Assembly (NCBI RefSeq): GCF_014651635.1
Contig: NZ_BMXG01000023.1
Coordinates: forward strand, 1 to 50,751
Direction of reading: 5' to 3'
DNA: 50,751 nucleotides
DNA from: Cerasicoccus arenae
Lineage (GTDB): Bacteria > Verrucomicrobiota > Verrucomicrobiia > Opitutales > Cerasicoccaceae
The translations under genes and the position numbers were made by a program. This document shows, in pieces, positions 1 through 50,751 of this stretch (the first letter of the stretch is position 1; every line of letters begins with the position of its first letter). Under the pieces are notes generated by a model that was given only the letters and a program-made list of their open reading frames with translations, did not search any database and was not told the origin of the DNA.

Positions 1-198
1 TCCGGTGATTTCAGCATCCAGCGCATTCGCTCGGGCCTGATCAATTCCGGTGCCGCTGAATCAAAGACATTTAGTTTCGACGAATTCCGAGTCGGAGATA
101 CATTTGCCGATGTTGCCCCAATTCCTGAGCCTTCCCTATTTGCTTTGCTATTCGCTGGGTGCATTGGCGCTGTCGTATATGTTCGGAGGAAACGGTAA
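1..198 (+). CDS. PEP-CTERM sorting-domain protein, C-terminal fragment
   Basis: This reading frame enters from the left edge and ends at TAA 196-198, so only the last 65 residues are visible. The tail is a standard PEP-CTERM signal: an IPEP motif, a hydrophobic segment (SLFALLFAGCIGAVVYV) and a terminal basic cluster RRKR. In the family, this tail is recognised and cleaved by an exosortase so that the protein is delivered to the cell surface. The window holds a matching exosortase at 26011-27660. The visible part before the motif (FDEFRVGDTFADV) resembles the end of a beta-sandwich domain, but the main domain lies outside the window and its function cannot be judged. Confidence 0.88.
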   Translation, partial: SGDFSIQRIRSGLINSGAAESKTFSFDEFRVGDTFADVAPIPEPSLFALLFAGCIGAVVYVRRKR

Positions 199-262
199 TA
201 TTTAAGGGTATTACCTGAATATTATTGCCCTTCAAAAGCTGGCTTAAACGCTGGTTTCGTTT

Positions 263-3200
263 ATGAAACATGTGGCTCGCACGCCAAAAAATTTACGCCT
301 AATGGGTAATCGATGTGGAGGGTTTGCGCTAGTTGTCGCGCTTTCCCTCATGGGGTTTATATTCCTCTTAGTCGTTTCGATGGTGTCTTTAAGTGTCGTT
401 GGCGTGCAAACGACGAACTTCAAGCAACAGGAAACTGAAGCGGAGGAAATGGCACGCCTGGGACTTCAGGTTGCTCTTGGTCAACTACAGGCCTTGGCTG
501 GCCCTGATCAGCGTATCACCGCGAGCGCAGGCATTGGGGATCTCGACCCTCTTACGGCAGATATTGAGGGTATCGAGCAGCCGTTGTGGTTGGGAGTCTG
601 GAATACAGCAGAGCATTCGCAGGATGGTGCTAACAACCCGAAGTTTGGCCAGATGGAGGGGTGGTTGGTCTCCGGTAATAATCCTAATCCGTTGGAAGAG
701 CTGACCGATCCGGTTACTGTGTTTAATCGGGCGGATCCGACAGCCTCATCCGCAGTTGTTGTTAACAAGGTCAACGTCTCCAATGCCGGATCAGGCTCAG
801 GTACGACTGGGGCGTATGCGTACGCCGTATTCGATGAAAGCCAGAAAGCGCAGCTGACTGCAGGAAGTCATGCAGTGAATGCGTTGTCTAAATCGGAAAT
901 CCCCGATTCGCGTCTGGTGCTATCCGGTGCGGGAGGTGTGGATGCCGATGCTCTATACGCTGGAGCGGATGATTCAGAGTGGTCCACACAACTGGTTAGG
1001 AAGCCGTCGCGGAGTCAGTTTTCGGTTATTAACGAAGACTTTTCAGATGAGCCTGGGCGTTTTCATGCGTTTACCGATGGGACTTTTTCTCTTCAGACGA
1101 ATCCGCGTGAAGGTGGGCTGAAGCGTGATCTCTCCCTGGCTTTTGAGATGGATCAAGTCGGCTCGGACACGAATTCCCTTACGTACTTCAACGCATCCGA
1201 ATTTGTCGGTGATGGCTCACGCACAGGTAACGATATGACTTCCGCGATTGAGCAAAATCACGGTGAGGATTTCTATGCGCGTTTCCTCTTTGCCGAGTCC
1301 GTGGACAATGGAGTTAGTGATAACTCGGGAGAGGATTTACTCCGCGGGCCGACTTGGCATCTGCTACGGGATTACTACAACCTTTATAAGCACGTGATCG
1401 GGCCGCGCTCGAGCTCGCCAATTCTGGGAGCGCAGCCAATGTTTCCCAATACGCCGGAGGTGCCATCCACGATCGCCGACTCGATAAAGGGGACGTCGCG
1501 CAGCTTGGACGATTATATCCGGTATCAAGGAAACGTATTCAACGGAATCTTGTGGTCAGGGGATTCGGGAGCCAATGAGTACGCCACGTCGCTCATGGGC
1601 AGTAATGTTCTGGGATACGGTAATCGACCGACGCGAGGGAACTACGCTCCTCTGATGCAGCGCGTCATTTACAATTTTTCAGTGATGAATATCGACGGCA
1701 ACTTTGCGCTGGTCATGGCACCGATTGTTGTTCTTTGGAATCCTTATAATGTCGATATATCGATGCATGCAGGACTGAAAATTATCCAAGACAATTTGCC
1801 TGTTTACTTTCATGTTCGGCTAGAGAGAACGGACGGAAAATCCGAAGAATATCTAGCTGATTATCGAACACTTCACAAGGCATACGGCAACACCGCACAG
1901 GGAAAGGACCTCCAGCTATTTATCACGGATATGGATGATTTAAGTTTTGAGCCCGGCGAAATTAAAATCTTTTCTTTGCCCGATTCTGCACCAGTTGCCT
2001 ACGACACCCTCATTGGTAGCAGCAACAGCCCAAACTTATATCTCAGACAGGGAGTCCGCTACAATGGCGGAACCTATTATCAAGAATTTAATAAGCTAAC
2101 CAGCATTACGGGCGGTGAACCCGTTTTCGAAAGTACGGGCGTCACAATCCCCCTTGAGGAGCAAACCAGTGGGTCAATGCCGATCGCTGCTGCATCGAGT
2201 CTGAGTGTCGAGCTCTACCCGGCACATTTGAATGGCGATTCCTCGGCAGTGATCCAGACCAATAACATTGGTGCGGGACAGAATTATAATTACCTGCTGA
2301 CTAGCGTCTTTAGCGTCGATCCAGCGGATTTACCTGACTCTGCTCGTGGCCATTGGAAAGGTGATCGACAAATTCAGTATTTGCATACGCCATTATCTCA
2401 TGGAGGTACACACGAGCTTTACGTGGATCTTGCCGTCGAAGAGCAGTTGTTGGATGTGCCTGTGCTGCTTGGAATCCCCGGTGTGCGTCTGGAGCTTTTC
2501 AACATTGATTATCGTCTACTGCCAGCTCACGATACGTCTACCGCCAGCCTGTTCGAGGACTTCAACCCGCGGTCAGCGGTCCGCTCAACACAGACGTCGA
2601 ATTTTCCGCGTGCAACTGCGCCACAGGCATTGATTAGCAGCGAGCCGCAATCATCTTTAGCATCAGTCATTGAAAGTTCCGGCAGCAATGCATTCTGGGG
2701 AGATACCCTTGGCGGGGCGGGGGAAACGCATGTTACCGCTTGGGAAATTCCGACCGCACCATTGCTTTCATTGGCCGCCCTACAGCATGCGGATGTCGCA
2801 CTATTGGATTACCAGTCGGCACATGCCATTGGAAACTCGAGCGCGAGTCCGTATGTGCCGCTCGATGAACTCTATGAGTTCCAGACAGCGACTTCGCCCA
2901 GTCGTAACAGCACTGTCTATGACTTGTCCTACTACGCCAATCAAGCTCTGTGGGATGGCTATTTCTTTTCGGGCTTGGCACCGGAGTTCTCTGGCACCGG
3001 ATCGTATTCAGAAACAAAATCCTTGAGCGACGTTATTGATGCATGGACAGGCGGCGGCTCTGATGGCGACCTGAGAGATCCGCGTGTTCATTTCCTGCGC
3101 GAAAGCGAATTCGACTTGGAGACCGTCCGTAGCACGTTAAAAGGCCCCGAGGGCTACCGTGAGGTCGCTGCTCAGCTTCTTGTCGAGGGAGGTTTTAACG

Positions 3201-3931
3201 TCAACAGCGTATCGGTTGACGCTTGGGAGGCGGTCCTCGCGAGAGCCCTTGGTGACTCTGCCGAGGTCGAGTATTTGAGCACGAATGGCTCGCTGAATAA
3301 GGAGAGCACCAGCGGTGTGCCTTTCTCCTCATTTACTTTGCCCAATGGGGCATCCGGCGAACCTTGGAACGGATTTAGACGTTTTTCTCGCCCCGAAATT
3401 CGGGCATTGGCAGAGGCAATCGTAGAGCAGGTTAAACGGCGCGGGCCGTTTTTGTCATTGGCAGATTTCGTTAATCGCGATTTGGAGGATGATGCTTTTG
3501 CTGGCGATTTGAGGCTTAGCGGTGCGCTACAGTCTGCGATTGATGCAGTAGACCTCAATGCATCCATTGAAAGCGAAGGAACGGCCAGCGTTACATCGGA
3601 TTTCGTGACGCCTGTGGCGGCCTCGGGTTCGACGACACGGGGGATTGCAGGCTCGATTACCCAAGCTGACGTGCTCACGTCTCTGGGGGCGACATTAGCC
3701 GTCCGCGGGGATACCTTTACGATTCGTGCCTATGGTGAGGTGACCCATCCCTTCACTGCTGAAGTGACGCGTCGGTGGTGCGAAGCTCAAGTGCAGCGTT
3801 ATCCTGATTTTATCAATGCCGCTGATAATGAAGCGACCGATGATCGGGTGCAGTGGAGTGCTGAAAATGAAAATTGGGGCCGGGCATTTCGGATAATTTC
3901 TTTCCGGTGGCTCGAACCCGATGAAGTATAG
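263..3931 (+). CDS. Verru_Chthon cassette protein A-like, giant pseudopilin-type protein
   Basis: This 1222-residue protein has a type IV pilin-like N-terminus: a short basic leader, then a long hydrophobic helix near residues 20-50 (GFALVVALSLMGFIFLLVV), then an amphipathic region containing ALGQLQALAGPDQR. That stretch and the C-terminal FRIISFRWLEPDEV ending are hallmarks of the Verru_Chthon cassette protein A family (TIGR02600), known mainly from Verrucomicrobiota. Members are thought to be exported by a type II secretion or type IV pilus-like route, but no function is established. The usual partner genes B, C and D are not evident here; only one exported protein follows, with its ATG directly after this stop. 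A prepilin peptidase at 14984-15985 could process the leader. The spacer from 199 to 262 shows no clear promoter. Confidence 0.85.
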   Translation: MKHVARTPKNLRLMGNRCGGFALVVALSLMGFIFLLVVSMVSLSVVGVQTTNFKQQETEAEEMARLGLQVALGQLQALAGPDQRITASAGIGDLDPLTADIEGIEQPLWLGVWNTAEHSQDGANNPKFGQMEGWLVSGNNPNPLEELTDPVTVFNRADPTASSAVVVNKVNVSNAGSGSGTTGAYAYAVFDESQKAQLTAGSHAVNALSKSEIPDSRLVLSGAGGVDADALYAGADDSEWSTQLVRKPSRSQFSVINEDFSDEPGRFHAFTDGTFSLQTNPREGGLKRDLSLAFEMDQVGSDTNSLTYFNASEFVGDGSRTGNDMTSAIEQNHGEDFYARFLFAESVDNGVSDNSGEDLLRGPTWHLLRDYYNLYKHVIGPRSSSPILGAQPMFPNTPEVPSTIADSIKGTSRSLDDYIRYQGNVFNGILWSGDSGANEYATSLMGSNVLGYGNRPTRGNYAPLMQRVIYNFSVMNIDGNFALVMAPIVVLWNPYNVDISMHAGLKIIQDNLPVYFHVRLERTDGKSEEYLADYRTLHKAYGNTAQGKDLQLFITDMDDLSFEPGEIKIFSLPDSAPVAYDTLIGSSNSPNLYLRQGVRYNGGTYYQEFNKLTSITGGEPVFESTGVTIPLEEQTSGSMPIAAASSLSVELYPAHLNGDSSAVIQTNNIGAGQNYNYLLTSVFSVDPADLPDSARGHWKGDRQIQYLHTPLSHGGTHELYVDLAVEEQLLDVPVLLGIPGVRLELFNIDYRLLPAHDTSTASLFEDFNPRSAVRSTQTSNFPRATAPQALISSEPQSSLASVIESSGSNAFWGDTLGGAGETHVTAWEIPTAPLLSLAALQHADVALLDYQSAHAIGNSSASPYVPLDELYEFQTATSPSRNSTVYDLSYYANQALWDGYFFSGLAPEFSGTGSYSETKSLSDVIDAWTGGGSDGDLRDPRVHFLRESEFDLETVRSTLKGPEGYREVAAQLLVEGGFNVNSVSVDAWEAVLARALGDSAEVEYLSTNGSLNKESTSGVPFSSFTLPNGASGEPWNGFRRFSRPEIRALAEAIVEQVKRRGPFLSLADFVNRDLEDDAFAGDLRLSGALQSAIDAVDLNASIESEGTASVTSDFVTPVAASGSTTRGIAGSITQADVLTSLGATLAVRGDTFTIRAYGEVTHPFTAEVTRRWCEAQVQRYPDFINAADNEATDDRVQWSAENENWGRAFRIISFRWLEPDEV

Positions 3932-4630
3932 ATGAAGTTTTTGCATTCAGTTATCCTTGCGTCATTGCTCTTCTCAACGGTTTGCCTGCACGCCCAGGAG
4001 ACAAAGACCTATGTGGTCGATTTTTCTGTGCTCCCTTGGAAGGGAATGGCCCCACCCAAAGGCATATTTTATGATAACGACGGGGTCGTCACCGAACTGC
4101 GGTTTCAACGCGTGCGCCGGAGCCCTGTTTATCAATACAGCGGGCCAAGTTCGTTGGTTTTCTTCAAGCAAGAGCTTGCTGAAGATGGGAGCACGGTTCG
4201 TGTGCCAGTTGCTCAGGCCGATCTGACAACTGACATTAGCCGTCCCTTGTTGCTCTTTGCCATTCGTCAAGGGAAGAACAATTCGCAGTCAGGTTTTGGA
4301 GTCGTTGTGCTGGATGATCGTCCGGAACATTTCACGGGCGGGAGTTATCTGCTTTTCAATCTCTGTTCGCATGAGCTTTTTTGCAAAGTCGGGGACGATG
4401 TACGCACGCTACAGCCTCGGGGCAAATGGATGACACATCCAGCTACCGAGAATTCACCGGTTGACGCCATTGTGATGGTCAAGGAAGAGCAGGGGACCGA
4501 GCAGGTTTACCGCGCTCAATGGCCTGTTCAGCCCAATCAGCGCACGCTGGTCTTCTTTTTCCCGAGTAAGAATTCTGGCGAGAGTGCAGTCGATACGTTC
4601 GTCGTTTCAGATTACGTTTACCCGAACTAG
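3932..4630 (+). CDS. exported protein of unknown function, coupled to Verru_Chthon A
   Basis: The product is 232 residues with a clear signal peptide (hydrophobic core about residues 5-18, then LHAQE as a likely signal peptidase I site near residue 21). The ATG begins on the base directly after the TAG of the preceding gene, so the two are almost certainly co-transcribed and probably translationally coupled. The mature part has alternating hydrophobic and polar segments typical of an all-beta periplasmic or surface protein, but I recognise no domain. By position it is a candidate accessory of the Verru_Chthon A protein. It is tail-to-tail with the next gene, with only two bases between the stops. 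Confidence 0.75.
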   Translation: MKFLHSVILASLLFSTVCLHAQETKTYVVDFSVLPWKGMAPPKGIFYDNDGVVTELRFQRVRRSPVYQYSGPSSLVFFKQELAEDGSTVRVPVAQADLTTDISRPLLLFAIRQGKNNSQSGFGVVVLDDRPEHFTGGSYLLFNLCSHELFCKVGDDVRTLQPRGKWMTHPATENSPVDAIVMVKEEQGTEQVYRAQWPVQPNQRTLVFFFPSKNSGESAVDTFVVSDYVYPN

Positions 4631-4632
4631 GG

Positions 4633-5604
4633 CTAATCGACATCCGGCTCGGGTTTCTTGCGGGCGTCAATGGGCGTGGGGCGCTGCGTCCAATAGCGGC
4701 CCATCAGCGTATCCATATCTTCGCGGAAGACTTGCCCGCGCCGCAGCCCGAAGGCATAGCGACCAATCAGCCGCGTCATCCAGAACAGCACGAAAAACAA
4801 ACCCAGCGGGAAAATGACCGTGTCGAACAAATACGCCGCACTTACCGTGATGACGTCCCAGAACAATGCGCTCGTGCGTTCCGCCAAGAAACTCGTCAAC
4901 GCCGACGTCGCATCCTTCACCTTGGCTGCCTTGCTGAAGATGCCCTCGGCCTTTTCGATGTCGCTAAAGCGCTCGTTCAGTTCGGCGTTGAGCACGGTCA
5001 GATTCCCCTCGGCTTCGATGACGCGGCTCTGCGTGATTTCCGTCGAAAGAAAGGCCCCGCCCGACACCGCCAGCGGCACAATTACATAGGCGGCCACGGA
5101 CAGGATTGTGCAGAAAAACGTGGCGTCGCGCAGCACGCGAGCCATTGCCCGCCGACGAGGCATAAACCACACGGCGACCAGATAAAAAAGCATCGAGCCG
5201 AGCGCCAGCGCCAGCAGCCACTGATCAAGGAATTGCGAGACCTCCAGCAACATGCGCGTCATCACAATGATCATCGTTGCCCAAAGAACAATTTTCCAGG
5301 CGAAGTCTACGTAGTCATAAACGCCCTGCACGATGTCGCCAATCTCCAGCCCGAAGCCGACCCCGACCTCGCTGCCTTCCACGACAGCGAGCACGCTCTT
5401 GACCCCGGTCAGGATCAGGAACAGGCGCGAGGCGTCATCAAAGGATTCCTCTAAATATTGCTGGTTGGTATAGTCCAGTTGACCGAGCGCGACGTTGTTG
5501 ATCCATGAATCCAGCGGCCCACGAAGAACCAGTGCCAGAAGCGTGAAAATGAATGCGACTATCGCCAGTCGGCCAAAAATGATTGCACGGGCTTTACTCG
5601 CCAT
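4633..5604 (-). CDS. integral membrane protein of unknown function
   Basis: The 323-residue product has about five hydrophobic membrane segments: one at the N-terminus (residues 12-28), two near 100-155, one near 165-190 and one near 265-290. A charged, probably coiled, region near residues 195-250 precedes the last one (NAELNERFSDIEKAEGIF). The C-terminus is cytosolic-looking and proline-rich. I do not recognise a family. The gene stands alone on the minus strand, converging with the Verru_Chthon A pair and followed upstream by a long spacer. The start is the first ATG of the frame, at 5602-5604. Confidence 0.75.
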   Translation of the reverse strand: MASKARAIIFGRLAIVAFIFTLLALVLRGPLDSWINNVALGQLDYTNQQYLEESFDDASRLFLILTGVKSVLAVVEGSEVGVGFGLEIGDIVQGVYDYVDFAWKIVLWATMIIVMTRMLLEVSQFLDQWLLALALGSMLFYLVAVWFMPRRRAMARVLRDATFFCTILSVAAYVIVPLAVSGGAFLSTEITQSRVIEAEGNLTVLNAELNERFSDIEKAEGIFSKAAKVKDATSALTSFLAERTSALFWDVITVSAAYLFDTVIFPLGLFFVLFWMTRLIGRYAFGLRRGQVFREDMDTLMGRYWTQRPTPIDARKKPEPDVD

Positions 5605-5718
5605 AGGTCAGTCTCCATTAAGACTACCACCGACGACAAGTGTTCATTTAGGATCAGATGTATTGCAGCGGTACTCTTTGGTTTTGGTCAAACAATGGTG
5701 GAAACGGCCTCCAGTCCC

Positions 5719-5806
5719 AAGGTGGAGCTCGGTGTCCCGACCGGGCTAACGTTGCTTCACGGAAAGCAGGATGAAACGGCCCGGTCGGGACACCGGGCTC
5801 CACCTT
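5719..5806. repeat. long imperfect palindrome (28-bp arms), REP or MITE-like
   Basis: The two 28-base arms at 5719-5746 and 5779-5806 are reverse complements with a single mismatch (T at one position where perfect pairing needs C), separated by a 32-base loop. Each arm also contains a smaller palindrome, CGGT-gtcccg-ACCG. The arms are more GC-rich than the flanks. A transcript of either strand would fold into a very stable hairpin, yet no T-run follows, so it is not a normal terminator. It looks like a dispersed palindromic repeat (REP-like or a small MITE). No second copy exists in this window. Confidence 0.7.
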
Positions 5807-5890
5807 TAGTGTCGGTGTTGTGAAGATGACTCACACTTGACGAATCTCACGCCAAGACTCAGCCAAAATCCCCGCCGCCTCCGTCTACTG

Positions 5891-5923
5891 AAGCTCCGAG
5901 CAAGCCGCTCCGGGCTTTTTTTT
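5891..5923 (+). terminator. possible rho-independent terminator
   Basis: AAGCTCCGAGC (5891-5901) pairs with GCTCCGGGCTT (5907-5917) across a five-base loop, with one C-C mismatch and one G-U pair. A run of T follows on the plus strand. No plus-strand gene ends just upstream, so what it would terminate is unclear; it could act on an unannotated short transcript or be a remnant. Confidence 0.45.
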
Positions 5924-6152
5924 AGAAACCAAACTTTGCTCTAGTTTACATTTTTGAACCAGAATCCGGCCAAAAAGAGCATAAAAGTATCAGTTTTGCT
6001 ATTAGGGTCTTAATGCCCTAAATCATTGGAGCGCCTGATGGATATTGGCCTAGCGGGTTTTTTGGCCGAAATCGCGTCTGGTGCCCCCCCTCGGTTTTTT
6101 TGCCTTTAGGAAACGGTTGCCAGAAAGCGGTGAGGGCGTCAGTTTTTGCCGC

Positions 6153-6851
6153 ATGCCGAAATCGACTGAACTCATTCTCGCCCTTGATGTGCCCGATAAG
6201 GCCGCCGCTATCGCCATGCTTGATCGCATTGGCCCCGACCTGAAATGGGTCAAGATCGGCCTCCAGCTCTTTGTTAAAGAGGGTCCAGCGCTGTTGGACG
6301 CCGTTGCCGCCCGTGGGCAAAGCATCTTCCTCGACCTTAAATTACACGACATCCCCAACACCGTTGCCTCAGCCATTAGGAGCCTCGCTGGCAAGCCCGT
6401 TGGCCTGTTGACGATCCATGCCGGCGGAGGCAGGGAAATGGTCGCCGCCGCCGCCGAAGCCGCTCAGGAAGCGCTTCCTGGGGCCACCGTGCTCGCCGTC
6501 ACAGTGCTCACCTCGATGAATCGCGCCACGCTGGCGGACATCGGCGTAGACTCTGAGACCGACGAGCAAGTCCTCCGCCTCGCCCGTCTAGCCTTGGATG
6601 GCGGGGCAGGGGGCCTTGTCTGCTCCCCACAAGAGCTTCGCACGCTGCGCAATGAGCTTGGCCCAGACGCTGTTTTGGTCACGCCAGGCATTCGCCCCGC
6701 AGGTGCCGATCTCAACGACCAGCAACGAGTTATGACGCCCGCAGACGCCGCTGAGCAAGGCAGCAGCTACATCGTCGTCGGCCGCCCAATCCTCAAGGCC
6801 GAGGACCCCGCCGCCGCCGTAAAGGCGATCCAGACTGAGCTGGGAGCGTAG
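6153..6851 (+). CDS. pyrF: orotidine 5'-phosphate decarboxylase
   Basis: PyrF decarboxylates OMP to UMP, the last step of de novo pyrimidine synthesis, in the cytosol. The 232-residue product has the family's TIM-barrel layout: ALDVPD near residue 10 (substrate-binding Asp), the catalytic DLKLHDIPNT at residues 61-70 with the D-K-x-x-D charge network, and the phosphate-binding end VTPGIRP plus VVGRPI. I chose the ATG at 6153 because the 24 residues read from the upstream ATG at 6081 do not resemble family sequence, and the 232-residue form matches the usual 230-240 length. The pyrE gene lies about 5 kb away on the other strand, so the pathway genes are not in one operon. Confidence 0.95.
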   Translation: MPKSTELILALDVPDKAAAIAMLDRIGPDLKWVKIGLQLFVKEGPALLDAVAARGQSIFLDLKLHDIPNTVASAIRSLAGKPVGLLTIHAGGGREMVAAAAEAAQEALPGATVLAVTVLTSMNRATLADIGVDSETDEQVLRLARLALDGGAGGLVCSPQELRTLRNELGPDAVLVTPGIRPAGADLNDQQRVMTPADAAEQGSSYIVVGRPILKAEDPAAAVKAIQTELGA

Positions 6852-6947
6852 GCGCAGTCTACTTTTGCGGCCAGTATCCCTTTGATTTCTGCCTTTGCGG
6901 TTTGTCGTTGAAATGCGCCCGCTGTCCGCGCAGCATAGTGTTATAAC

Positions 6948-8147
6948 ATGGCGGCTCGCAGCAAAATCTCCCCCTTGGAGCGCATACTAGGGCGGCTCGA
7001 CGACCTCGACGCCACGAACCTCACGATACTCGTGCAGCGGTTGGCGCGTGAGCGTGAGCTGCTGGAGACCGTGTTTAACGCCATCCGCGAGGGCGTGCTG
7101 GTCATTGGGCAAAGTGGCCTAGTGGAATATGCCAACGCCGCCGCGCTACGGATTCTTGGCCTCAAGGAGGAGGATGTCGGTAGCATGCCGGTCTGGAAAG
7201 CTGTCCCGGACTTGGCCCGCACGATGAATCTTAACGCGACGGGACAGGACGGTTCTGGTCGCCGGGTGCGACCGGCTGCCGTGGCCCGTGAGCTAGAAAT
7301 TACCTACCCTGAGCACCGTTTTGTGCGTGTTTATCTGACCCCGTTTGAAGGGGAGGGGGATAAGGGCGCGCCGCTTTTTACCATGATTCTGGCGGACATT
7401 ACCGAGGACAAACTCTCGACCGAGCAACTCATCCAGGACGAGAAGATTTCCAGCATTTTCGACCTCGCAGCGGGCGTTGCGCATGAGCTGGGCAATCCGC
7501 TGAACTCGATTAACATCCACCTGCAATTACTGACGCGGCAGATCAGTAAAATGCCCAAGGACCCTGCGACGGCTAAGATGAGCAATGCTTTGGATGTTTG
7601 TACCAATGAGGTCCAGCGCCTAGACGGCATCATTGCTAACTTCCTCCAGGCCATTCGCCCGCAGCCACTCGACTTGCAGGAAGCGCCGTTACTGGACGTG
7701 CTGGACGAAGTGCTGAATTTTCTTGGCGACGAGCTCACGAACCTCGGCGTTCAGGTGGACGTTACGGTCAACGACGAGGCACCGGTCATTCTGGGAGACC
7801 GCAACCAGATCAAGCAGGTGTTTTTCAACGTGCTAAAAAATGCCATGGAAGCCATGGATGCAGGGGGGGAGCTACGCATTGCATCGCGTGAAGACGACGA
7901 GTACGTCTACCTTTCTTTTGCAGACACGGGTGTGGGCATCGCGCAGGAGGACCTGTCGAAAATCTTCCAGCCTTACCACACCACGAAATCTTCGGGGCAT
8001 GGTTTGGGGATGATGATCTGCCGCCGCATTATGCGTGACCATGGCGGACAAATCGGCCTCGACAGCCGCCCAGAGTCAGGAACGGTGGTGACGCTTCAAT
8101 TCCCACAAAAACATCGTCGAATGCGTCTGTTGGAGGCAGGCGACTAA
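6948..8147 (+). CDS. PAS-domain sensor histidine kinase (NtrB-like)
   Basis: The 399-residue protein is a cytosolic two-component sensor with no membrane segment. A PAS domain covers about residues 38-150. The phosphoacceptor H-box follows with His179 ([13 protein letters not shown]). The ATP-binding domain has an N-box ([10 protein letters not shown], about 294-303), a G1 box (DTGVGI, 326-331) and a G2 box (GHGLGM, 350-355). Domain order and H-box type match NtrB-like kinases. No response regulator gene is adjacent, so its partner is unknown. It lies about 130 bases upstream of lutABC, which makes lactate or redox sensing a possible but unproven role. The start is the ATG at 6948. Confidence 0.92.
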
Positions 8148-8174
8148 ATATTTCCAGAACTAATAATCACCTGA

Positions 8175-8210
8175 TAAGAAGCTTCTTAAATCTTCCAAAA
8201 TCTTCCAAAA
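8175..8210. promoter_or_regulatory. 14-bp palindrome plus 10-bp tandem repeat upstream of lutABC
   Basis: TAAGAAGCTTCTTA at 8175-8188 is a perfect 14-bp palindrome. It runs straight into two tandem copies of AAATCTTCCA (8188-8197 and 8198-8207). The elements lie 70-100 bases before the lutA start, in the only spacer ahead of the operon. A dyad of this size fits a dimeric repressor site; in other bacteria lut operons are controlled by GntR-type LutR or LldR. No such regulator is in the window. Confidence 0.45.
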
Positions 8211-8273
8211 CTGAGCAGATATGGTTGATTTTCTAAGAGCCAGCCCCATATTGAGGCCAACAATCTTCATTCA

Positions 8274-9047
8274 GTGATTCATCTCGACCGACAAATCCCC
8301 GCTTCCAAAACAATCCAACTTATGGCTACTTGCCTATGCGACGCGTTCTTTGACGACGTGGCCATGGCGACTGTTCAGGTACTTGAATGGGCGGGCTGCA
8401 CGGTGGAATTTCCAGAAGGCCAGACTTGTTGCGGGCAGCCAGCGTTTAACGCGGGTGATTGGAAGGCCTCGCGCCAGGTGGTTCGGCATGTGATGGACAC
8501 CTTTAAGGGCGAAAACCCAGTGGTGGTTCCGTCTGGTTCTTGTGCAGCAATGGGCTTTCATGGTGCGATACTGGAATTTGAAAAAGAGGACGACCTACCT
8601 CGCGTCAAGCAGCTCGCCAACCGCACTTGGGAAGTCACAGACTACTTGGTGCACGGCTTAGATATTACGAAGATTCCCGGCAAATTTCCGCACAAGATCG
8701 CCTTTCACCGCAGTTGTCACTCTCGCGGCACATGTAGTGGTCCAGCGGCTAACACGCTACTTTCATCAATAGAAGGCGTCGAGCTTTTGGCCTTTGGTGA
8801 GCAAGAGCAGTGCTGTGGTTTTGGCGGTGCGTTTTCGGTCAGTTTCCCCAACATTTCCAAGGCAATGGGTGAATTGAAGATCGAGCATATTGTGAAGGCT
8901 CAGCCAGATTATCTTTGTTCGGCGGACATGGGTTGTCTGCTACACTTGGGCGGAATCATGGACAAAGAGGGTAAGGAAATTCCTCGCCGACACGTGATTC
9001 AGATTCTGCGCGACGCCCTTATCGACGCCGGAGAAATTCAAGCTTAA
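8274..9047 (+). CDS. lutA: lactate utilization protein A, (Fe-S)-binding CCG-domain protein
   Basis: LutA (YkgE) is one of three subunits of the LutABC complex, which oxidises L-lactate to pyruvate at the inner face of the membrane. This 257-residue protein has the two cysteine-rich CCG modules: TCCGQPAFN near residue 60 and CCGFGGAF near residue 182, plus a CHSRG motif in between. The N-terminal ATCLCDAFF matches the family start. The GTG at 8274 is chosen because the first ATG (8322) would begin at MATCLCD and cut off residues that other members have, but both are possible. It is followed by lutB after a four-base gap, so the genes form an operon. Confidence 0.9.
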   Translation: MIHLDRQIPASKTIQLMATCLCDAFFDDVAMATVQVLEWAGCTVEFPEGQTCCGQPAFNAGDWKASRQVVRHVMDTFKGENPVVVPSGSCAAMGFHGAILEFEKEDDLPRVKQLANRTWEVTDYLVHGLDITKIPGKFPHKIAFHRSCHSRGTCSGPAANTLLSSIEGVELLAFGEQEQCCGFGGAFSVSFPNISKAMGELKIEHIVKAQPDYLCSADMGCLLHLGGIMDKEGKEIPRRHVIQILRDALIDAGEIQA

Positions 9048-9051
9048 TGCC

Positions 9052-10461
9052 ATGCAGCCTAAGACTTTTCAGAAAATCGACCGTTTTGCCCGTGATCTGC
9101 CTGCGGAGGTGCATGCCACCGTTTATGATGGCTCCAAAAGCACGAGCGAGAAACGTTACGATGTGCTGTGGCGCGATTTCCCCGAGACGGCGGACGTCCT
9201 GCGAGAAACAGCTGGCCAAATTAAGCAGCACACTTTGGAACACCTTGACCAGTATCTTGAGCAAGCGGAAAAGAGTCTGACCGCTAATGGCGCTCAGGTG
9301 CACTTTGCCGGAGATGGCGACCGGGCCAATCAGATTGCGCTCGAACTGATGCAAAAACATGGTGCCAAGAAGCTGGTGAAGTCCAAGAGCATGGTCACGG
9401 AGGAGACTCATCTCGTGCCTTTTCTCGAGAAGAATGGCATTGAGTGCGTGGAGACTGACCTCGGCGAGTTCATTGTGCAGATCGACAACGATCACCCGTC
9501 GCACATTGTCAAGCCGATCATGCACAAGAATCGTCGCCAGATCGCTAGGAGTTTCGAGCGCGAAGGCCTGGGTGCATACAATGACGATCCGGAGACGATT
9601 ACCCGCCGCGCCCGCGTCCACCTGCGGAAAAAGTATTTTGAGGCTGATGTGGCGGTTACTGGTGCCAATTTTGTTTCGGCGGAAAGCGGTCGTATAGTGC
9701 TGGTCACGAATGAGGGTAATGCCCGCTTCTGTATGGCTGCGACAAAGCTGCATATTGCGATTGTGGGTATCGAAAAGCTGGTTCCGCGTGACAAAGACCT
9801 TGGGCTTTTTTTGAATCTGATTGGACGTTCCGGCACTGGTCAGCAGCTCACGGTTTACACCCAGTTCATTGCGGGGCCTAAGCGTGCTGAACAGCCCGAT
9901 GGGCCAGAGGAAATGCACGTTATTTTCGTTGATAACAAGCGCACGGATGTCCTCGCGAGCGAGTGCCGAGAAATCCTCCGCTGTATCCGATGTGGTGCGT
10001 GTTTGAACGTCTGCCCGGTTTATCGGCAGGCCAGTGGACATGCCTATCGGAGCGTCTACCCCGGTCCAGTCGGCGCGGTGCTGAGTCCATTGCTGGCGGC
10101 TGATAAGTTTCCAGAGCTGGCTGATTTGCCCAAGGCCTCTAGCCTCTGTGGTGCCTGTAATGAAGTTTGTCCGGTCAATATCCCGATCCCTGACTTGCTC
10201 TTGCGCTTGCGGGACAAGGGTAAACGCGAGGGCGCGAAAAATGCCGCGGCTGGCACGCCGCCGATGGGGATGTACGCGATGATGGCCAGCCAGCCGAGTG
10301 CTTGGAAGGCCGCGATGAAAATCGGCTATGCGGTTAACGTGACCCCGCAGGCGATGATGAACGTGGTTCCCGCGGCTCAGGCTTGGACTTCTGTGCGGCA
10401 GCTTCCCAAATGGCGTGGCGGCAAATTCCGAGACTGGATGAAGAAAAAGGAAAGCGAGTAA
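9052..10461 (+). CDS. lutB: lactate utilization iron-sulfur protein B
   Basis: LutB (YkgF) is the large electron-transfer subunit of the lactate oxidation complex. The 469-residue product has a LUD domain (about residues 60-290) and a C-terminal 2x[4Fe-4S] ferredoxin-like part. Cys311, 314, 317 and 321 form CIRCGACLNVCP, and Cys366, 369 and 373 form CGACNEVCP. The family length is 460-480, so the protein is complete. It sits between lutA and lutC with gaps of 4 and 11 bases. No lactate permease is adjacent. Confidence 0.94.
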   Translation: MQPKTFQKIDRFARDLPAEVHATVYDGSKSTSEKRYDVLWRDFPETADVLRETAGQIKQHTLEHLDQYLEQAEKSLTANGAQVHFAGDGDRANQIALELMQKHGAKKLVKSKSMVTEETHLVPFLEKNGIECVETDLGEFIVQIDNDHPSHIVKPIMHKNRRQIARSFEREGLGAYNDDPETITRRARVHLRKKYFEADVAVTGANFVSAESGRIVLVTNEGNARFCMAATKLHIAIVGIEKLVPRDKDLGLFLNLIGRSGTGQQLTVYTQFIAGPKRAEQPDGPEEMHVIFVDNKRTDVLASECREILRCIRCGACLNVCPVYRQASGHAYRSVYPGPVGAVLSPLLAADKFPELADLPKASSLCGACNEVCPVNIPIPDLLLRLRDKGKREGAKNAAAGTPPMGMYAMMASQPSAWKAAMKIGYAVNVTPQAMMNVVPAAQAWTSVRQLPKWRGGKFRDWMKKKESE

Positions 10462-10472
10462 CGAGCCGCAAA

Positions 10473-11102
10473 ATGCAAACTGCTATGTCTGACGATCGAA
10501 CCCAAATTTTCTCCCGTATCAAGACTGCTTTGGCACCTTTGCCGCAGCGCGCGGCCTTGCCGAATTACGCCCGTGAGTTACCCATTTGCCGTGCGCACCC
10601 GGAATTTTCGGAGCTTTGGGAGCTGTTTTCACATAAGGCTAAGCAGGTCAACGGCACGCCGTTGGTAGGTCTCGCTACGTTGGGCTCATGGCTCCACGAG
10701 AAAAAGCAGACGCATGGCTATTGCGATCGAGCTTTGGCGGAACGCCTTCGGGCGATGCCGGAGTTTGAGGGGATTACTCTCGAAACAGAATTCGACCGCG
10801 GGCGGTTCGACGATTTTGCCTTTGGGATAACTCTGGCGGCGGGTGTCATTGCCGAGACTGGAAGCTTGATCCTCAAGGATGAATCGACTTCCGCCCGTTT
10901 AGGTGCGTTGGCTCCCTGGACTCATGCCGCGATCGTGGACCCCGCTACGATCTACCCAGATACAGTCACCGCATTGGAAAATTTGGGGAGCGATCCTTCG
11001 GTTATCTGGGCCACGGGTCCATCAAAGACAGCTGACGTTGAAGGCATTCTAATTGAGGGTGTGCATGGACCTGGAGTGCAAATCGTATGTTTAGACGCAT
11101 AG
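10473..11102 (+). CDS. lutC: lactate utilization protein C (LUD domain)
   Basis: LutC (YkgG) is the third subunit of the L-lactate oxidation complex and consists of a single LUD domain. The product is 209 residues from the ATG at 10473, or 205 from a second ATG at 10485 (MSDDRTQIF). The ITLAAGVIAETGSLIL segment and the late SDIE-like part (GPSKTADVEGILIEGVHGP) match the family core. The frame stays open further upstream, into lutB, but that extension would be out of frame with LutB and is not used. The spacing of 11 bases to lutB and the conserved order A-B-C support a single operon. Confidence 0.92.
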   Translation: MQTAMSDDRTQIFSRIKTALAPLPQRAALPNYARELPICRAHPEFSELWELFSHKAKQVNGTPLVGLATLGSWLHEKKQTHGYCDRALAERLRAMPEFEGITLETEFDRGRFDDFAFGITLAAGVIAETGSLILKDESTSARLGALAPWTHAAIVDPATIYPDTVTALENLGSDPSVIWATGPSKTADVEGILIEGVHGPGVQIVCLDA

Positions 11103-11173
11103 GACGGCCTAAATCTCTCTAGCGGCTGATATTTACTTGCACTGAGCCGTTGCGATTCCTAATTTCCTGCTCA

Positions 11174-11335
11174 ATGAAGTTTCGTTGGATAGGCCTGTTG
11201 GCCGTAGTTGCCCTGTTAACCGGTTGTTCTGCATCGGTGCCAATTCGCCCCTATATGTTCATTCAGAATGAGCAGACGCCCATCGCGCTGCCAGTTGATG
11301 AAGCTCCCGTTAGCTCTGCTGATCAGGTTAGCTAA
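11174..11335 (+). CDS. small lipoprotein of unknown function
   Basis: The 53-residue product begins MKFRWIGLLAVVALLTGC, a compact type II signal peptide with the lipobox LTGC, so it should be lipidated at Cys18. The remaining 35 residues are short and unstructured-looking. The upstream GTG/ATG frame start at 11150 adds eight residues that spoil the signal peptide, so the ATG at 11174 is preferred. It lies 71 bases after lutC on the same strand and converges with the next gene. No family is recognised. Confidence 0.6.
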   Translation: MKFRWIGLLAVVALLTGCSASVPIRPYMFIQNEQTPIALPVDEAPVSSADQVS

Positions 11336-11341
11336 ACAAGC

Positions 11342-11887
11342 CTACTCTTTGTAGAGGCTATAGAAATGTACCTGTTGTTCGGGATCACGAAAGAGCAGAA
11401 ACTCTCCATCGGGATCGTGACCGACGAAAACTAGCCCATGGTATTCGTCAACGACGTCTCCAACACGATAGACTTTACCGTTAATGGATGCACGGCTTTG
11501 GCCAGAGGCCAAGCGAACGCTTTGGACGTCCATAGCTTTGACGAAATCAGCTGGAGTTTCGTTAGCCATAATCTCAGGAACGGCTAGATGCGCGTTGACT
11601 AGCTTTCGGTCTTGGGCTGTGGGCGTGTAGTCTTTGCTCATCACGTAGTATGCGGCACCGCAAATGGCAAGGATCACGCCTACTGCGAGTAACAGACTGA
11701 AAGGAACAGGGCTAGCTTTGCGCTGAAGGGGGGGGGGGACTACCGTGACTTTGGGCTTCGATCGTATTGGCGGCGGCTTGGGGACACGTGCGTAAGGATG
11801 GTCGTAATCGGGTGTTCTGGGCACGACAACAACACGCTCAGATGGCTGAGCGTTTCTGCTTTCAGTTGGCCAGTTAAGGTTGGGCAT
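11342..11887 (-). CDS. single-pass membrane protein of unknown function
   Basis: The 181-residue product has a proline- and basic-rich cytosolic N-terminus (about residues 1-68), one membrane helix (about 70-92, FSLLLAVGVILAICGAAYYV) and an extracytoplasmic C-terminal domain. The last 60 residues (SINGKVYRVGDVVDEYHGL) resemble a small beta-barrel such as a PilP or SH3-like fold, but that is only an impression. The ATG at 11885-11887 is preferred to the frame's upstream start, whose 34 extra residues look like spacer. The gene holds a run of 11 C (on the coding strand) that encodes Pro-Pro-Pro at the start of the juxtamembrane segment. Confidence 0.7.
   Translation of the reverse strand: MPNLNWPTESRNAQPSERVVVVPRTPDYDHPYARVPKPPPIRSKPKVTVVPPPLQRKASPVPFSLLLAVGVILAICGAAYYVMSKDYTPTAQDRKLVNAHLAVPEIMANETPADFVKAMDVQSVRLASGQSRASINGKVYRVGDVVDEYHGLVFVGHDPDGEFLLFRDPEQQVHFYSLYKE
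11728..11738. repeat. G11 homopolymer tract inside a coding gene
   Basis: Eleven G on the plus strand (C on the coding strand) encode the PPP of a VVPPPLQ stretch. A gain or loss of one base would truncate or frameshift the membrane protein before its membrane helix. Confidence 0.85.
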
Positions 11888-12053
11888 GGATCGCTTATTC
11901 TCGTATTTATACGGAATTATTCCGTAAAATATAAGGTCAATCATGTATAATTGAGGCCAAATGACAATGTTTTTTGCCTCTAACCGCACTTTGAAAGCAA
12001 TAAACGCGACTCTATCTCGATACTGAAATCGTATCGATTAGCTTTTTTCAGCT

Positions 12054-12626
12054 CTAGCTTCCTGGCTTCATTGCCGGGATCGCGGCGAGCTCTGGCGGTA
12101 GGTTTGCCGGATCATAAGTTGGAAACGAAAATGCGAGCAGAGTCGTCAAGGGTGCAGAGAAGCTGACCTGGCCCTCGGAACGGTCAACCAAGACGGCGAC
12201 TCCCGCGGCAGTTCCACCCTCGGCGGCAATGATGTTCAGTGCTTCGTTAACGCGTCCTCCGCGGGTGATTACGTCTTCGACGACCAATAGTCGTTCGCCG
12301 GGGGCAATTTTGAAATTACGTCGCAGGGCGAGCTTGTCGTCAACCTTCTCTACAAAGAGGAAGCGCTTACCGGCTTGGCGGGCGAGTTCTTGGCCAATCA
12401 CCAGTCCGCCCATCGCTGGTGCGAGGACGGTGTCGAAGCTGGCAAGGTCGATCTTAGCCAAAAGCATTTCAGCCAATCGCGTGACTTTGTCCATGCGTTC
12501 GCAAACGCGGGCGCACTGGAAAAAATGGCCGGACCGCAGACCTGAACGGAGGATAAAATGGCCTTCCAACAGGGCACCGGAATCACGGAAAATTTGCAAG
12601 ACTTCTTGGTCGATAACATCGCTCAT
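12054..12626 (-). CDS. pyrE: orotate phosphoribosyltransferase
   Basis: PyrE joins orotate to PRPP to give OMP, the substrate of PyrF. The 190-residue product has the PRPP-binding motif LLVVEDVITRGGR at residues 113-125 with the two acidic residues ED. It also has the Lys-rich loop region (EKVDDKLALRR, about 93-103) of the dimer-spanning flexible loop. The ATG at 12624-12626 gives MSDVIDQEV, a usual OPRT beginning; the longer frame start adds 13 unlikely residues. It is transcribed away from the SirB1-like gene. No other pyr gene is adjacent. Confidence 0.93.
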   Translation of the reverse strand: MSDVIDQEVLQIFRDSGALLEGHFILRSGLRSGHFFQCARVCERMDKVTRLAEMLLAKIDLASFDTVLAPAMGGLVIGQELARQAGKRFLFVEKVDDKLALRRNFKIAPGERLLVVEDVITRGGRVNEALNIIAAEGGTAAGVAVLVDRSEGQVSFSAPLTTLLAFSFPTYDPANLPPELAAIPAMKPGS

Positions 12627-12757
12627 GTAGGGACGGTGCGAACAGCGTGCGATGGCGTCAAGCACAACTCCTAGGCGGCTCGGCGGCTGAATGAATATTT
12701 TGCGTAACAGGTTGGCCCATGCCTTGCTTTTCCGTTGCGGAGGATAAATTTTATCTT

Positions 12758-13645
12758 ATGGTAATTACAGTGAATGAGAAAAATTCAGTGCCGCTAAAGA
12801 CTTCGCGTAAACACGCGTTGTTGGGCTTGTTGGACGATACGACTTCCAGCGTTCGGACAGCTGTGCGTGCGGAGCTAGAACGATTGGGGCCAGTGGGCGT
12901 GTCTTTTCTGCGCGAGGCGGTGTTACATCCAGAATCCAGCGTTGGTTGTGCCGCGCGGGAGCTGTTGGAATCGCTAACTGGTGGTCAGCCCGAGCGAGTT
13001 TTCCGGGACTTCATTCGCTCGTTTCATTATGAATTGGAAACGGGTGTGCTGCTGCTTGATCGAGTGGCCAATCCAGATGTGGGCATGGTCGATTACGAAC
13101 GCTTTTTAGCCGAGGTGTCTGATCGCTGCCGCGAGTTACTTTTGCATCCCAGCACCGCTTGGGAAAAGTGTCGAATTTTGAACCGGGTCATCTTTGGAGA
13201 ATACGGTTTTACGGGCGATATGGAGAGTTTTTACGATCCACGGAATAGCTTTTTGAGTGAAGTCGTTTCCCGTCGTCGAGGAATTCCGATTAGCCTGTCG
13301 ATCCTCTACTTGCTTGTGGCAGACCGGTGTCACCTAGAACTTTCGCCGATCGCTTTCCCTGGCCGGTTTATGGTGGGCTGTTTCCTGGATGCTGACCCTT
13401 TCTACATTGATGTTTTTGAGGGTGGAGTGTTCCGTGGCATTGAGGAAATTGAGGAAATGCTTGAGCCGTATCAAATTGAGTTGGAGCCAGCTGTTTTTGC
13501 TCCATGCCCAGTCGGCGAAGTACTTGCTCGCTGTTGCCGTAATCTGGTCAACCAATACAGTCGCGAGGGTGATTCGGATCGAGTCCGTTTGTTCACGGAA
13601 TATGTGAACGAATTCGAGGCTGCCTATCGTCTTAATGACGAATAG
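12758..13645 (+). CDS. SirB1-like transglutaminase-fold protein
   Basis: The product (about 295 residues) has an N-terminal HEAT-like helical part (residues 15-75) and then a Transglut_core2 (SirB1) domain recognisable by FYDPRNSFLSEVVSRRRGIPISLSI and the later AFPGRFMVG and DVFEGG. Family members are widespread cytosolic proteins of uncertain function; they carry the transglutaminase-like fold. The start is uncertain: the ATG at 12758 has a GGAGG 14 bases upstream, a little far, while an ATG at 12719 would add 13 residues. It is followed by aroE after 38 bases. Confidence 0.82.
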   Translation: MVITVNEKNSVPLKTSRKHALLGLLDDTTSSVRTAVRAELERLGPVGVSFLREAVLHPESSVGCAARELLESLTGGQPERVFRDFIRSFHYELETGVLLLDRVANPDVGMVDYERFLAEVSDRCRELLLHPSTAWEKCRILNRVIFGEYGFTGDMESFYDPRNSFLSEVVSRRRGIPISLSILYLLVADRCHLELSPIAFPGRFMVGCFLDADPFYIDVFEGGVFRGIEEIEEMLEPYQIELEPAVFAPCPVGEVLARCCRNLVNQYSREGDSDRVRLFTEYVNEFEAAYRLNDE

Positions 13646-13683
13646 GGCTTGTCGACGCGGCAGACGTCACCAAGCATCGTGGG

Positions 13684-14613
13684 ATGCATTACGACGACTC
13701 CGACCGCGTGCGTTTGCTGGATGAGCTTGAGCATTGGCAATACAACGGAACCGCCTTGGCGGTACTCGGCAGCCCCATCACGCACAGCGTTAGCCCGGCG
13801 ATGCACAACGCCGCACTCAATCTGATGGGCCAGACCCAGCAGCTTTACCGCAATTGGCGTTATTTCAAATTCAATACCCCGCCGGAAATTTTGCATCAGG
13901 CGTTGGAAAAGCTCCACCAAGCTGGCTTTACAGGGATTAATTTAACCATTCCTCACAAGGTGCAAGCAGTGGATCTGGTTGTTGAGATTGATGCGGGGGC
14001 GAAGCTTTCGGGGGCGGTCAATACACTGCATCGTCAAGAAAATGGCTGGGCGGGCTACAACTCTGACGGTTATGGGCTGGAGCAGGCCCTGAAGCGAGAG
14101 TTGGGGGTAGAGCTGGCCGGAGCGACAGTTATCCTGCTGGGAGCCGGTGGTGCCGCCCGAGCAGCCGCTGTGCAGTGCTTGCAGTCCGGTGTCGCTGCGT
14201 TGTGGATTGGCAATCGTAATCAAGAGCGACTTGAGGGGCTGATCGAGCTGCTTGCCGATGCTTCCGGCTGTGAGCGAGTGCGCGGCTTTGACCTAAGCGC
14301 TCCGCCATCGGACCTCCCCACTGACGGCGTCATTGTCAACGCGACGTCACTTGGTCTAAAGGCGGACGATCCAGTACCGTTGAAGCTTTCACGTTTTGGC
14401 TCGGATACAAAAATCTACGACATGACCTATGGCGTGGAAAATGATCTGGCCCGTACGGCAAAAACCCAAGGTTTGGCCTATGCCGATGGACTTTCCATGC
14501 TGGTTTGGCAGGGCGTTCGCAGTCTGGAAATCTGGACTGGGGCACAGGTGCCAGCGCAAGCAATGATGGATGGTGCTTGCTACGCCAAAGGATACACACC
14601 TCGCCGTGCATGA
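13684..14613 (+). CDS. aroE: shikimate dehydrogenase
   Basis: AroE reduces 3-dehydroshikimate to shikimate with NADPH in aromatic amino acid synthesis. The 309-residue product shows the substrate-binding motif SPITHSVSPAMHNAAL, the NLTIPHK segment with the catalytic Lys, the NTL and NSDGYG motifs, and the nucleotide-binding GAGGAARA loop. The stretch IVNATSLGLK is also typical. It is slightly longer than the common 270-290 because of an N-terminal extension of about 25 residues. Its TGA overlaps the ATG of the next gene (ATGA), so the two are translationally coupled. Confidence 0.95.
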   Translation: MHYDDSDRVRLLDELEHWQYNGTALAVLGSPITHSVSPAMHNAALNLMGQTQQLYRNWRYFKFNTPPEILHQALEKLHQAGFTGINLTIPHKVQAVDLVVEIDAGAKLSGAVNTLHRQENGWAGYNSDGYGLEQALKRELGVELAGATVILLGAGGAARAAAVQCLQSGVAALWIGNRNQERLEGLIELLADASGCERVRGFDLSAPPSDLPTDGVIVNATSLGLKADDPVPLKLSRFGSDTKIYDMTYGVENDLARTAKTQGLAYADGLSMLVWQGVRSLEIWTGAQVPAQAMMDGACYAKGYTPRRA

Positions 14614-14945
14614 AGCCGCGTTTGCTTTTCGTTTGCAGCCGTAATCAGTGGCGAAGCCCGACAGCTGAGGAAATTTATCGCCCTGATGCACGGCTGGAAG
14701 TGCGTTCGGCGGGTGTTAGTGGATCTGCACGACACACCATCAGCCAAGCAGATATTGATTGGGCGGATTTGATTCTGGTGATGGTGCCCACGCACAAACG
14801 CCGCATCATTGAGTGCTTTCACGACAGTGAATTGCCACCCATTGAGAGTCTGGACATTCCTGATGATTATCAACCGATGGACGCGGAATTAATCGACCTG
14901 ATTCAGGCGGCGACGGAACCCTTGCTCATTCGACTATTGAGCTAA
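14610..14945 (+). CDS. predicted low-molecular-weight protein tyrosine phosphatase
   Basis: The 111-residue product begins MKPRLLFVCSRNQWRSPTAE, which holds the phosphatase P-loop C-x5-R-S with Cys9 as nucleophile and Arg15. It is shorter than classic LMW-PTPs (about 150 residues) and resembles the COG4551 group of predicted phosphatases. The general-acid part is weakly visible (DIPDDYQPMD). The ATG at 14610 overlaps the aroE stop by four bases, so this is an operon with aroE. Its substrate is unknown. Confidence 0.85.
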   Translation: MKPRLLFVCSRNQWRSPTAEEIYRPDARLEVRSAGVSGSARHTISQADIDWADLILVMVPTHKRRIIECFHDSELPPIESLDIPDDYQPMDAELIDLIQAATEPLLIRLLS

Positions 14946-14983
14946 GCACCAACTACTGGTATCAGCACTGACTTTTAATCTAC

Positions 14984-15985
14984 ATGAATCTCGAAGAATT
15001 TTACGCAATCAACAGCGCCTACCCGTGGTTTTTCGCCTTCTGGGCATTTGTGTTTGGCGCATGCTGGGGAAGCTTTTTTAACGTCGTAATCTATCGTTAT
15101 CCAGCGAAATTATCAGTGGTGAAGCCTGGTTCGCACTGCTTTGCCTGCCAGACGCCGATCAAGTGGTACGACAATTTGCCGATTCTCAGTTGGTGCATTT
15201 TACGGGGAAAAGCTCGCTGCTGTGGAGCGCCGTTTTCGATGCGCTACGCCATTATCGAGGCGCTGACGGGTGGCTTGTATATGTGGACCTGGATTGTTTA
15301 TAGCGACGATCTGGGCGTCGTTGTTGCGATCTGGATTTTCCTGGCACTGCTCATTTGTGGGCTTTTCATCGACTACGATACGCAATTTTTGCCAGACCTG
15401 TTTACCGTTTGGGGGCTGGTGTTCGGCTTTATCCTTTCTTGTCTTTACCCCGAGCTGCATCAGCAGGGAGGGAGCGGAGATCCACCGTTGCTGGAGCATA
15501 TTCGCAGTGCCGCCTTGAGTGCGACGGGAGGAGTCGTGGGGGCTGGAGTTATTCTTTGGGTTGGGCTTCTCGCCGAGAAATTTCTGCGCAAAGAAGAAGC
15601 AATGGGCTTTGGTGATGTGCTTTTAATGGGATGTATCGGTGCCTTTATTGGCTGGAAAGGTGCGATTTTTGCGATCTTTGGAGGGTCATTATTTGGCACA
15701 TTGGTCGTGTTGCCGATGATGCTGGTTAACTCGCTTTTCGGCACCAAGTTACGTCCCGGAAAGACTGGTGAAGTCGAAGAAATGGCACCGCCGAAAAAGA
15801 TGGATGAAGCGGAAGACGCGGAGACTACTGAACCGGAGGCGGATCTAAACATGCAGGCCAAGATTCCCTTTGGGCCTTGGTTAGCTATTGGTGCCGTTGT
15901 TTATTTGCTACTTGTTCGGGATTGCGTGGATGGCTATTTCGAGAGCACACGAGCTCTTATATTCTCGCCGGTCCCGCTCTATTGA
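14984..15985 (+). CDS. pilD: prepilin peptidase (A24 family)
   Basis: PilD-type aspartyl proteases cleave the leader peptide of type IV pilins and type II pseudopilins at the inner membrane. The 333-residue product has the N-terminal domain motif FGACWGSFFNVVIYRYP, a partial zinc-binding site (Cys52/Cys55, then the pair Cys79-Cys80 instead of a second CxxC), and the two catalytic aspartate motifs FIDYD (about 129-133) and GFGD (208-211). It contains about seven to eight membrane segments, plus an acidic, Lys-rich insertion near residues 260-290. It lies after the aroE-phosphatase pair and overlaps the convergent gene at its 3' end by seven bases. It could process the Verru_Chthon A protein. 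Confidence 0.92.
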   Translation: MNLEEFYAINSAYPWFFAFWAFVFGACWGSFFNVVIYRYPAKLSVVKPGSHCFACQTPIKWYDNLPILSWCILRGKARCCGAPFSMRYAIIEALTGGLYMWTWIVYSDDLGVVVAIWIFLALLICGLFIDYDTQFLPDLFTVWGLVFGFILSCLYPELHQQGGSGDPPLLEHIRSAALSATGGVVGAGVILWVGLLAEKFLRKEEAMGFGDVLLMGCIGAFIGWKGAIFAIFGGSLFGTLVVLPMMLVNSLFGTKLRPGKTGEVEEMAPPKKMDEAEDAETTEPEADLNMQAKIPFGPWLAIGAVVYLLLVRDCVDGYFESTRALIFSPVPLY

Positions 15986-16818
15986 TTATTACCTCGTAGC
16001 CAGACTTCTTTGACTTTGGGCATGGCAAAGAGGTCGTCCGAAACATGCGGGTTTAATTGGAGACTGGTCACTTCTGAGTAGCCGTAAATTTGATCTTCGA
16101 GGACGAGTTCGGTCTTCATTGGTAACCAGATGCCCTCGATGTTATCATATTTCACGTAGAAGCTGTCGATGTCGACAATTACGCCATTGCGCTCTTCTCT
16201 CCGGCCTTGCCGTGTGATCAGGTAATTTTTGGGGTGGAAGTAGAAGAATTCCGTGAGTCCATCGGGATGGAAGAGTTTAACCAGGTAATTCTTCTGTTTG
16301 CGATTGTTGACCGCTCCCATGTATTCGAGGACGCAGCCTTCCTCCTCCCATCGCATTAGAATGTCGTCAAAGGCAGCTAGTTGGATGAAGTTCTTCTTTT
16401 CTTTTCCGCCCATTTCCTTGGGGAAGGGGTGTTTTTGTGTCAGATCGTATGTCCATGCATCTGTCCCGTCGTAGCCGGATATGACCTTATATTCGCGCCC
16501 GAGACTTTCAGTGATGAGCTCTAAACGCAGCTTATCAGGGCGCTCACGGTAAGAAATTGTGCGGTAATCCTTTTTGCCCTCGCGAATCGTCTCATGGATG
16601 ATCGCCGAGTGGATCGCTTTTTGGCGGTCTTTGCCGCCGGAGGCCTTCAGATAAGTTTCTACGAGCTTGGCGGCAATGGGATCGGTTTGAGCGGGAACAG
16701 GCTCACGCAAGGAAACTTCCGTCTGGGTTTCCTCTTCACCGGAGGATTCATTCTGTGCGGGCAAAGTGGTCGCAAGAATTAAAACTGCGAAGATGGAGTA
16801 GAGGGCTTTCATTGACAT
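15979..16818 (-). CDS. exported LolA-like outer-membrane lipoprotein-sorting protein
   Basis: The 279-residue protein starts with a signal peptide (hydrophobic residues 5-20, cleavage near LPAQ/N). The mature part follows the LolA/LolB-like beta-barrel pattern: DRQKAIHSAIIHETI, YDGTDAWTY, and FYFHPKNYLITRQGRREERNG with its repeated strands. Proteins of this kind bind lipids or lipoproteins in the periplasm. Its 3' end overlaps the prepilin peptidase by seven bases. It is one of three such proteins in the window (see 20306-21031 and 45346-46197). Confidence 0.75.
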   Translation of the reverse strand: MSMKALYSIFAVLILATTLPAQNESSGEEETQTEVSLREPVPAQTDPIAAKLVETYLKASGGKDRQKAIHSAIIHETIREGKKDYRTISYRERPDKLRLELITESLGREYKVISGYDGTDAWTYDLTQKHPFPKEMGGKEKKNFIQLAAFDDILMRWEEEGCVLEYMGAVNNRKQKNYLVKLFHPDGLTEFFYFHPKNYLITRQGRREERNGVIVDIDSFYVKYDNIEGIWLPMKTELVLEDQIYGYSEVTSLQLNPHVSDDLFAMPKVKEVWLRGNNQ

Positions 16819-16884
16819 CCTTTCCTAATGGAATTGTCAGAACTGACAACGCTTGACTGCGGAAACCGGAATTATGACATACTT

Positions 16885-17499
16885 TTACGGAACGATGATA
16901 TCGGTGTCGGCGCGAAGCCAGCGCTCGATTTTTTCGATCATGGTCCCGGCAACAGTATCATTCTCCGCCGAAAGCATCTCCAACGGTTGATGTATGATCG
17001 ATCGAGCTCGCTCTTGCTCGCGGGTGGGCATATCAGCGAGCCAATGTTGCCGCACAGCGTAGCCTTCCTCGGCGGCGTATCGGTAGAGGGCCTTGAGGTA
17101 GACGCATTGCGGTAAGGTGGAGCTTTCGAACGCATTAAATGCATCGATGGCCAACTGGGCGGTTGGGGCAAAGAATTCGGTATGGGGGAGGTTGCGCCAT
17201 AGCAGCTCTCCGAGCCTCGTGGCAAGCTGCAAGGTGCGGTAGCTACGAGCGAGAGCCCGACGGCTATGTTCAAGGCGATATTCCTTGAGAAACCAAGTTG
17301 TCGCAGAGCTGGAGCCTTCCAGATGGAATACAGCTTGATCGAAGAGGTCGGGACTGCTGCCAGAATTCTTATTGGATCGCCGCCACATGGCCACTAGACG
17401 GCCTTCATCTGGGCTCAGAATGTTTAACCGCAGGAAGCGTTCGCCCGAGGGAACTGTCGCCAGCACAACGCCAACTGCCTGAAGCTCACGTGCGGGCAT
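16885..17499 (-). CDS. recO: DNA repair protein RecO, short form
   Basis: RecO binds SSB-coated DNA and, with RecR, loads RecA in recombination repair. The 204-residue product has an OB-fold-like N-terminus with the ERFLRLNILSPDEGRLVAMWR pattern (only parts quoted by family: VLATVPSGERF and NILSPDEG), followed by a helical C-terminal domain with ECVYLKALYRYAAEEG-type sequence. It is shorter than the usual 230-260 and lacks the four-Cys zinc site of some RecO proteins. It is three bases downstream of the DUF502 gene, so the two form an operon. Confidence 0.7.
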   Translation of the reverse strand: MPARELQAVGVVLATVPSGERFLRLNILSPDEGRLVAMWRRSNKNSGSSPDLFDQAVFHLEGSSSATTWFLKEYRLEHSRRALARSYRTLQLATRLGELLWRNLPHTEFFAPTAQLAIDAFNAFESSTLPQCVYLKALYRYAAEEGYAVRQHWLADMPTREQERARSIIHQPLEMLSAENDTVAGTMIEKIERWLRADTDIIVP

Positions 17500-17502
17500 C
17501 GG

Positions 17503-18168
17503 CTATATATTACCAGAAGCGGTCTCTACCGTGAGTTCATCTGTGCCCTCTCGAAATGGCGGAGTGACGGCTCCCCCGGACACAATCAGCTTCATCCCAT
17601 CGGCAATGGTCATTTCCATGATAATCACTTCGTCGCGTGGCACCATGAGCAGGAAGCCGCTGGTTGGGTTCGGCGTTGTGGGTACGAATACATTGACGAC
17701 TTCCGCGCCAGTTTTGTTTTGGACTTCGCCTTTGGCGTCGCTGGTCAGGAAGCCCAATACATAGACTCCCTTACGCGGATACTCGGTGAGCACCACTTTC
17801 TGAAATACGGCCTTCTGCTGTTTGCTGAAGGTGTCGACGATCTGCTTGACCGTTTTATAGACCGCATTAATGAACGGCACTGCGTTGATGATACGCTCAC
17901 TCAGATTGATGAAAATGCGCCCGATGAAATAGCGGGAGAGGAACCCGAGCAGCGTGATGACAAGCACCACGATGAAAATCGACGCGATGCTGAGCAACAG
18001 TTGGATGAACCATTGGTTGCGGATGGCTTCGTCAATAAATTGGAAAATCGCATTGCTGATCGGCTCACCGATTCGTGACAGCATGAAATTCACTACGAAA
18101 ATGGTGACGCCAAGGGGGGCGGCAATGATAAGGCCGGCAAAGAAGCCGTTGCGCAGTTGGCGAAGCAT
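17503..18168 (-). CDS. DUF502 family membrane protein
   Basis: The 221-residue protein has two membrane helices (about residues 9-30 and 55-78) and then a soluble domain with the family signature FINAVYKTVKQ, VLTEYPRKGVYVLGFLT and the later VFVPTTPNPTSGFLLMVP. DUF502 proteins are conserved envelope proteins of unknown role in many phyla. The gene starts at ATG 18166-18168 and is followed after three bases by recO. The promoter would lie in the short spacer before 18203. Confidence 0.92.
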   Translation of the reverse strand: MLRQLRNGFFAGLIIAAPLGVTIFVVNFMLSRIGEPISNAIFQFIDEAIRNQWFIQLLLSIASIFIVVLVITLLGFLSRYFIGRIFINLSERIINAVPFINAVYKTVKQIVDTFSKQQKAVFQKVVLTEYPRKGVYVLGFLTSDAKGEVQNKTGAEVVNVFVPTTPNPTSGFLLMVPRDEVIIMEMTIADGMKLIVSGGAVTPPFREGTDELTVETASGNI

Positions 18169-18202
18169 AGTTTGGAAATAAGGAAGCCCCTAATCGGACT
18201 GA

Positions 18203-18565
18203 TTAACTAAGTAATGATGGCAAACCGAACAATAGGAACAGGAAAAGCGCCATGATTAGCACGGCAGATAAGATACAACCGGCTTTTGTGCGTCCGTCAA
18301 ATCCTCCGGGGGAGAATTCCATCGGAATGTCGGTATCGATTATTACTGGCTCAATTTTTGTCGTCGCTCCGACTGGTGTTGGATTGATAGGGGGGGGGGG
18401 CGCTTGCTTCGACTGGGAAGCGGCCAAAGTTGCCCCAGAGAGGGGGGAGGGGGGGGGGACTGGTAGGGTCGAAGCGTCGGCCTGCTTGATCTGCTGGTCG
18501 AGCCATGCTAGGTGTTCACGGACGCGGTCGCGCTGAGCGCGTAATTCGTTCAGGTCGAATGACAT
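18203..18565 (-). CDS. single-pass membrane protein with coiled N-terminus
   Basis: The 120-residue product starts MSFDLNELRAQRDRVRE, a short coiled-coil-like stretch, followed by a proline-rich linker and a C-terminal membrane helix (about residues 95-118, IL SAVLIMALFLFLLFG). The ATG at 18563-18565 is chosen because the longer frame runs through the rpmA terminator at 18622-18651. Two G tracts (G10 and G11) in the gene encode the proline-rich linker. No family is recognised. Confidence 0.6.
   Translation of the reverse strand: MSFDLNELRAQRDRVREHLAWLDQQIKQADASTLPVPPPSPLSGATLAASQSKQAPPPPINPTPVGATTKIEPVIIDTDIPMEFSPGGFDGRTKAGCILSAVLIMALFLFLLFGLPSLLS
18390..18400. repeat. G11 homopolymer tract
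   Basis: Eleven G encode the PPPP of KQAPPPPIN on the minus strand. It is one of two G tracts in the same small gene. Confidence 0.85.
18449..18458. repeat. G10 homopolymer tract
   Basis: Ten G, preceded by another G6 run (18442-18447) separated by one A. They encode the PVPPPSP linker on the minus strand. Confidence 0.85.
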
Positions 18566-18621
18566 GATGAGCGTAGGGTCAAAAACGTATTCTGCGAATT
18601 CGCTCCAATGATGCGAGCAAG

Positions 18622-18651
18622 AAAAAGGCGCCATCCCGAAGGAAAGCGCCT
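18622..18651 (-). terminator. rho-independent terminator of rplU-rpmA
   Basis: Read on the minus strand, AGGCGC (18651-18646) pairs with GCGCCT (18631-18626), with extra inner pairing around a loop that includes TTCG. A TTTTTC tail follows. It lies 26 bases after the rpmA stop and would end that operon. Confidence 0.8.
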
Positions 18652-18676
18652 GTAAGTGTGAAACCAGGAGTGTGGT

Positions 18677-18934
18677 TTAGACTTCGACCAAGTGTGGCAC
18701 GACCTTCACCTTGCGGTGTAAACGGTCCCACTCAACGACGCCGTCTTCCAGCGCGAACAGGGTGAAGTCCCGACCCATACCGACATTGTTGCCGGGGTGG
18801 AAGCGGGTGCCGCGTTGGCGGATCAAGATATTACCAGCGCGAACTTTTTCGCCGCCGTATTTCTTGACGCCGAGGCGCTTTGATTCACTGTCGCGTCCAT
18901 TTCTGGAAGTTCCTTGTCCTTTTTTATGGGCCAT
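18677..18934 (-). CDS. rpmA: 50S ribosomal protein L27
   Basis: L27 lies near the peptidyl transferase centre of the large ribosomal subunit. The 85-residue protein begins [19 protein letters not shown] and contains [21 protein letters not shown] and [11 protein letters not shown], all family hallmarks. It follows rplU after a six-base gap. The N-terminus starts directly with MAHKKG, so no Firmicutes-type cleaved extension is present. Confidence 0.98.
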
Positions 18935-18940
18935 GACTGG

Positions 18941-19255
18941 TTAGGCGTTAATGGATTCGATCTTAATGACGGAAAGTTCTTGGCGATGTCCGGTCGTGCG
19001 GCGATAGCCCATACGACGGTGCATCTTATGGATGACAACTTTCTTGTCGCGCTTGTTTTCGAGAATCGTTGCTGCGACGTTAGCGCCTTCTACGTAAGGT
19101 GCGCCGAAACGCGTATCTGCGCCTTGACCGACACAGAGCACTTTGTCGAGGGTTACTGTATCGCCCGCCTGCGAGTCTTTATAACGATTCACGAAGATCA
19201 CATCACCTTCTGTGACGATGAACTGGCGGCCTTGGGTTTCAATAGTTGCTTTCAT
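18941..19255 (-). CDS. rplU: 50S ribosomal protein L21
   Basis: L21 binds 23S rRNA domain V and is the usual partner of L27. The 104-residue product shows [31 protein letters not shown] and the C-terminal [14 protein letters not shown] motif of the RNA-binding loop. rplU-rpmA is the universal order. Confidence 0.98.
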
Positions 19256-19288
19256 TTTGGAAAATGGGAAAACCGCCTAAAAAAGCGG

Positions 19289-19320
19289 ATTATATGCGCA
19301 GTGCAAGGTTTTTTTGTAAA
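19289..19320 (-). promoter_or_regulatory. candidate promoter of rplU-rpmA
   Basis: On the minus strand, TATAAT lies at 19294-19289, a perfect -10 hexamer, with only a weak -35 (TTTACA at 19320-19315) and a spacer of about 20. The 33 bases between the -10 and the rplU start include a small CCGC/GCGG hairpin (19273-19288), which could form in the leader. The evidence is the sequence match only. Confidence 0.4.
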
Positions 19321-19482
19321 CCTGCTCAAGGTTTTTACAAACAGGAAGTTCCGGAAGATCGGCAATGAAATCAGAACCTGACGGATCAGGAACTTTTCTC
19401 AAAGCAGATGTTTCGGTTAAAAAACGTATTTACTGAGCTTGTCAGCAAGTAACTTCACCGCTTATTGGTGGATGATTAAATC

Positions 19483-20235
19483 ATGGAAATTGCCGAAGCC
19501 CAGACCTATTTTCAACAAACTGAAGTTGTTGACCACTATGCCCATGCTGTTAGTCGTGTTGGCTTGTGGGTGAGCGAGGAGCGCATCTTTCGCCGTGTTT
19601 TCAAGCCGGAGGACTCTATTCTTGAGTTGGGCTGCGGGGCAGGGCGGATTGCTTTTGGCCTCTGGGAGTTGGAATACCGCCGTGTGATGGCCACGGATTA
19701 TTGCGCGGAAATGGTCGCTGAGGCACGACGGATCAATCAGGTGCTGGAATATGGCGTGCCGATTCAGCGAGCCGACGCTACGCGCTTGCCCTTTAGTGAT
19801 GGCGAGTTCGACGGTGCCATTTTCGGCTTTAATGGCCTTATGCAGATACCGGGACGCGCTAATCGCCAACGAGCCATACAGGAAATTTCCCGTGTCATTA
19901 AGCCTAGCGGTTGGTTTGTTTTCACGGGGCATGATCGTAACCGCCACGGACGCAAGAGCTTCTGGCGTGATGAAAGCAAGCTTTGGCAGAAAGGGCGTCA
20001 GCATCCTCAGGTGAAAGAATTTGGCGATCTCTACTACGAGGGAGACGAAGGTTATTGGATGTATATCCATGCGGCGGACTCCAGTGAAGTTCAGGCGGAT
20101 TTGGAAGCAGCGGGTTTCCGAGTGGACGCCTCGGCGCTGCGATCTGAAATTTGCATGGAACCTGCGGAAGTCCGTGATTTCTCAGATGATACACGCTTTT
20201 GGATTGCGCAAAAAAATGCTGATAGCCCGGCCTAA
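19483..20235 (+). CDS. class I SAM-dependent methyltransferase
   Basis: The 250-residue cytosolic enzyme has the SAM-binding motif I ILELGCGAGRIAF at about residues 46-58, motif II MATDYCAEMV, and DATRLPFSDGEFDGAIFGFNGLM with the acidic loop and motif IV position. The topology matches Methyltransf_11/25 enzymes that act on small molecules, quinones or lipids. The substrate cannot be inferred. It is the first gene of a plus-strand run but is separated by 70 bases from the next. Confidence 0.88.
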   Translation: MEIAEAQTYFQQTEVVDHYAHAVSRVGLWVSEERIFRRVFKPEDSILELGCGAGRIAFGLWELEYRRVMATDYCAEMVAEARRINQVLEYGVPIQRADATRLPFSDGEFDGAIFGFNGLMQIPGRANRQRAIQEISRVIKPSGWFVFTGHDRNRHGRKSFWRDESKLWQKGRQHPQVKEFGDLYYEGDEGYWMYIHAADSSEVQADLEAAGFRVDASALRSEICMEPAEVRDFSDDTRFWIAQKNADSPA

Positions 20236-20305
20236 ATCCGTGCTTCACATTTGCAGGGTCTGCGTTAACCTTCACCCCTTCAACCCTACCGTCTTTTAAA
20301 TCAAT

Positions 20306-21031
20306 ATGATGATCTCCTTTCGTAACTTTGCCTTTTTCGTTCTTCTTTCCAGTGTCGGCGCGCTTAATGCTGAGCCGATCGATCAGTTTCTGCAAAAGGC
20401 GCGGACGCAGTTGGGGCCAGAGAGCGTGCTGGATGATGTAGAGGCGATTCATTATAAAGGAGTCGTAATATCGCCCAGTGGAGAAAAAATGTCGGATCTG
20501 GAGCTGATTTTTGACAAGCCCAACCGCCAGCTGCTGCGCGAAATGCGCGGAGACGTCGTCAATGAAACCGCTGTCAATGGCTACGAGGGCTATGTGATGA
20601 GCTACGACCCCAATGATAAGACGAAGAAGCTGGTGCAGGTATTACGCCCAACACAGGTCAAGCGGCTCATGGCGAATGCGGTTGAAAATCTGAATTTCTT
20701 CAATGGTCCCAATAAAATACGCGGGGCAACTATCACGGACGAAGGAATTGTGGATTATAACGGGAAATCTGCGCGCAAGGTAAATTTTGCCTACCCGCTC
20801 GACCTGTATTACATTCGATATTTTGATCCCAACACGGGTGAGCTTTTGGCGACAGTGAGTAGCGATGGCCTGACAATGACGGAGAAGGATTCCTTGAATG
20901 TCGGCGGTATCAAATTCCCTAAAACCGTTGAGACCTACGATGAGACTGGTGCGTTGTTGCGCACAGTCAAGTTCACTGAAGTTACGGTGAATGAGCAGGT
21001 TCAGCCGGGAGTATTTGATTTTCCAGAATAA
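20306..21031 (+). CDS. exported LolA-like protein
   Basis: This 241-residue protein has a signal peptide ending near ALNAEP (residues 1-22). The mature region follows the LolA-like strand pattern (IHYKGVVISPSGEK, LELIFDKPNRQ, AVNGYEGYVMSYD). The C-terminal end (KFTEVTVNEQVQPGVFDFPE) is the usual terminal strand of this fold. In the family such proteins carry lipoproteins or lipids across the periplasm. It precedes hisD by 62 bases, though a functional link is not apparent. Two adjacent ATG codons could start it (20306 or 20309). Confidence 0.72.
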   Translation: MMISFRNFAFFVLLSSVGALNAEPIDQFLQKARTQLGPESVLDDVEAIHYKGVVISPSGEKMSDLELIFDKPNRQLLREMRGDVVNETAVNGYEGYVMSYDPNDKTKKLVQVLRPTQVKRLMANAVENLNFFNGPNKIRGATITDEGIVDYNGKSARKVNFAYPLDLYYIRYFDPNTGELLATVSSDGLTMTEKDSLNVGGIKFPKTVETYDETGALLRTVKFTEVTVNEQVQPGVFDFPE

Positions 21032-21093
21032 GGCGCGGATAAAGTCATTTTCCCAGTTGCGCGGTCTGGTGGCATGCGCCAAGGTTGCGCGTT

Positions 21094-22392
21094 ATGAAAA
21101 TCCTGGAGTACGGCCAACCTGGCTTTGCACAAAAACTGAAACGGGCTTGCCCATCATTTCGCGCTGCGGATGAAATTGCGGAAACAGTCCGCACGGTCAT
21201 TGCTGATGTTGAGCGTGAGGGCGACAAGGCGGTTTTTCGCTATACTGAAAAGTTTGACAAGGCCAAGCTGACAGCGCGCACGTTACGTGTGAAGGCAGAC
21301 GAGCTATCAGCCGCGCCGAAGACGTTGACGACCGCGCAGCGCAAGGCGATCAAGGAGGCCATTCATTGCGTCAAGGATTTCCACCGCAAGACCATGCCGC
21401 AGTCCTGGCACGCGAAGAATCCGCATGGTGCTACGGTGGGTGAGGCATTTTTCCCTATTCAGCGAGTTGGCCTTTACGTGCCCGGTGGCCAAGTGCCTTT
21501 GGTTTCGACAGTGATCATGAGCGCGGTGCTGGCCAAGCTGGCTGGCTGCCCTGAGGTGGCAGTTTGCACCCCCCCGGGCAAGGATGGCTCCGTGAGCCCA
21601 AGCCTACTCGCTGCGCTGCATTTGTGCGGCGTTGAAGAAGTTTACAAAATCGGAGGTGTTCAAGCGCTGGCCGCTTTGGCTATTGGGACGAAAACCGTGC
21701 CTGCTGTTGATAAAGTTTTTGGCCCTGGCAATGCCTACGTCATGGAGGCCAAGCGTGCGTTGTTTGGTCGGGTAGGGGTGGATCTTTTACCAGGACCGAG
21801 CGAAGTACTCATCATCGGTGATTCGACTTCAAATCCTGCCTTTATCGCAGCGGACCTTTTGGCTCAGGCCGAGCACGGCACGGGCAAAGAAAAGGTATTC
21901 CTTATTGTTGAGAGCCGCGAACAAGCAGCTGCCATTCAGGCCGAGATTACGGCGCAGGCCGAGACGTTATCACACCGTGACGCCGCCTTGGGCGTGTTGA
22001 AGCACCATGGGTTTTGCGTGATCGCAAGTGATCTGGAAGCGATTGCCGAGATCGCCAACTATATTGCCCCGGAGCATTTGGAGCTGCAAGTTAAGCCCGA
22101 CTCACGGAAAATACTTGCGAAGAAAATTACCACTGCCGGTGCGATGCTTATAGGAGGAGAAACTCCCACGGTGCTGGGAGATTTTACCGCTGGCCCGAGC
22201 CATACGCTGCCAACTGATCGCACTGGCCGCTTCTTTGGCGGCATGCAGGTGACGGACTACATGCGTCGCACCAGCATCGTTGAATACGACGCCAAGTCCA
22301 TTGCTTTGGCTTGGCCCGTTGTGCGCGCCTTTGCGGAAATGGAACAGCTCGATGCACATGGCCGCAGCTTGGAAATGCGTTTGGAAAAATGA
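21094..22392 (+). CDS. hisD: histidinol dehydrogenase
   Basis: HisD oxidises L-histidinol to L-histidine with two NAD+, the last step of histidine synthesis. The 432-residue product shows RVGLYVPGG, DKVFGPGNAYV, LLPGPSEVLI, DLLAQAEHG, ANYIAPEHLELQ and GPSHTLPT, all in the family order. The ATG at 21094 is used; the frame also opens from a TTG nine bases earlier. The stop TGA overlaps the ATG of the next gene (ATGA). No other his gene is adjacent. Confidence 0.97.
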   Translation: MKILEYGQPGFAQKLKRACPSFRAADEIAETVRTVIADVEREGDKAVFRYTEKFDKAKLTARTLRVKADELSAAPKTLTTAQRKAIKEAIHCVKDFHRKTMPQSWHAKNPHGATVGEAFFPIQRVGLYVPGGQVPLVSTVIMSAVLAKLAGCPEVAVCTPPGKDGSVSPSLLAALHLCGVEEVYKIGGVQALAALAIGTKTVPAVDKVFGPGNAYVMEAKRALFGRVGVDLLPGPSEVLIIGDSTSNPAFIAADLLAQAEHGTGKEKVFLIVESREQAAAIQAEITAQAETLSHRDAALGVLKHHGFCVIASDLEAIAEIANYIAPEHLELQVKPDSRKILAKKITTAGAMLIGGETPTVLGDFTAGPSHTLPTDRTGRFFGGMQVTDYMRRTSIVEYDAKSIALAWPVVRAFAEMEQLDAHGRSLEMRLEK

Positions 22393-23354
22393 TCCACTTT
22401 CGCCCAATTCATTGTCTGGCGCTTTGGCTGTCTTTCTGTGTGCTGTCTGCCGATGAGGTGCTTATCAGAGAAGAGACGGCCACTGTCTCTGTTGATGGCA
22501 AAACCGTTGTCGAGACCATTGAGGAAGTTGTTCCAGTTGTAGAGACGCCTGCCAAGACTCCGGTGGCCGAGCCGGATCGCGATTATCTGTTTTCGCTGCT
22601 GCGTTACCTCTATCGCTGGCACATCGATGCGCCCATGCTGGCGGAGGACTTTGACGCTATTGATGACGTGGTCATCGGCTATCGCGAACTCTTCCCGAAA
22701 ACTGATGCATCGGACCATAGTCGCTTTGCCGAAGTGATGGTGCCGCTGGCCCGGACTCGGGTACTGCTCAAGCAGGCGGATTACGAAATTGAAGAGCTCG
22801 GGTTGGAAGTGAAAAATCAGCGCTTCAATGTCGTAAATGTATCCTACGAGCGCGATTTTGTCTGGGACCCAGAGCTTTACTCCGTGCAGGTTTATACGCT
22901 CGAGGAAGTCTTTGACTGGCTCCACGAAACGCGCAATGATCGGCTGTTTCCAGGGCAGGAATTATTAGCCTTGATCCGCAAAGAGGTGCAGGAGGAAGTC
23001 AATGCCGAACGCCCGGATTTAATGGACCCATCGGCCCCGCAAATTGTTTATTTGGCACCCGCTTCAGAGGTCATCAACGAGGTCTGGATTTACTGGGAGA
23101 GTGGCCATCACCTTGTGCATTTTACCTCGGATGACGATCTGGCGGACATCGATACATGGAAGAGCGAGCTGCACCGCGTTGAGCTGATTGACTTGGAAGA
23201 GGATGTTGTCGTTTCCGCGTTGGAAAAGCCCGGCAGCAATGCCTACATAACCAAAGATTGGGCGGGCCGCGTGCTTTTTAACTGCATCGTGCTCGGCGTG
23301 AAATTGGTCCTGCCGCCGGCGAATTCTGGCTCACAGCAGGTCATTATACAGTAA
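22389..23354 (+). CDS. exported protein of unknown function, coupled to hisD
   Basis: The 321-residue product has a signal-peptide-like N-terminus (HCLALWLSFCVLSADE, cleavage near residue 21). The mature part is acidic and rich in aromatic residues (YRELFPKTD, WDPELYSVQVYTLEEVFDWLHE). No family is recognised. Its ATG at 22389 overlaps the hisD stop by four bases, which suggests coupled expression rather than shared function. The gene converges with mreD, three bases away. Confidence 0.65.
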   Translation: MIHFRPIHCLALWLSFCVLSADEVLIREETATVSVDGKTVVETIEEVVPVVETPAKTPVAEPDRDYLFSLLRYLYRWHIDAPMLAEDFDAIDDVVIGYRELFPKTDASDHSRFAEVMVPLARTRVLLKQADYEIEELGLEVKNQRFNVVNVSYERDFVWDPELYSVQVYTLEEVFDWLHETRNDRLFPGQELLALIRKEVQEEVNAERPDLMDPSAPQIVYLAPASEVINEVWIYWESGHHLVHFTSDDDLADIDTWKSELHRVELIDLEEDVVVSALEKPGSNAYITKDWAGRVLFNCIVLGVKLVLPPANSGSQQVIIQ

Positions 23355-23357
23355 GCA

Positions 23358-23882
23358 CTACTGCGGAGGGGCGTCGGCTCGCGGGTCCGTTCCAAAGAGC
23401 TGCATCGCGCCGTATTGGAGATCAATAAACCAGCTACCAACGGGGTATATCAGGATTGCAGAGAGCATTGCATCAACCATCACGCGCTGCATGTAAGGCA
23501 AAATGCCGACTTCAGGGCTTAGCAACGCAGACTGTATAAGGATAAGCAGGGTGTTGGCTGCGGCCAATGCAGTTAGCAGTTGGAATCGCCGAAACCGTCG
23601 TAGCTGGCTGCTGAACTGGCGAAAAATTACGTAGCCCAAACCATAAACCACCAGAAATGGCGCGATCTTTTCACTGTACGGCGCTGCATAAAACAAAGCC
23701 GTGGCAAGGCAAAGCGGAATACCCCAGCGGGGTGGCACATGGAGTGCTGGCAGAAGGGTTAGAAGTCCGGGAAGGCAAAAATAAAACCCATAAAGCGAGA
23801 CCGTGTCATTCACCAGCCGTAGCAGCGCGATTAGCAGAAGATTTGCGAAAAAAAACAGGGGCCAGCGCAGATCAAGTTCCAT
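23358..23882 (-). CDS. mreD: rod-shape determining protein MreD-like
   Basis: MreD is a small membrane protein of the elongasome. The 174-residue product has about five hydrophobic segments and little else; the assignment rests on position directly after mreC and on length. It begins at ATG 23880-23882 (MELDLRWPLFFF), 11 bases inside the mreC 3' end, the usual coupling. The longer frame start adds 15 residues that overlap mreC and look unlikely. Confidence 0.7.
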   Translation of the reverse strand: MELDLRWPLFFFANLLLIALLRLVNDTVSLYGFYFCLPGLLTLLPALHVPPRWGIPLCLATALFYAAPYSEKIAPFLVVYGLGYVIFRQFSSQLRRFRRFQLLTALAAANTLLILIQSALLSPEVGILPYMQRVMVDAMLSAILIYPVGSWFIDLQYGAMQLFGTDPRADAPPQ

Positions 23883-24738
23883 CCCCGTCCTCCATTTCAC
23901 TTCGCTCGACTGCACGCTCCTGGCCAAACGGAATCACGACGGCGACTTCTCGCAAGCCTGCCAATTGCGGGCTGAGTCGCACCGTAGCACGCTGAAAATA
24001 TCCATCCGAACCAGGCTCTAGCGTCGTAATTTCACCGATAGTTAACCCAGCAGGAAAAATGCCTCCCAGTTCCGAAGAGACTAATTTACGCGGCTCGTTG
24101 GGCGTCACTGTGATGGTGGGGGGGACGTTCAATGCCTCGCCACGCGGCGGACTGAAGGGTGGGTTGATGACGCCCAGATAAGTCACCGGCGCTGCCTCAC
24201 CCACGACATTCGCCGCCATACGAAAGCCCGGACTGCTGACCAGCTCCACGGTCGCCGTGTAGGCAAAAACTTCGCGCACACGGCCTACCACGCCGCCATT
24301 GTAAATGACCGCCGCTCCTACGGGGATGTCATAGTTTTCGCCTTTGCGGATGACGAGTTGTTGCCACCAGGCGGAAATGTCACGCTGGGCCACGCGGGCG
24401 ATTTCGTAGCGAAATTCTTGTCGCGACGGCAAATTAAGAAGACTCTCCAAGCGTGCTATTTCGGCGTCTTTGGTCAGGTTTTCCTGTTGGGCGACCTGAT
24501 ACGTTGCATTCAATCGGGAAAGGTCCCGCCCGGCTTCAATTAAGTCATTTTTTGATCGCGTCCTGAGGGACCAATAAGTCTGCAAATCCTTTGCGTAGCC
24601 TTGTACTGCGATCAACGGCGCCTGGAATTCAAAAAACGCGTCCTTCCCGAATCGTTTGATCGCGATTGGCGTGAGCTCCCACAACGCCAAGAAAAGCAGC
24701 AACGCAATGAGCGGCTTTAGTAGACGGAGGGATTTCAT
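23872..24738 (-). CDS. mreC: rod-shape determining protein MreC
   Basis: MreC is a bitopic membrane protein of the elongasome that links MreB to the cell-wall synthases. The 288-residue product has one N-terminal membrane helix (residues 7-25), a coiled-coil region (about 60-100) and the two-lobed periplasmic beta domain. Family motifs are visible, such as NGGVVGRVREVF and GGIFPAGLTIGEI. It follows mreB after 157 bases, a longer spacer than usual that holds a short inverted repeat (24756-24766 with 24862-24872). A G7 run lies at 24118-24124. Confidence 0.9.
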   Translation of the reverse strand: MKSLRLLKPLIALLLFLALWELTPIAIKRFGKDAFFEFQAPLIAVQGYAKDLQTYWSLRTRSKNDLIEAGRDLSRLNATYQVAQQENLTKDAEIARLESLLNLPSRQEFRYEIARVAQRDISAWWQQLVIRKGENYDIPVGAAVIYNGGVVGRVREVFAYTATVELVSSPGFRMAANVVGEAAPVTYLGVINPPFSPPRGEALNVPPTITVTPNEPRKLVSSELGGIFPAGLTIGEITTLEPGSDGYFQRATVRLSPQLAGLREVAVVIPFGQERAVERSEMEDGDGT

Positions 24739-24895
24739 CGGGGAGGTTAAAATACAAAGGTTAAAGTTTAAAGCATCAGCATGTGACGGGAGAAACAGCA
24801 GGTGAATAGTTGCTGATTAACCAAGACCAAAGAAAGTCAATCGAGACGCAAGTCCCCAATTCTTTAACCTTTCTAACTTTGGCCTTTAAACTCCT

Positions 24896-25927
<1,032 letters not shown>

Positions 25928-26010
25928 GAACTTGTCAAAGACAAACAGCGTGTAAACAATGGTTTATGCGATTTGTCTTCACTTGCGAGACCGTAAAGCC
26001 TCCATATTGC

Positions 26011-27660
26011 CTACTCTGCGCTTGGAAATCCTGCGGTTTGCACGACTGGCACGACTTCACCAATGACTGATTGGAGGCGCGCAAGCCCGGCTTCGCGTCC
26101 GTCGGGGCAGTCCGTTTGTGCGAATAAATAGGCCCAGCGGTGACTTTGCAGGCGAGTCAACCTATCCCAGGCAAACCAAGCCATCCGCTCGATATTTGTT
26201 GCGGCAACGCGGTCCCGACCAACAAACCAATAGGCAAACAAGCCAGGGATGACTACTTCGCCGTCCTCGGTCTGTACTGTGCGCTCGATTTCAAGTACTG
26301 TCGCCTCTAAGCCATCGGGCATCCCAGGTATGGCAAAATCGTGTAGGCTCTTGCGTTCAATGCGCCAGCCTTGCCCGACGAGGCAAAGTTCAGGCCGATG
26401 AATGGCCCCTCGGCCTTTTCCGCAAAGCACAATCGAGAAGTAAACCAGTTCGCCACCACCGTCGAGATGGATGTAGTTGCTGCGTGAAAATCCAGTGTCG
26501 GGCGGCAGCACGGTGCGTTCAATTTCGCTTATGGGGGCCACCTTACCCGCCCACTCGAGGCCGGGTCCGAGCAAGTTGGGCAGTGGCTGTGGTTGCTCGC
26601 CATCAGCAGTCAGGCGGACGCCAGCTTCGGCGCTTCGGCCTAGGTTCTCGACCTTGGCGGCAAAGGCTGCACAAAGTGCAATGGAGCCCAGACCAACGAC
26701 GAGCGTCAACCCCAGTGCTCGGGTGCTCGTTAGTGGTTTCTGTGATGTTTGACGAACGGCCAAAGGTTTTTCTGGTATCCATTTTTCCAAGGCAGACACC
26801 GTTGCCAGCGCCAGTCCCAGCACGATCACGAATACCAAAAAACCGAACCATTCGTGGACGACCATTCCAGCCTCTTGACCGAACCATTCTGCTGCGAGGA
26901 TGATCGTAAAAATCCGCGCAACATTGCCGAGGTAGGCGAAGGGGAAGGCTACCGCTAGCAGGAATCCACGCCGCCACCAGGTGCGAAAGCAGCAATAGCC
27001 GACTAGCAGCGTCAACGCCGTTAGGGCAACGAGTGAACGGATGCCGGAGCAGGCAGGTTCGACGTCATAATTAAAGGAGCCGTCGGGCGAAATCAGGTGG
27101 GTGCCATTGCGAAACACACCGATGCCGACCAAGTGAGCGAGCGTGGTGGAGCTCTGGATAACCGCGAGTCGTAGGTAGAAACCAAATTCGTCAAAAAGGA
27201 ACTCCAGGGGCAGCGCGAAAAGCAGGAAAAGGAGCGGAAAAGCGCTTGCGCGGCCAGCGCGTCGACCCCCAGCCAGCCAAGCAATACCATTGATGAAAAC
27301 CAACAGACCGACGATCGAAATACGCGCTTGCTCGACGATCAGCCCGCCAGCATGCAGCGCTAGCCCTGCCATGATCAACAAGACCGCGGCTCGCGGGCAA
27401 GGCTCAGACGAATCCTCCGGCGTGCGTCGCCAGTTCCAGATCGTGAGGCCAATGGAAGTCAGCAGGATAATTGGCCCATATTCGGTCTGGCTGCGTGGGT
27501 TAAACCATTGTAATCCCCACCAGGCAAACAGCGATTCGGTATTGAAATATGAGCGCACGTTGTTGCCGTAAAACTGGAACAGCCATGCTCCCGCAAAGCT
27601 GAGCAAGGCGGCGCTGATCCAAGCCAATCGGTGTTGGGCGCTAGTCATAATCACCCGCAT
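26011..27660 (-). CDS. exosortase fused to an EpsI-like C-terminal domain
   Basis: The 549-residue protein has an N-terminal exosortase with about eight membrane segments, followed by a soluble EpsI-type domain (about residues 310-549). The catalytic residues typical of exosortases are all visible: Cys204 in EPACSGIRSL, Arg249 in NVARI and His269 in HEWFGF. The EpsI part has IHRPELCLVGQGW at 420-432, the characteristic motif of EpsI proteins of polysaccharide export loci. Exosortases cleave PEP-CTERM signals; two such substrates are in this window (1-198 and 46357-47028). The start is near the end of the GT9 gene, with an overlap of 20 bases (or eight if the second ATG at 27648 is used). Confidence 0.9.
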   Translation of the reverse strand: MRVIMTSAQHRLAWISAALLSFAGAWLFQFYGNNVRSYFNTESLFAWWGLQWFNPRSQTEYGPIILLTSIGLTIWNWRRTPEDSSEPCPRAAVLLIMAGLALHAGGLIVEQARISIVGLLVFINGIAWLAGGRRAGRASAFPLLFLLFALPLEFLFDEFGFYLRLAVIQSSTTLAHLVGIGVFRNGTHLISPDGSFNYDVEPACSGIRSLVALTALTLLVGYCCFRTWWRRGFLLAVAFPFAYLGNVARIFTIILAAEWFGQEAGMVVHEWFGFLVFVIVLGLALATVSALEKWIPEKPLAVRQTSQKPLTSTRALGLTLVVGLGSIALCAAFAAKVENLGRSAEAGVRLTADGEQPQPLPNLLGPGLEWAGKVAPISEIERTVLPPDTGFSRSNYIHLDGGGELVYFSIVLCGKGRGAIHRPELCLVGQGWRIERKSLHDFAIPGMPDGLEATVLEIERTVQTEDGEVVIPGLFAYWFVGRDRVAATNIERMAWFAWDRLTRLQSHRWAYLFAQTDCPDGREAGLARLQSVIGEVVPVVQTAGFPSAE

Positions 27661-28642
27661 TCAAGGGCTTGGCCGCTGCAGCGCGAAGCTTATTTTGAAG
27701 CCATGGGCCAAGGGTGAGCAGGCAGCGTTCCGGGCTGAGGTGAGTCAGGCAGCGAGGCTCGTCAAAATGACAATAATCGCGGCAGGGAAAATGAGGGCAT
27801 TGTGGATCGTGAAGTACGGCTGCGTCGGGGTGGCGTGGTCCAAAGCGTTCCGGTAAGTTAGGGCCCATAACCGCGAAGACAGGCGTGCCCAGTGCTGCTG
27901 CCAAGTGCGCGGGGCCGGAGTCATGCGCGAGGACGGCGTCCGCGGCACCCAAGACAGCGACGAGAGCAGGCAGGTCGAGTTGATCAAGGACAACGTCGGC
28001 CAGCGGACGGAGCATTTGACCGTGGCCGGTAGGGTCGGGGATGAGGACTAACGAAAACGCTGCTTGTCCGCTGAGGCTCGTCAGCACCGCCTGCCAGGAG
28101 GCTTCGGGCCAACGGCGAGTAGGTTGAGCGGCACCAGCGTGAAAAATTACCCAGGGTCGGGGGAGGTTGGCTAAATTTGGAGGGAGGGCGTGTTGGTAAA
28201 GGGGGGGGGGGAGGATTGGGCGATCGGGGGGATTGAGGCCTGCCGCACGGGCGAGTGTAATCCAGTCCTCGGATCGGTGACGCGGCATCTCAGGCCAGTC
28301 GAGGCCTGCGTTTAAAAAGGGTTGGCTCAAGGAGTGACGAAAACTTCGCCTTTGGCGGACGCCTGCCAGCCAAAGGAAAAGGTGGTCACGCGGGTCTGGT
28401 CGAGCGGACCAGCCGTCCGCAAAGTGAATGCCCCGCAGACGCTTAATCAATCGTAGGATTTTGGGCCAAGGCCATTGCCAGAGGCGATACTTACCGCGGA
28501 ATACAGTCCACGGTGCCGACCACTCAATCCAGTGCACGGTGGGGTAAGCGGGCTCAAGTAATTGCCGGGAGGCAGGTTTGACGAGGGCGTGGACTTCGTC
28601 GCCAGCAGCGAGAGCGGCATCCAGTGCGGGAGTCATCAACAC
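27641..28642 (-). CDS. GT9 heptosyltransferase-like glycosyltransferase, N-terminal frame problem
   Basis: The visible 333 residues show a GT9 fold: FHAGAAQPTRRWPEASW near residue 170, VLAHDSGPAHLAAALGTPVFAVMG near 245, and the closing part of the sugar-nucleotide site. GT9 enzymes add heptose or similar sugars to lipopolysaccharide. The first canonical start (GTG at 28640-28642) falls inside the conserved N-terminal motif: LWGLGDAVLMTPALD continues in frame upstream. The frame stays open to a TAA at 28730-28732, but no ATG, GTG or TTG exists there, only CTG at 28673-28675. A frame-shifted reading would start at ATG 28728-28730. A run of 11 C lies inside the gene (28201-28211). Confidence 0.82.
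   Translation of the reverse strand: MLMTPALDAALAAGDEVHALVKPASRQLLEPAYPTVHWIEWSAPWTVFRGKYRLWQWPWPKILRLIKRLRGIHFADGWSARPDPRDHLFLWLAGVRQRRSFRHSLSQPFLNAGLDWPEMPRHRSEDWITLARAAGLNPPDRPILPPPLYQHALPPNLANLPRPWVIFHAGAAQPTRRWPEASWQAVLTSLSGQAAFSLVLIPDPTGHGQMLRPLADVVLDQLDLPALVAVLGAADAVLAHDSGPAHLAAALGTPVFAVMGPNLPERFGPRHPDAAVLHDPQCPHFPCRDYCHFDEPRCLTHLSPERCLLTLGPWLQNKLRAAAAKPLNAGDYD
28201..28211. repeat. G11 homopolymer tract inside the GT9 gene
   Basis: Eleven G (C on the coding strand) encode the PPP of ILPPPLYQ in the glycosyltransferase. Slippage here would switch the gene on or off, as in known phase-variable surface-sugar genes. Confidence 0.85.
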
Positions 28643-28772
28643 AGCATCGCCCAGCCCCCAAAGTTCGAGGAACAGGTGTTTGCGTGTGTGTGATGCGGAC
28701 TTCGTAGCGATGGCCTTTATTAAACGGCATTAGGGAGGGCATTGGCCAAGCAAAAATGATTGGCTTGATACG

Positions 28773-30281
28773 GTGGTTGGCCATGCTGTGCGGCAGATGT
28801 ATTGGGCACCCGCCATATTACGACCGCTGTGTATGATTGCTGGAACAATGCTGGCGCTGCTCGTTGGTTGGCAATTGGGAACGGGCAGTCTGTTTGGCCC
28901 CCTCGTGCTATGCGGCGGGCTGGCCTACATTTTGATAGTAACGATGCTTCGTTGCCATTGGGAGGCGTTGTTTATGGGGCTGCTAGTGTTGGGGTATCTG
29001 GTGGGCAACCGTGGGTTCGCGCAGCTCATGCCGCCGGGCCTGCCCATGCTTCCCGCCGAGGCAGGGGTGCTAGTCGTCTCTCTGGCGCTGATACTCCGCA
29101 TTCCGCTGGAGCGCGATTTCTCGTTCCGGCTCACGCCGCTGACGGTGTTCATTGCGGTCTGGATGGCGACCTCTTCGGCGCACATGATTTTTGACCTATC
29201 GAGCTCGGGTTTTCTGGCCATTCGGGACTTCGCCATGGTCTATTATGCCGTCTTCTTTTTTGGCGGGATGACGTTGGCTAAACGGGAGCAGTCGATACGG
29301 ATAATCGAGTGGGCGCTGGGAATCGGTTTTGCGCTGATGGCGGTCGGCTATCTGTTGTATCTGGTGGCACCGGAGATGTTTCATCAAATCAGGTATCGGA
29401 GCTCGCCGGTGATCTATTATAAAGGCGACTTGGTCGGCATCTTTGCGGCGGCGGGGATCTTCTTTTACTACGGCGTTTCGACGCGTTGCTCGGGCAAGTT
29501 GGAAAAAATCGGGCTGACGCTGCTCATGGGCTTGTCCGCCGGAGTATTGTTTTTAACGCTAGCTCGTTCCGCAATGGTCGGAGCTGCGATTGGATTATGC
29601 ATCATGGTCATCGCTGGGCACTGGCGGATATTGCCGCGGCTGCTGCTGGTTGGGGTGCTCGGCTCGGCCTTGGTGATTGCGGTGGATATTTCTCACGAAC
29701 GCCGCTTGGCGGAGAGCCAGCTGTATGCGGTCTTCGAGCACGGTGTGTCACTGGTAGATTTCGCGGGGAGCTACGATTACCAGAACCCCGAAAGCAAGGA
29801 CACGGGCGATAACAATCGTTTCCGGCTGGTCTGGTGGCGCTCGCTGACCGAGCATGTTCTGGAGAATGGGCCGGTGCAGGGGCTGGGGTTTGGCTACGAC
29901 TTGGCGAATCCTTTTATCCAGGAATACTACCCGCAGGGCAATGAAACTTTTCGCACGCGTAGCCCGCATAATTTCCTCCTCAGCGTATTTGGGCGAACAG
30001 GCATGATCGGCATTTTCTGTTGGGTGCTTATTCTGGGCGCGATGACAAATCAGGCTTGGCGATTGGTCCGCAAACAGAAGGCCCGAGAACCGCTTCAGCC
30101 TGCCTTAATCTTTCTGATCATGGCCTGGACGATCTTCTTTGGGGCGCTGTTTCAGGTGGTGCTGGAGGGGCCGATGGGCGCGGTGCTTTTCTGGCTCTTG
30201 CTTGGCCTGTCCCAGATGACATTACCAAAGGCATCCGAGGAAACGACCGACGAGAAAGCATTAGCCGCAGAGAATGCGTGA
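28773..30281 (+). CDS. O-antigen ligase/polymerase-like membrane protein
   Basis: The 502-residue protein has about ten to twelve membrane segments and a large loop near residues 315-385 containing NNRFRLVWWRSLTEHVLENGPVQGLGFG and RSPHNFLLSVFGRTG. These are the landmarks of the Wzy/WaaL (PF04932) superfamily: the Arg-containing loop and the H-N pair. Such enzymes polymerise or ligate polysaccharide repeats on the outer face of the inner membrane. The start is GTG at 28773 or ATG at 28797. It is divergent from the GT9-exosortase pair, consistent with one cell-surface polysaccharide locus. Confidence 0.85.
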   Translation: MVGHAVRQMYWAPAILRPLCMIAGTMLALLVGWQLGTGSLFGPLVLCGGLAYILIVTMLRCHWEALFMGLLVLGYLVGNRGFAQLMPPGLPMLPAEAGVLVVSLALILRIPLERDFSFRLTPLTVFIAVWMATSSAHMIFDLSSSGFLAIRDFAMVYYAVFFFGGMTLAKREQSIRIIEWALGIGFALMAVGYLLYLVAPEMFHQIRYRSSPVIYYKGDLVGIFAAAGIFFYYGVSTRCSGKLEKIGLTLLMGLSAGVLFLTLARSAMVGAAIGLCIMVIAGHWRILPRLLLVGVLGSALVIAVDISHERRLAESQLYAVFEHGVSLVDFAGSYDYQNPESKDTGDNNRFRLVWWRSLTEHVLENGPVQGLGFGYDLANPFIQEYYPQGNETFRTRSPHNFLLSVFGRTGMIGIFCWVLILGAMTNQAWRLVRKQKAREPLQPALIFLIMAWTIFFGALFQVVLEGPMGAVLFWLLLGLSQMTLPKASEETTDEKALAAENA

Positions 30282-30296
30282 CGCGTCTTCAACACA

Positions 30297-31268
30297 TCAA
30301 CCACCCTTTGATTTGCGGTAGCGCAAAATAGCCGATGGCGGAAGTCTTAGATAGAGTGATTGGATGGCTCGATTATAGTGCTGGAAGGTGCGTGCGGCAA
30401 GGCGATCCAGTGCGCGTTCTTTCTCCCCCAAGGGAGCATCGGGCAGGCAATCGGGTTCGTCGGCAAATTTTCCGGCGAGTGAAAAGCGGTTGGCCCAGTA
30501 TTGGCGATAACGGGCGATTTTTTGGCGTTCAGTTGGTGTGAGGATTTCCGCACGATCCGGTGGAACGATGATTTTCCCTTGGGCGAGCGGGCGATGCAGA
30601 TCGCGCTCGGTGCCGATGGCGAAGGCTGGCGCGAAGGCTTGGGCATTCACGCAATTTTCATCAATGCCGAGGAAGCGCCAGACTTTAGCCAAAGCGGCGT
30701 CGGGGCTCTCTAGAAGGTGGTGATAGCTGAGCTGATGGACGTTGGCGGCCGGGTTGTCGAAGGTTTCGAGAAGGCGCTCCAGACCGATGAGGAACCACGC
30801 GTCGAGCATAGGCTTGCAGAAATACCGGCTTTTGGCGGCGGCATGACGCACACTGCGTAGGATGTCCGCCGGTTCGCGCCAAAGCATAATCAAACGAGCC
30901 TGCGGATTGTCGCGTAGCAATGCTTCTGCGGAGAAGGCGTAGACCGGGCTTTTCTCACCGCCATAGCGAGCACCAGTTTTTCCGGCATATTCAGAAAAAA
31001 GTCGTTGGGCGGCCATGCCCCAATTGGCGGGCGGTTGGGGGTCAAAACCTGTCGGCAGGTCTGCACGGGAGAGCGAGCCGTTCCAGAGGTCCCAGCGCTT
31101 GCGCCAATCACTCCTTGGCTGAGGGCCAGGCATGCGTGGGTAGCGATCATGGAGGTTGAGCTCGTAGATGAGAGCCACCTCGGGGTGCGCATTGAGGAGG
31201 CTGTGCAGGAGCGTGGTGCCTGAGCGAAACGCGCCCAGCGCCCAGAGTGTTTCTGGCGGCGCTACCAT
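30297..31268 (-). CDS. sulfotransferase family protein
   Basis: The 323-residue cytosolic protein has the PAPS-binding 5'-PSB loop GAFRSGTTLLHSLLNAHPEV at about residues 11-30 and the LIMLWREPADILRS segment (3'-phosphate-binding region). The ATG at 31266-31268 is chosen because it directly precedes the P-loop and overlaps the upstream gene's stop by seven bases; the longer frame reads through that gene. Enzymes of this family sulfate carbohydrates or proteins, which fits the surface polysaccharide genes nearby. The substrate is unknown. Confidence 0.85.
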   Translation of the reverse strand: MVAPPETLWALGAFRSGTTLLHSLLNAHPEVALIYELNLHDRYPRMPGPQPRSDWRKRWDLWNGSLSRADLPTGFDPQPPANWGMAAQRLFSEYAGKTGARYGGEKSPVYAFSAEALLRDNPQARLIMLWREPADILRSVRHAAAKSRYFCKPMLDAWFLIGLERLLETFDNPAANVHQLSYHHLLESPDAALAKVWRFLGIDENCVNAQAFAPAFAIGTERDLHRPLAQGKIIVPPDRAEILTPTERQKIARYRQYWANRFSLAGKFADEPDCLPDAPLGEKERALDRLAARTFQHYNRAIQSLYLRLPPSAILRYRKSKGG

Positions 31269-31792
31269 CGCCCCATGATGCCGTAGGTGATCCAAGTGAA
31301 GCCTGCTGTCCACATGGCAACCAAGGCCAGCGAGAATAATAAAATGACCGGATTGACCCCAAACAACAGGCCATAAAGCCCATTGCCAGCGATGATTAGG
31401 AAATTGCCGCCGAAAATGCCCCATAGGTAATCACGAGTGCGTCGGGTCATGCGCGGGCGCATGTCTTCATCGGTGATGACGAGCTTGTCGGGGTCTTCGT
31501 GGGAGCGGTTGATCGCAAGCACTTCGTAGGCATCGGTGGCCAATGCGGCTGGGGCTTCGGCCTCTGCCTGATAACGCTCAGTTCGCAAGTGAATCGTCGA
31601 TGGGGGAAAAAGAAAGCTGTCAAGTTCTGGCCAATCGCTAATGGCGATCCATTCGCTGTTGTCTGGCGGTGCCACGAGGGTGTTTCGGCTAATCACTCCG
31701 GTCTCGGAAAATTCTTTGAGTTGGTCGAGTAGGTAGGGGCCACGTGCTTGCTTGGCCTCGGAATCAAAAAAATATAGCCGCTCGCTGCTCAT
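31262..31792 (-). CDS. GYF_2-domain membrane protein
   Basis: The 176-residue protein begins with a GYF_2-type domain (residues 4-55: YFFDSEAKQARGPYLLDQL, then WIAISDWPEL), a fold usually involved in protein-peptide binding. Two membrane helices follow near residues 128-172. The ATG at 31790-31792 is preferred over the longer frame's start, whose extra residues look random. It overlaps the sulfotransferase gene, and follows the gene at 31800 after seven bases, so the three likely form one operon. Confidence 0.8.
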   Translation of the reverse strand: MSSERLYFFDSEAKQARGPYLLDQLKEFSETGVISRNTLVAPPDNSEWIAISDWPELDSFLFPPSTIHLRTERYQAEAEAPAALATDAYEVLAINRSHEDPDKLVITDEDMRPRMTRRTRDYLWGIFGGNFLIIAGNGLYGLLFGVNPVILLFSLALVAMWTAGFTWITYGIMGRW

Positions 31793-31799
31793 GTGTCGG

Positions 31800-32471
31800 T
31801 TAGAAGCCCGCAAGACTATCGGGTGCGGACTGGTTTTCCCGTTCTTTTTTGGCTTTCCCAAGGAGATCGTCGGTGTTGATCATGAAGATCATAATGGAAT
31901 TGCCGTTTAGGTTTGCGGCCATCTCACCATCAGTGCGGTGAAGGTTGTTCGGTAACAATGGCTTATAGTCTTTGTTGGGGTATTTATCCTCGGGTAGAGC
32001 ACCTTTAACCCAGGAAGAGGAGGCTTGGTTCATGGCCAGAAGCCCGTTGGACTCAGCCTCATTGATACTGCCTGAACGTGTGTAAACTTCAAGCACTGAG
32101 CGATCCTTATAATACACGACAAAGAGCAACCAGCCGTCAGGCTCACGAACCGGTTTCCCATCTCTCCCTACGAGCTCACTGCTGAAGGCACGGTCGTTAC
32201 CAACCTTTTTATAGTAAACGCCGACAGACAGGTTTAGGTCGTCATGGGGTACTAATTCGCCTTTTGAATTGGGTGTGAGCATGGCCGACTTGAGCGGGGA
32301 GCGATCCAGGTAGAAGTTGGCAATGTCATCGTCGATAACGATGCCCCGATTGCCCGCAGTGATCCGGCGCTCGATGGTGGATTTACTTTCGCCAATGCGT
32401 GCGTGAGCGGTAATGACTGCCAACATGCAGGCGGCGATTAAAGCAAAGGTGCGGGGCGGGAAATATGTCAT
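31800..32471 (-). CDS. exported protein of unknown function
   Basis: The 223-residue protein has a signal peptide (residues 1-23, cleaved near AHARI). The mature part contains repeated aromatic-rich strands (VVYYKDRSVLEVYTRSG), and no known domain is recognised. The ATG at 32469-32471 gives MTYFPPRTFALIAACML; the longer frame adds 12 residues without a signal character. It is the first gene of the operon with the GYF protein and the sulfotransferase. Confidence 0.65.
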   Translation of the reverse strand: MTYFPPRTFALIAACMLAVITAHARIGESKSTIERRITAGNRGIVIDDDIANFYLDRSPLKSAMLTPNSKGELVPHDDLNLSVGVYYKKVGNDRAFSSELVGRDGKPVREPDGWLLFVVYYKDRSVLEVYTRSGSINEAESNGLLAMNQASSSWVKGALPEDKYPNKDYKPLLPNNLHRTDGEMAANLNGNSIMIFMINTDDLLGKAKKERENQSAPDSLAGF

Positions 32472-32567
32472 AACGACGACTAAAAACTTACTTTTCCACT
32501 TTGGCAAGCATCACACGAATTCCCGGAAGGCATTGACTTACCTTGTCTGCAGGGCTAGGTTTCGTTT

Positions 32568-32831
32568 GTGGATGAGAGGCATGGTTCGTGGGTGAAAGTT
32601 TGCGCGGGATACGGATTGGTTGCGCTGTCCACTGTGCTTTGGCTAATGGCCCCAATGCCTTGGTGGGTGCCTGAACTCGCAATTTTTGTTCGGTTGTTGA
32701 GCGGGCTATTTATCATCGCACTGGCAGAATTGGCTTTTCATTACGGACTTTGTTTGCTTGGCCCGGAGGGGGCGCAGCACTTCAATCGCTGGGCCTGTTT
32801 AAAGCGTAGCTATCGCTGGCTGATACATTGA
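32568..32831 (+). CDS. small membrane protein of unknown function
   Basis: An 87-residue frame starts at GTG 32568 (or GTG 32592) and has two hydrophobic segments near residues 13-32 and 38-64. The C-terminus is rich in Trp and Arg. No family is recognised and the start is uncertain, so this is a tentative gene. It sits between the divergent exported-protein gene and rpoZ. Confidence 0.45.
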   Translation: MDERHGSWVKVCAGYGLVALSTVLWLMAPMPWWVPELAIFVRLLSGLFIIALAELAFHYGLCLLGPEGAQHFNRWACLKRSYRWLIH

Positions 32832-33004
32832 GTTTTGCACGGAAAAAGCCCTTGGGCGAAACCAGTGGCTTTGAAAATGCGCTCTGTCGTGGGATTGACC
32901 TCTAATCGTGTTCTGGAAGATCAGGCGAATTAAAGCTTGTCATTGATTCACGATCACCCAATTTTTACCGGTTTTCCCAAATTGCCAATTAACCAGACCG
33001 TACC

Positions 33005-33217
33005 ATGCGCGACGAATACTTAATCGAAGCCCAGAAGAAAATAGAAGATCCCAACATCCTGATCAACGTGGTTAGCCGCCGCGTGAAGCAGTTGAAGTAT
33101 GGGATGAAACCCTTGGTCGAGTCCTTAGAAAAGCTCGAGCCTGAGGACATTGCTCTACGCGAAATCATCGAGGGAAAAATCGATTACGAACTGTATTATT
33201 CGGCTGACGGCCTCTAA
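33005..33217 (+). CDS. rpoZ: DNA-directed RNA polymerase omega subunit
   Basis: Omega helps assemble RNA polymerase by latching the beta-prime C-terminus. The 70-residue product begins MRDEYLIEAQKKIEDPNILI and includes INVVSRRVKQLKYG, the omega core, and an ALREIIEGKIDYELY tail with the usual acidic/aliphatic pattern. This short form matches omega proteins seen in Verrucomicrobiota and relatives. It precedes a terminator and smpB. Confidence 0.88.
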   Translation: MRDEYLIEAQKKIEDPNILINVVSRRVKQLKYGMKPLVESLEKLEPEDIALREIIEGKIDYELYYSADGL

Positions 33218-33239
33218 GTGAGCTGTTTTGAATTTTCAG

Positions 33240-33272
33240 CGGATTGACTCGGTGAGGGTCAATCCGTTTTTT
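33240..33272 (+). terminator. rho-independent terminator after rpoZ
   Basis: CGGATTGAC (33240-33248) pairs with GTCAATCCG (33258-33266) around a nine-base loop and is followed by TTTTTTAT. It ends 23 bases after the rpoZ stop and a few bases before the smpB start, so it may either end the rpoZ transcript or attenuate read-through into smpB. Confidence 0.82.
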
Positions 33273-33278
33273 ATATCC

Positions 33279-33752
33279 ATGGCCAAGAAAAAGAAAGATG
33301 ACCATATCCGGGAGTTGCGCAACGGCAAGGCGTTCCACAACTACTTCGTGGGCGATAAGTTCGAGGCCGGGATCAAGCTGACTGGCCCGGAGGTCAAGTC
33401 GATCCGCGCTGGAAAGGGCCAGATCACGGAGTCTTTTGTGCGGATTGACAGCGATGGTGTGCCCACGCTCTACCATGCTTACATCGACGAGTTTGTCTTC
33501 GACAACACAGGCACCCACAACCCGACGCGGGCACGGAAACTCCTTTTGCATAAAAAGGAAATCTCGCGTATCAAGCAGGAGATGGAAGCGGGTGGCCAAG
33601 CGCTGATCCCGCTGCGTCTTTATTTTAAACAGGCCTTGATCAAGGTCGAGATCGCGCTCTGCAAGGGCAAGCAACTCCACGACAAGCGCCAGTCTCTTAA
33701 GAAAAAGGAACAGCTTCGTGAGGCTGACCGTGCGGTGTCTTTTCGGCGTTAG
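33279..33752 (+). CDS. smpB: SsrA-binding protein SmpB
   Basis: SmpB brings tmRNA to stalled ribosomes for trans-translation. The 157-residue product shows the family pattern AFHNYFVGDKFEAGIKLTG (partial), EVKSIRAGKG, the NPTRARKLLLHKKEI stretch and the basic C-terminal tail KGKQLHDKRQSLKKKE. The ATG at 33279 is used; the frame opens earlier from a TTG but runs through the terminator. No tmRNA gene was found in the window. Confidence 0.95.
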   Translation: MAKKKKDDHIRELRNGKAFHNYFVGDKFEAGIKLTGPEVKSIRAGKGQITESFVRIDSDGVPTLYHAYIDEFVFDNTGTHNPTRARKLLLHKKEISRIKQEMEAGGQALIPLRLYFKQALIKVEIALCKGKQLHDKRQSLKKKEQLREADRAVSFRR

Positions 33753-33767
33753 TTGATTTTCTGAGCC

Positions 33768-34235
33768 ATGCTCCACGTCGTCCTGCACCAGCCAGAGATT
33801 CCACAGAATACCGGTAATATCGGGCGGATGTGCGCGATTACACAAAGCCGACTGCACCTGATTCATCCCTTGGGATTCGTCATCTCTGACCGCCAGCTCA
33901 AGCGTAGCGGTATGGACTATTGGAGGGAGCTCGACGTTGAGCATCACGCAGACTGGAATGCATATCAGACATCTGCCGCGCCGTCGCGTTGCTGGTTGCT
34001 CACGACGAAGGCCGAGCGCACGATTTGGGATGTTGAATTCGCAGCAGAAGATGCCCTTGTTTTCGGCAATGAAGGCCATGGTGCACCGGAATCCTTACAT
34101 CAGGAACTGGAGGCAACGCGGATAATGATTCCGCAATTTGCGACTGATCTGCGCTCGCTGAATCTCTCCACAGCAGCGGGAATTGTTGTTTATGAAGCCT
34201 TGCGTCAGATCCGTAGTCGTAATGAACCGGGGTAA
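33768..34235 (+). CDS. trmL: tRNA (cytidine/uridine-34)-2'-O-methyltransferase
   Basis: TrmL methylates the wobble ribose of some tRNA-Leu. This 155-residue SPOUT enzyme shows PEIPQNTGNIGRMC near residue 9, then LVFGNEGHGAPES near residue 96, and RSLNLSTAAGIVVYEALRQ at 128-146: the trefoil-knot SAM-binding elements in the family order. It follows smpB after 15 bases, the usual loose operon distance. A hairpin at 34259-34276 (TGACGCA/TGCGTCA) with only a short T tract lies downstream. Confidence 0.93.
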   Translation: MLHVVLHQPEIPQNTGNIGRMCAITQSRLHLIHPLGFVISDRQLKRSGMDYWRELDVEHHADWNAYQTSAAPSRCWLLTTKAERTIWDVEFAAEDALVFGNEGHGAPESLHQELEATRIMIPQFATDLRSLNLSTAAGIVVYEALRQIRSRNEPG

Positions 34236-34321
34236 TATTTCCCCAAAAAAAGCCTAATTGACGCATGTTTGCGTCATTTCGTCATTGACGAGGCCATGCA
34301 GCCCTGTGCTTTTGTTAATGC

Positions 34322-34444
34322 ATGACGAAGCGCATTATTCTTCTTATATTAACGGCAGTAACTTTGTTACTAGCGGGTAGTGGTTGTTCTTCTGCTGACA
34401 CGGATGAGCACGGTGTCGTGCGTTCTTCCGGTGGTTGGTTCTAA
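34322..34444 (+). CDS. very small putative lipoprotein (40 residues)
   Basis: A 40-residue frame from ATG 34322 to TAA 34442-34444 begins MTKRIILLILTAVTLLLAG and continues SGCSS, a signal-peptide-like hydrophobic run followed by a Cys in an imperfect lipobox (GSGC). The mature part is only about 19 residues. It overlaps the convergent monooxygenase stop by four bases. The reading rests only on the signal-like N-terminus. Confidence 0.4.
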   Translation: MTKRIILLILTAVTLLLAGSGCSSADTDEHGVVRSSGGWF

Positions 34445-36075
34445 ACAGTCCCGATTTTTAGGCGGTTTAAGTAGGCGATGAGCGAATTGCCATCCAGAGG
34501 GAGACTTCGGAAGGCGATATAGCCATCTGGCCGAATTAAATAGAGAGCCTGAACTTGAGTTACGCCGTAGTTCTTGTGTGCGGTTAGTCGTGCATCGAGG
34601 TAGACGTAATCGGTTGAGTCCAATCCGCGCGGTAGTTTGCGCCCACTTACACAGGCACATTTAAGCCATTTTCCCAGCCTCCGTTGAGACTGTTCAAGGG
34701 TCAATTTCATGTGGCTCAGCTCATCTTCGTTGGCGTCAGAACTGATAAAGAGCAGGAGTGTGTAATGCGGGCCGTGGTAGAGATCATACAAGCGTGTGGG
34801 CTTGCCACTCTCACTTTGGGTTACAATGGCGTCCGGAGCACGGTCGCCAGGCTGTGGACCTTGGGCAAAGGGTGATCGCGTGCTGGCAGCAGCAGCCCCT
34901 AGGTACTCGCCCACGCATTTGGTGTCCCGGTAGTTTACGTCTATTTCTTCAATGGAATCGACCATTTTGTGTTGTACGATTCCGAGGCTCGCCATAACTG
35001 GGAGCAAACGGTTACGAATCGCTGCCCCAACGGGATTCTGCATGGTGGCAACCTTGGTCATGCGGTCCGTCAGTTCCACTACACCACGCCCGATTGGCTG
35101 ACGTTCGGGGGAATAGCTTTCAAGTAAATCACCTAGGTTCTCTGATTTTAGTGCGAGCTTCCAAGCTAAGTTGTAGGCATCCTGCATGCCGGTATTCATA
35201 CCTTGTCCGCCAGCAGGGCTGTGAATATGCGCTGCGTCGCCCGCCAAGAAAACCCGTCCATCACGGTATTCCTGCACAATGCGATGATGAATGCGGAAAT
35301 TGGAAAACCATATGCCATCGCTGATGTGGCTTTGCTGCTTGGTGCGTTTATCCATGAGTTGCTGGAAATACGCTTCGTCCAGTTCCGGTTCATCAGTTGT
35401 AGAAACTGTAGCGATGACGCGGAATCGCTTGTCCCGCATAGGGAAGAGGATCAGGAAGCCATCACCGTGGAAAAACATATGCATTTCGTCTGGCGCGAGC
35501 GCGGAATCAATGTGGACGTCGGCTAAGGCGAAATGCTCCGGGTAGGCATTACCGTCGAAATGCATTCCTAAGATTTTGCGTACGATGCTATGTGAGCCAT
35601 CGCAACCAACGACATAGGGGTAGGTGGACTTTTCTACCACGCCGCCTTTTTTGCGCAGTTCTACGGCGACGCCGTCTTCGTCCTGGGAAAGACCCATCAA
35701 TTCCACGTAACGCTCCACCTTGTGCCCCATCTCAGCGAGCCGCTCAATGAATAGGGCTTCGGTCAGGTTTTGAGGAAGGTCCAGCGTGAAGTTGTGTTTG
35801 CTGTCGACTTCGCTCAAATTCACGTGTGTGAGCTGCTTGCCTCCCGCGTAAAAATTCATCCGGTGGACTTTCAGGCCACGTTCGATGAACCGGTCAACAA
35901 GGCCCATGTCTTCCAGCATTTCTAATGAGCGGGCGTGTATTCCGAGTGCTTTCGAGGTTTTTGAGGCTTCGGGGCGTTTTTCAATCAGACGAAAGGGAAC
36001 ACCGTAGCGGGCGAGTTCGCAGGCTAGACAAAGGCCAACAGGACCGGCACCAACAATTAAAATCGGGGAAGACAT
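34441..36075 (-). CDS. FAD-dependent aromatic-ring monooxygenase (PHBH-like)
   Basis: The 544-residue protein follows the group A flavin hydroxylase layout: the Rossmann GxGxxG VGAGPVGLCLA near residue 10, the DG motif VVGCDGSHSIVRKILG near residue 158, and the GD motif FLAGDAAHIHSPAGGQGMNTG near 280-300. The C-terminal 120 residues resemble the thioredoxin-like domain found in phenol-hydroxylase relatives. Such enzymes hydroxylate phenolic substrates with NAD(P)H and O2. The ATG at 36073-36075 is preferred over an upstream start. Confidence 0.9.
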   Translation of the reverse strand: MSSPILIVGAGPVGLCLACELARYGVPFRLIEKRPEASKTSKALGIHARSLEMLEDMGLVDRFIERGLKVHRMNFYAGGKQLTHVNLSEVDSKHNFTLDLPQNLTEALFIERLAEMGHKVERYVELMGLSQDEDGVAVELRKKGGVVEKSTYPYVVGCDGSHSIVRKILGMHFDGNAYPEHFALADVHIDSALAPDEMHMFFHGDGFLILFPMRDKRFRVIATVSTTDEPELDEAYFQQLMDKRTKQQSHISDGIWFSNFRIHHRIVQEYRDGRVFLAGDAAHIHSPAGGQGMNTGMQDAYNLAWKLALKSENLGDLLESYSPERQPIGRGVVELTDRMTKVATMQNPVGAAIRNRLLPVMASLGIVQHKMVDSIEEIDVNYRDTKCVGEYLGAAAASTRSPFAQGPQPGDRAPDAIVTQSESGKPTRLYDLYHGPHYTLLLFISSDANEDELSHMKLTLEQSQRRLGKWLKCACVSGRKLPRGLDSTDYVYLDARLTAHKNYGVTQVQALYLIRPDGYIAFRSLPLDGNSLIAYLNRLKIGTV

Positions 36076-36368
36076 AAGTATCGAAGGAATAAAGTGATTA
36101 CGCCGCCTTGAAAAGAATTTATGCAAATTAATTTATCGCACTGTGACCAGATTGGCAACGAGTGGTGTTTGAAAAATTTGTTTTACCCCAACCTTTAATA
36201 AGCCCGATTAGTCGAGATTCCAGTTTCATGGGGCATTCTAGGTATCGTATATTTTGTAGGGAAGCAATTCAAACGTCTGACTCGTTTGCATCTTCCAGAG
36301 TGAAGATAAGTGAAGTTTGCGACAGATTATGCGCGACTCCCAGCGGGCGCAGGCCATAGCCTTTACGG

Positions 36369-37370
36369 ATGAACTTTGCGATACTTGGAGCCGGAGCCTG
36401 GGGCACGGCAATGGCGATACAACTTCATCGTGCTGGCAATCGGGTGACGCTGGCACCGCGTCGGATGGAACACGCACTCGCACTTGCCTCAGAGCGGGAA
36501 AATCGCGATTACCTGCCAGGGTATGCATTGCCGTCAGATATCCAGATCGGCTGTGAAATTGCCCCGGTGCTGATGGAGGCCGATTACGTCATTTTGGCCT
36601 GTCCGTCGACTGGTCTACGTGAACTCTGCGAAAAGGTTCGTGATGCATTACTCGGTGCAGAGCAGCTCAAGATGGCCATCGCCTTGTGCAAAGGCTATGA
36701 GCGCGAGACCCTCCGTGCCCCCGCAGAAATCGTCCAAGACCTTTTGCCTGAGTTGACTGCCGCCGTGCTTTCGGGGCCAACATTTGCGGGGGAAGTCGCA
36801 GCGGGCAAACCAACCGCGATTGTGCTCGCGGCTGAGGGTGACGCTGATCAACTCCTCGAAGCACAGCATGCCATTAGCAGCGAAAGTTTGCGCGTTTATC
36901 GGAGCAACGACCTGCATGGTGTGGAGCTCGGTGGTAGCTTGAAAAATGTCTATGCAATCGGAGCCGGTCTTTGTGATGGCTTGAAACTTGGTGACAACGC
37001 CAAGGCTGCCTATTTAACCCGTGCGCTTGCTGAAATGGTGCGCCTCGGGGCAGCGCTCGGCGGCAAGCCAGAAACCTTTTACGGCCTGAGCGGCTTCGGC
37101 GACCTGATTGCTACCTGTAATGGTGAATGGAGCCGTAATCGCACTTTTGGCGAAGCCTTGGCAAAGGGGCAGGGGATCGATGAACTACTCTCTGGCCGGA
37201 AGACCGTGGTGGAAGGCTACTGGGCTGCGCAATGTGTACAGGATATGGCCAAGAAAGTTGGTGTCGATGCGCCGATTTTGGGTGAAATTCACCGTGTTTG
37301 CTACTCGAAAGGGCATCCCACAGAGGTCGTGAGCAACCTGATGGGCCGTCAGCTCAAGGCCGAACATTGA
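36369..37370 (+). CDS. gpsA: glycerol-3-phosphate dehydrogenase [NAD(P)+]
   Basis: GpsA reduces dihydroxyacetone phosphate to sn-glycerol 3-phosphate for phospholipid synthesis. The 333-residue product has the dinucleotide-binding loop GAGAWGTAMAI at residues 7-17, SGPTFAGEVAAGKPTA near 135, the catalytic lysine region GGSLKNVYAIGAGLCDGL near 194, and the SGFGDLIATC segment. It is complete and stands alone, divergent from the monooxygenase. Confidence 0.97.
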   Translation: MNFAILGAGAWGTAMAIQLHRAGNRVTLAPRRMEHALALASERENRDYLPGYALPSDIQIGCEIAPVLMEADYVILACPSTGLRELCEKVRDALLGAEQLKMAIALCKGYERETLRAPAEIVQDLLPELTAAVLSGPTFAGEVAAGKPTAIVLAAEGDADQLLEAQHAISSESLRVYRSNDLHGVELGGSLKNVYAIGAGLCDGLKLGDNAKAAYLTRALAEMVRLGAALGGKPETFYGLSGFGDLIATCNGEWSRNRTFGEALAKGQGIDELLSGRKTVVEGYWAAQCVQDMAKKVGVDAPILGEIHRVCYSKGHPTEVVSNLMGRQLKAEH

Positions 37371-37442
37371 TTTGTTTGCGAACCGTGGCTACATTGAGAT
37401 GCGTTAGTGCATTCTTTCAGTAGGATGAAGGGAGGGTTCCAG

Positions 37443-38012
37443 CTAGATGCTGATTACGCCATTGAGCAAACGCGGGCTGTCGGCAGTGGGAAAATCGCCA
37501 TCGTTCCAGGTGAGGGACGAGAAATGGTTGGCGTTGGTCTCAAGCCAATCGAGTATGACGACTTCCTCATCATGGCCGCCCGCGTGGCCGCGATAGATGA
37601 GCAATGAGAGCAACCCACCCGGCTTCAGAAGCTGAAGGCAGGCGTCTAGCGCACTGCGAGTTGTAGCTGCTGTCGTGATGATTTGTTTGTCCGAGCCAGG
37701 TAGGTAGCCAAGATTGAAAACAATCGCTTGGACGTGCCCTTGCCAGTCTTGGGGGGCCAGTGAAAGCAGGTTTGCATGGTCGCCTTCGGTCAAGATGACA
37801 CGGTCGAGTAGGCTGGCGATGGTCAAGCGTTGCTGTGTGGTGGACAATGCAGTTGCCTGCCGGTCAATGGCGAGCACGCGGCCCGCTGACCCGACTAGTC
37901 GCGCGAGTAGCAGCGTGTCGTGACCGTTGCCCGCCGTGGCGTCTATCGCGTAGTCTCCTGCCTGAATCGTATCACTGAGTTGGGTGTGAGCGACTTGCGT
38001 TAAACGGGCCAT
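37443..38012 (-). CDS. mnmM: MnmM/YtqB-like tRNA wobble-uridine methyltransferase
   Basis: The 189-residue SAM enzyme shows DYAIDATAGNGHDTLLLA (motif I) at about residues 20-37, the FNLGYLPGSDK stretch near residue 100 that is typical of the PF06962 family (YtqB), and the KPGGLLSLLIYRGHAGG segment. B. subtilis YtqB (MnmM) methylates nm5s2U34 of tRNA to mnm5s2U34; this is an established function for the family. It lies 25 bases downstream of an FAD oxidoreductase on the same strand, which could supply the nm5 substrate (see findings). Confidence 0.85.
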   Translation of the reverse strand: MARLTQVAHTQLSDTIQAGDYAIDATAGNGHDTLLLARLVGSAGRVLAIDRQATALSTTQQRLTIASLLDRVILTEGDHANLLSLAPQDWQGHVQAIVFNLGYLPGSDKQIITTAATTRSALDACLQLLKPGGLLSLLIYRGHAGGHDEEVVILDWLETNANHFSSLTWNDGDFPTADSPRLLNGVISI

Positions 38013-38037
38013 GGCAAATTGAAATCAAAAGGGGGGG

Positions 38038-39096
38038 CTACTTTTTGCGGCGAGGAGGATTAAGGCCGAAGTTGCAGTCAGGGGGGAGGGGGGTATCGCT
38101 GGTCAGGTGGTCCGCAAAGCGTTGAGCCAGCCAGGGGATGAAGACATTGCCCTTGGAGCCGAAGCCGTTGAAGACGCCAATGCGAGGATGATCAGGGTGC
38201 CAGCCTGCACGCGGTATGTGGTCGCCGGCTGCACAACGAATGCCTGCACGATGACCGGTGACGCTCAGCTCGTGCGTGGGTAACGTCGCTTCGACCTGAT
38301 GAAGTATTTCGTCGCGTCCGGTGGGCGTGGTTTCGAGATCGGTTTTGCCGCGGCCATAGGTCGAACCACACCAGGCACTTCCGTCGGGCTGAGGAATGAT
38401 CCACTTGCCGCGATTTACAGGATGCGTGGGAAAGGGTTGGTCTGACTTGAGGGTGAGAATCTCGCCTTTGTTGGGCTGGAAATTAAATTCTCGAAAGAAG
38501 GGATTCTCCAAGATGCGCCAGCCCTCGGCGAAGATGATCCGCTCGGCCGTTTGATCGCGCCAACGGACTTCATTTTCGGTGACAACGAATTCGGCGTGAT
38601 CGAACTCTGCATCGCAAAGTATGTCGTGTTCGCGGAAGTATGTCTGGAGGTAATCGAGCAGTGGATTTGTTTCGACGTAGCCACTGTGGTTGATGAACAA
38701 GCCTCCGTGATCATCGTTGAGCGGCGCATTTTCGCTGGGTGCCATGAACTCACCAAGGTAAGGCGTAAAGCGTTCGTCGGCTTGTCGCTTTTCAAGGTAG
38801 TCGTGTTCCTTCTCACTGGCAACCAAGCGCAGGATGGGTGCGGGACGAAAAAACACACGTCCGAACTGCTCCGCCATCTCGTCAAAAAACTGTCGTGCGA
38901 CTGGCAAGCAGTCCTCGATCCGCCAAGCTAGAGTGAGGCGCTGCCCCTGGACGGGATTAACCATGCCAGCGGCGACTCGCGAAGAACTCGTGCGATGACC
39001 GTCATCTATGATGCGCACGGTGTGCCCACGTTGGTGAAGTTCCCACGCCAACACGCTGCCAGCCATACCTTGACCGACAATGATTGTATTAGTCAT
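38038..39096 (-). CDS. FAD-dependent oxidoreductase, DadA/MnmC-oxidase-like
   Basis: The 352-residue protein has an N-terminal FAD-binding loop IIVGQGMAGSVLAWEL (residues 5-20), followed by SSRVAAGMVNPVQGQRL near residue 41-57, and a C-terminal GFGSKGNVFIPWLA segment. The layout matches amine/glycine oxidases of the DAO family, including the oxidase half of MnmC. ATG 39094-39096 gives MTNTIIVGQG, and the longer frame adds eight residues. It is the upstream gene of a two-gene set with the MnmM-like methyltransferase, 25 bases apart. Confidence 0.85.
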   Translation of the reverse strand: MTNTIIVGQGMAGSVLAWELHQRGHTVRIIDDGHRTSSSRVAAGMVNPVQGQRLTLAWRIEDCLPVARQFFDEMAEQFGRVFFRPAPILRLVASEKEHDYLEKRQADERFTPYLGEFMAPSENAPLNDDHGGLFINHSGYVETNPLLDYLQTYFREHDILCDAEFDHAEFVVTENEVRWRDQTAERIIFAEGWRILENPFFREFNFQPNKGEILTLKSDQPFPTHPVNRGKWIIPQPDGSAWCGSTYGRGKTDLETTPTGRDEILHQVEATLPTHELSVTGHRAGIRCAAGDHIPRAGWHPDHPRIGVFNGFGSKGNVFIPWLAQRFADHLTSDTPLPPDCNFGLNPPRRKK

Positions 39097-39183
39097 GAAA
39101 CGGATAATCCTTTGGCCCATCCAGTGCTCGCCGTAAAGCCGATTTGCTTCATCGGCTTCTGGCGAGCACGGAGATTCAGTGGC

Positions 39184-42100
39184 CTAGCGATAGAGATATG
39201 GCTCGGTGCCCAGTGTGCCACGTAGTTGATTGATACGACCAGGGCTACGATAAATAGCCAAGGTTTCACGGGCGTGCTCAAGGCTAGCATGGAGGTCGAG
39301 TTGCTGCGCACCTTGGTCTTCGCCGGCGTGCTTTTCAATCTCGGCCTTGAGATAGGCGTTGTGCCGTTCCCACAGGTTCACTTCCACTTGCTGACGGCAG
39401 GCTAGACGGGCTTGATACCAGTCGCTCTCCATCATGGCTTTGCGGGAGAAGAGATCGCGAATTTCTGGATCGGCGAGTGTTTTTCCCTCGTATTCGCCGT
39501 CGCGCATAATGTGAAGCAGGGCCTTCAGCGGCGGACAAGCGCCGTCGATGGAACCATCCTCAAAATACAGTGCGGACACGCGTTCGTGGGTGGCCAGAAT
39601 GTTATCCATGCCGTCTGCGTATAGATCAAGGCCTTGCAGTTCTGGCTTGAGCATTTCATCGGTTAGCACAGCGGCTGGGTTACCGAATACGCGGCCAAAG
39701 TAATGGCGAACAAAGCGAGCCGTGATGCGGTAGCCGAGGACACTTGAGCGTACCGTTTTGCCATTGAATTCCACATCGGGCACAGCTTCGAGCATACCAT
39801 CGGAAATGAGCGCTTCTGGGTCGCGTTCACGTGGCTTCATGCGGCTCCAAACCTCGGGCACGAGTAGCGAAATGTCGTGGTCCACACGGTTTTTCGGGCC
39901 GACGTAACCTGCCGCAGTGATGAAGGGCTGGTAGCCAGTCAGAACGAAGGACACGAGCGCGTTGTTGAGGTCAACAATTGGTGGCAGGGCATTGAATGGC
40001 CCCTTGGTGAGTGCGCCTTCGGAACCGGCTCCAGTCGTCGATGGGCTCTTGCCTGTCATCGACGAAATAATCTCCATGAAGAACTCTGGCAGTGGGAGAT
40101 AATGGATTGGGTTGAAAACCGCGAGTGAGCGAACACCATCTTGCGGTGGATTGTTGCGACGGCCTGGCAGCACGGCGTTGACCGGCATGGGCACGCCTTG
40201 CTCTTCACCGATTCGGCGGAATAAACGCACGCCAACTTCGCCCAAGTAGAAATTACGCGGGTCAACGAGGTCGTCGCGGTCTTGCAAGTAACGTGGGTTT
40301 TTGGTCGGCGCGCCATCGACGATGCGCGGGTTGGAATTGATGACCATGTACTGGCTACGCTCATCGGCGAGACAGGCCTTGATGGCCTCTTGCATCGGTT
40401 CGGTATATTGCTCGAAGCGGATGGCGTCTTCGGTCAGATCCGTGATGAACTCACGGCTGAGTGGTTCGTAGTTGGAGAAGAAATTGCCCGCTTTGGACAT
40501 ATCCAACTCCGTGCGCTTGTCGTAGCCGCGATGGATTGCATCATCCGGACGTTGGAAGAGGCGGAACTCGCAGTTTTCGATGAACTTGACCGAGGGGTTG
40601 CTGTAGCGCTGATTGAGATTTGGGATGACATCCGTTGGCATAACGACAGCTGCGGAAATATCGTCCTCAGTCTGAAGCTTCGCGGCGGGATTGAAATCCT
40701 TACGTAGGCCAAAGATGCGCCATGAGCCGTCTTCGTTGTAGCCGATGCGCAAATATTGGGTGACCAAGCGCATTTCCTTGTATTTAAGCCAGTTGCCAGA
40801 GGAACCGTTGACGCTGTCCACACTGAAACGGCTGCGCCAGTCGCCCTCCCAGTCTTCTTTGTAGAAGCGCTTGAGGATAAAGACGAATTCTTTGATGTAG
40901 AAGGGAATGTCCCGCAGCCACGCATTGTATTCGTCGGTGTATTCTGGAGCGGGTGTGAGTAGCTTGATTACGGAGCCCAGCGTGCGCTCGTTACTGAGGA
41001 CTTTACGACCGTTCGGGCGATTTTTCGAATCGTCTTTGAACCGCATGCCGTATTCCTTGGCAATGATTTCTCCCACGCGGGCAAAGTCTGCCTCGAAATC
41101 GGCGACAATGACCGGTGCGTAGATAATAGCGTCGGAAATGGACTTGGAGATTTCCGACTTGCCGCCGCCGGAGACCGTGCAGGGTTTGTGGCAGAAGGTG
41201 CCTTCGGCAGTCGTGCCAACGAGGCGCCAGCGTCGACCTTCGGTTGCGGGGCGGAGCATCTCAATCTTGTAACCCGATGGCATCACGTAAGTGATGTGGG
41301 GGCGGAGGCGCATGCATACGCGGCCATCGCTTTTGCCCCAGCACACGGTTTGCTCGGCCAGCGAAATTTCGGTATCCTCGGGCACGTAATGAATGTCCGG
41401 ATATTCCTTATCGATGGCGAAGCCCTCGGGTTGCCGGACAGCCCGGTCACCCAGCAATTGCATTGCCTGCTCGAAGGAATGGTCGAGCTCGGGGATGTAT
41501 TTGGCCAAGCGGAATTCTTCGCCCAAGTCGTAGCTTGGGAACGCGATGGCACCGCCAGCGTGTTCTTCTTCAGCCAAGCCATATAAATTGGCGGCAAAGC
41601 TGATCTGAGTCTTCACCTCCTTTTTGCAATAGCCAAAATAGTTGTCTGCAATGATGGTGACAATAACGCCGCTGGCGTCACGAGCGGTTAGCTTGAACGC
41701 TGAGCCGCCGTTGTAGAGTTCGTCATCTTTGCTCCAGCACATACCTTGGCGCTTTTGGAGCTCGGTGGCTTCATCGATATGAGGCAGGCCAAGTTCTTTC
41801 TTGGTTTTGGTTATCAGGTGCGGGGCGAGGATTACGCAGCCAGTATGGCCAGTCCAGTGGCGCACGTCGACGGCAGCGTCGTTTTCTGGAAGAAACGGAT
41901 CGCCTGCATTGCCGAAAATACTTTCCACAAAGTCGAGATTGCTGACGAGGTTACCGGGCGCAAAAAAGCGTACTTCGTAGCGTTTTTCCGAGATAATGCC
42001 CTCCACGCCGGGGCATACAACGGGACGCATGAGTAGGGATGCCCAGACTTCGGCGGGCTTAGGCAATTCTGAGGTGAAGGGAAGTTGCTTGAGCTCGGAG

Positions 42101-42648
42101 GGCGGGTTGAGCGCCTCGGTTAGCATACGGGCAAATGTGAGCTTCGGCACCGAAAGCTTGTCTGCTGGAATTGGCAAACCGCCTTCGGCGACGTGGAAGA
42201 CACCCTTGGTCGTGCGACGATCATTCTTCGGGTTGTGGAGCACGCCGTTGTGGACGCGGTAGCTCTTGATGATATCCGAGGAAAATTCGTCCTTGTCTGG
42301 TGGCATGCAGAGCACACGGGCGAGGCCATGGCGGTCCAGACAAAGCGTGCTGTGAGGCAGGCGAGGGCGGGGCTCCGTTTCGGGCAAATCAGCAAGATAT
42401 TTATCGATGAAATTCTGGGCGCGTTGGTCAACCGGGCTCAAGTGACCGGCCAAAAGGCGGGTCTGCTCCTGGTATTGCGCTAGCAGGCCTTTGGCCAAGC
42501 GCATGAAAGGGTAATTTGCCTCCTCTCCAACGATGGGCTGCTTGAGGCCCGCGAGTTTCAGATTGGCGTACTCAATCAGAAAGGGGTCGCGAGATACAGC
42601 GCGGCGTTCGTCGTTCGGCATTAGTCCAATAGCGGTTTCCAGATTCAT
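39184..42648 (-). CDS. very large protein, possible PPi-type phosphoenolpyruvate carboxykinase
   Basis: The 1154-residue protein has no signal peptide or membrane segments. Its size matches the PPi-dependent PEP carboxykinases of Propionibacterium and Entamoeba, which run about 1130-1160 residues, and it contains segments that I associate with that group: DNYFGYCKKEVKTQI at about 335-349 and a phosphate-loop-like CTVSGGGKSEISKS at 490-503. Later come PNLNQRYSNPSVKF and RVDHDISLLVPEVWSRM. PPi-PEPCK would convert PEP, CO2 and phosphate to oxaloacetate and pyrophosphate. The call is by memory of family features without alignment. It is divergent from a GbsR-type regulator. Confidence 0.55.
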   Translation of the reverse strand: MNLETAIGLMPNDERRAVSRDPFLIEYANLKLAGLKQPIVGEEANYPFMRLAKGLLAQYQEQTRLLAGHLSPVDQRAQNFIDKYLADLPETEPRPRLPHSTLCLDRHGLARVLCMPPDKDEFSSDIIKSYRVHNGVLHNPKNDRRTTKGVFHVAEGGLPIPADKLSVPKLTFARMLTEALNPPSELKQLPFTSELPKPAEVWASLLMRPVVCPGVEGIISEKRYEVRFFAPGNLVSNLDFVESIFGNAGDPFLPENDAAVDVRHWTGHTGCVILAPHLITKTKKELGLPHIDEATELQKRQGMCWSKDDELYNGGSAFKLTARDASGVIVTIIADNYFGYCKKEVKTQISFAANLYGLAEEEHAGGAIAFPSYDLGEEFRLAKYIPELDHSFEQAMQLLGDRAVRQPEGFAIDKEYPDIHYVPEDTEISLAEQTVCWGKSDGRVCMRLRPHITYVMPSGYKIEMLRPATEGRRWRLVGTTAEGTFCHKPCTVSGGGKSEISKSISDAIIYAPVIVADFEADFARVGEIIAKEYGMRFKDDSKNRPNGRKVLSNERTLGSVIKLLTPAPEYTDEYNAWLRDIPFYIKEFVFILKRFYKEDWEGDWRSRFSVDSVNGSSGNWLKYKEMRLVTQYLRIGYNEDGSWRIFGLRKDFNPAAKLQTEDDISAAVVMPTDVIPNLNQRYSNPSVKFIENCEFRLFQRPDDAIHRGYDKRTELDMSKAGNFFSNYEPLSREFITDLTEDAIRFEQYTEPMQEAIKACLADERSQYMVINSNPRIVDGAPTKNPRYLQDRDDLVDPRNFYLGEVGVRLFRRIGEEQGVPMPVNAVLPGRRNNPPQDGVRSLAVFNPIHYLPLPEFFMEIISSMTGKSPSTTGAGSEGALTKGPFNALPPIVDLNNALVSFVLTGYQPFITAAGYVGPKNRVDHDISLLVPEVWSRMKPRERDPEALISDGMLEAVPDVEFNGKTVRSSVLGYRITARFVRHYFGRVFGNPAAVLTDEMLKPELQGLDLYADGMDNILATHERVSALYFEDGSIDGACPPLKALLHIMRDGEYEGKTLADPEIRDLFSRKAMMESDWYQARLACRQQVEVNLWERHNAYLKAEIEKHAGEDQGAQQLDLHASLEHARETLAIYRSPGRINQLRGTLGTEPYLYR

Positions 42649-42860
42649 TACGGCAGTGGTTATTATTCGTGTTTTTTAAAGGTCGCTAACTACCTCAATA
42701 GCAAAAAGAGGGCCAACAGTGAGGACAATGTTTTTCGCCCAAAGTATGCAGCTTGATCCTTTTGCTTTAAATTTTCTAATATTACGAAACGAATGAATAA
42801 GCATATTGAATCAATGGCAACTCGTTTCGATAAGTTTTTTTTTGCCAGCGATTATTATTG

Positions 42861-42886
42861 CGGTATCTGAATTTTCGGTAATTATT
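42861..42886. promoter_or_regulatory. operator-like motif, copy 1 (inverted)
   Basis: CGGTATCTGAATTTTCGGTA, followed by ATTATT, lies 10-36 bases before the GbsR-family start. On the reverse strand it contains ACCGAAAAT and TTCAGATACCG, elements found again at 43468-43492 and 43615-43639. The position in the divergent spacer suits an autoregulatory site that could also affect the large gene at 42648. Confidence 0.4.
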
Positions 42887-42896
42887 GAAAATCAAG

Positions 42897-43427
42897 ATGG
42901 AAACAACAAAACCAGTGATGACAGAGCTAGAGCAGGCGAGAGAAGATTTCGTCCGCCAATGGGGAGCCATGGGTAGCGCCTGGGGCATCAATCGCACCAT
43001 GGCCATGATTCACGCTTTGTTGATGACGAATCCTGAGCCAATGAACACCGACCAGATCATGGAGAAGATCCAGATCAGCCGGGGAAACGCCAACGCGAAT
43101 CTTCGCGAGTTGGTGGGTTGGGGGCTGCTGCGTCCAGTCGCTGTCATGGGCGAGCGTAAGGACTATTATGAGGCAGAAAAGGACGTCTGGAAGATGTTTT
43201 GCGCGATCACGCGTGAGCGTAAGCGTCGCGAAATCGAGCCAGCAATGGCGGTGATCAGCGATTGCGCCGCACGCACGGACAAACTGAAAACCGCTGAGGC
43301 CAAGGAGTTCACCAAGATGATGCGTGACTTGGGAGACTTTGTTGCCGCCGCCTCTACGGTAATGGATCGAATCTCTCGATCTGAACGCAGTAAAGTCGTT
43401 CCCGCCGCGCTGAAGCTCTTCGGCTAA
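42897..43427 (+). CDS. GbsR/MarR-family transcriptional regulator
   Basis: The 176-residue protein has the GbsR-type winged helix: WGAMGSAWGINRTMAMIHALL at about 22-42, then PMNTDQIMEKIQISRGNANANLRELVGWGL (quoted in part) with the recognition helix SRGNANANLREL near 63-74, and a dimerisation helix at the C-terminus. Members sense osmolytes or other small molecules. The ATG at 42897 is preferred over the TTG at 42885. The divergent gene is the putative PPi-PEPCK, and the plus-strand genes after it (43685-45324) are a short operon. Repeat motifs flank the gene on both sides. Confidence 0.88.
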   Translation: METTKPVMTELEQAREDFVRQWGAMGSAWGINRTMAMIHALLMTNPEPMNTDQIMEKIQISRGNANANLRELVGWGLLRPVAVMGERKDYYEAEKDVWKMFCAITRERKRREIEPAMAVISDCAARTDKLKTAEAKEFTKMMRDLGDFVAAASTVMDRISRSERSKVVPAALKLFG

Positions 43428-43459
43428 GAAACAACGTTCAACCTAGAAAGATAAATGCC

Positions 43460-43627
43460 ATGGACATAATTTTCAGAATTAATCGAAATTACAATAACAT
43501 CGCTGCGCCGCTTGCTGCTAAGACGAAGCGCAATGTGCGACCTGGTCGTCGTCGGCTCGGCCATGCGCTGGGTAACTTCGCTGGCGGCAATACGCTGACG
43601 TTTTATTTTAATTTAATTTTCAGATAA
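43460..43627 (+). CDS. possible small basic protein (55 residues)
   Basis: ATG 43460 to TAA 43625-43627 encodes 55 residues with an Arg/Lys-rich middle (KTKRNVRPGRRRLGHALGNF) and hydrophobic ends. The GC-rich middle looks coding-like, but each end is formed by a copy of the 25-bp repeat (IIFR near the start and LIFR at the end), so the frame could be an accident. No family is recognised. Confidence 0.3.
   Translation: MDIIFRINRNYNNIAAPLAAKTKRNVRPGRRRLGHALGNFAGGNTLTFYFNLIFR
43468..43492. repeat. 25-bp motif copy 2
   Basis: AATTTTCAGA begins both this copy and the one at 43615-43639; 19 of 25 positions match between them, with CGAAA and a final TAC also shared. The copies are 147 bases apart on the same strand. 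Confidence 0.5.
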
Positions 43628-43639
43628 TACCGAAAATAC
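43615..43639. repeat. 25-bp motif copy 3
   Basis: AATTTTCAGATAATACCGAA then AATAC. It lies 46-70 bases before the start at 43685 and holds the ATTTTCGGTA-TTAT element (reverse strand) that also occurs in copy 1. It is therefore a candidate regulator site for the operon 43685-45324. Confidence 0.5.
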
Positions 43640-43684
43640 GAAATCTATAATGCGACCATTTGGTCACCTTAAACAACCACGAAC

Positions 43685-44092
43685 ATGAATCCACTCATCA
43701 TCACTTACGCGCTTTACCTGCCGATCAGCATTGGGCTGACGGTGTGGGTTGGCAGAACACTTCACCGCCACGGCCGGATATTTCTTGTCGACGCCTGCGC
43801 TGGTAATCAAGAACTGGCGGACAGCATTAACCATTTGCTGATCGTTGGCTTTTACTTGGTCAATTTTGGCTTCGTGACGCTTTACTTGCGTTATGGGATG
43901 CGGCCCGAAACGACGGCCGAGATATTCGAGGCTCTCAGCGCGCGCATTGGCGTGGTGCTGCTGGTGCTTGGCGGCATGCACTTCTTCAACCTGTATCTGT
44001 TTAACCGGATGCGCAAGCGGGCCCAGCTTTGGGGCGCGCCGCCTCCGGTTCCCCCTACCGGGCAGATACACGCAACTGGAGCTGGGGACTAA
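43685..44092 (+). CDS. small integral membrane protein
   Basis: The 135-residue protein has three membrane helices (about residues 5-25, 50-72 and 88-110), joined by short loops, and a Pro-rich C-terminus. It is the first gene of a three-gene operon and its stop overlaps the next ATG by one base (TAATG). The pattern recalls the accessory membrane proteins found with DCC-family proteins, but no Pfam-type assignment is possible by eye. Confidence 0.7.
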   Translation: MNPLIITYALYLPISIGLTVWVGRTLHRHGRIFLVDACAGNQELADSINHLLIVGFYLVNFGFVTLYLRYGMRPETTAEIFEALSARIGVVLLVLGGMHFFNLYLFNRMRKRAQLWGAPPPVPPTGQIHATGAGD

Positions 44093-44553
44093 TGGACACG
44101 CAACCTAAGATTGACGAACTCACGGTTTTCTTTGATGCCGATTGCCAAATTTGCCGTCGGGCGCATCGGTGGATCGCCCGACAGCCCAAGTTTGTGCGGA
44201 TCAAATTCCTGCCTCTTCAAACGGAGAACCTGGTCGAGCGGTTTCCGGGCATTGACCAGTTCGACCTGCGGGAAGAACTGACGGTGCTGGGGCCGCAGGG
44301 GCAAATTTGGCAAGGGCTGGACGGCTGGCTAATGGTGCTCTGGGCGCTGGAAGTCTGGCGTGGGCGAGCAATTGAATTTGCGCAACCACATTGGCGACCG
44401 TTGGCGAGGCGATTGATTGTCGAGCTCTCGAACAATCGCTATCGGTTGTCGAGCCTACTAAGCAATGGCGACGAAGACGACCTGCGGGAGGTGCTTGCCC
44501 AACCCGCGCCAAGCTGTGCCCAAGACAACTGCGAATTGAAAGTTAATCCTTAA
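44092..44553 (+). CDS. DCC-family thiol-disulfide oxidoreductase-like protein (DUF393)
   Basis: The 153-residue protein begins with a thioredoxin-like segment containing FDADCQICRRAHRWI at residues 14-28, the D-x-x-C-x-x-C variant of the DCC motif. The rest (KFLPLQTENLVERFPG and ALEVWRGRAIEF) matches the DUF393 layout. Members are found near membrane or stress genes and may act in disulfide exchange. The ATG at 44092 shares a base with the preceding stop, so this is a coupled operon. Confidence 0.85.
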   Translation: MDTQPKIDELTVFFDADCQICRRAHRWIARQPKFVRIKFLPLQTENLVERFPGIDQFDLREELTVLGPQGQIWQGLDGWLMVLWALEVWRGRAIEFAQPHWRPLARRLIVELSNNRYRLSSLLSNGDEDDLREVLAQPAPSCAQDNCELKVNP

Positions 44554-44565
44554 GCACCACGAAAA

Positions 44566-45324
44566 ATGAATGCGCTAACGACTACCGTCGCGCCACATCA
44601 GTTGGCCGTTGAGCGTCTCGCCGAGGAGGGCGGGCCGTTGCTGCGGGCAGCGTGGCACGATGTGCTGATGATGCACTTCGCGATTGCGGCGGAAGACTTG
44701 CAGCCGCACACGCCGTTTCCTCTGGATACGTTTGAGGGAACGGCTGTGGTTACGCTGGTGGCCTTTCACATGGAAGACCTGCGAGTCGATGCTTGGCCGG
44801 GTGCGCCACACTGGTTGCTGGGCCCGGCTGAGCACGCCTTTTTGAATGTGCGGACATACGTGCGTGTCGGCAACGAACTGGGGATTTATTTTCTCGCGGA
44901 ATATGTTCCCAAACTACTCGCTCGGGTGGCTGGCCCGATGACCTATGGCCTGCCTTATCAGTTCACTACGATTCGTTATGCGCATGATACACGCAATCGG
45001 CGTTTTGGCGGGCGACTGGGCTTTCGGATCGGGATTGAATTCGACGCTGACTATGCCTTGGCTGCCGAGACGACCGACCCCGGGAGCTTCGAAGAATTCG
45101 TGCTTGAGCGTTACAATGCCTACACGCGGCGATTGGGGCAGGCACTACGATTCCGAGTCGAGCATCCACCATGGCGAATGCACCGTGCTCGCCTGCAATA
45201 TTGGCATGATGCGATGCTTCACGCCGATCAGCCCTTCTGGCCAAATGCGCGTTACATCGGCGCTCACTTCACGCCTGGCTTCGACGACGTGGCCATGGGT
45301 GCGCCTCAGCGAATTACTGCTTAG
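44566..45324 (+). CDS. DUF2071 (YqjF-like) protein
   Basis: The 252-residue protein has the DUF2071 pattern: RAAWHDVLMMHFAI, LQPHTPFPLDTFEGTAVV-type strands, VRTYVRVGNELGIYFLAEY and the closing HPPWRMHRARLQYW. B. subtilis YqjF belongs to this family; the fold is a beta-barrel-like acetoacetate decarboxylase relative, with unknown substrate. It follows the DCC gene by 12 bases. Together the three genes look like a small regulated unit under the GbsR-type protein. Confidence 0.85.
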   Translation: MNALTTTVAPHQLAVERLAEEGGPLLRAAWHDVLMMHFAIAAEDLQPHTPFPLDTFEGTAVVTLVAFHMEDLRVDAWPGAPHWLLGPAEHAFLNVRTYVRVGNELGIYFLAEYVPKLLARVAGPMTYGLPYQFTTIRYAHDTRNRRFGGRLGFRIGIEFDADYALAAETTDPGSFEEFVLERYNAYTRRLGQALRFRVEHPPWRMHRARLQYWHDAMLHADQPFWPNARYIGAHFTPGFDDVAMGAPQRITA

Positions 45325-45345
45325 ATACCGCGGACGGCACCAATG

Positions 45346-46197
45346 CTAATGCGAACCGACAGCGTCGACCTCAACCAAGAGGCCATTGATGTCTGACTCG
45401 GAAATATTTGGCAAATTGTCTGACGTGAAAAGTGCTTCGTCAAGGGGCAGGTTTAGCCGGCTTTTGAGGACTTTAAAGACTGATATCGTGCCGGTTTCCA
45501 GATTGGTCATCACGGCGAAGCGTGGGCGCACGGTCGAACCATCTACGTTTGGCGAACGATATTCGTAGGCCTGTAATTCCTTGACGGGGTCGCTGCCATC
45601 CTCGCTGAAAAACTCGATTTTGCGGACCTCAAAGCTGATGGGGTCCAAGTAAATTTTACGGTAGGCGTATTGGCTTCCTTCGACTTCGCTCGGCTTGGCT
45701 AGGATGACGGCGCAGACTTCGCCTTGGGCGACGGCGTCGGGTAGGCGTTCATAGTTGTAGTTGCTGGGCGTTTCGCGAATCAGGTCTTCGTAGGCGAAAT
45801 CCGAGCCCAGGAAATTGCCGGACATACCGGTGCCAATTTGCACGGGCTTACCTTGAGCGGGCAGGTAAAGATATTGATCGGTGTTGCCGTTATTGACATT
45901 CGTTAGGACGCTAACGCCCTCCACGTCTTTGGGGACCAAGAGGCGGATCAGGTAGTCATAGCCGCCATTCCCGTCTTTCCGAGTTACGGCGAGCAAACGC
46001 TTTTTAATGATGTTTTCGGTGGGTGTTTCGGTTTCGAAAGTCTTCAGCTCAATAAACGCCAGCTCGGCGTCCACGGTCTGTGTTTCCGCGTAGCGGTTCA
46101 TTAATTGCGGACCATCCAGTTTGGAGGCGTCATTCGCTTGCAGGGCGAATGGCGACAGTATGAATGCCAAAGACAGTTTAAAACTCGGTTTGATCAT
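45346..46197 (-). CDS. outer-membrane lipoprotein-sorting protein (LolA-like)
   Basis: The 283-residue protein has a signal peptide (residues 1-21, cleaved near LQAND). The mature region shows RLLVPKDVEGVSVLTNVNN, QYLYLPAQGKPVQIG and FLGSDFAYEDLIRETPSNY, all typical of the PF17131-type lipoprotein-sorting family that includes proteins near lipid exporters. It is the clearest LolA-like member of the three in the window. It is monocistronic and converges with the DUF2071 gene. Confidence 0.85.
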   Translation of the reverse strand: MIKPSFKLSLAFILSPFALQANDASKLDGPQLMNRYAETQTVDAELAFIELKTFETETPTENIIKKRLLAVTRKDGNGGYDYLIRLLVPKDVEGVSVLTNVNNGNTDQYLYLPAQGKPVQIGTGMSGNFLGSDFAYEDLIRETPSNYNYERLPDAVAQGEVCAVILAKPSEVEGSQYAYRKIYLDPISFEVRKIEFFSEDGSDPVKELQAYEYRSPNVDGSTVRPRFAVMTNLETGTISVFKVLKSRLNLPLDEALFTSDNLPNISESDINGLLVEVDAVGSH

Positions 46198-46297
46198 AGT
46201 TGTGCAAGAGATTCAGAATGAGTGCACTTTATAGGGATGTAGCCTGACAGAGGCCAGATAATTGATACATCCGGGGTTTACTGATTAATGATTTTGT

Positions 46298-46331
46298 AAA
46301 CAAAACGACCCGCAGAGTTCTTGCGGGTCGT
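46298..46331 (-). terminator. rho-independent terminator of the PEP-CTERM gene
   Basis: On the minus strand, ACGACCCGCA (46331-46322) pairs with TGCGGGTCGT (46314-46305) across a seven-base loop and is followed by TTTGTTT. It lies 26 bases after the stop of the PEP-CTERM gene. Confidence 0.85.
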
Positions 46332-46356
46332 GGGAGTAAATATTTGCGAACTTGCT

Positions 46357-47028
46357 TTAGCTTCGTTTACGCCGCCAAGCGACTAAACCCAGCAAGCTAA
46401 TGCCAAGCAGAAGCGCATAAGTTGAGGGCTCGGGAATGGCATTGACTTGCACGTTGTCGATATCGAGGTAGCCAGCGATGCTGGCCCACGAGTCAGTGCG
46501 GATGCGGAAGTCCACATTGGACTGGCCATCAAGGATGGAGCCAAAGTCAATCGTGGCAATGGTCCAATCTGGGTTGTAAGTTTCACCTTCAGCGAAGTCG
46601 ACCCAAGAGCCGTCGTCGATACGGTAGTCGATCTCGAGATTGGAGTCCCAAGTGAAGACGTTGTCGCTGCGGTAGGCGAAGGAGAGGCTGGCATCGGTCA
46701 GGCCAGTGAAGTCGAAATTAGCCATCTCAAACGCTCCATCAAAATAGACCGAGCCAGCGCGGAAGAAACCGACGGCTCGATTGGTCGCTGACGGTGGTGG
46801 CAGTATATTTTCTGTTGTGCCCCCGATGCCGGGTTGGATCTCGCCAATGAAGCCTGCGCTAAACTCCACGAAACTGGTGGAAATGCTGCCTGCTTGTGTG
46901 CCTTGGCTGGGGGGGAGCTTGCCGCTGACGGTGCTGGAGTCCATGTCCCAATAGGCTTGGACAATGGCTTGTGCGGAGCTAGCGGCTAACAATGAGAATG
47001 CTGCGACTGGCAGTGCGATGGTTTTCAT
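46357..47028 (-). CDS. PEP-CTERM sorting-domain protein
   Basis: The 223-residue protein has a signal peptide (residues 1-21, cleaved near SAQA), a beta-rich middle with LEIDYRIDDGSWVDF and DFRIRTDSWASIAGYLDIDNV, and the C-terminal sorting signal IPEPSTYALLLG followed by a hydrophobic stretch and RRKRS. The middle resembles MAM/jelly-roll-type extracellular modules. It is a likely substrate of the exosortase at 26011-27660 and would be placed at the cell surface. Confidence 0.9.
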   Translation of the reverse strand: MKTIALPVAAFSLLAASSAQAIVQAYWDMDSSTVSGKLPPSQGTQAGSISTSFVEFSAGFIGEIQPGIGGTTENILPPPSATNRAVGFFRAGSVYFDGAFEMANFDFTGLTDASLSFAYRSDNVFTWDSNLEIDYRIDDGSWVDFAEGETYNPDWTIATIDFGSILDGQSNVDFRIRTDSWASIAGYLDIDNVQVNAIPEPSTYALLLGISLLGLVAWRRKRS

Positions 47029-47405
47029 AGGACGATACGAGCATTAGAGTTTGGATATATTCCCGATAATTACGATCTTAATTTTAGCCAGTAAAAAACG
47101 GGTTTCAACCAGTCCGTCGGTAACGGTGCTCAATAAACCCATGATCAAGATAAATAATGGTGTGATAGAGTCAGCGAAATGGCATCAACCACTATGATGA
47201 AAAGGACGGATGAAATTTCACATGATGAAACGTGTAACTACAGGAGAATAGAAACTGTTTTAGCACACGATGATGGTAGCAATTTTGCTAATGACTCGTC
47301 GTATCTACAAAGATATTGCTCTTTTTTCTAAGGCCTAATCTTGACGTTGATCGGCATTCCCTTCATCTTTTGATACTCGTATACTACATCCCAACTACCT
47401 GCTAC
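47029..47405. other. intergenic region, promoter area without a recognised gene
   Basis: About 377 bases separate the minus-strand PEP-CTERM gene and the plus-strand gene at 47406. It is AT-rich with several ATGATG and TGAAA repeats (47160-47240). No coding frame of note, tRNA or RNA hairpin stands out. It should contain the divergent promoters. Confidence 0.5.
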
Positions 47406-47897
47406 ATGGATACACTAACACCTGAAAAGGCTCACCGCCATTTCGCCGCTGAGGCGTTTAATCAATGCTGGGAGTTCATGAATCTCCCTGTCCGTACACC
47501 TGAGGAAAATCGCCGTATGATTCGCGCGGCTGAAACTTCGTTTTGGCATTGGCAATTCGCCCCTGAACGTACTCCGCAAAATGATGCTGTCAGCTACTGG
47601 CAACTATCACGTGTCTATGCACTGACTGGAGACGTGACCACGGGGATTCATTATGCTCAGTTAGGCATTACTACAGCTCAAGAGCACAAGCTGAGCGCTT
47701 TCTATCTAGGCTATGCTTGGGAGTCTGCGGCGCGCGCTTACTTGTTGGCGGGAATGGCCTCAAAGGGCCAGGAAGCGCTCCACAAAGCTAGGACTGCGGC
47801 GTTCCGTGTGAAAGACCTGGCTGATAAAGCAGCGCTCGAATTGGACTTGATGAACCTTAGCCCAATGAATGAGACTGTTGGTTCCGCGATTGCGTGA
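47406..47897 (+). CDS. soluble helical protein, TPR-like, unknown function
   Basis: The 163-residue protein is mainly helical with TPR-like repeats (SYWQLSRVYALTGDVTTGIHY and AWESAARAYLLAGMASKGQEAL, quoted here in part). The N-terminus MDTLTPEKAHRHFAAE lacks a signal peptide. The ATG at 47406 is preferred over an upstream frame start. It ends six bases before the rhamnosidase gene, so the two form an operon. No specific family is recognised. Confidence 0.65.
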   Translation: MDTLTPEKAHRHFAAEAFNQCWEFMNLPVRTPEENRRMIRAAETSFWHWQFAPERTPQNDAVSYWQLSRVYALTGDVTTGIHYAQLGITTAQEHKLSAFYLGYAWESAARAYLLAGMASKGQEALHKARTAAFRVKDLADKAALELDLMNLSPMNETVGSAIA

Positions 47898-47903
47898 ACC
47901 ATT

Positions 47904-49628
47904 ATGCCTGATCCCGTTTTTACCATAAAGCCTAAGACCCTCGTTGAAACGCTTGTTGCGCCCTCGTCGGCTCATCAATACGACGATGGCGCTTGGTTTC
48001 TCGATTTTGGTCGGTCGGCTTTTGGCACGCTCATCGTACCGGGCAATGGCCGGGTAACGGTCCATCTGGGTGAAACGTTGACGAGTGAGGGCAGGGTGGA
48101 TCGTGCGCCGCCGGGCAAGATTCGCTATCGTCGGATCGAACAGGATCTCGCTACAGCAGGCAGCCGGCTAATCATCCCGCCGGATGAGCGCAATACAGGG
48201 CCAGCAGCGATCCTGATGCCGCCTGAAATTGGTGAAGTGCTGCCGTTTCGCTATGCAGAGATCGAGGGCGTGCCCGATCTGGATATACAGGCGGTGCGGC
48301 AGGTCTTTGTCCATTATCCGTTCGACGACAATGCGGCGCATTTTGAGTCGTCCGACGATGCGCTGAATGCGGTCTGGGAGCTGTGTAAATACACAATAAA
48401 AGCCACGACCTTTTGCGGCGTTTATGTCGATGGTGACCGCGAGCGAATCGCCTACGAAGGCGATGCCTATGTGAACCAACTCGGCCATTACTGTGTCGAT
48501 CAGGAATACGCGTTGGCTCGTTACACCCACGAATACCTGTTGCGGTTTTCGACTTGGCCGACGGACTGGCAACTCGTTTCGGTGATGATGGCGTGGGAGG
48601 ATTATTGTTACACCGGCGACGCGCAGTCTCTAGAAGCATTTTATGATGTGCTCAAGGCCAAGACCCTCATCGGGCTAGCCCGCGAAGATGGCCTCATCAG
48701 CTCAGATGATCCGCGTTGTGACGCTGCTTTCGAGCGCACGCTCAATCTTTGGCATGAGCGCTACATCTTCGGGCACGGCCTCCGCGATTTGGTTGACTGG
48801 CCTCCTGGCTCATTCACCACCGGTGGCACGGGAGAACGCGACAATCACGAAATGCTTCCTATTAACACCGTTGTGAATGCCTACCATGCCTACGCTGTCG
48901 GGCTGATGGGGAACATCGCTCGTGCCCTTGGAAAGACAGAAGATGCCGTCCACTTTGAGGAACAACGACAGCGCGTGCTGGCGACGCTGAATCAATTGCT
49001 TTGGGACAATGATCGCGGCGTTTATGTTGATGGCGAAGGCTCTACTCATGCATCGCTGCATAGTAACGCCTTCATGCTCGCCTTCGATTTGGTCCCGCCA
49101 GAGCGACTTGCCTCTGTGGTCATGTTCGTAAAGTCTCGGGGCATGGCGTGTAGCGTCTATGGTGCGCAATTCCTATTGGAGGGTCTCTACAAAGCGGGCG
49201 AAGCCGATGCGGCGCTTTCCCTGATGACTACGACCGATGAGCGTGGGTGGATGAACATGATTGCGTCTGGCAGCACCATGACCTGGGAAGCTTGGGATTG
49301 GAAATATAAGAACAATCTGGACTGGAACCACGCTTGGGGCGCGGCCCCGGCTAACATCATTCCTCGCTGTCTAATGGGCGTTCAACCACTGGAGCCCGGT
49401 TGCCACCGGATGGGCATTCGCCCGCAGCCCGGATCGCTGGAGCGTGCTGCCATGAGGCACCCGACGCCGCTTGGTTCGCTGTGTGTGTCCTTTGAGCAAC
49501 GCAGCGGCGAGCCGTTCCGTTTATTGGTTGAGGTTCCGCAGGGCATGACTGCACTTGTGACCTTGCCTACGGGGGAGGAGTTTACGGCGAAGGGTGCTGG
49601 CTCGCATCAGTTCCAGTCTGCGGTTTGA
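47904..49628 (+). CDS. alpha-L-rhamnosidase-like glycoside hydrolase (GH78)
   Basis: GH78 enzymes release L-rhamnose from plant, algal or bacterial rhamnosides. The 574-residue protein has an N-terminal beta domain, then the catalytic (alpha/alpha)6 barrel with VYVDGDRERIAYEGDAYVNQ near 173-192 (Asp/Arg/Glu of the substrate site) and TMTWEAWDWKYKNNLDWNH near 460-478 (second Glu), and a C-terminal beta domain. It has no signal peptide, so it appears cytosolic and may act on imported oligosaccharides. It is shorter than typical secreted GH78 enzymes (about 900 residues). Confidence 0.88.
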   Translation: MPDPVFTIKPKTLVETLVAPSSAHQYDDGAWFLDFGRSAFGTLIVPGNGRVTVHLGETLTSEGRVDRAPPGKIRYRRIEQDLATAGSRLIIPPDERNTGPAAILMPPEIGEVLPFRYAEIEGVPDLDIQAVRQVFVHYPFDDNAAHFESSDDALNAVWELCKYTIKATTFCGVYVDGDRERIAYEGDAYVNQLGHYCVDQEYALARYTHEYLLRFSTWPTDWQLVSVMMAWEDYCYTGDAQSLEAFYDVLKAKTLIGLAREDGLISSDDPRCDAAFERTLNLWHERYIFGHGLRDLVDWPPGSFTTGGTGERDNHEMLPINTVVNAYHAYAVGLMGNIARALGKTEDAVHFEEQRQRVLATLNQLLWDNDRGVYVDGEGSTHASLHSNAFMLAFDLVPPERLASVVMFVKSRGMACSVYGAQFLLEGLYKAGEADAALSLMTTTDERGWMNMIASGSTMTWEAWDWKYKNNLDWNHAWGAAPANIIPRCLMGVQPLEPGCHRMGIRPQPGSLERAAMRHPTPLGSLCVSFEQRSGEPFRLLVEVPQGMTALVTLPTGEEFTAKGAGSHQFQSAV

Positions 49629-49701
49629 CTCCGTTTGGCTGGTCACTAATACTTGTTCATTTATCAACCGCTACCATCAATCGCAAAGCGAATCCATTGC
49701 C

Positions 49702-50475
49702 ATGTCCGAAGCTGTAAATCCGAATTTTCTCATCTCCTTCAAGCCCGCTGATATACCCGATCTTGCGACCTTTTGGTGCTTTGATCGGGCAGGGGAGTCC
49801 TTTGCCGCTCAGCAGGGTGAGCCTTACGTGCTGTCGGCTCAAGCTGGCCCGCTCAATACCGTTGACGACGAGGCTGCGCCCTTTGGAGGTACCGCAATCG
49901 AAATCAAGGAAGGCGATTGGCTCAATTGCCCGCGCAGCGAATGCCCGGCGCTGGACATTCATGGGCCAGGCGGTCAGTTGACCGTTGTTGCCTGGGTGAA
50001 GCGTCAGCCTTCGCAGCACAAAGGCTGCGAGTTTATTGCGGGGCAGTGGAATGAGACAAATTTAGGCCGCCAATACGGCCTTTTTCTCAATATCAGCGTC
50101 TGGCAGCAGCGTGATCAAGTCACGGGCCACCTGTCCAATGTTGGCGGGCCGACACCGGCCTATAAATACTGCATCGATGGCCCTGTTGGCGCGTCTCCCG
50201 TTCCTTGCGACGAATGGTCAGTGATTGCAATGAGCTATGACGGCAATACGGGCTATGCTTGGCTCAACGGCGTGCTCGATGCACGACCGGGCGTGAACCC
50301 TTACAGCTTGGCGGGTGGTTTACACGATGGCGGGCCGAACGGCTCGGACTTCACCGTGGGTGCCGTTGACCGCAGTGGCGAGCTCGGCAACTTTTATACC
50401 GGCCTGCTCGCGGGCTTAGCCGTCTATCGCCGCGCCTTAACTCCCGCCGAGATATTCGCCCTCGCGCAATTGTGA
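49702..50475 (+). CDS. LamG-like concanavalin-type domain protein
   Basis: The 257-residue product has one LamG/concanavalin A-like domain: LTVVAWVKRQ near residue 95, then GLFLNISVWQQ, EWSVIAMSYDGNTGYAWLNG near 173-192 and VYRRALTPAEIFALA at the end. There is no signal peptide. ATG 49702 gives MSEAVNPNF; the upstream frame overlaps the rhamnosidase. It follows the GH78 gene by 73 bases and may bind or modify the same sugar, but a catalytic role is not shown. Confidence 0.75.
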   Translation: MSEAVNPNFLISFKPADIPDLATFWCFDRAGESFAAQQGEPYVLSAQAGPLNTVDDEAAPFGGTAIEIKEGDWLNCPRSECPALDIHGPGGQLTVVAWVKRQPSQHKGCEFIAGQWNETNLGRQYGLFLNISVWQQRDQVTGHLSNVGGPTPAYKYCIDGPVGASPVPCDEWSVIAMSYDGNTGYAWLNGVLDARPGVNPYSLAGGLHDGGPNGSDFTVGAVDRSGELGNFYTGLLAGLAVYRRALTPAEIFALAQL

Positions 50476-50751
50476 CGGTTGTGAGGGACGGGACAGTGAA
50501 AATATTAATATAAATAAGAGCACTTTTTTGTTGTTAGGATTCGAGGTTTTCACCACAATGGGATTTTCGACATTAACCCAAATTGCCTATGGCTTTTCGC
50601 AAGACGATGGTTTTGCGGATGGCTTTTGTGTAATCATGGCTTAGTTGATACTTTTTGCCCCCCCCTTGGGACACCGAGGAGGCCCCCCCCCCCCCGAAGT
50701 CCGCGTTTCGTTGCCTTCGCGCTTTACACCGAAAACAAACCTCATTGAACT
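50476..50751. other. non-coding right edge with C homopolymers
   Basis: No coding frame is evident in the last 276 bases. The segment contains C8 (50658-50665) and C13 (50683-50695), the longest homopolymer in the window. No hairpin or terminator after the LamG gene is clear. Confidence 0.5.
50683..50695. repeat. C13 homopolymer tract
   Basis: Thirteen consecutive C in non-coding sequence, with a C8 tract 18 bases upstream. Such lengths are prone to slippage in replication and in sequencing, so the exact count is uncertain. Confidence 0.8.

Follow-up and report, generated by a model that had tools for sequence, protein, structure and literature searches.

MnmC is a bifunctional enzyme found mainly in Gammaproteobacteria, in which the methylase domain (MnmC(m) or MnmC2) precedes the oxidase domain (MnmC(o) or MnmC1) according to the available parts of PMC3648344, and it performs the same two reactions that are proposed below for a pair of separate genes, with an oxidase of the same DAO/glycine-oxidase fold as is predicted for the pair. 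Single-domain orthologues of MnmC1 and MnmC2 are described in other bacteria, and one MnmC2 alone had been tested by 2013, as far as the accessible portions of these reports tell (PMC3648344, PMC3936742). Standalone MnmC(m)/MnmD methylases without a known oxidase have carriers that include Bacteroides, and for organisms with the unrelated methylase MnmM the same source, in its accessible sections, leaves the oxidase, an "MnmC(o)-like enzyme", unidentified and finds no operon of an oxidase with MnmM (PMC9976899).

The MnmL-MnmM system of Bacillus subtilis and Streptococcus relies on MnmM for the methylation step. The partner of MnmM there is the radical-SAM protein MnmL (YtqA, TIGR01212). In the work of Jaroch et al. 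2024, MnmL is reportedly encoded beside MnmM and takes part in making nm5s2U, and it is said to be the radical-SAM answer for Gram-positive bacteria. The part of a review that was available lists MnmL in a table and credits Jaroch et al. 2024.

The locus compared with these systems here lies in a stretch of 50,751 nucleotides of Cerasicoccus arenae DNA (the window) and consists of a gene for a DAO-type FAD oxidoreductase followed by a putative MnmM gene. Unlike MnmC, the pair is made up of two genes, in the order oxidase then methylase, with an unrelated methylase and an oxidase that misses the MnmC1 cut-off and falls in a clade of its own, here named FAM. Its methylase is that of the MnmL-MnmM system, but an FAD oxidase takes the place of MnmL, and a search of the same genome at 1e-20 found no TIGR01212 (MnmL-type) gene. 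Fold, FAD binding and a conserved arginine are common to FAM and the ThiO glycine oxidase, but FAM has no ThiG gene nearby, scores below the ThiO cut-off and carries other residues at two positions (Y247 and K315 of the window protein). Judged from sequence and genomic comparisons, the two genes very probably work as a small unit in the last steps of tRNA wobble-uridine modification, with FAM acting before MnmM. As a candidate, FAM could fill the place of the MnmC(o)-like enzyme left open in the available parts of the MnmM paper (PMC9976899), and the pair would be a new form of a known pathway; the searched portions of the literature hold no mention of a pairing of an FAD oxidase with MnmM, and an earlier description may exist elsewhere.

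The gene pair and its methyltransferase

Both genes are located on the minus strand. The oxidoreductase (352 aa; Pfam DAO, 1.4e-32), the proposed cmnm5(s2)U34-tRNA oxidase, occupies 38038..39096, from an ATG at 39096 to a stop at 38038, and the methyltransferase (189 aa) occupies 37443..38012, from an ATG at 38012 to a stop at 37443. Transcription on this strand would run from the oxidase into the methyltransferase across a spacer of 25 bases between the oxidase stop and the MnmM start (38013..38037), and these exact coordinates agree with the original description of a one-strand pair, 25 bases apart, with the oxidase first. No promoter- or terminator-like site was found in 37350-39250, a result that carries little weight. 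Directly upstream of the oxidase, also on the minus strand, an ORF of 1154 aa (39184-42648) is annotated as a PPi-dependent PEP carboxykinase by a match of 1188 bits to 8e1u and has no Pfam or NCBIfam match at E <= 0.001, and downstream of the pair a glycerol-3-phosphate dehydrogenase gene (36369-37370), assigned by Pfam/NCBIfam search, lies on the opposite strand. About 3 kb from the pair, also on the other strand, 33768-34235 (+) encodes a TrmL-like wobble 2'-O-methyltransferase, with 164.2 bits at a cut-off of 190.6. The ORF before the TrmL-like gene (33228-33752) looks like smpB.

The methyltransferase matches Pfam rRNA_methylase PF06962 (1.4e-32) and scores 169.2 bits (168.5 in the genome search) against the NCBI MnmM equivalog NF053511, above the cut-off of 135, and the solved structures nearest to it include the YtqB/MnmM proteins 8h0s and 8h1a. 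According to the available parts of PMC9976899, the B. subtilis enzyme requires K11, D34, N101, Y104, K110, Y141 and H144. Six of these positions were compared, and all six are kept in the window protein, with D32, N100, Y103, K109, Y140 and H143 corresponding to B. subtilis D34, N101, Y104, K110, Y141 and H144. Across 45 aligned MnmM proteins linked to FAM, D34, N101 and Y104 are present in 45/45, K110 in 40/45, and Y141 and H144 in 43/45, with 2 gaps. On the curated cut-off and these essential residues the protein is filed as MnmM, a predicted tRNA nm5(s2)U34 methyltransferase, in line with its earlier description as MnmM/YtqB-type.

Co-occurrence, linkage and exchange of partners

Among 145 sampled genomes of Verrucomicrobiota, 20 carry MnmM (counted when over the cut-off), 26 carry FAM, 40 carry TIGR01212 and 45 carry PF05430, the MnmC(m) family. 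The suggested co-occurrence of MnmM-family and DAO-family genes in the phylum is borne out, FAM being present in 20/20 MnmM genomes and in 6/125 without MnmM (both genes 20, MnmM alone 0, FAM alone 6, neither 119; Fisher 1.3e-19, relatedness ignored); some of the FAM absences could be false because at most the 14 best candidates per genome were scored. The 20 MnmM genomes span 10 genera and ten of them belong to genus g21, within which FAM is found in 10/10 MnmM-positive genomes and is absent from 5/5 MnmM-negative ones, and in genus g6 two genomes carry both genes and one carries neither. Three of the six genomes with FAM and no MnmM (G015, G023, G093) have PF05430 in frames of 255-292 aa, two (G085, G088) have it solely in a frame of ~690-705 aa, which in G088 is a fusion with tRNA-guanine transglycosylase (TGT), and in the sixth (G091) neither PF05430 nor MnmM was found.

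Six of the 20 MnmM genomes in the sample, that of C. arenae among them, have FAM and MnmM as same-strand neighbours, and the window oxidase is 29-40% identical to those of the other five adjacent pairs; in the remaining 14 the genes are not adjacent. FAM loci elsewhere were obtained by scanning one genome per species and taking the best 80 of 378 confirmed, a selection thereby biased to near relatives. In these best 80 of 378, MnmM is at most 300 bases away on the strand of FAM in 39 loci (38 downstream, 1 upstream), lies farther off in the same locus in 2 and is absent from the locus in 39, one of which is at a contig end; MnmM overlaps FAM in 35 of the 39 adjacent cases when starts are taken provisionally from the longest ORF. 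The linkage predicted for relatives is frequent without being universal, present in these 39 loci and 6 phylum genomes and missing from the other 14 MnmM genomes of the phylum. Carriers of FAM among the best 80 of 378 include Methylococcales, Mariprofundus, Nitrosomonas and Omnitrophota, so the pair, at first regarded as a split system of Verrucomicrobiota, occurs in that phylum without being specific to it. Among the matches listed, the top match to an alignment of six FAM proteins (window oxidase first) comes from Cerasicoccus maritimus (Verrucomicrobiota; 68% identity), where an MnmM 61% identical to that of the window follows FAM on the same strand. The distances of FAM and MnmM are correlated (Mantel r 0.84, 45 pairs, 0/2000 permutations as high), which is not used as proof because shared host ancestry can give the same result. 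A plasmid search with the window oxidase returned three distant matches only.

Both methylases were searched for in 50 genomes from the best 80 of 378 FAM loci, namely each of the 39 whose locus lacks MnmM and 11 of the 41 whose locus contains it, at a limit for MnmM of E <= 1e-15 (23 of 24 positives are over the cut-off). The 11 genomes with MnmM in the locus have MnmM in 11/11 and PF05430 in 0/11. For the 39 without it, MnmM is found elsewhere in the genome in 13 and PF05430 in 20, with both in none and neither in six, all of which are labelled as MAGs. Among the FAM loci that lack MnmM (best 80 of 378), L085 from Omnitrophota is the only one in which an MnmC(m)-like motif was seen; there an MnmC(m) gene directly precedes FAM and overlaps its start, where others have MnmM.

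In Bacteroidota, the phylum of the Hymenobacter locus L094, FAM co-occurs with a PF05430 methylase instead of MnmM. Of 247 genomes, 83 carry FAM and PF05430, 42 FAM alone, 12 PF05430 alone and 110 neither, and at E <= 1e-36 the corresponding numbers are 71, 23, 24 and 129; the FAM search scored the best 8 candidates per genome, and some absences may be false. The two genes are generally not neighbours in this phylum. MnmM is present in one genome with FAM and without PF05430 (G159), and few of the 42 such genomes were searched for it. Because FAM goes with either of two unrelated methylases, MnmM or MnmC(m), both of which act on nm5(s2)U34, it is best explained as the enzyme that makes this substrate. 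The pattern points to a modular exchange, with a single enzyme family retained for oxidation and a choice between two unrelated families for methylation.

Affiliation and proposed reaction of the oxidoreductase

The resemblance to the oxidase half of MnmC that was originally noticed extends to the DAO fold and to features at Y247 and K315, and stops short of family membership. Against TIGR03197 (MnmC1) the window protein scores 103.3 bits (93.8 in the genome search), below the cut-off of 174.2 and compared with 520.6 for the E. coli MnmC control, and against TIGR02352 (ThiO) it scores 85.8 bits, below a cut-off of 250.8 that two annotated ThiO proteins exceed, with 337 and 272 bits. Filing the oxidase by profile score as either MnmC(o) or ThiO was rejected, as both cut-offs are missed, hence the separate name FAM. 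An AlphaFold2 model built from 51 sequences (mean pLDDT 96.3) predicts the glycine-oxidase/MnmC fold, to which CmiS2, ThiO and MnmC are all near (Z 36.5 to 34.0, with MnmC at 34.0-34.5), and these values are too close for fold comparison to serve as a family discriminator. Residues S304, G518, R567 and G619 of E. coli MnmC correspond to S39, G244, R287 and G316 of the window protein, but their equivalents are largely common to ThiO and DadA and do not single out MnmC(o). Y247 (E. coli Y521) is aromatic in most FAM sequences (Y in 24, F in 6 and W in 2, with two H) and in MnmC (Y in 4, F in 1) and in 0/6 ThiO sequences, and K315 (E. coli R618) is K or R in 34/34 FAM and 5/5 MnmC sequences and in 0/6 ThiO sequences, which have N or H there. 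On balance, the window oxidase probably works like MnmC(o), though it is not filed as a member of that family.

A six-protein FAM search at E <= 1e-20 was rejected as the sole criterion for membership, since ThiO structures score about 93 bits and the search is not specific by itself, and candidates were therefore placed in a tree. Beyond the founding six, 20 Verrucomicrobiota genomes are FAM-positive; an earlier tree covers 13 of them with 14 proteins, every one of which falls inside the FAM clade, and leaves out the other seven, all of genus g21 and with E values of 1e-61 to 1e-65. A second tree of 47 sequences includes four added ThiO and leaves out SolA and SoxB, whose long branches had joined, as well as VFAM_L131, L132, L139 and FAM_L106. 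In this tree the 34 FAM sequences form one clade (100/99) and the five MnmC, all of them fused, form another (99/97), and FAM and MnmC are set apart from six ThiO with two DadA by a branch at 100/98; in the earlier tree, with other outgroups, FAM joins MnmC at 81/79. FAM makes up a clade of its own with MnmC(o) and ThiO both in its vicinity, and sequence evidence on its place between them is divided, the trees leaning to MnmC and the profile scores to ThiO. Within the 47-sequence tree, the window FAM and its two nearest Verrucomicrobiota relatives group with sequences of Methylococcales, Mariprofundus and Nitrosomonas (98/94) and not with the FAM of other Verrucomicrobiota families, which suggests that the FAM gene or the gene pair was transferred between phyla.

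The nearness to ThiO raises the alternative that FAM is a thiamine-pathway glycine oxidase, or another small amino-acid oxidase, and that its neighbourhood with MnmM is incidental. The ThiO model outscores the MnmC1 model in five of the six FAM proteins scanned (the window protein shows the reverse order), a profile built from the first six retrieves ThiO structures before MnmC (93 vs 67 bits), and in profile-profile comparison FAM likewise scores better with a ThiO than with the oxidase part of E. coli MnmC; glycine oxidase heads the Foldseek list for the predicted model, and an AU test of a FAM+ThiO constraint gives p 0.086, so that a grouping named at the outset as contrary to the pairing is not rejected. 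However, no thiazole-synthase gene was found in the surroundings of FAM: at 1e-5 the ThiG probe hits none of 108 FAM sequences, a set that includes the window as well as its own locus L030, and it hits both control loci. ThiE, ThiS, ThiF and ThiD likewise have no match in the 108 sequences, but the controls are also blank for these, so ThiG is the only proven probe; the search covered flanks of about 1.5 kb per FAM locus from the genome search, and two of the six ThiO comparators (L265, L266) are themselves encoded away from thiamine loci. The score far below the ThiO cut-off and the lysine at K315 in place of N or H also argue against a ThiO-like enzyme, and an incidental linkage would leave the 20/20 co-occurrence, the adjacency in 39 of the best 80 of 378 loci and the either-or relation of MnmM and MnmC(m) unexplained, which makes this reading highly improbable.

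In the favoured reading, MnmE-MnmG would first make cmnm5(s2)U34, FAM would then oxidise the C-alpha-N bond of the carboxymethylaminomethyl group by the chemistry of MnmC(o), with hydrolysis of the imine leaving nm5(s2)U34, and MnmM would finally methylate this product with SAM to give mnm5(s2)U34. MnmG is present in the C. arenae genome (749 bits, cut-off 525), in which neither a PF05430 gene nor a further TIGR03197-like match longer than about 55 positions was found. The linkage, the co-occurrence, the replacement of MnmM by MnmC(m), the presence of MnmG and the lack of any other known last-step enzyme among those searched for in the genome all favour the pairing as a pathway, as had been proposed. 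We infer from sequence data which compounds FAM takes and releases, and that the two enzymes serve one pathway here; with nm5U as the common substrate of the two methylases, the most likely role of FAM is to convert cmnm5(s2)U to nm5(s2)U. FAM could instead act at another wobble-uridine step, for example on mnm5U or a side product, with MnmEG supplying nm5U from ammonium, a reaction given in the available parts of PMC9976899 and PMC3648344 by which an oxidase is not strictly needed, and genomic context fixes the pathway rather than the step. Yet the fold and the conserved arginine agree with those of enzymes whose oxidation target is a glycine unit, cmnm5 alone carries such a unit among the intermediates named in those parts of the two papers, and E. 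coli performs the cmnm5 step with an enzyme of this fold (PMC3648344, available parts), which leaves a role at another step with little chance.

The function proposed here, conversion of cmnm5(s2)U to nm5(s2)U, holds alike for FAM as a far MnmC(o) orthologue and as a separate recruitment, and what separates the two is novelty. That FAM is a divergent MnmC(o) orthologue split from MnmC(m), and no separate family, is in keeping with the DadA-outgroup tree, in which FAM and MnmC stand apart from ThiO and DadA, and with the common features at Y247 and K315/R618; the lower support with other outgroups and the separation of FAM and MnmC into two clades, the latter sampled by five fused sequences, count against it, and we give such orthology somewhat less than an even chance. 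The chances are balanced that FAM is a third, unnamed kind of cmnm5U34 oxidase beside MnmC(o) and the radical-SAM MnmL, which would make FAM the missing partner of MnmM in Verrucomicrobiota, Methylococcales, Mariprofundus, Nitrosomonas and Omnitrophota and of the orphan MnmC(m) in Bacteroidota, re-paired more than once. FAM in any case gives a concrete oxidase candidate for several other phyla.

Other last-step genes in Verrucomicrobiota

In many genomes of the phylum without MnmM, TIGR01212 together with PF05430 is the predicted alternative last-step set. PF05430 is also present in 36 of the 40 TIGR01212 genomes of the sample, mostly with the two in a single frame about 570-660 aa long. In L163, the only case examined directly, a TIGR01212 radical-SAM domain is fused to MnmC(m) in one frame of ~590 aa. 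The TIGR01212 model also matches in E. coli and is not a clean marker of MnmL, and such a gene is carried by two of the 20 MnmM genomes as well (G128 and G039). Three genomes (G093, G015 and G023; L147-L149) carry FAM and TIGR01212 genes alongside a PF05430 methylase in a short frame, and the two oxidation routes are possibly redundant in them.

Frames of ~680-730 aa with PF05430 were considered as fused MnmC and rejected; both proteins examined are TGT-methyltransferase fusions, and such frames do not enter the count of proven MnmC(m) partners. At L268 (1313-3151, -) and L269 (63-2003, +), in two genomes of the order, the fusion joins a tRNA-guanine transglycosylase with a PF05430 domain of divergent MnmC(m) type. 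The MnmM genome G102 has a TGT-PF05430 fusion, and the PF05430 frames of ~677-733 aa in G045, G075, G085, G098, G125 and G140 may be the same fusion.
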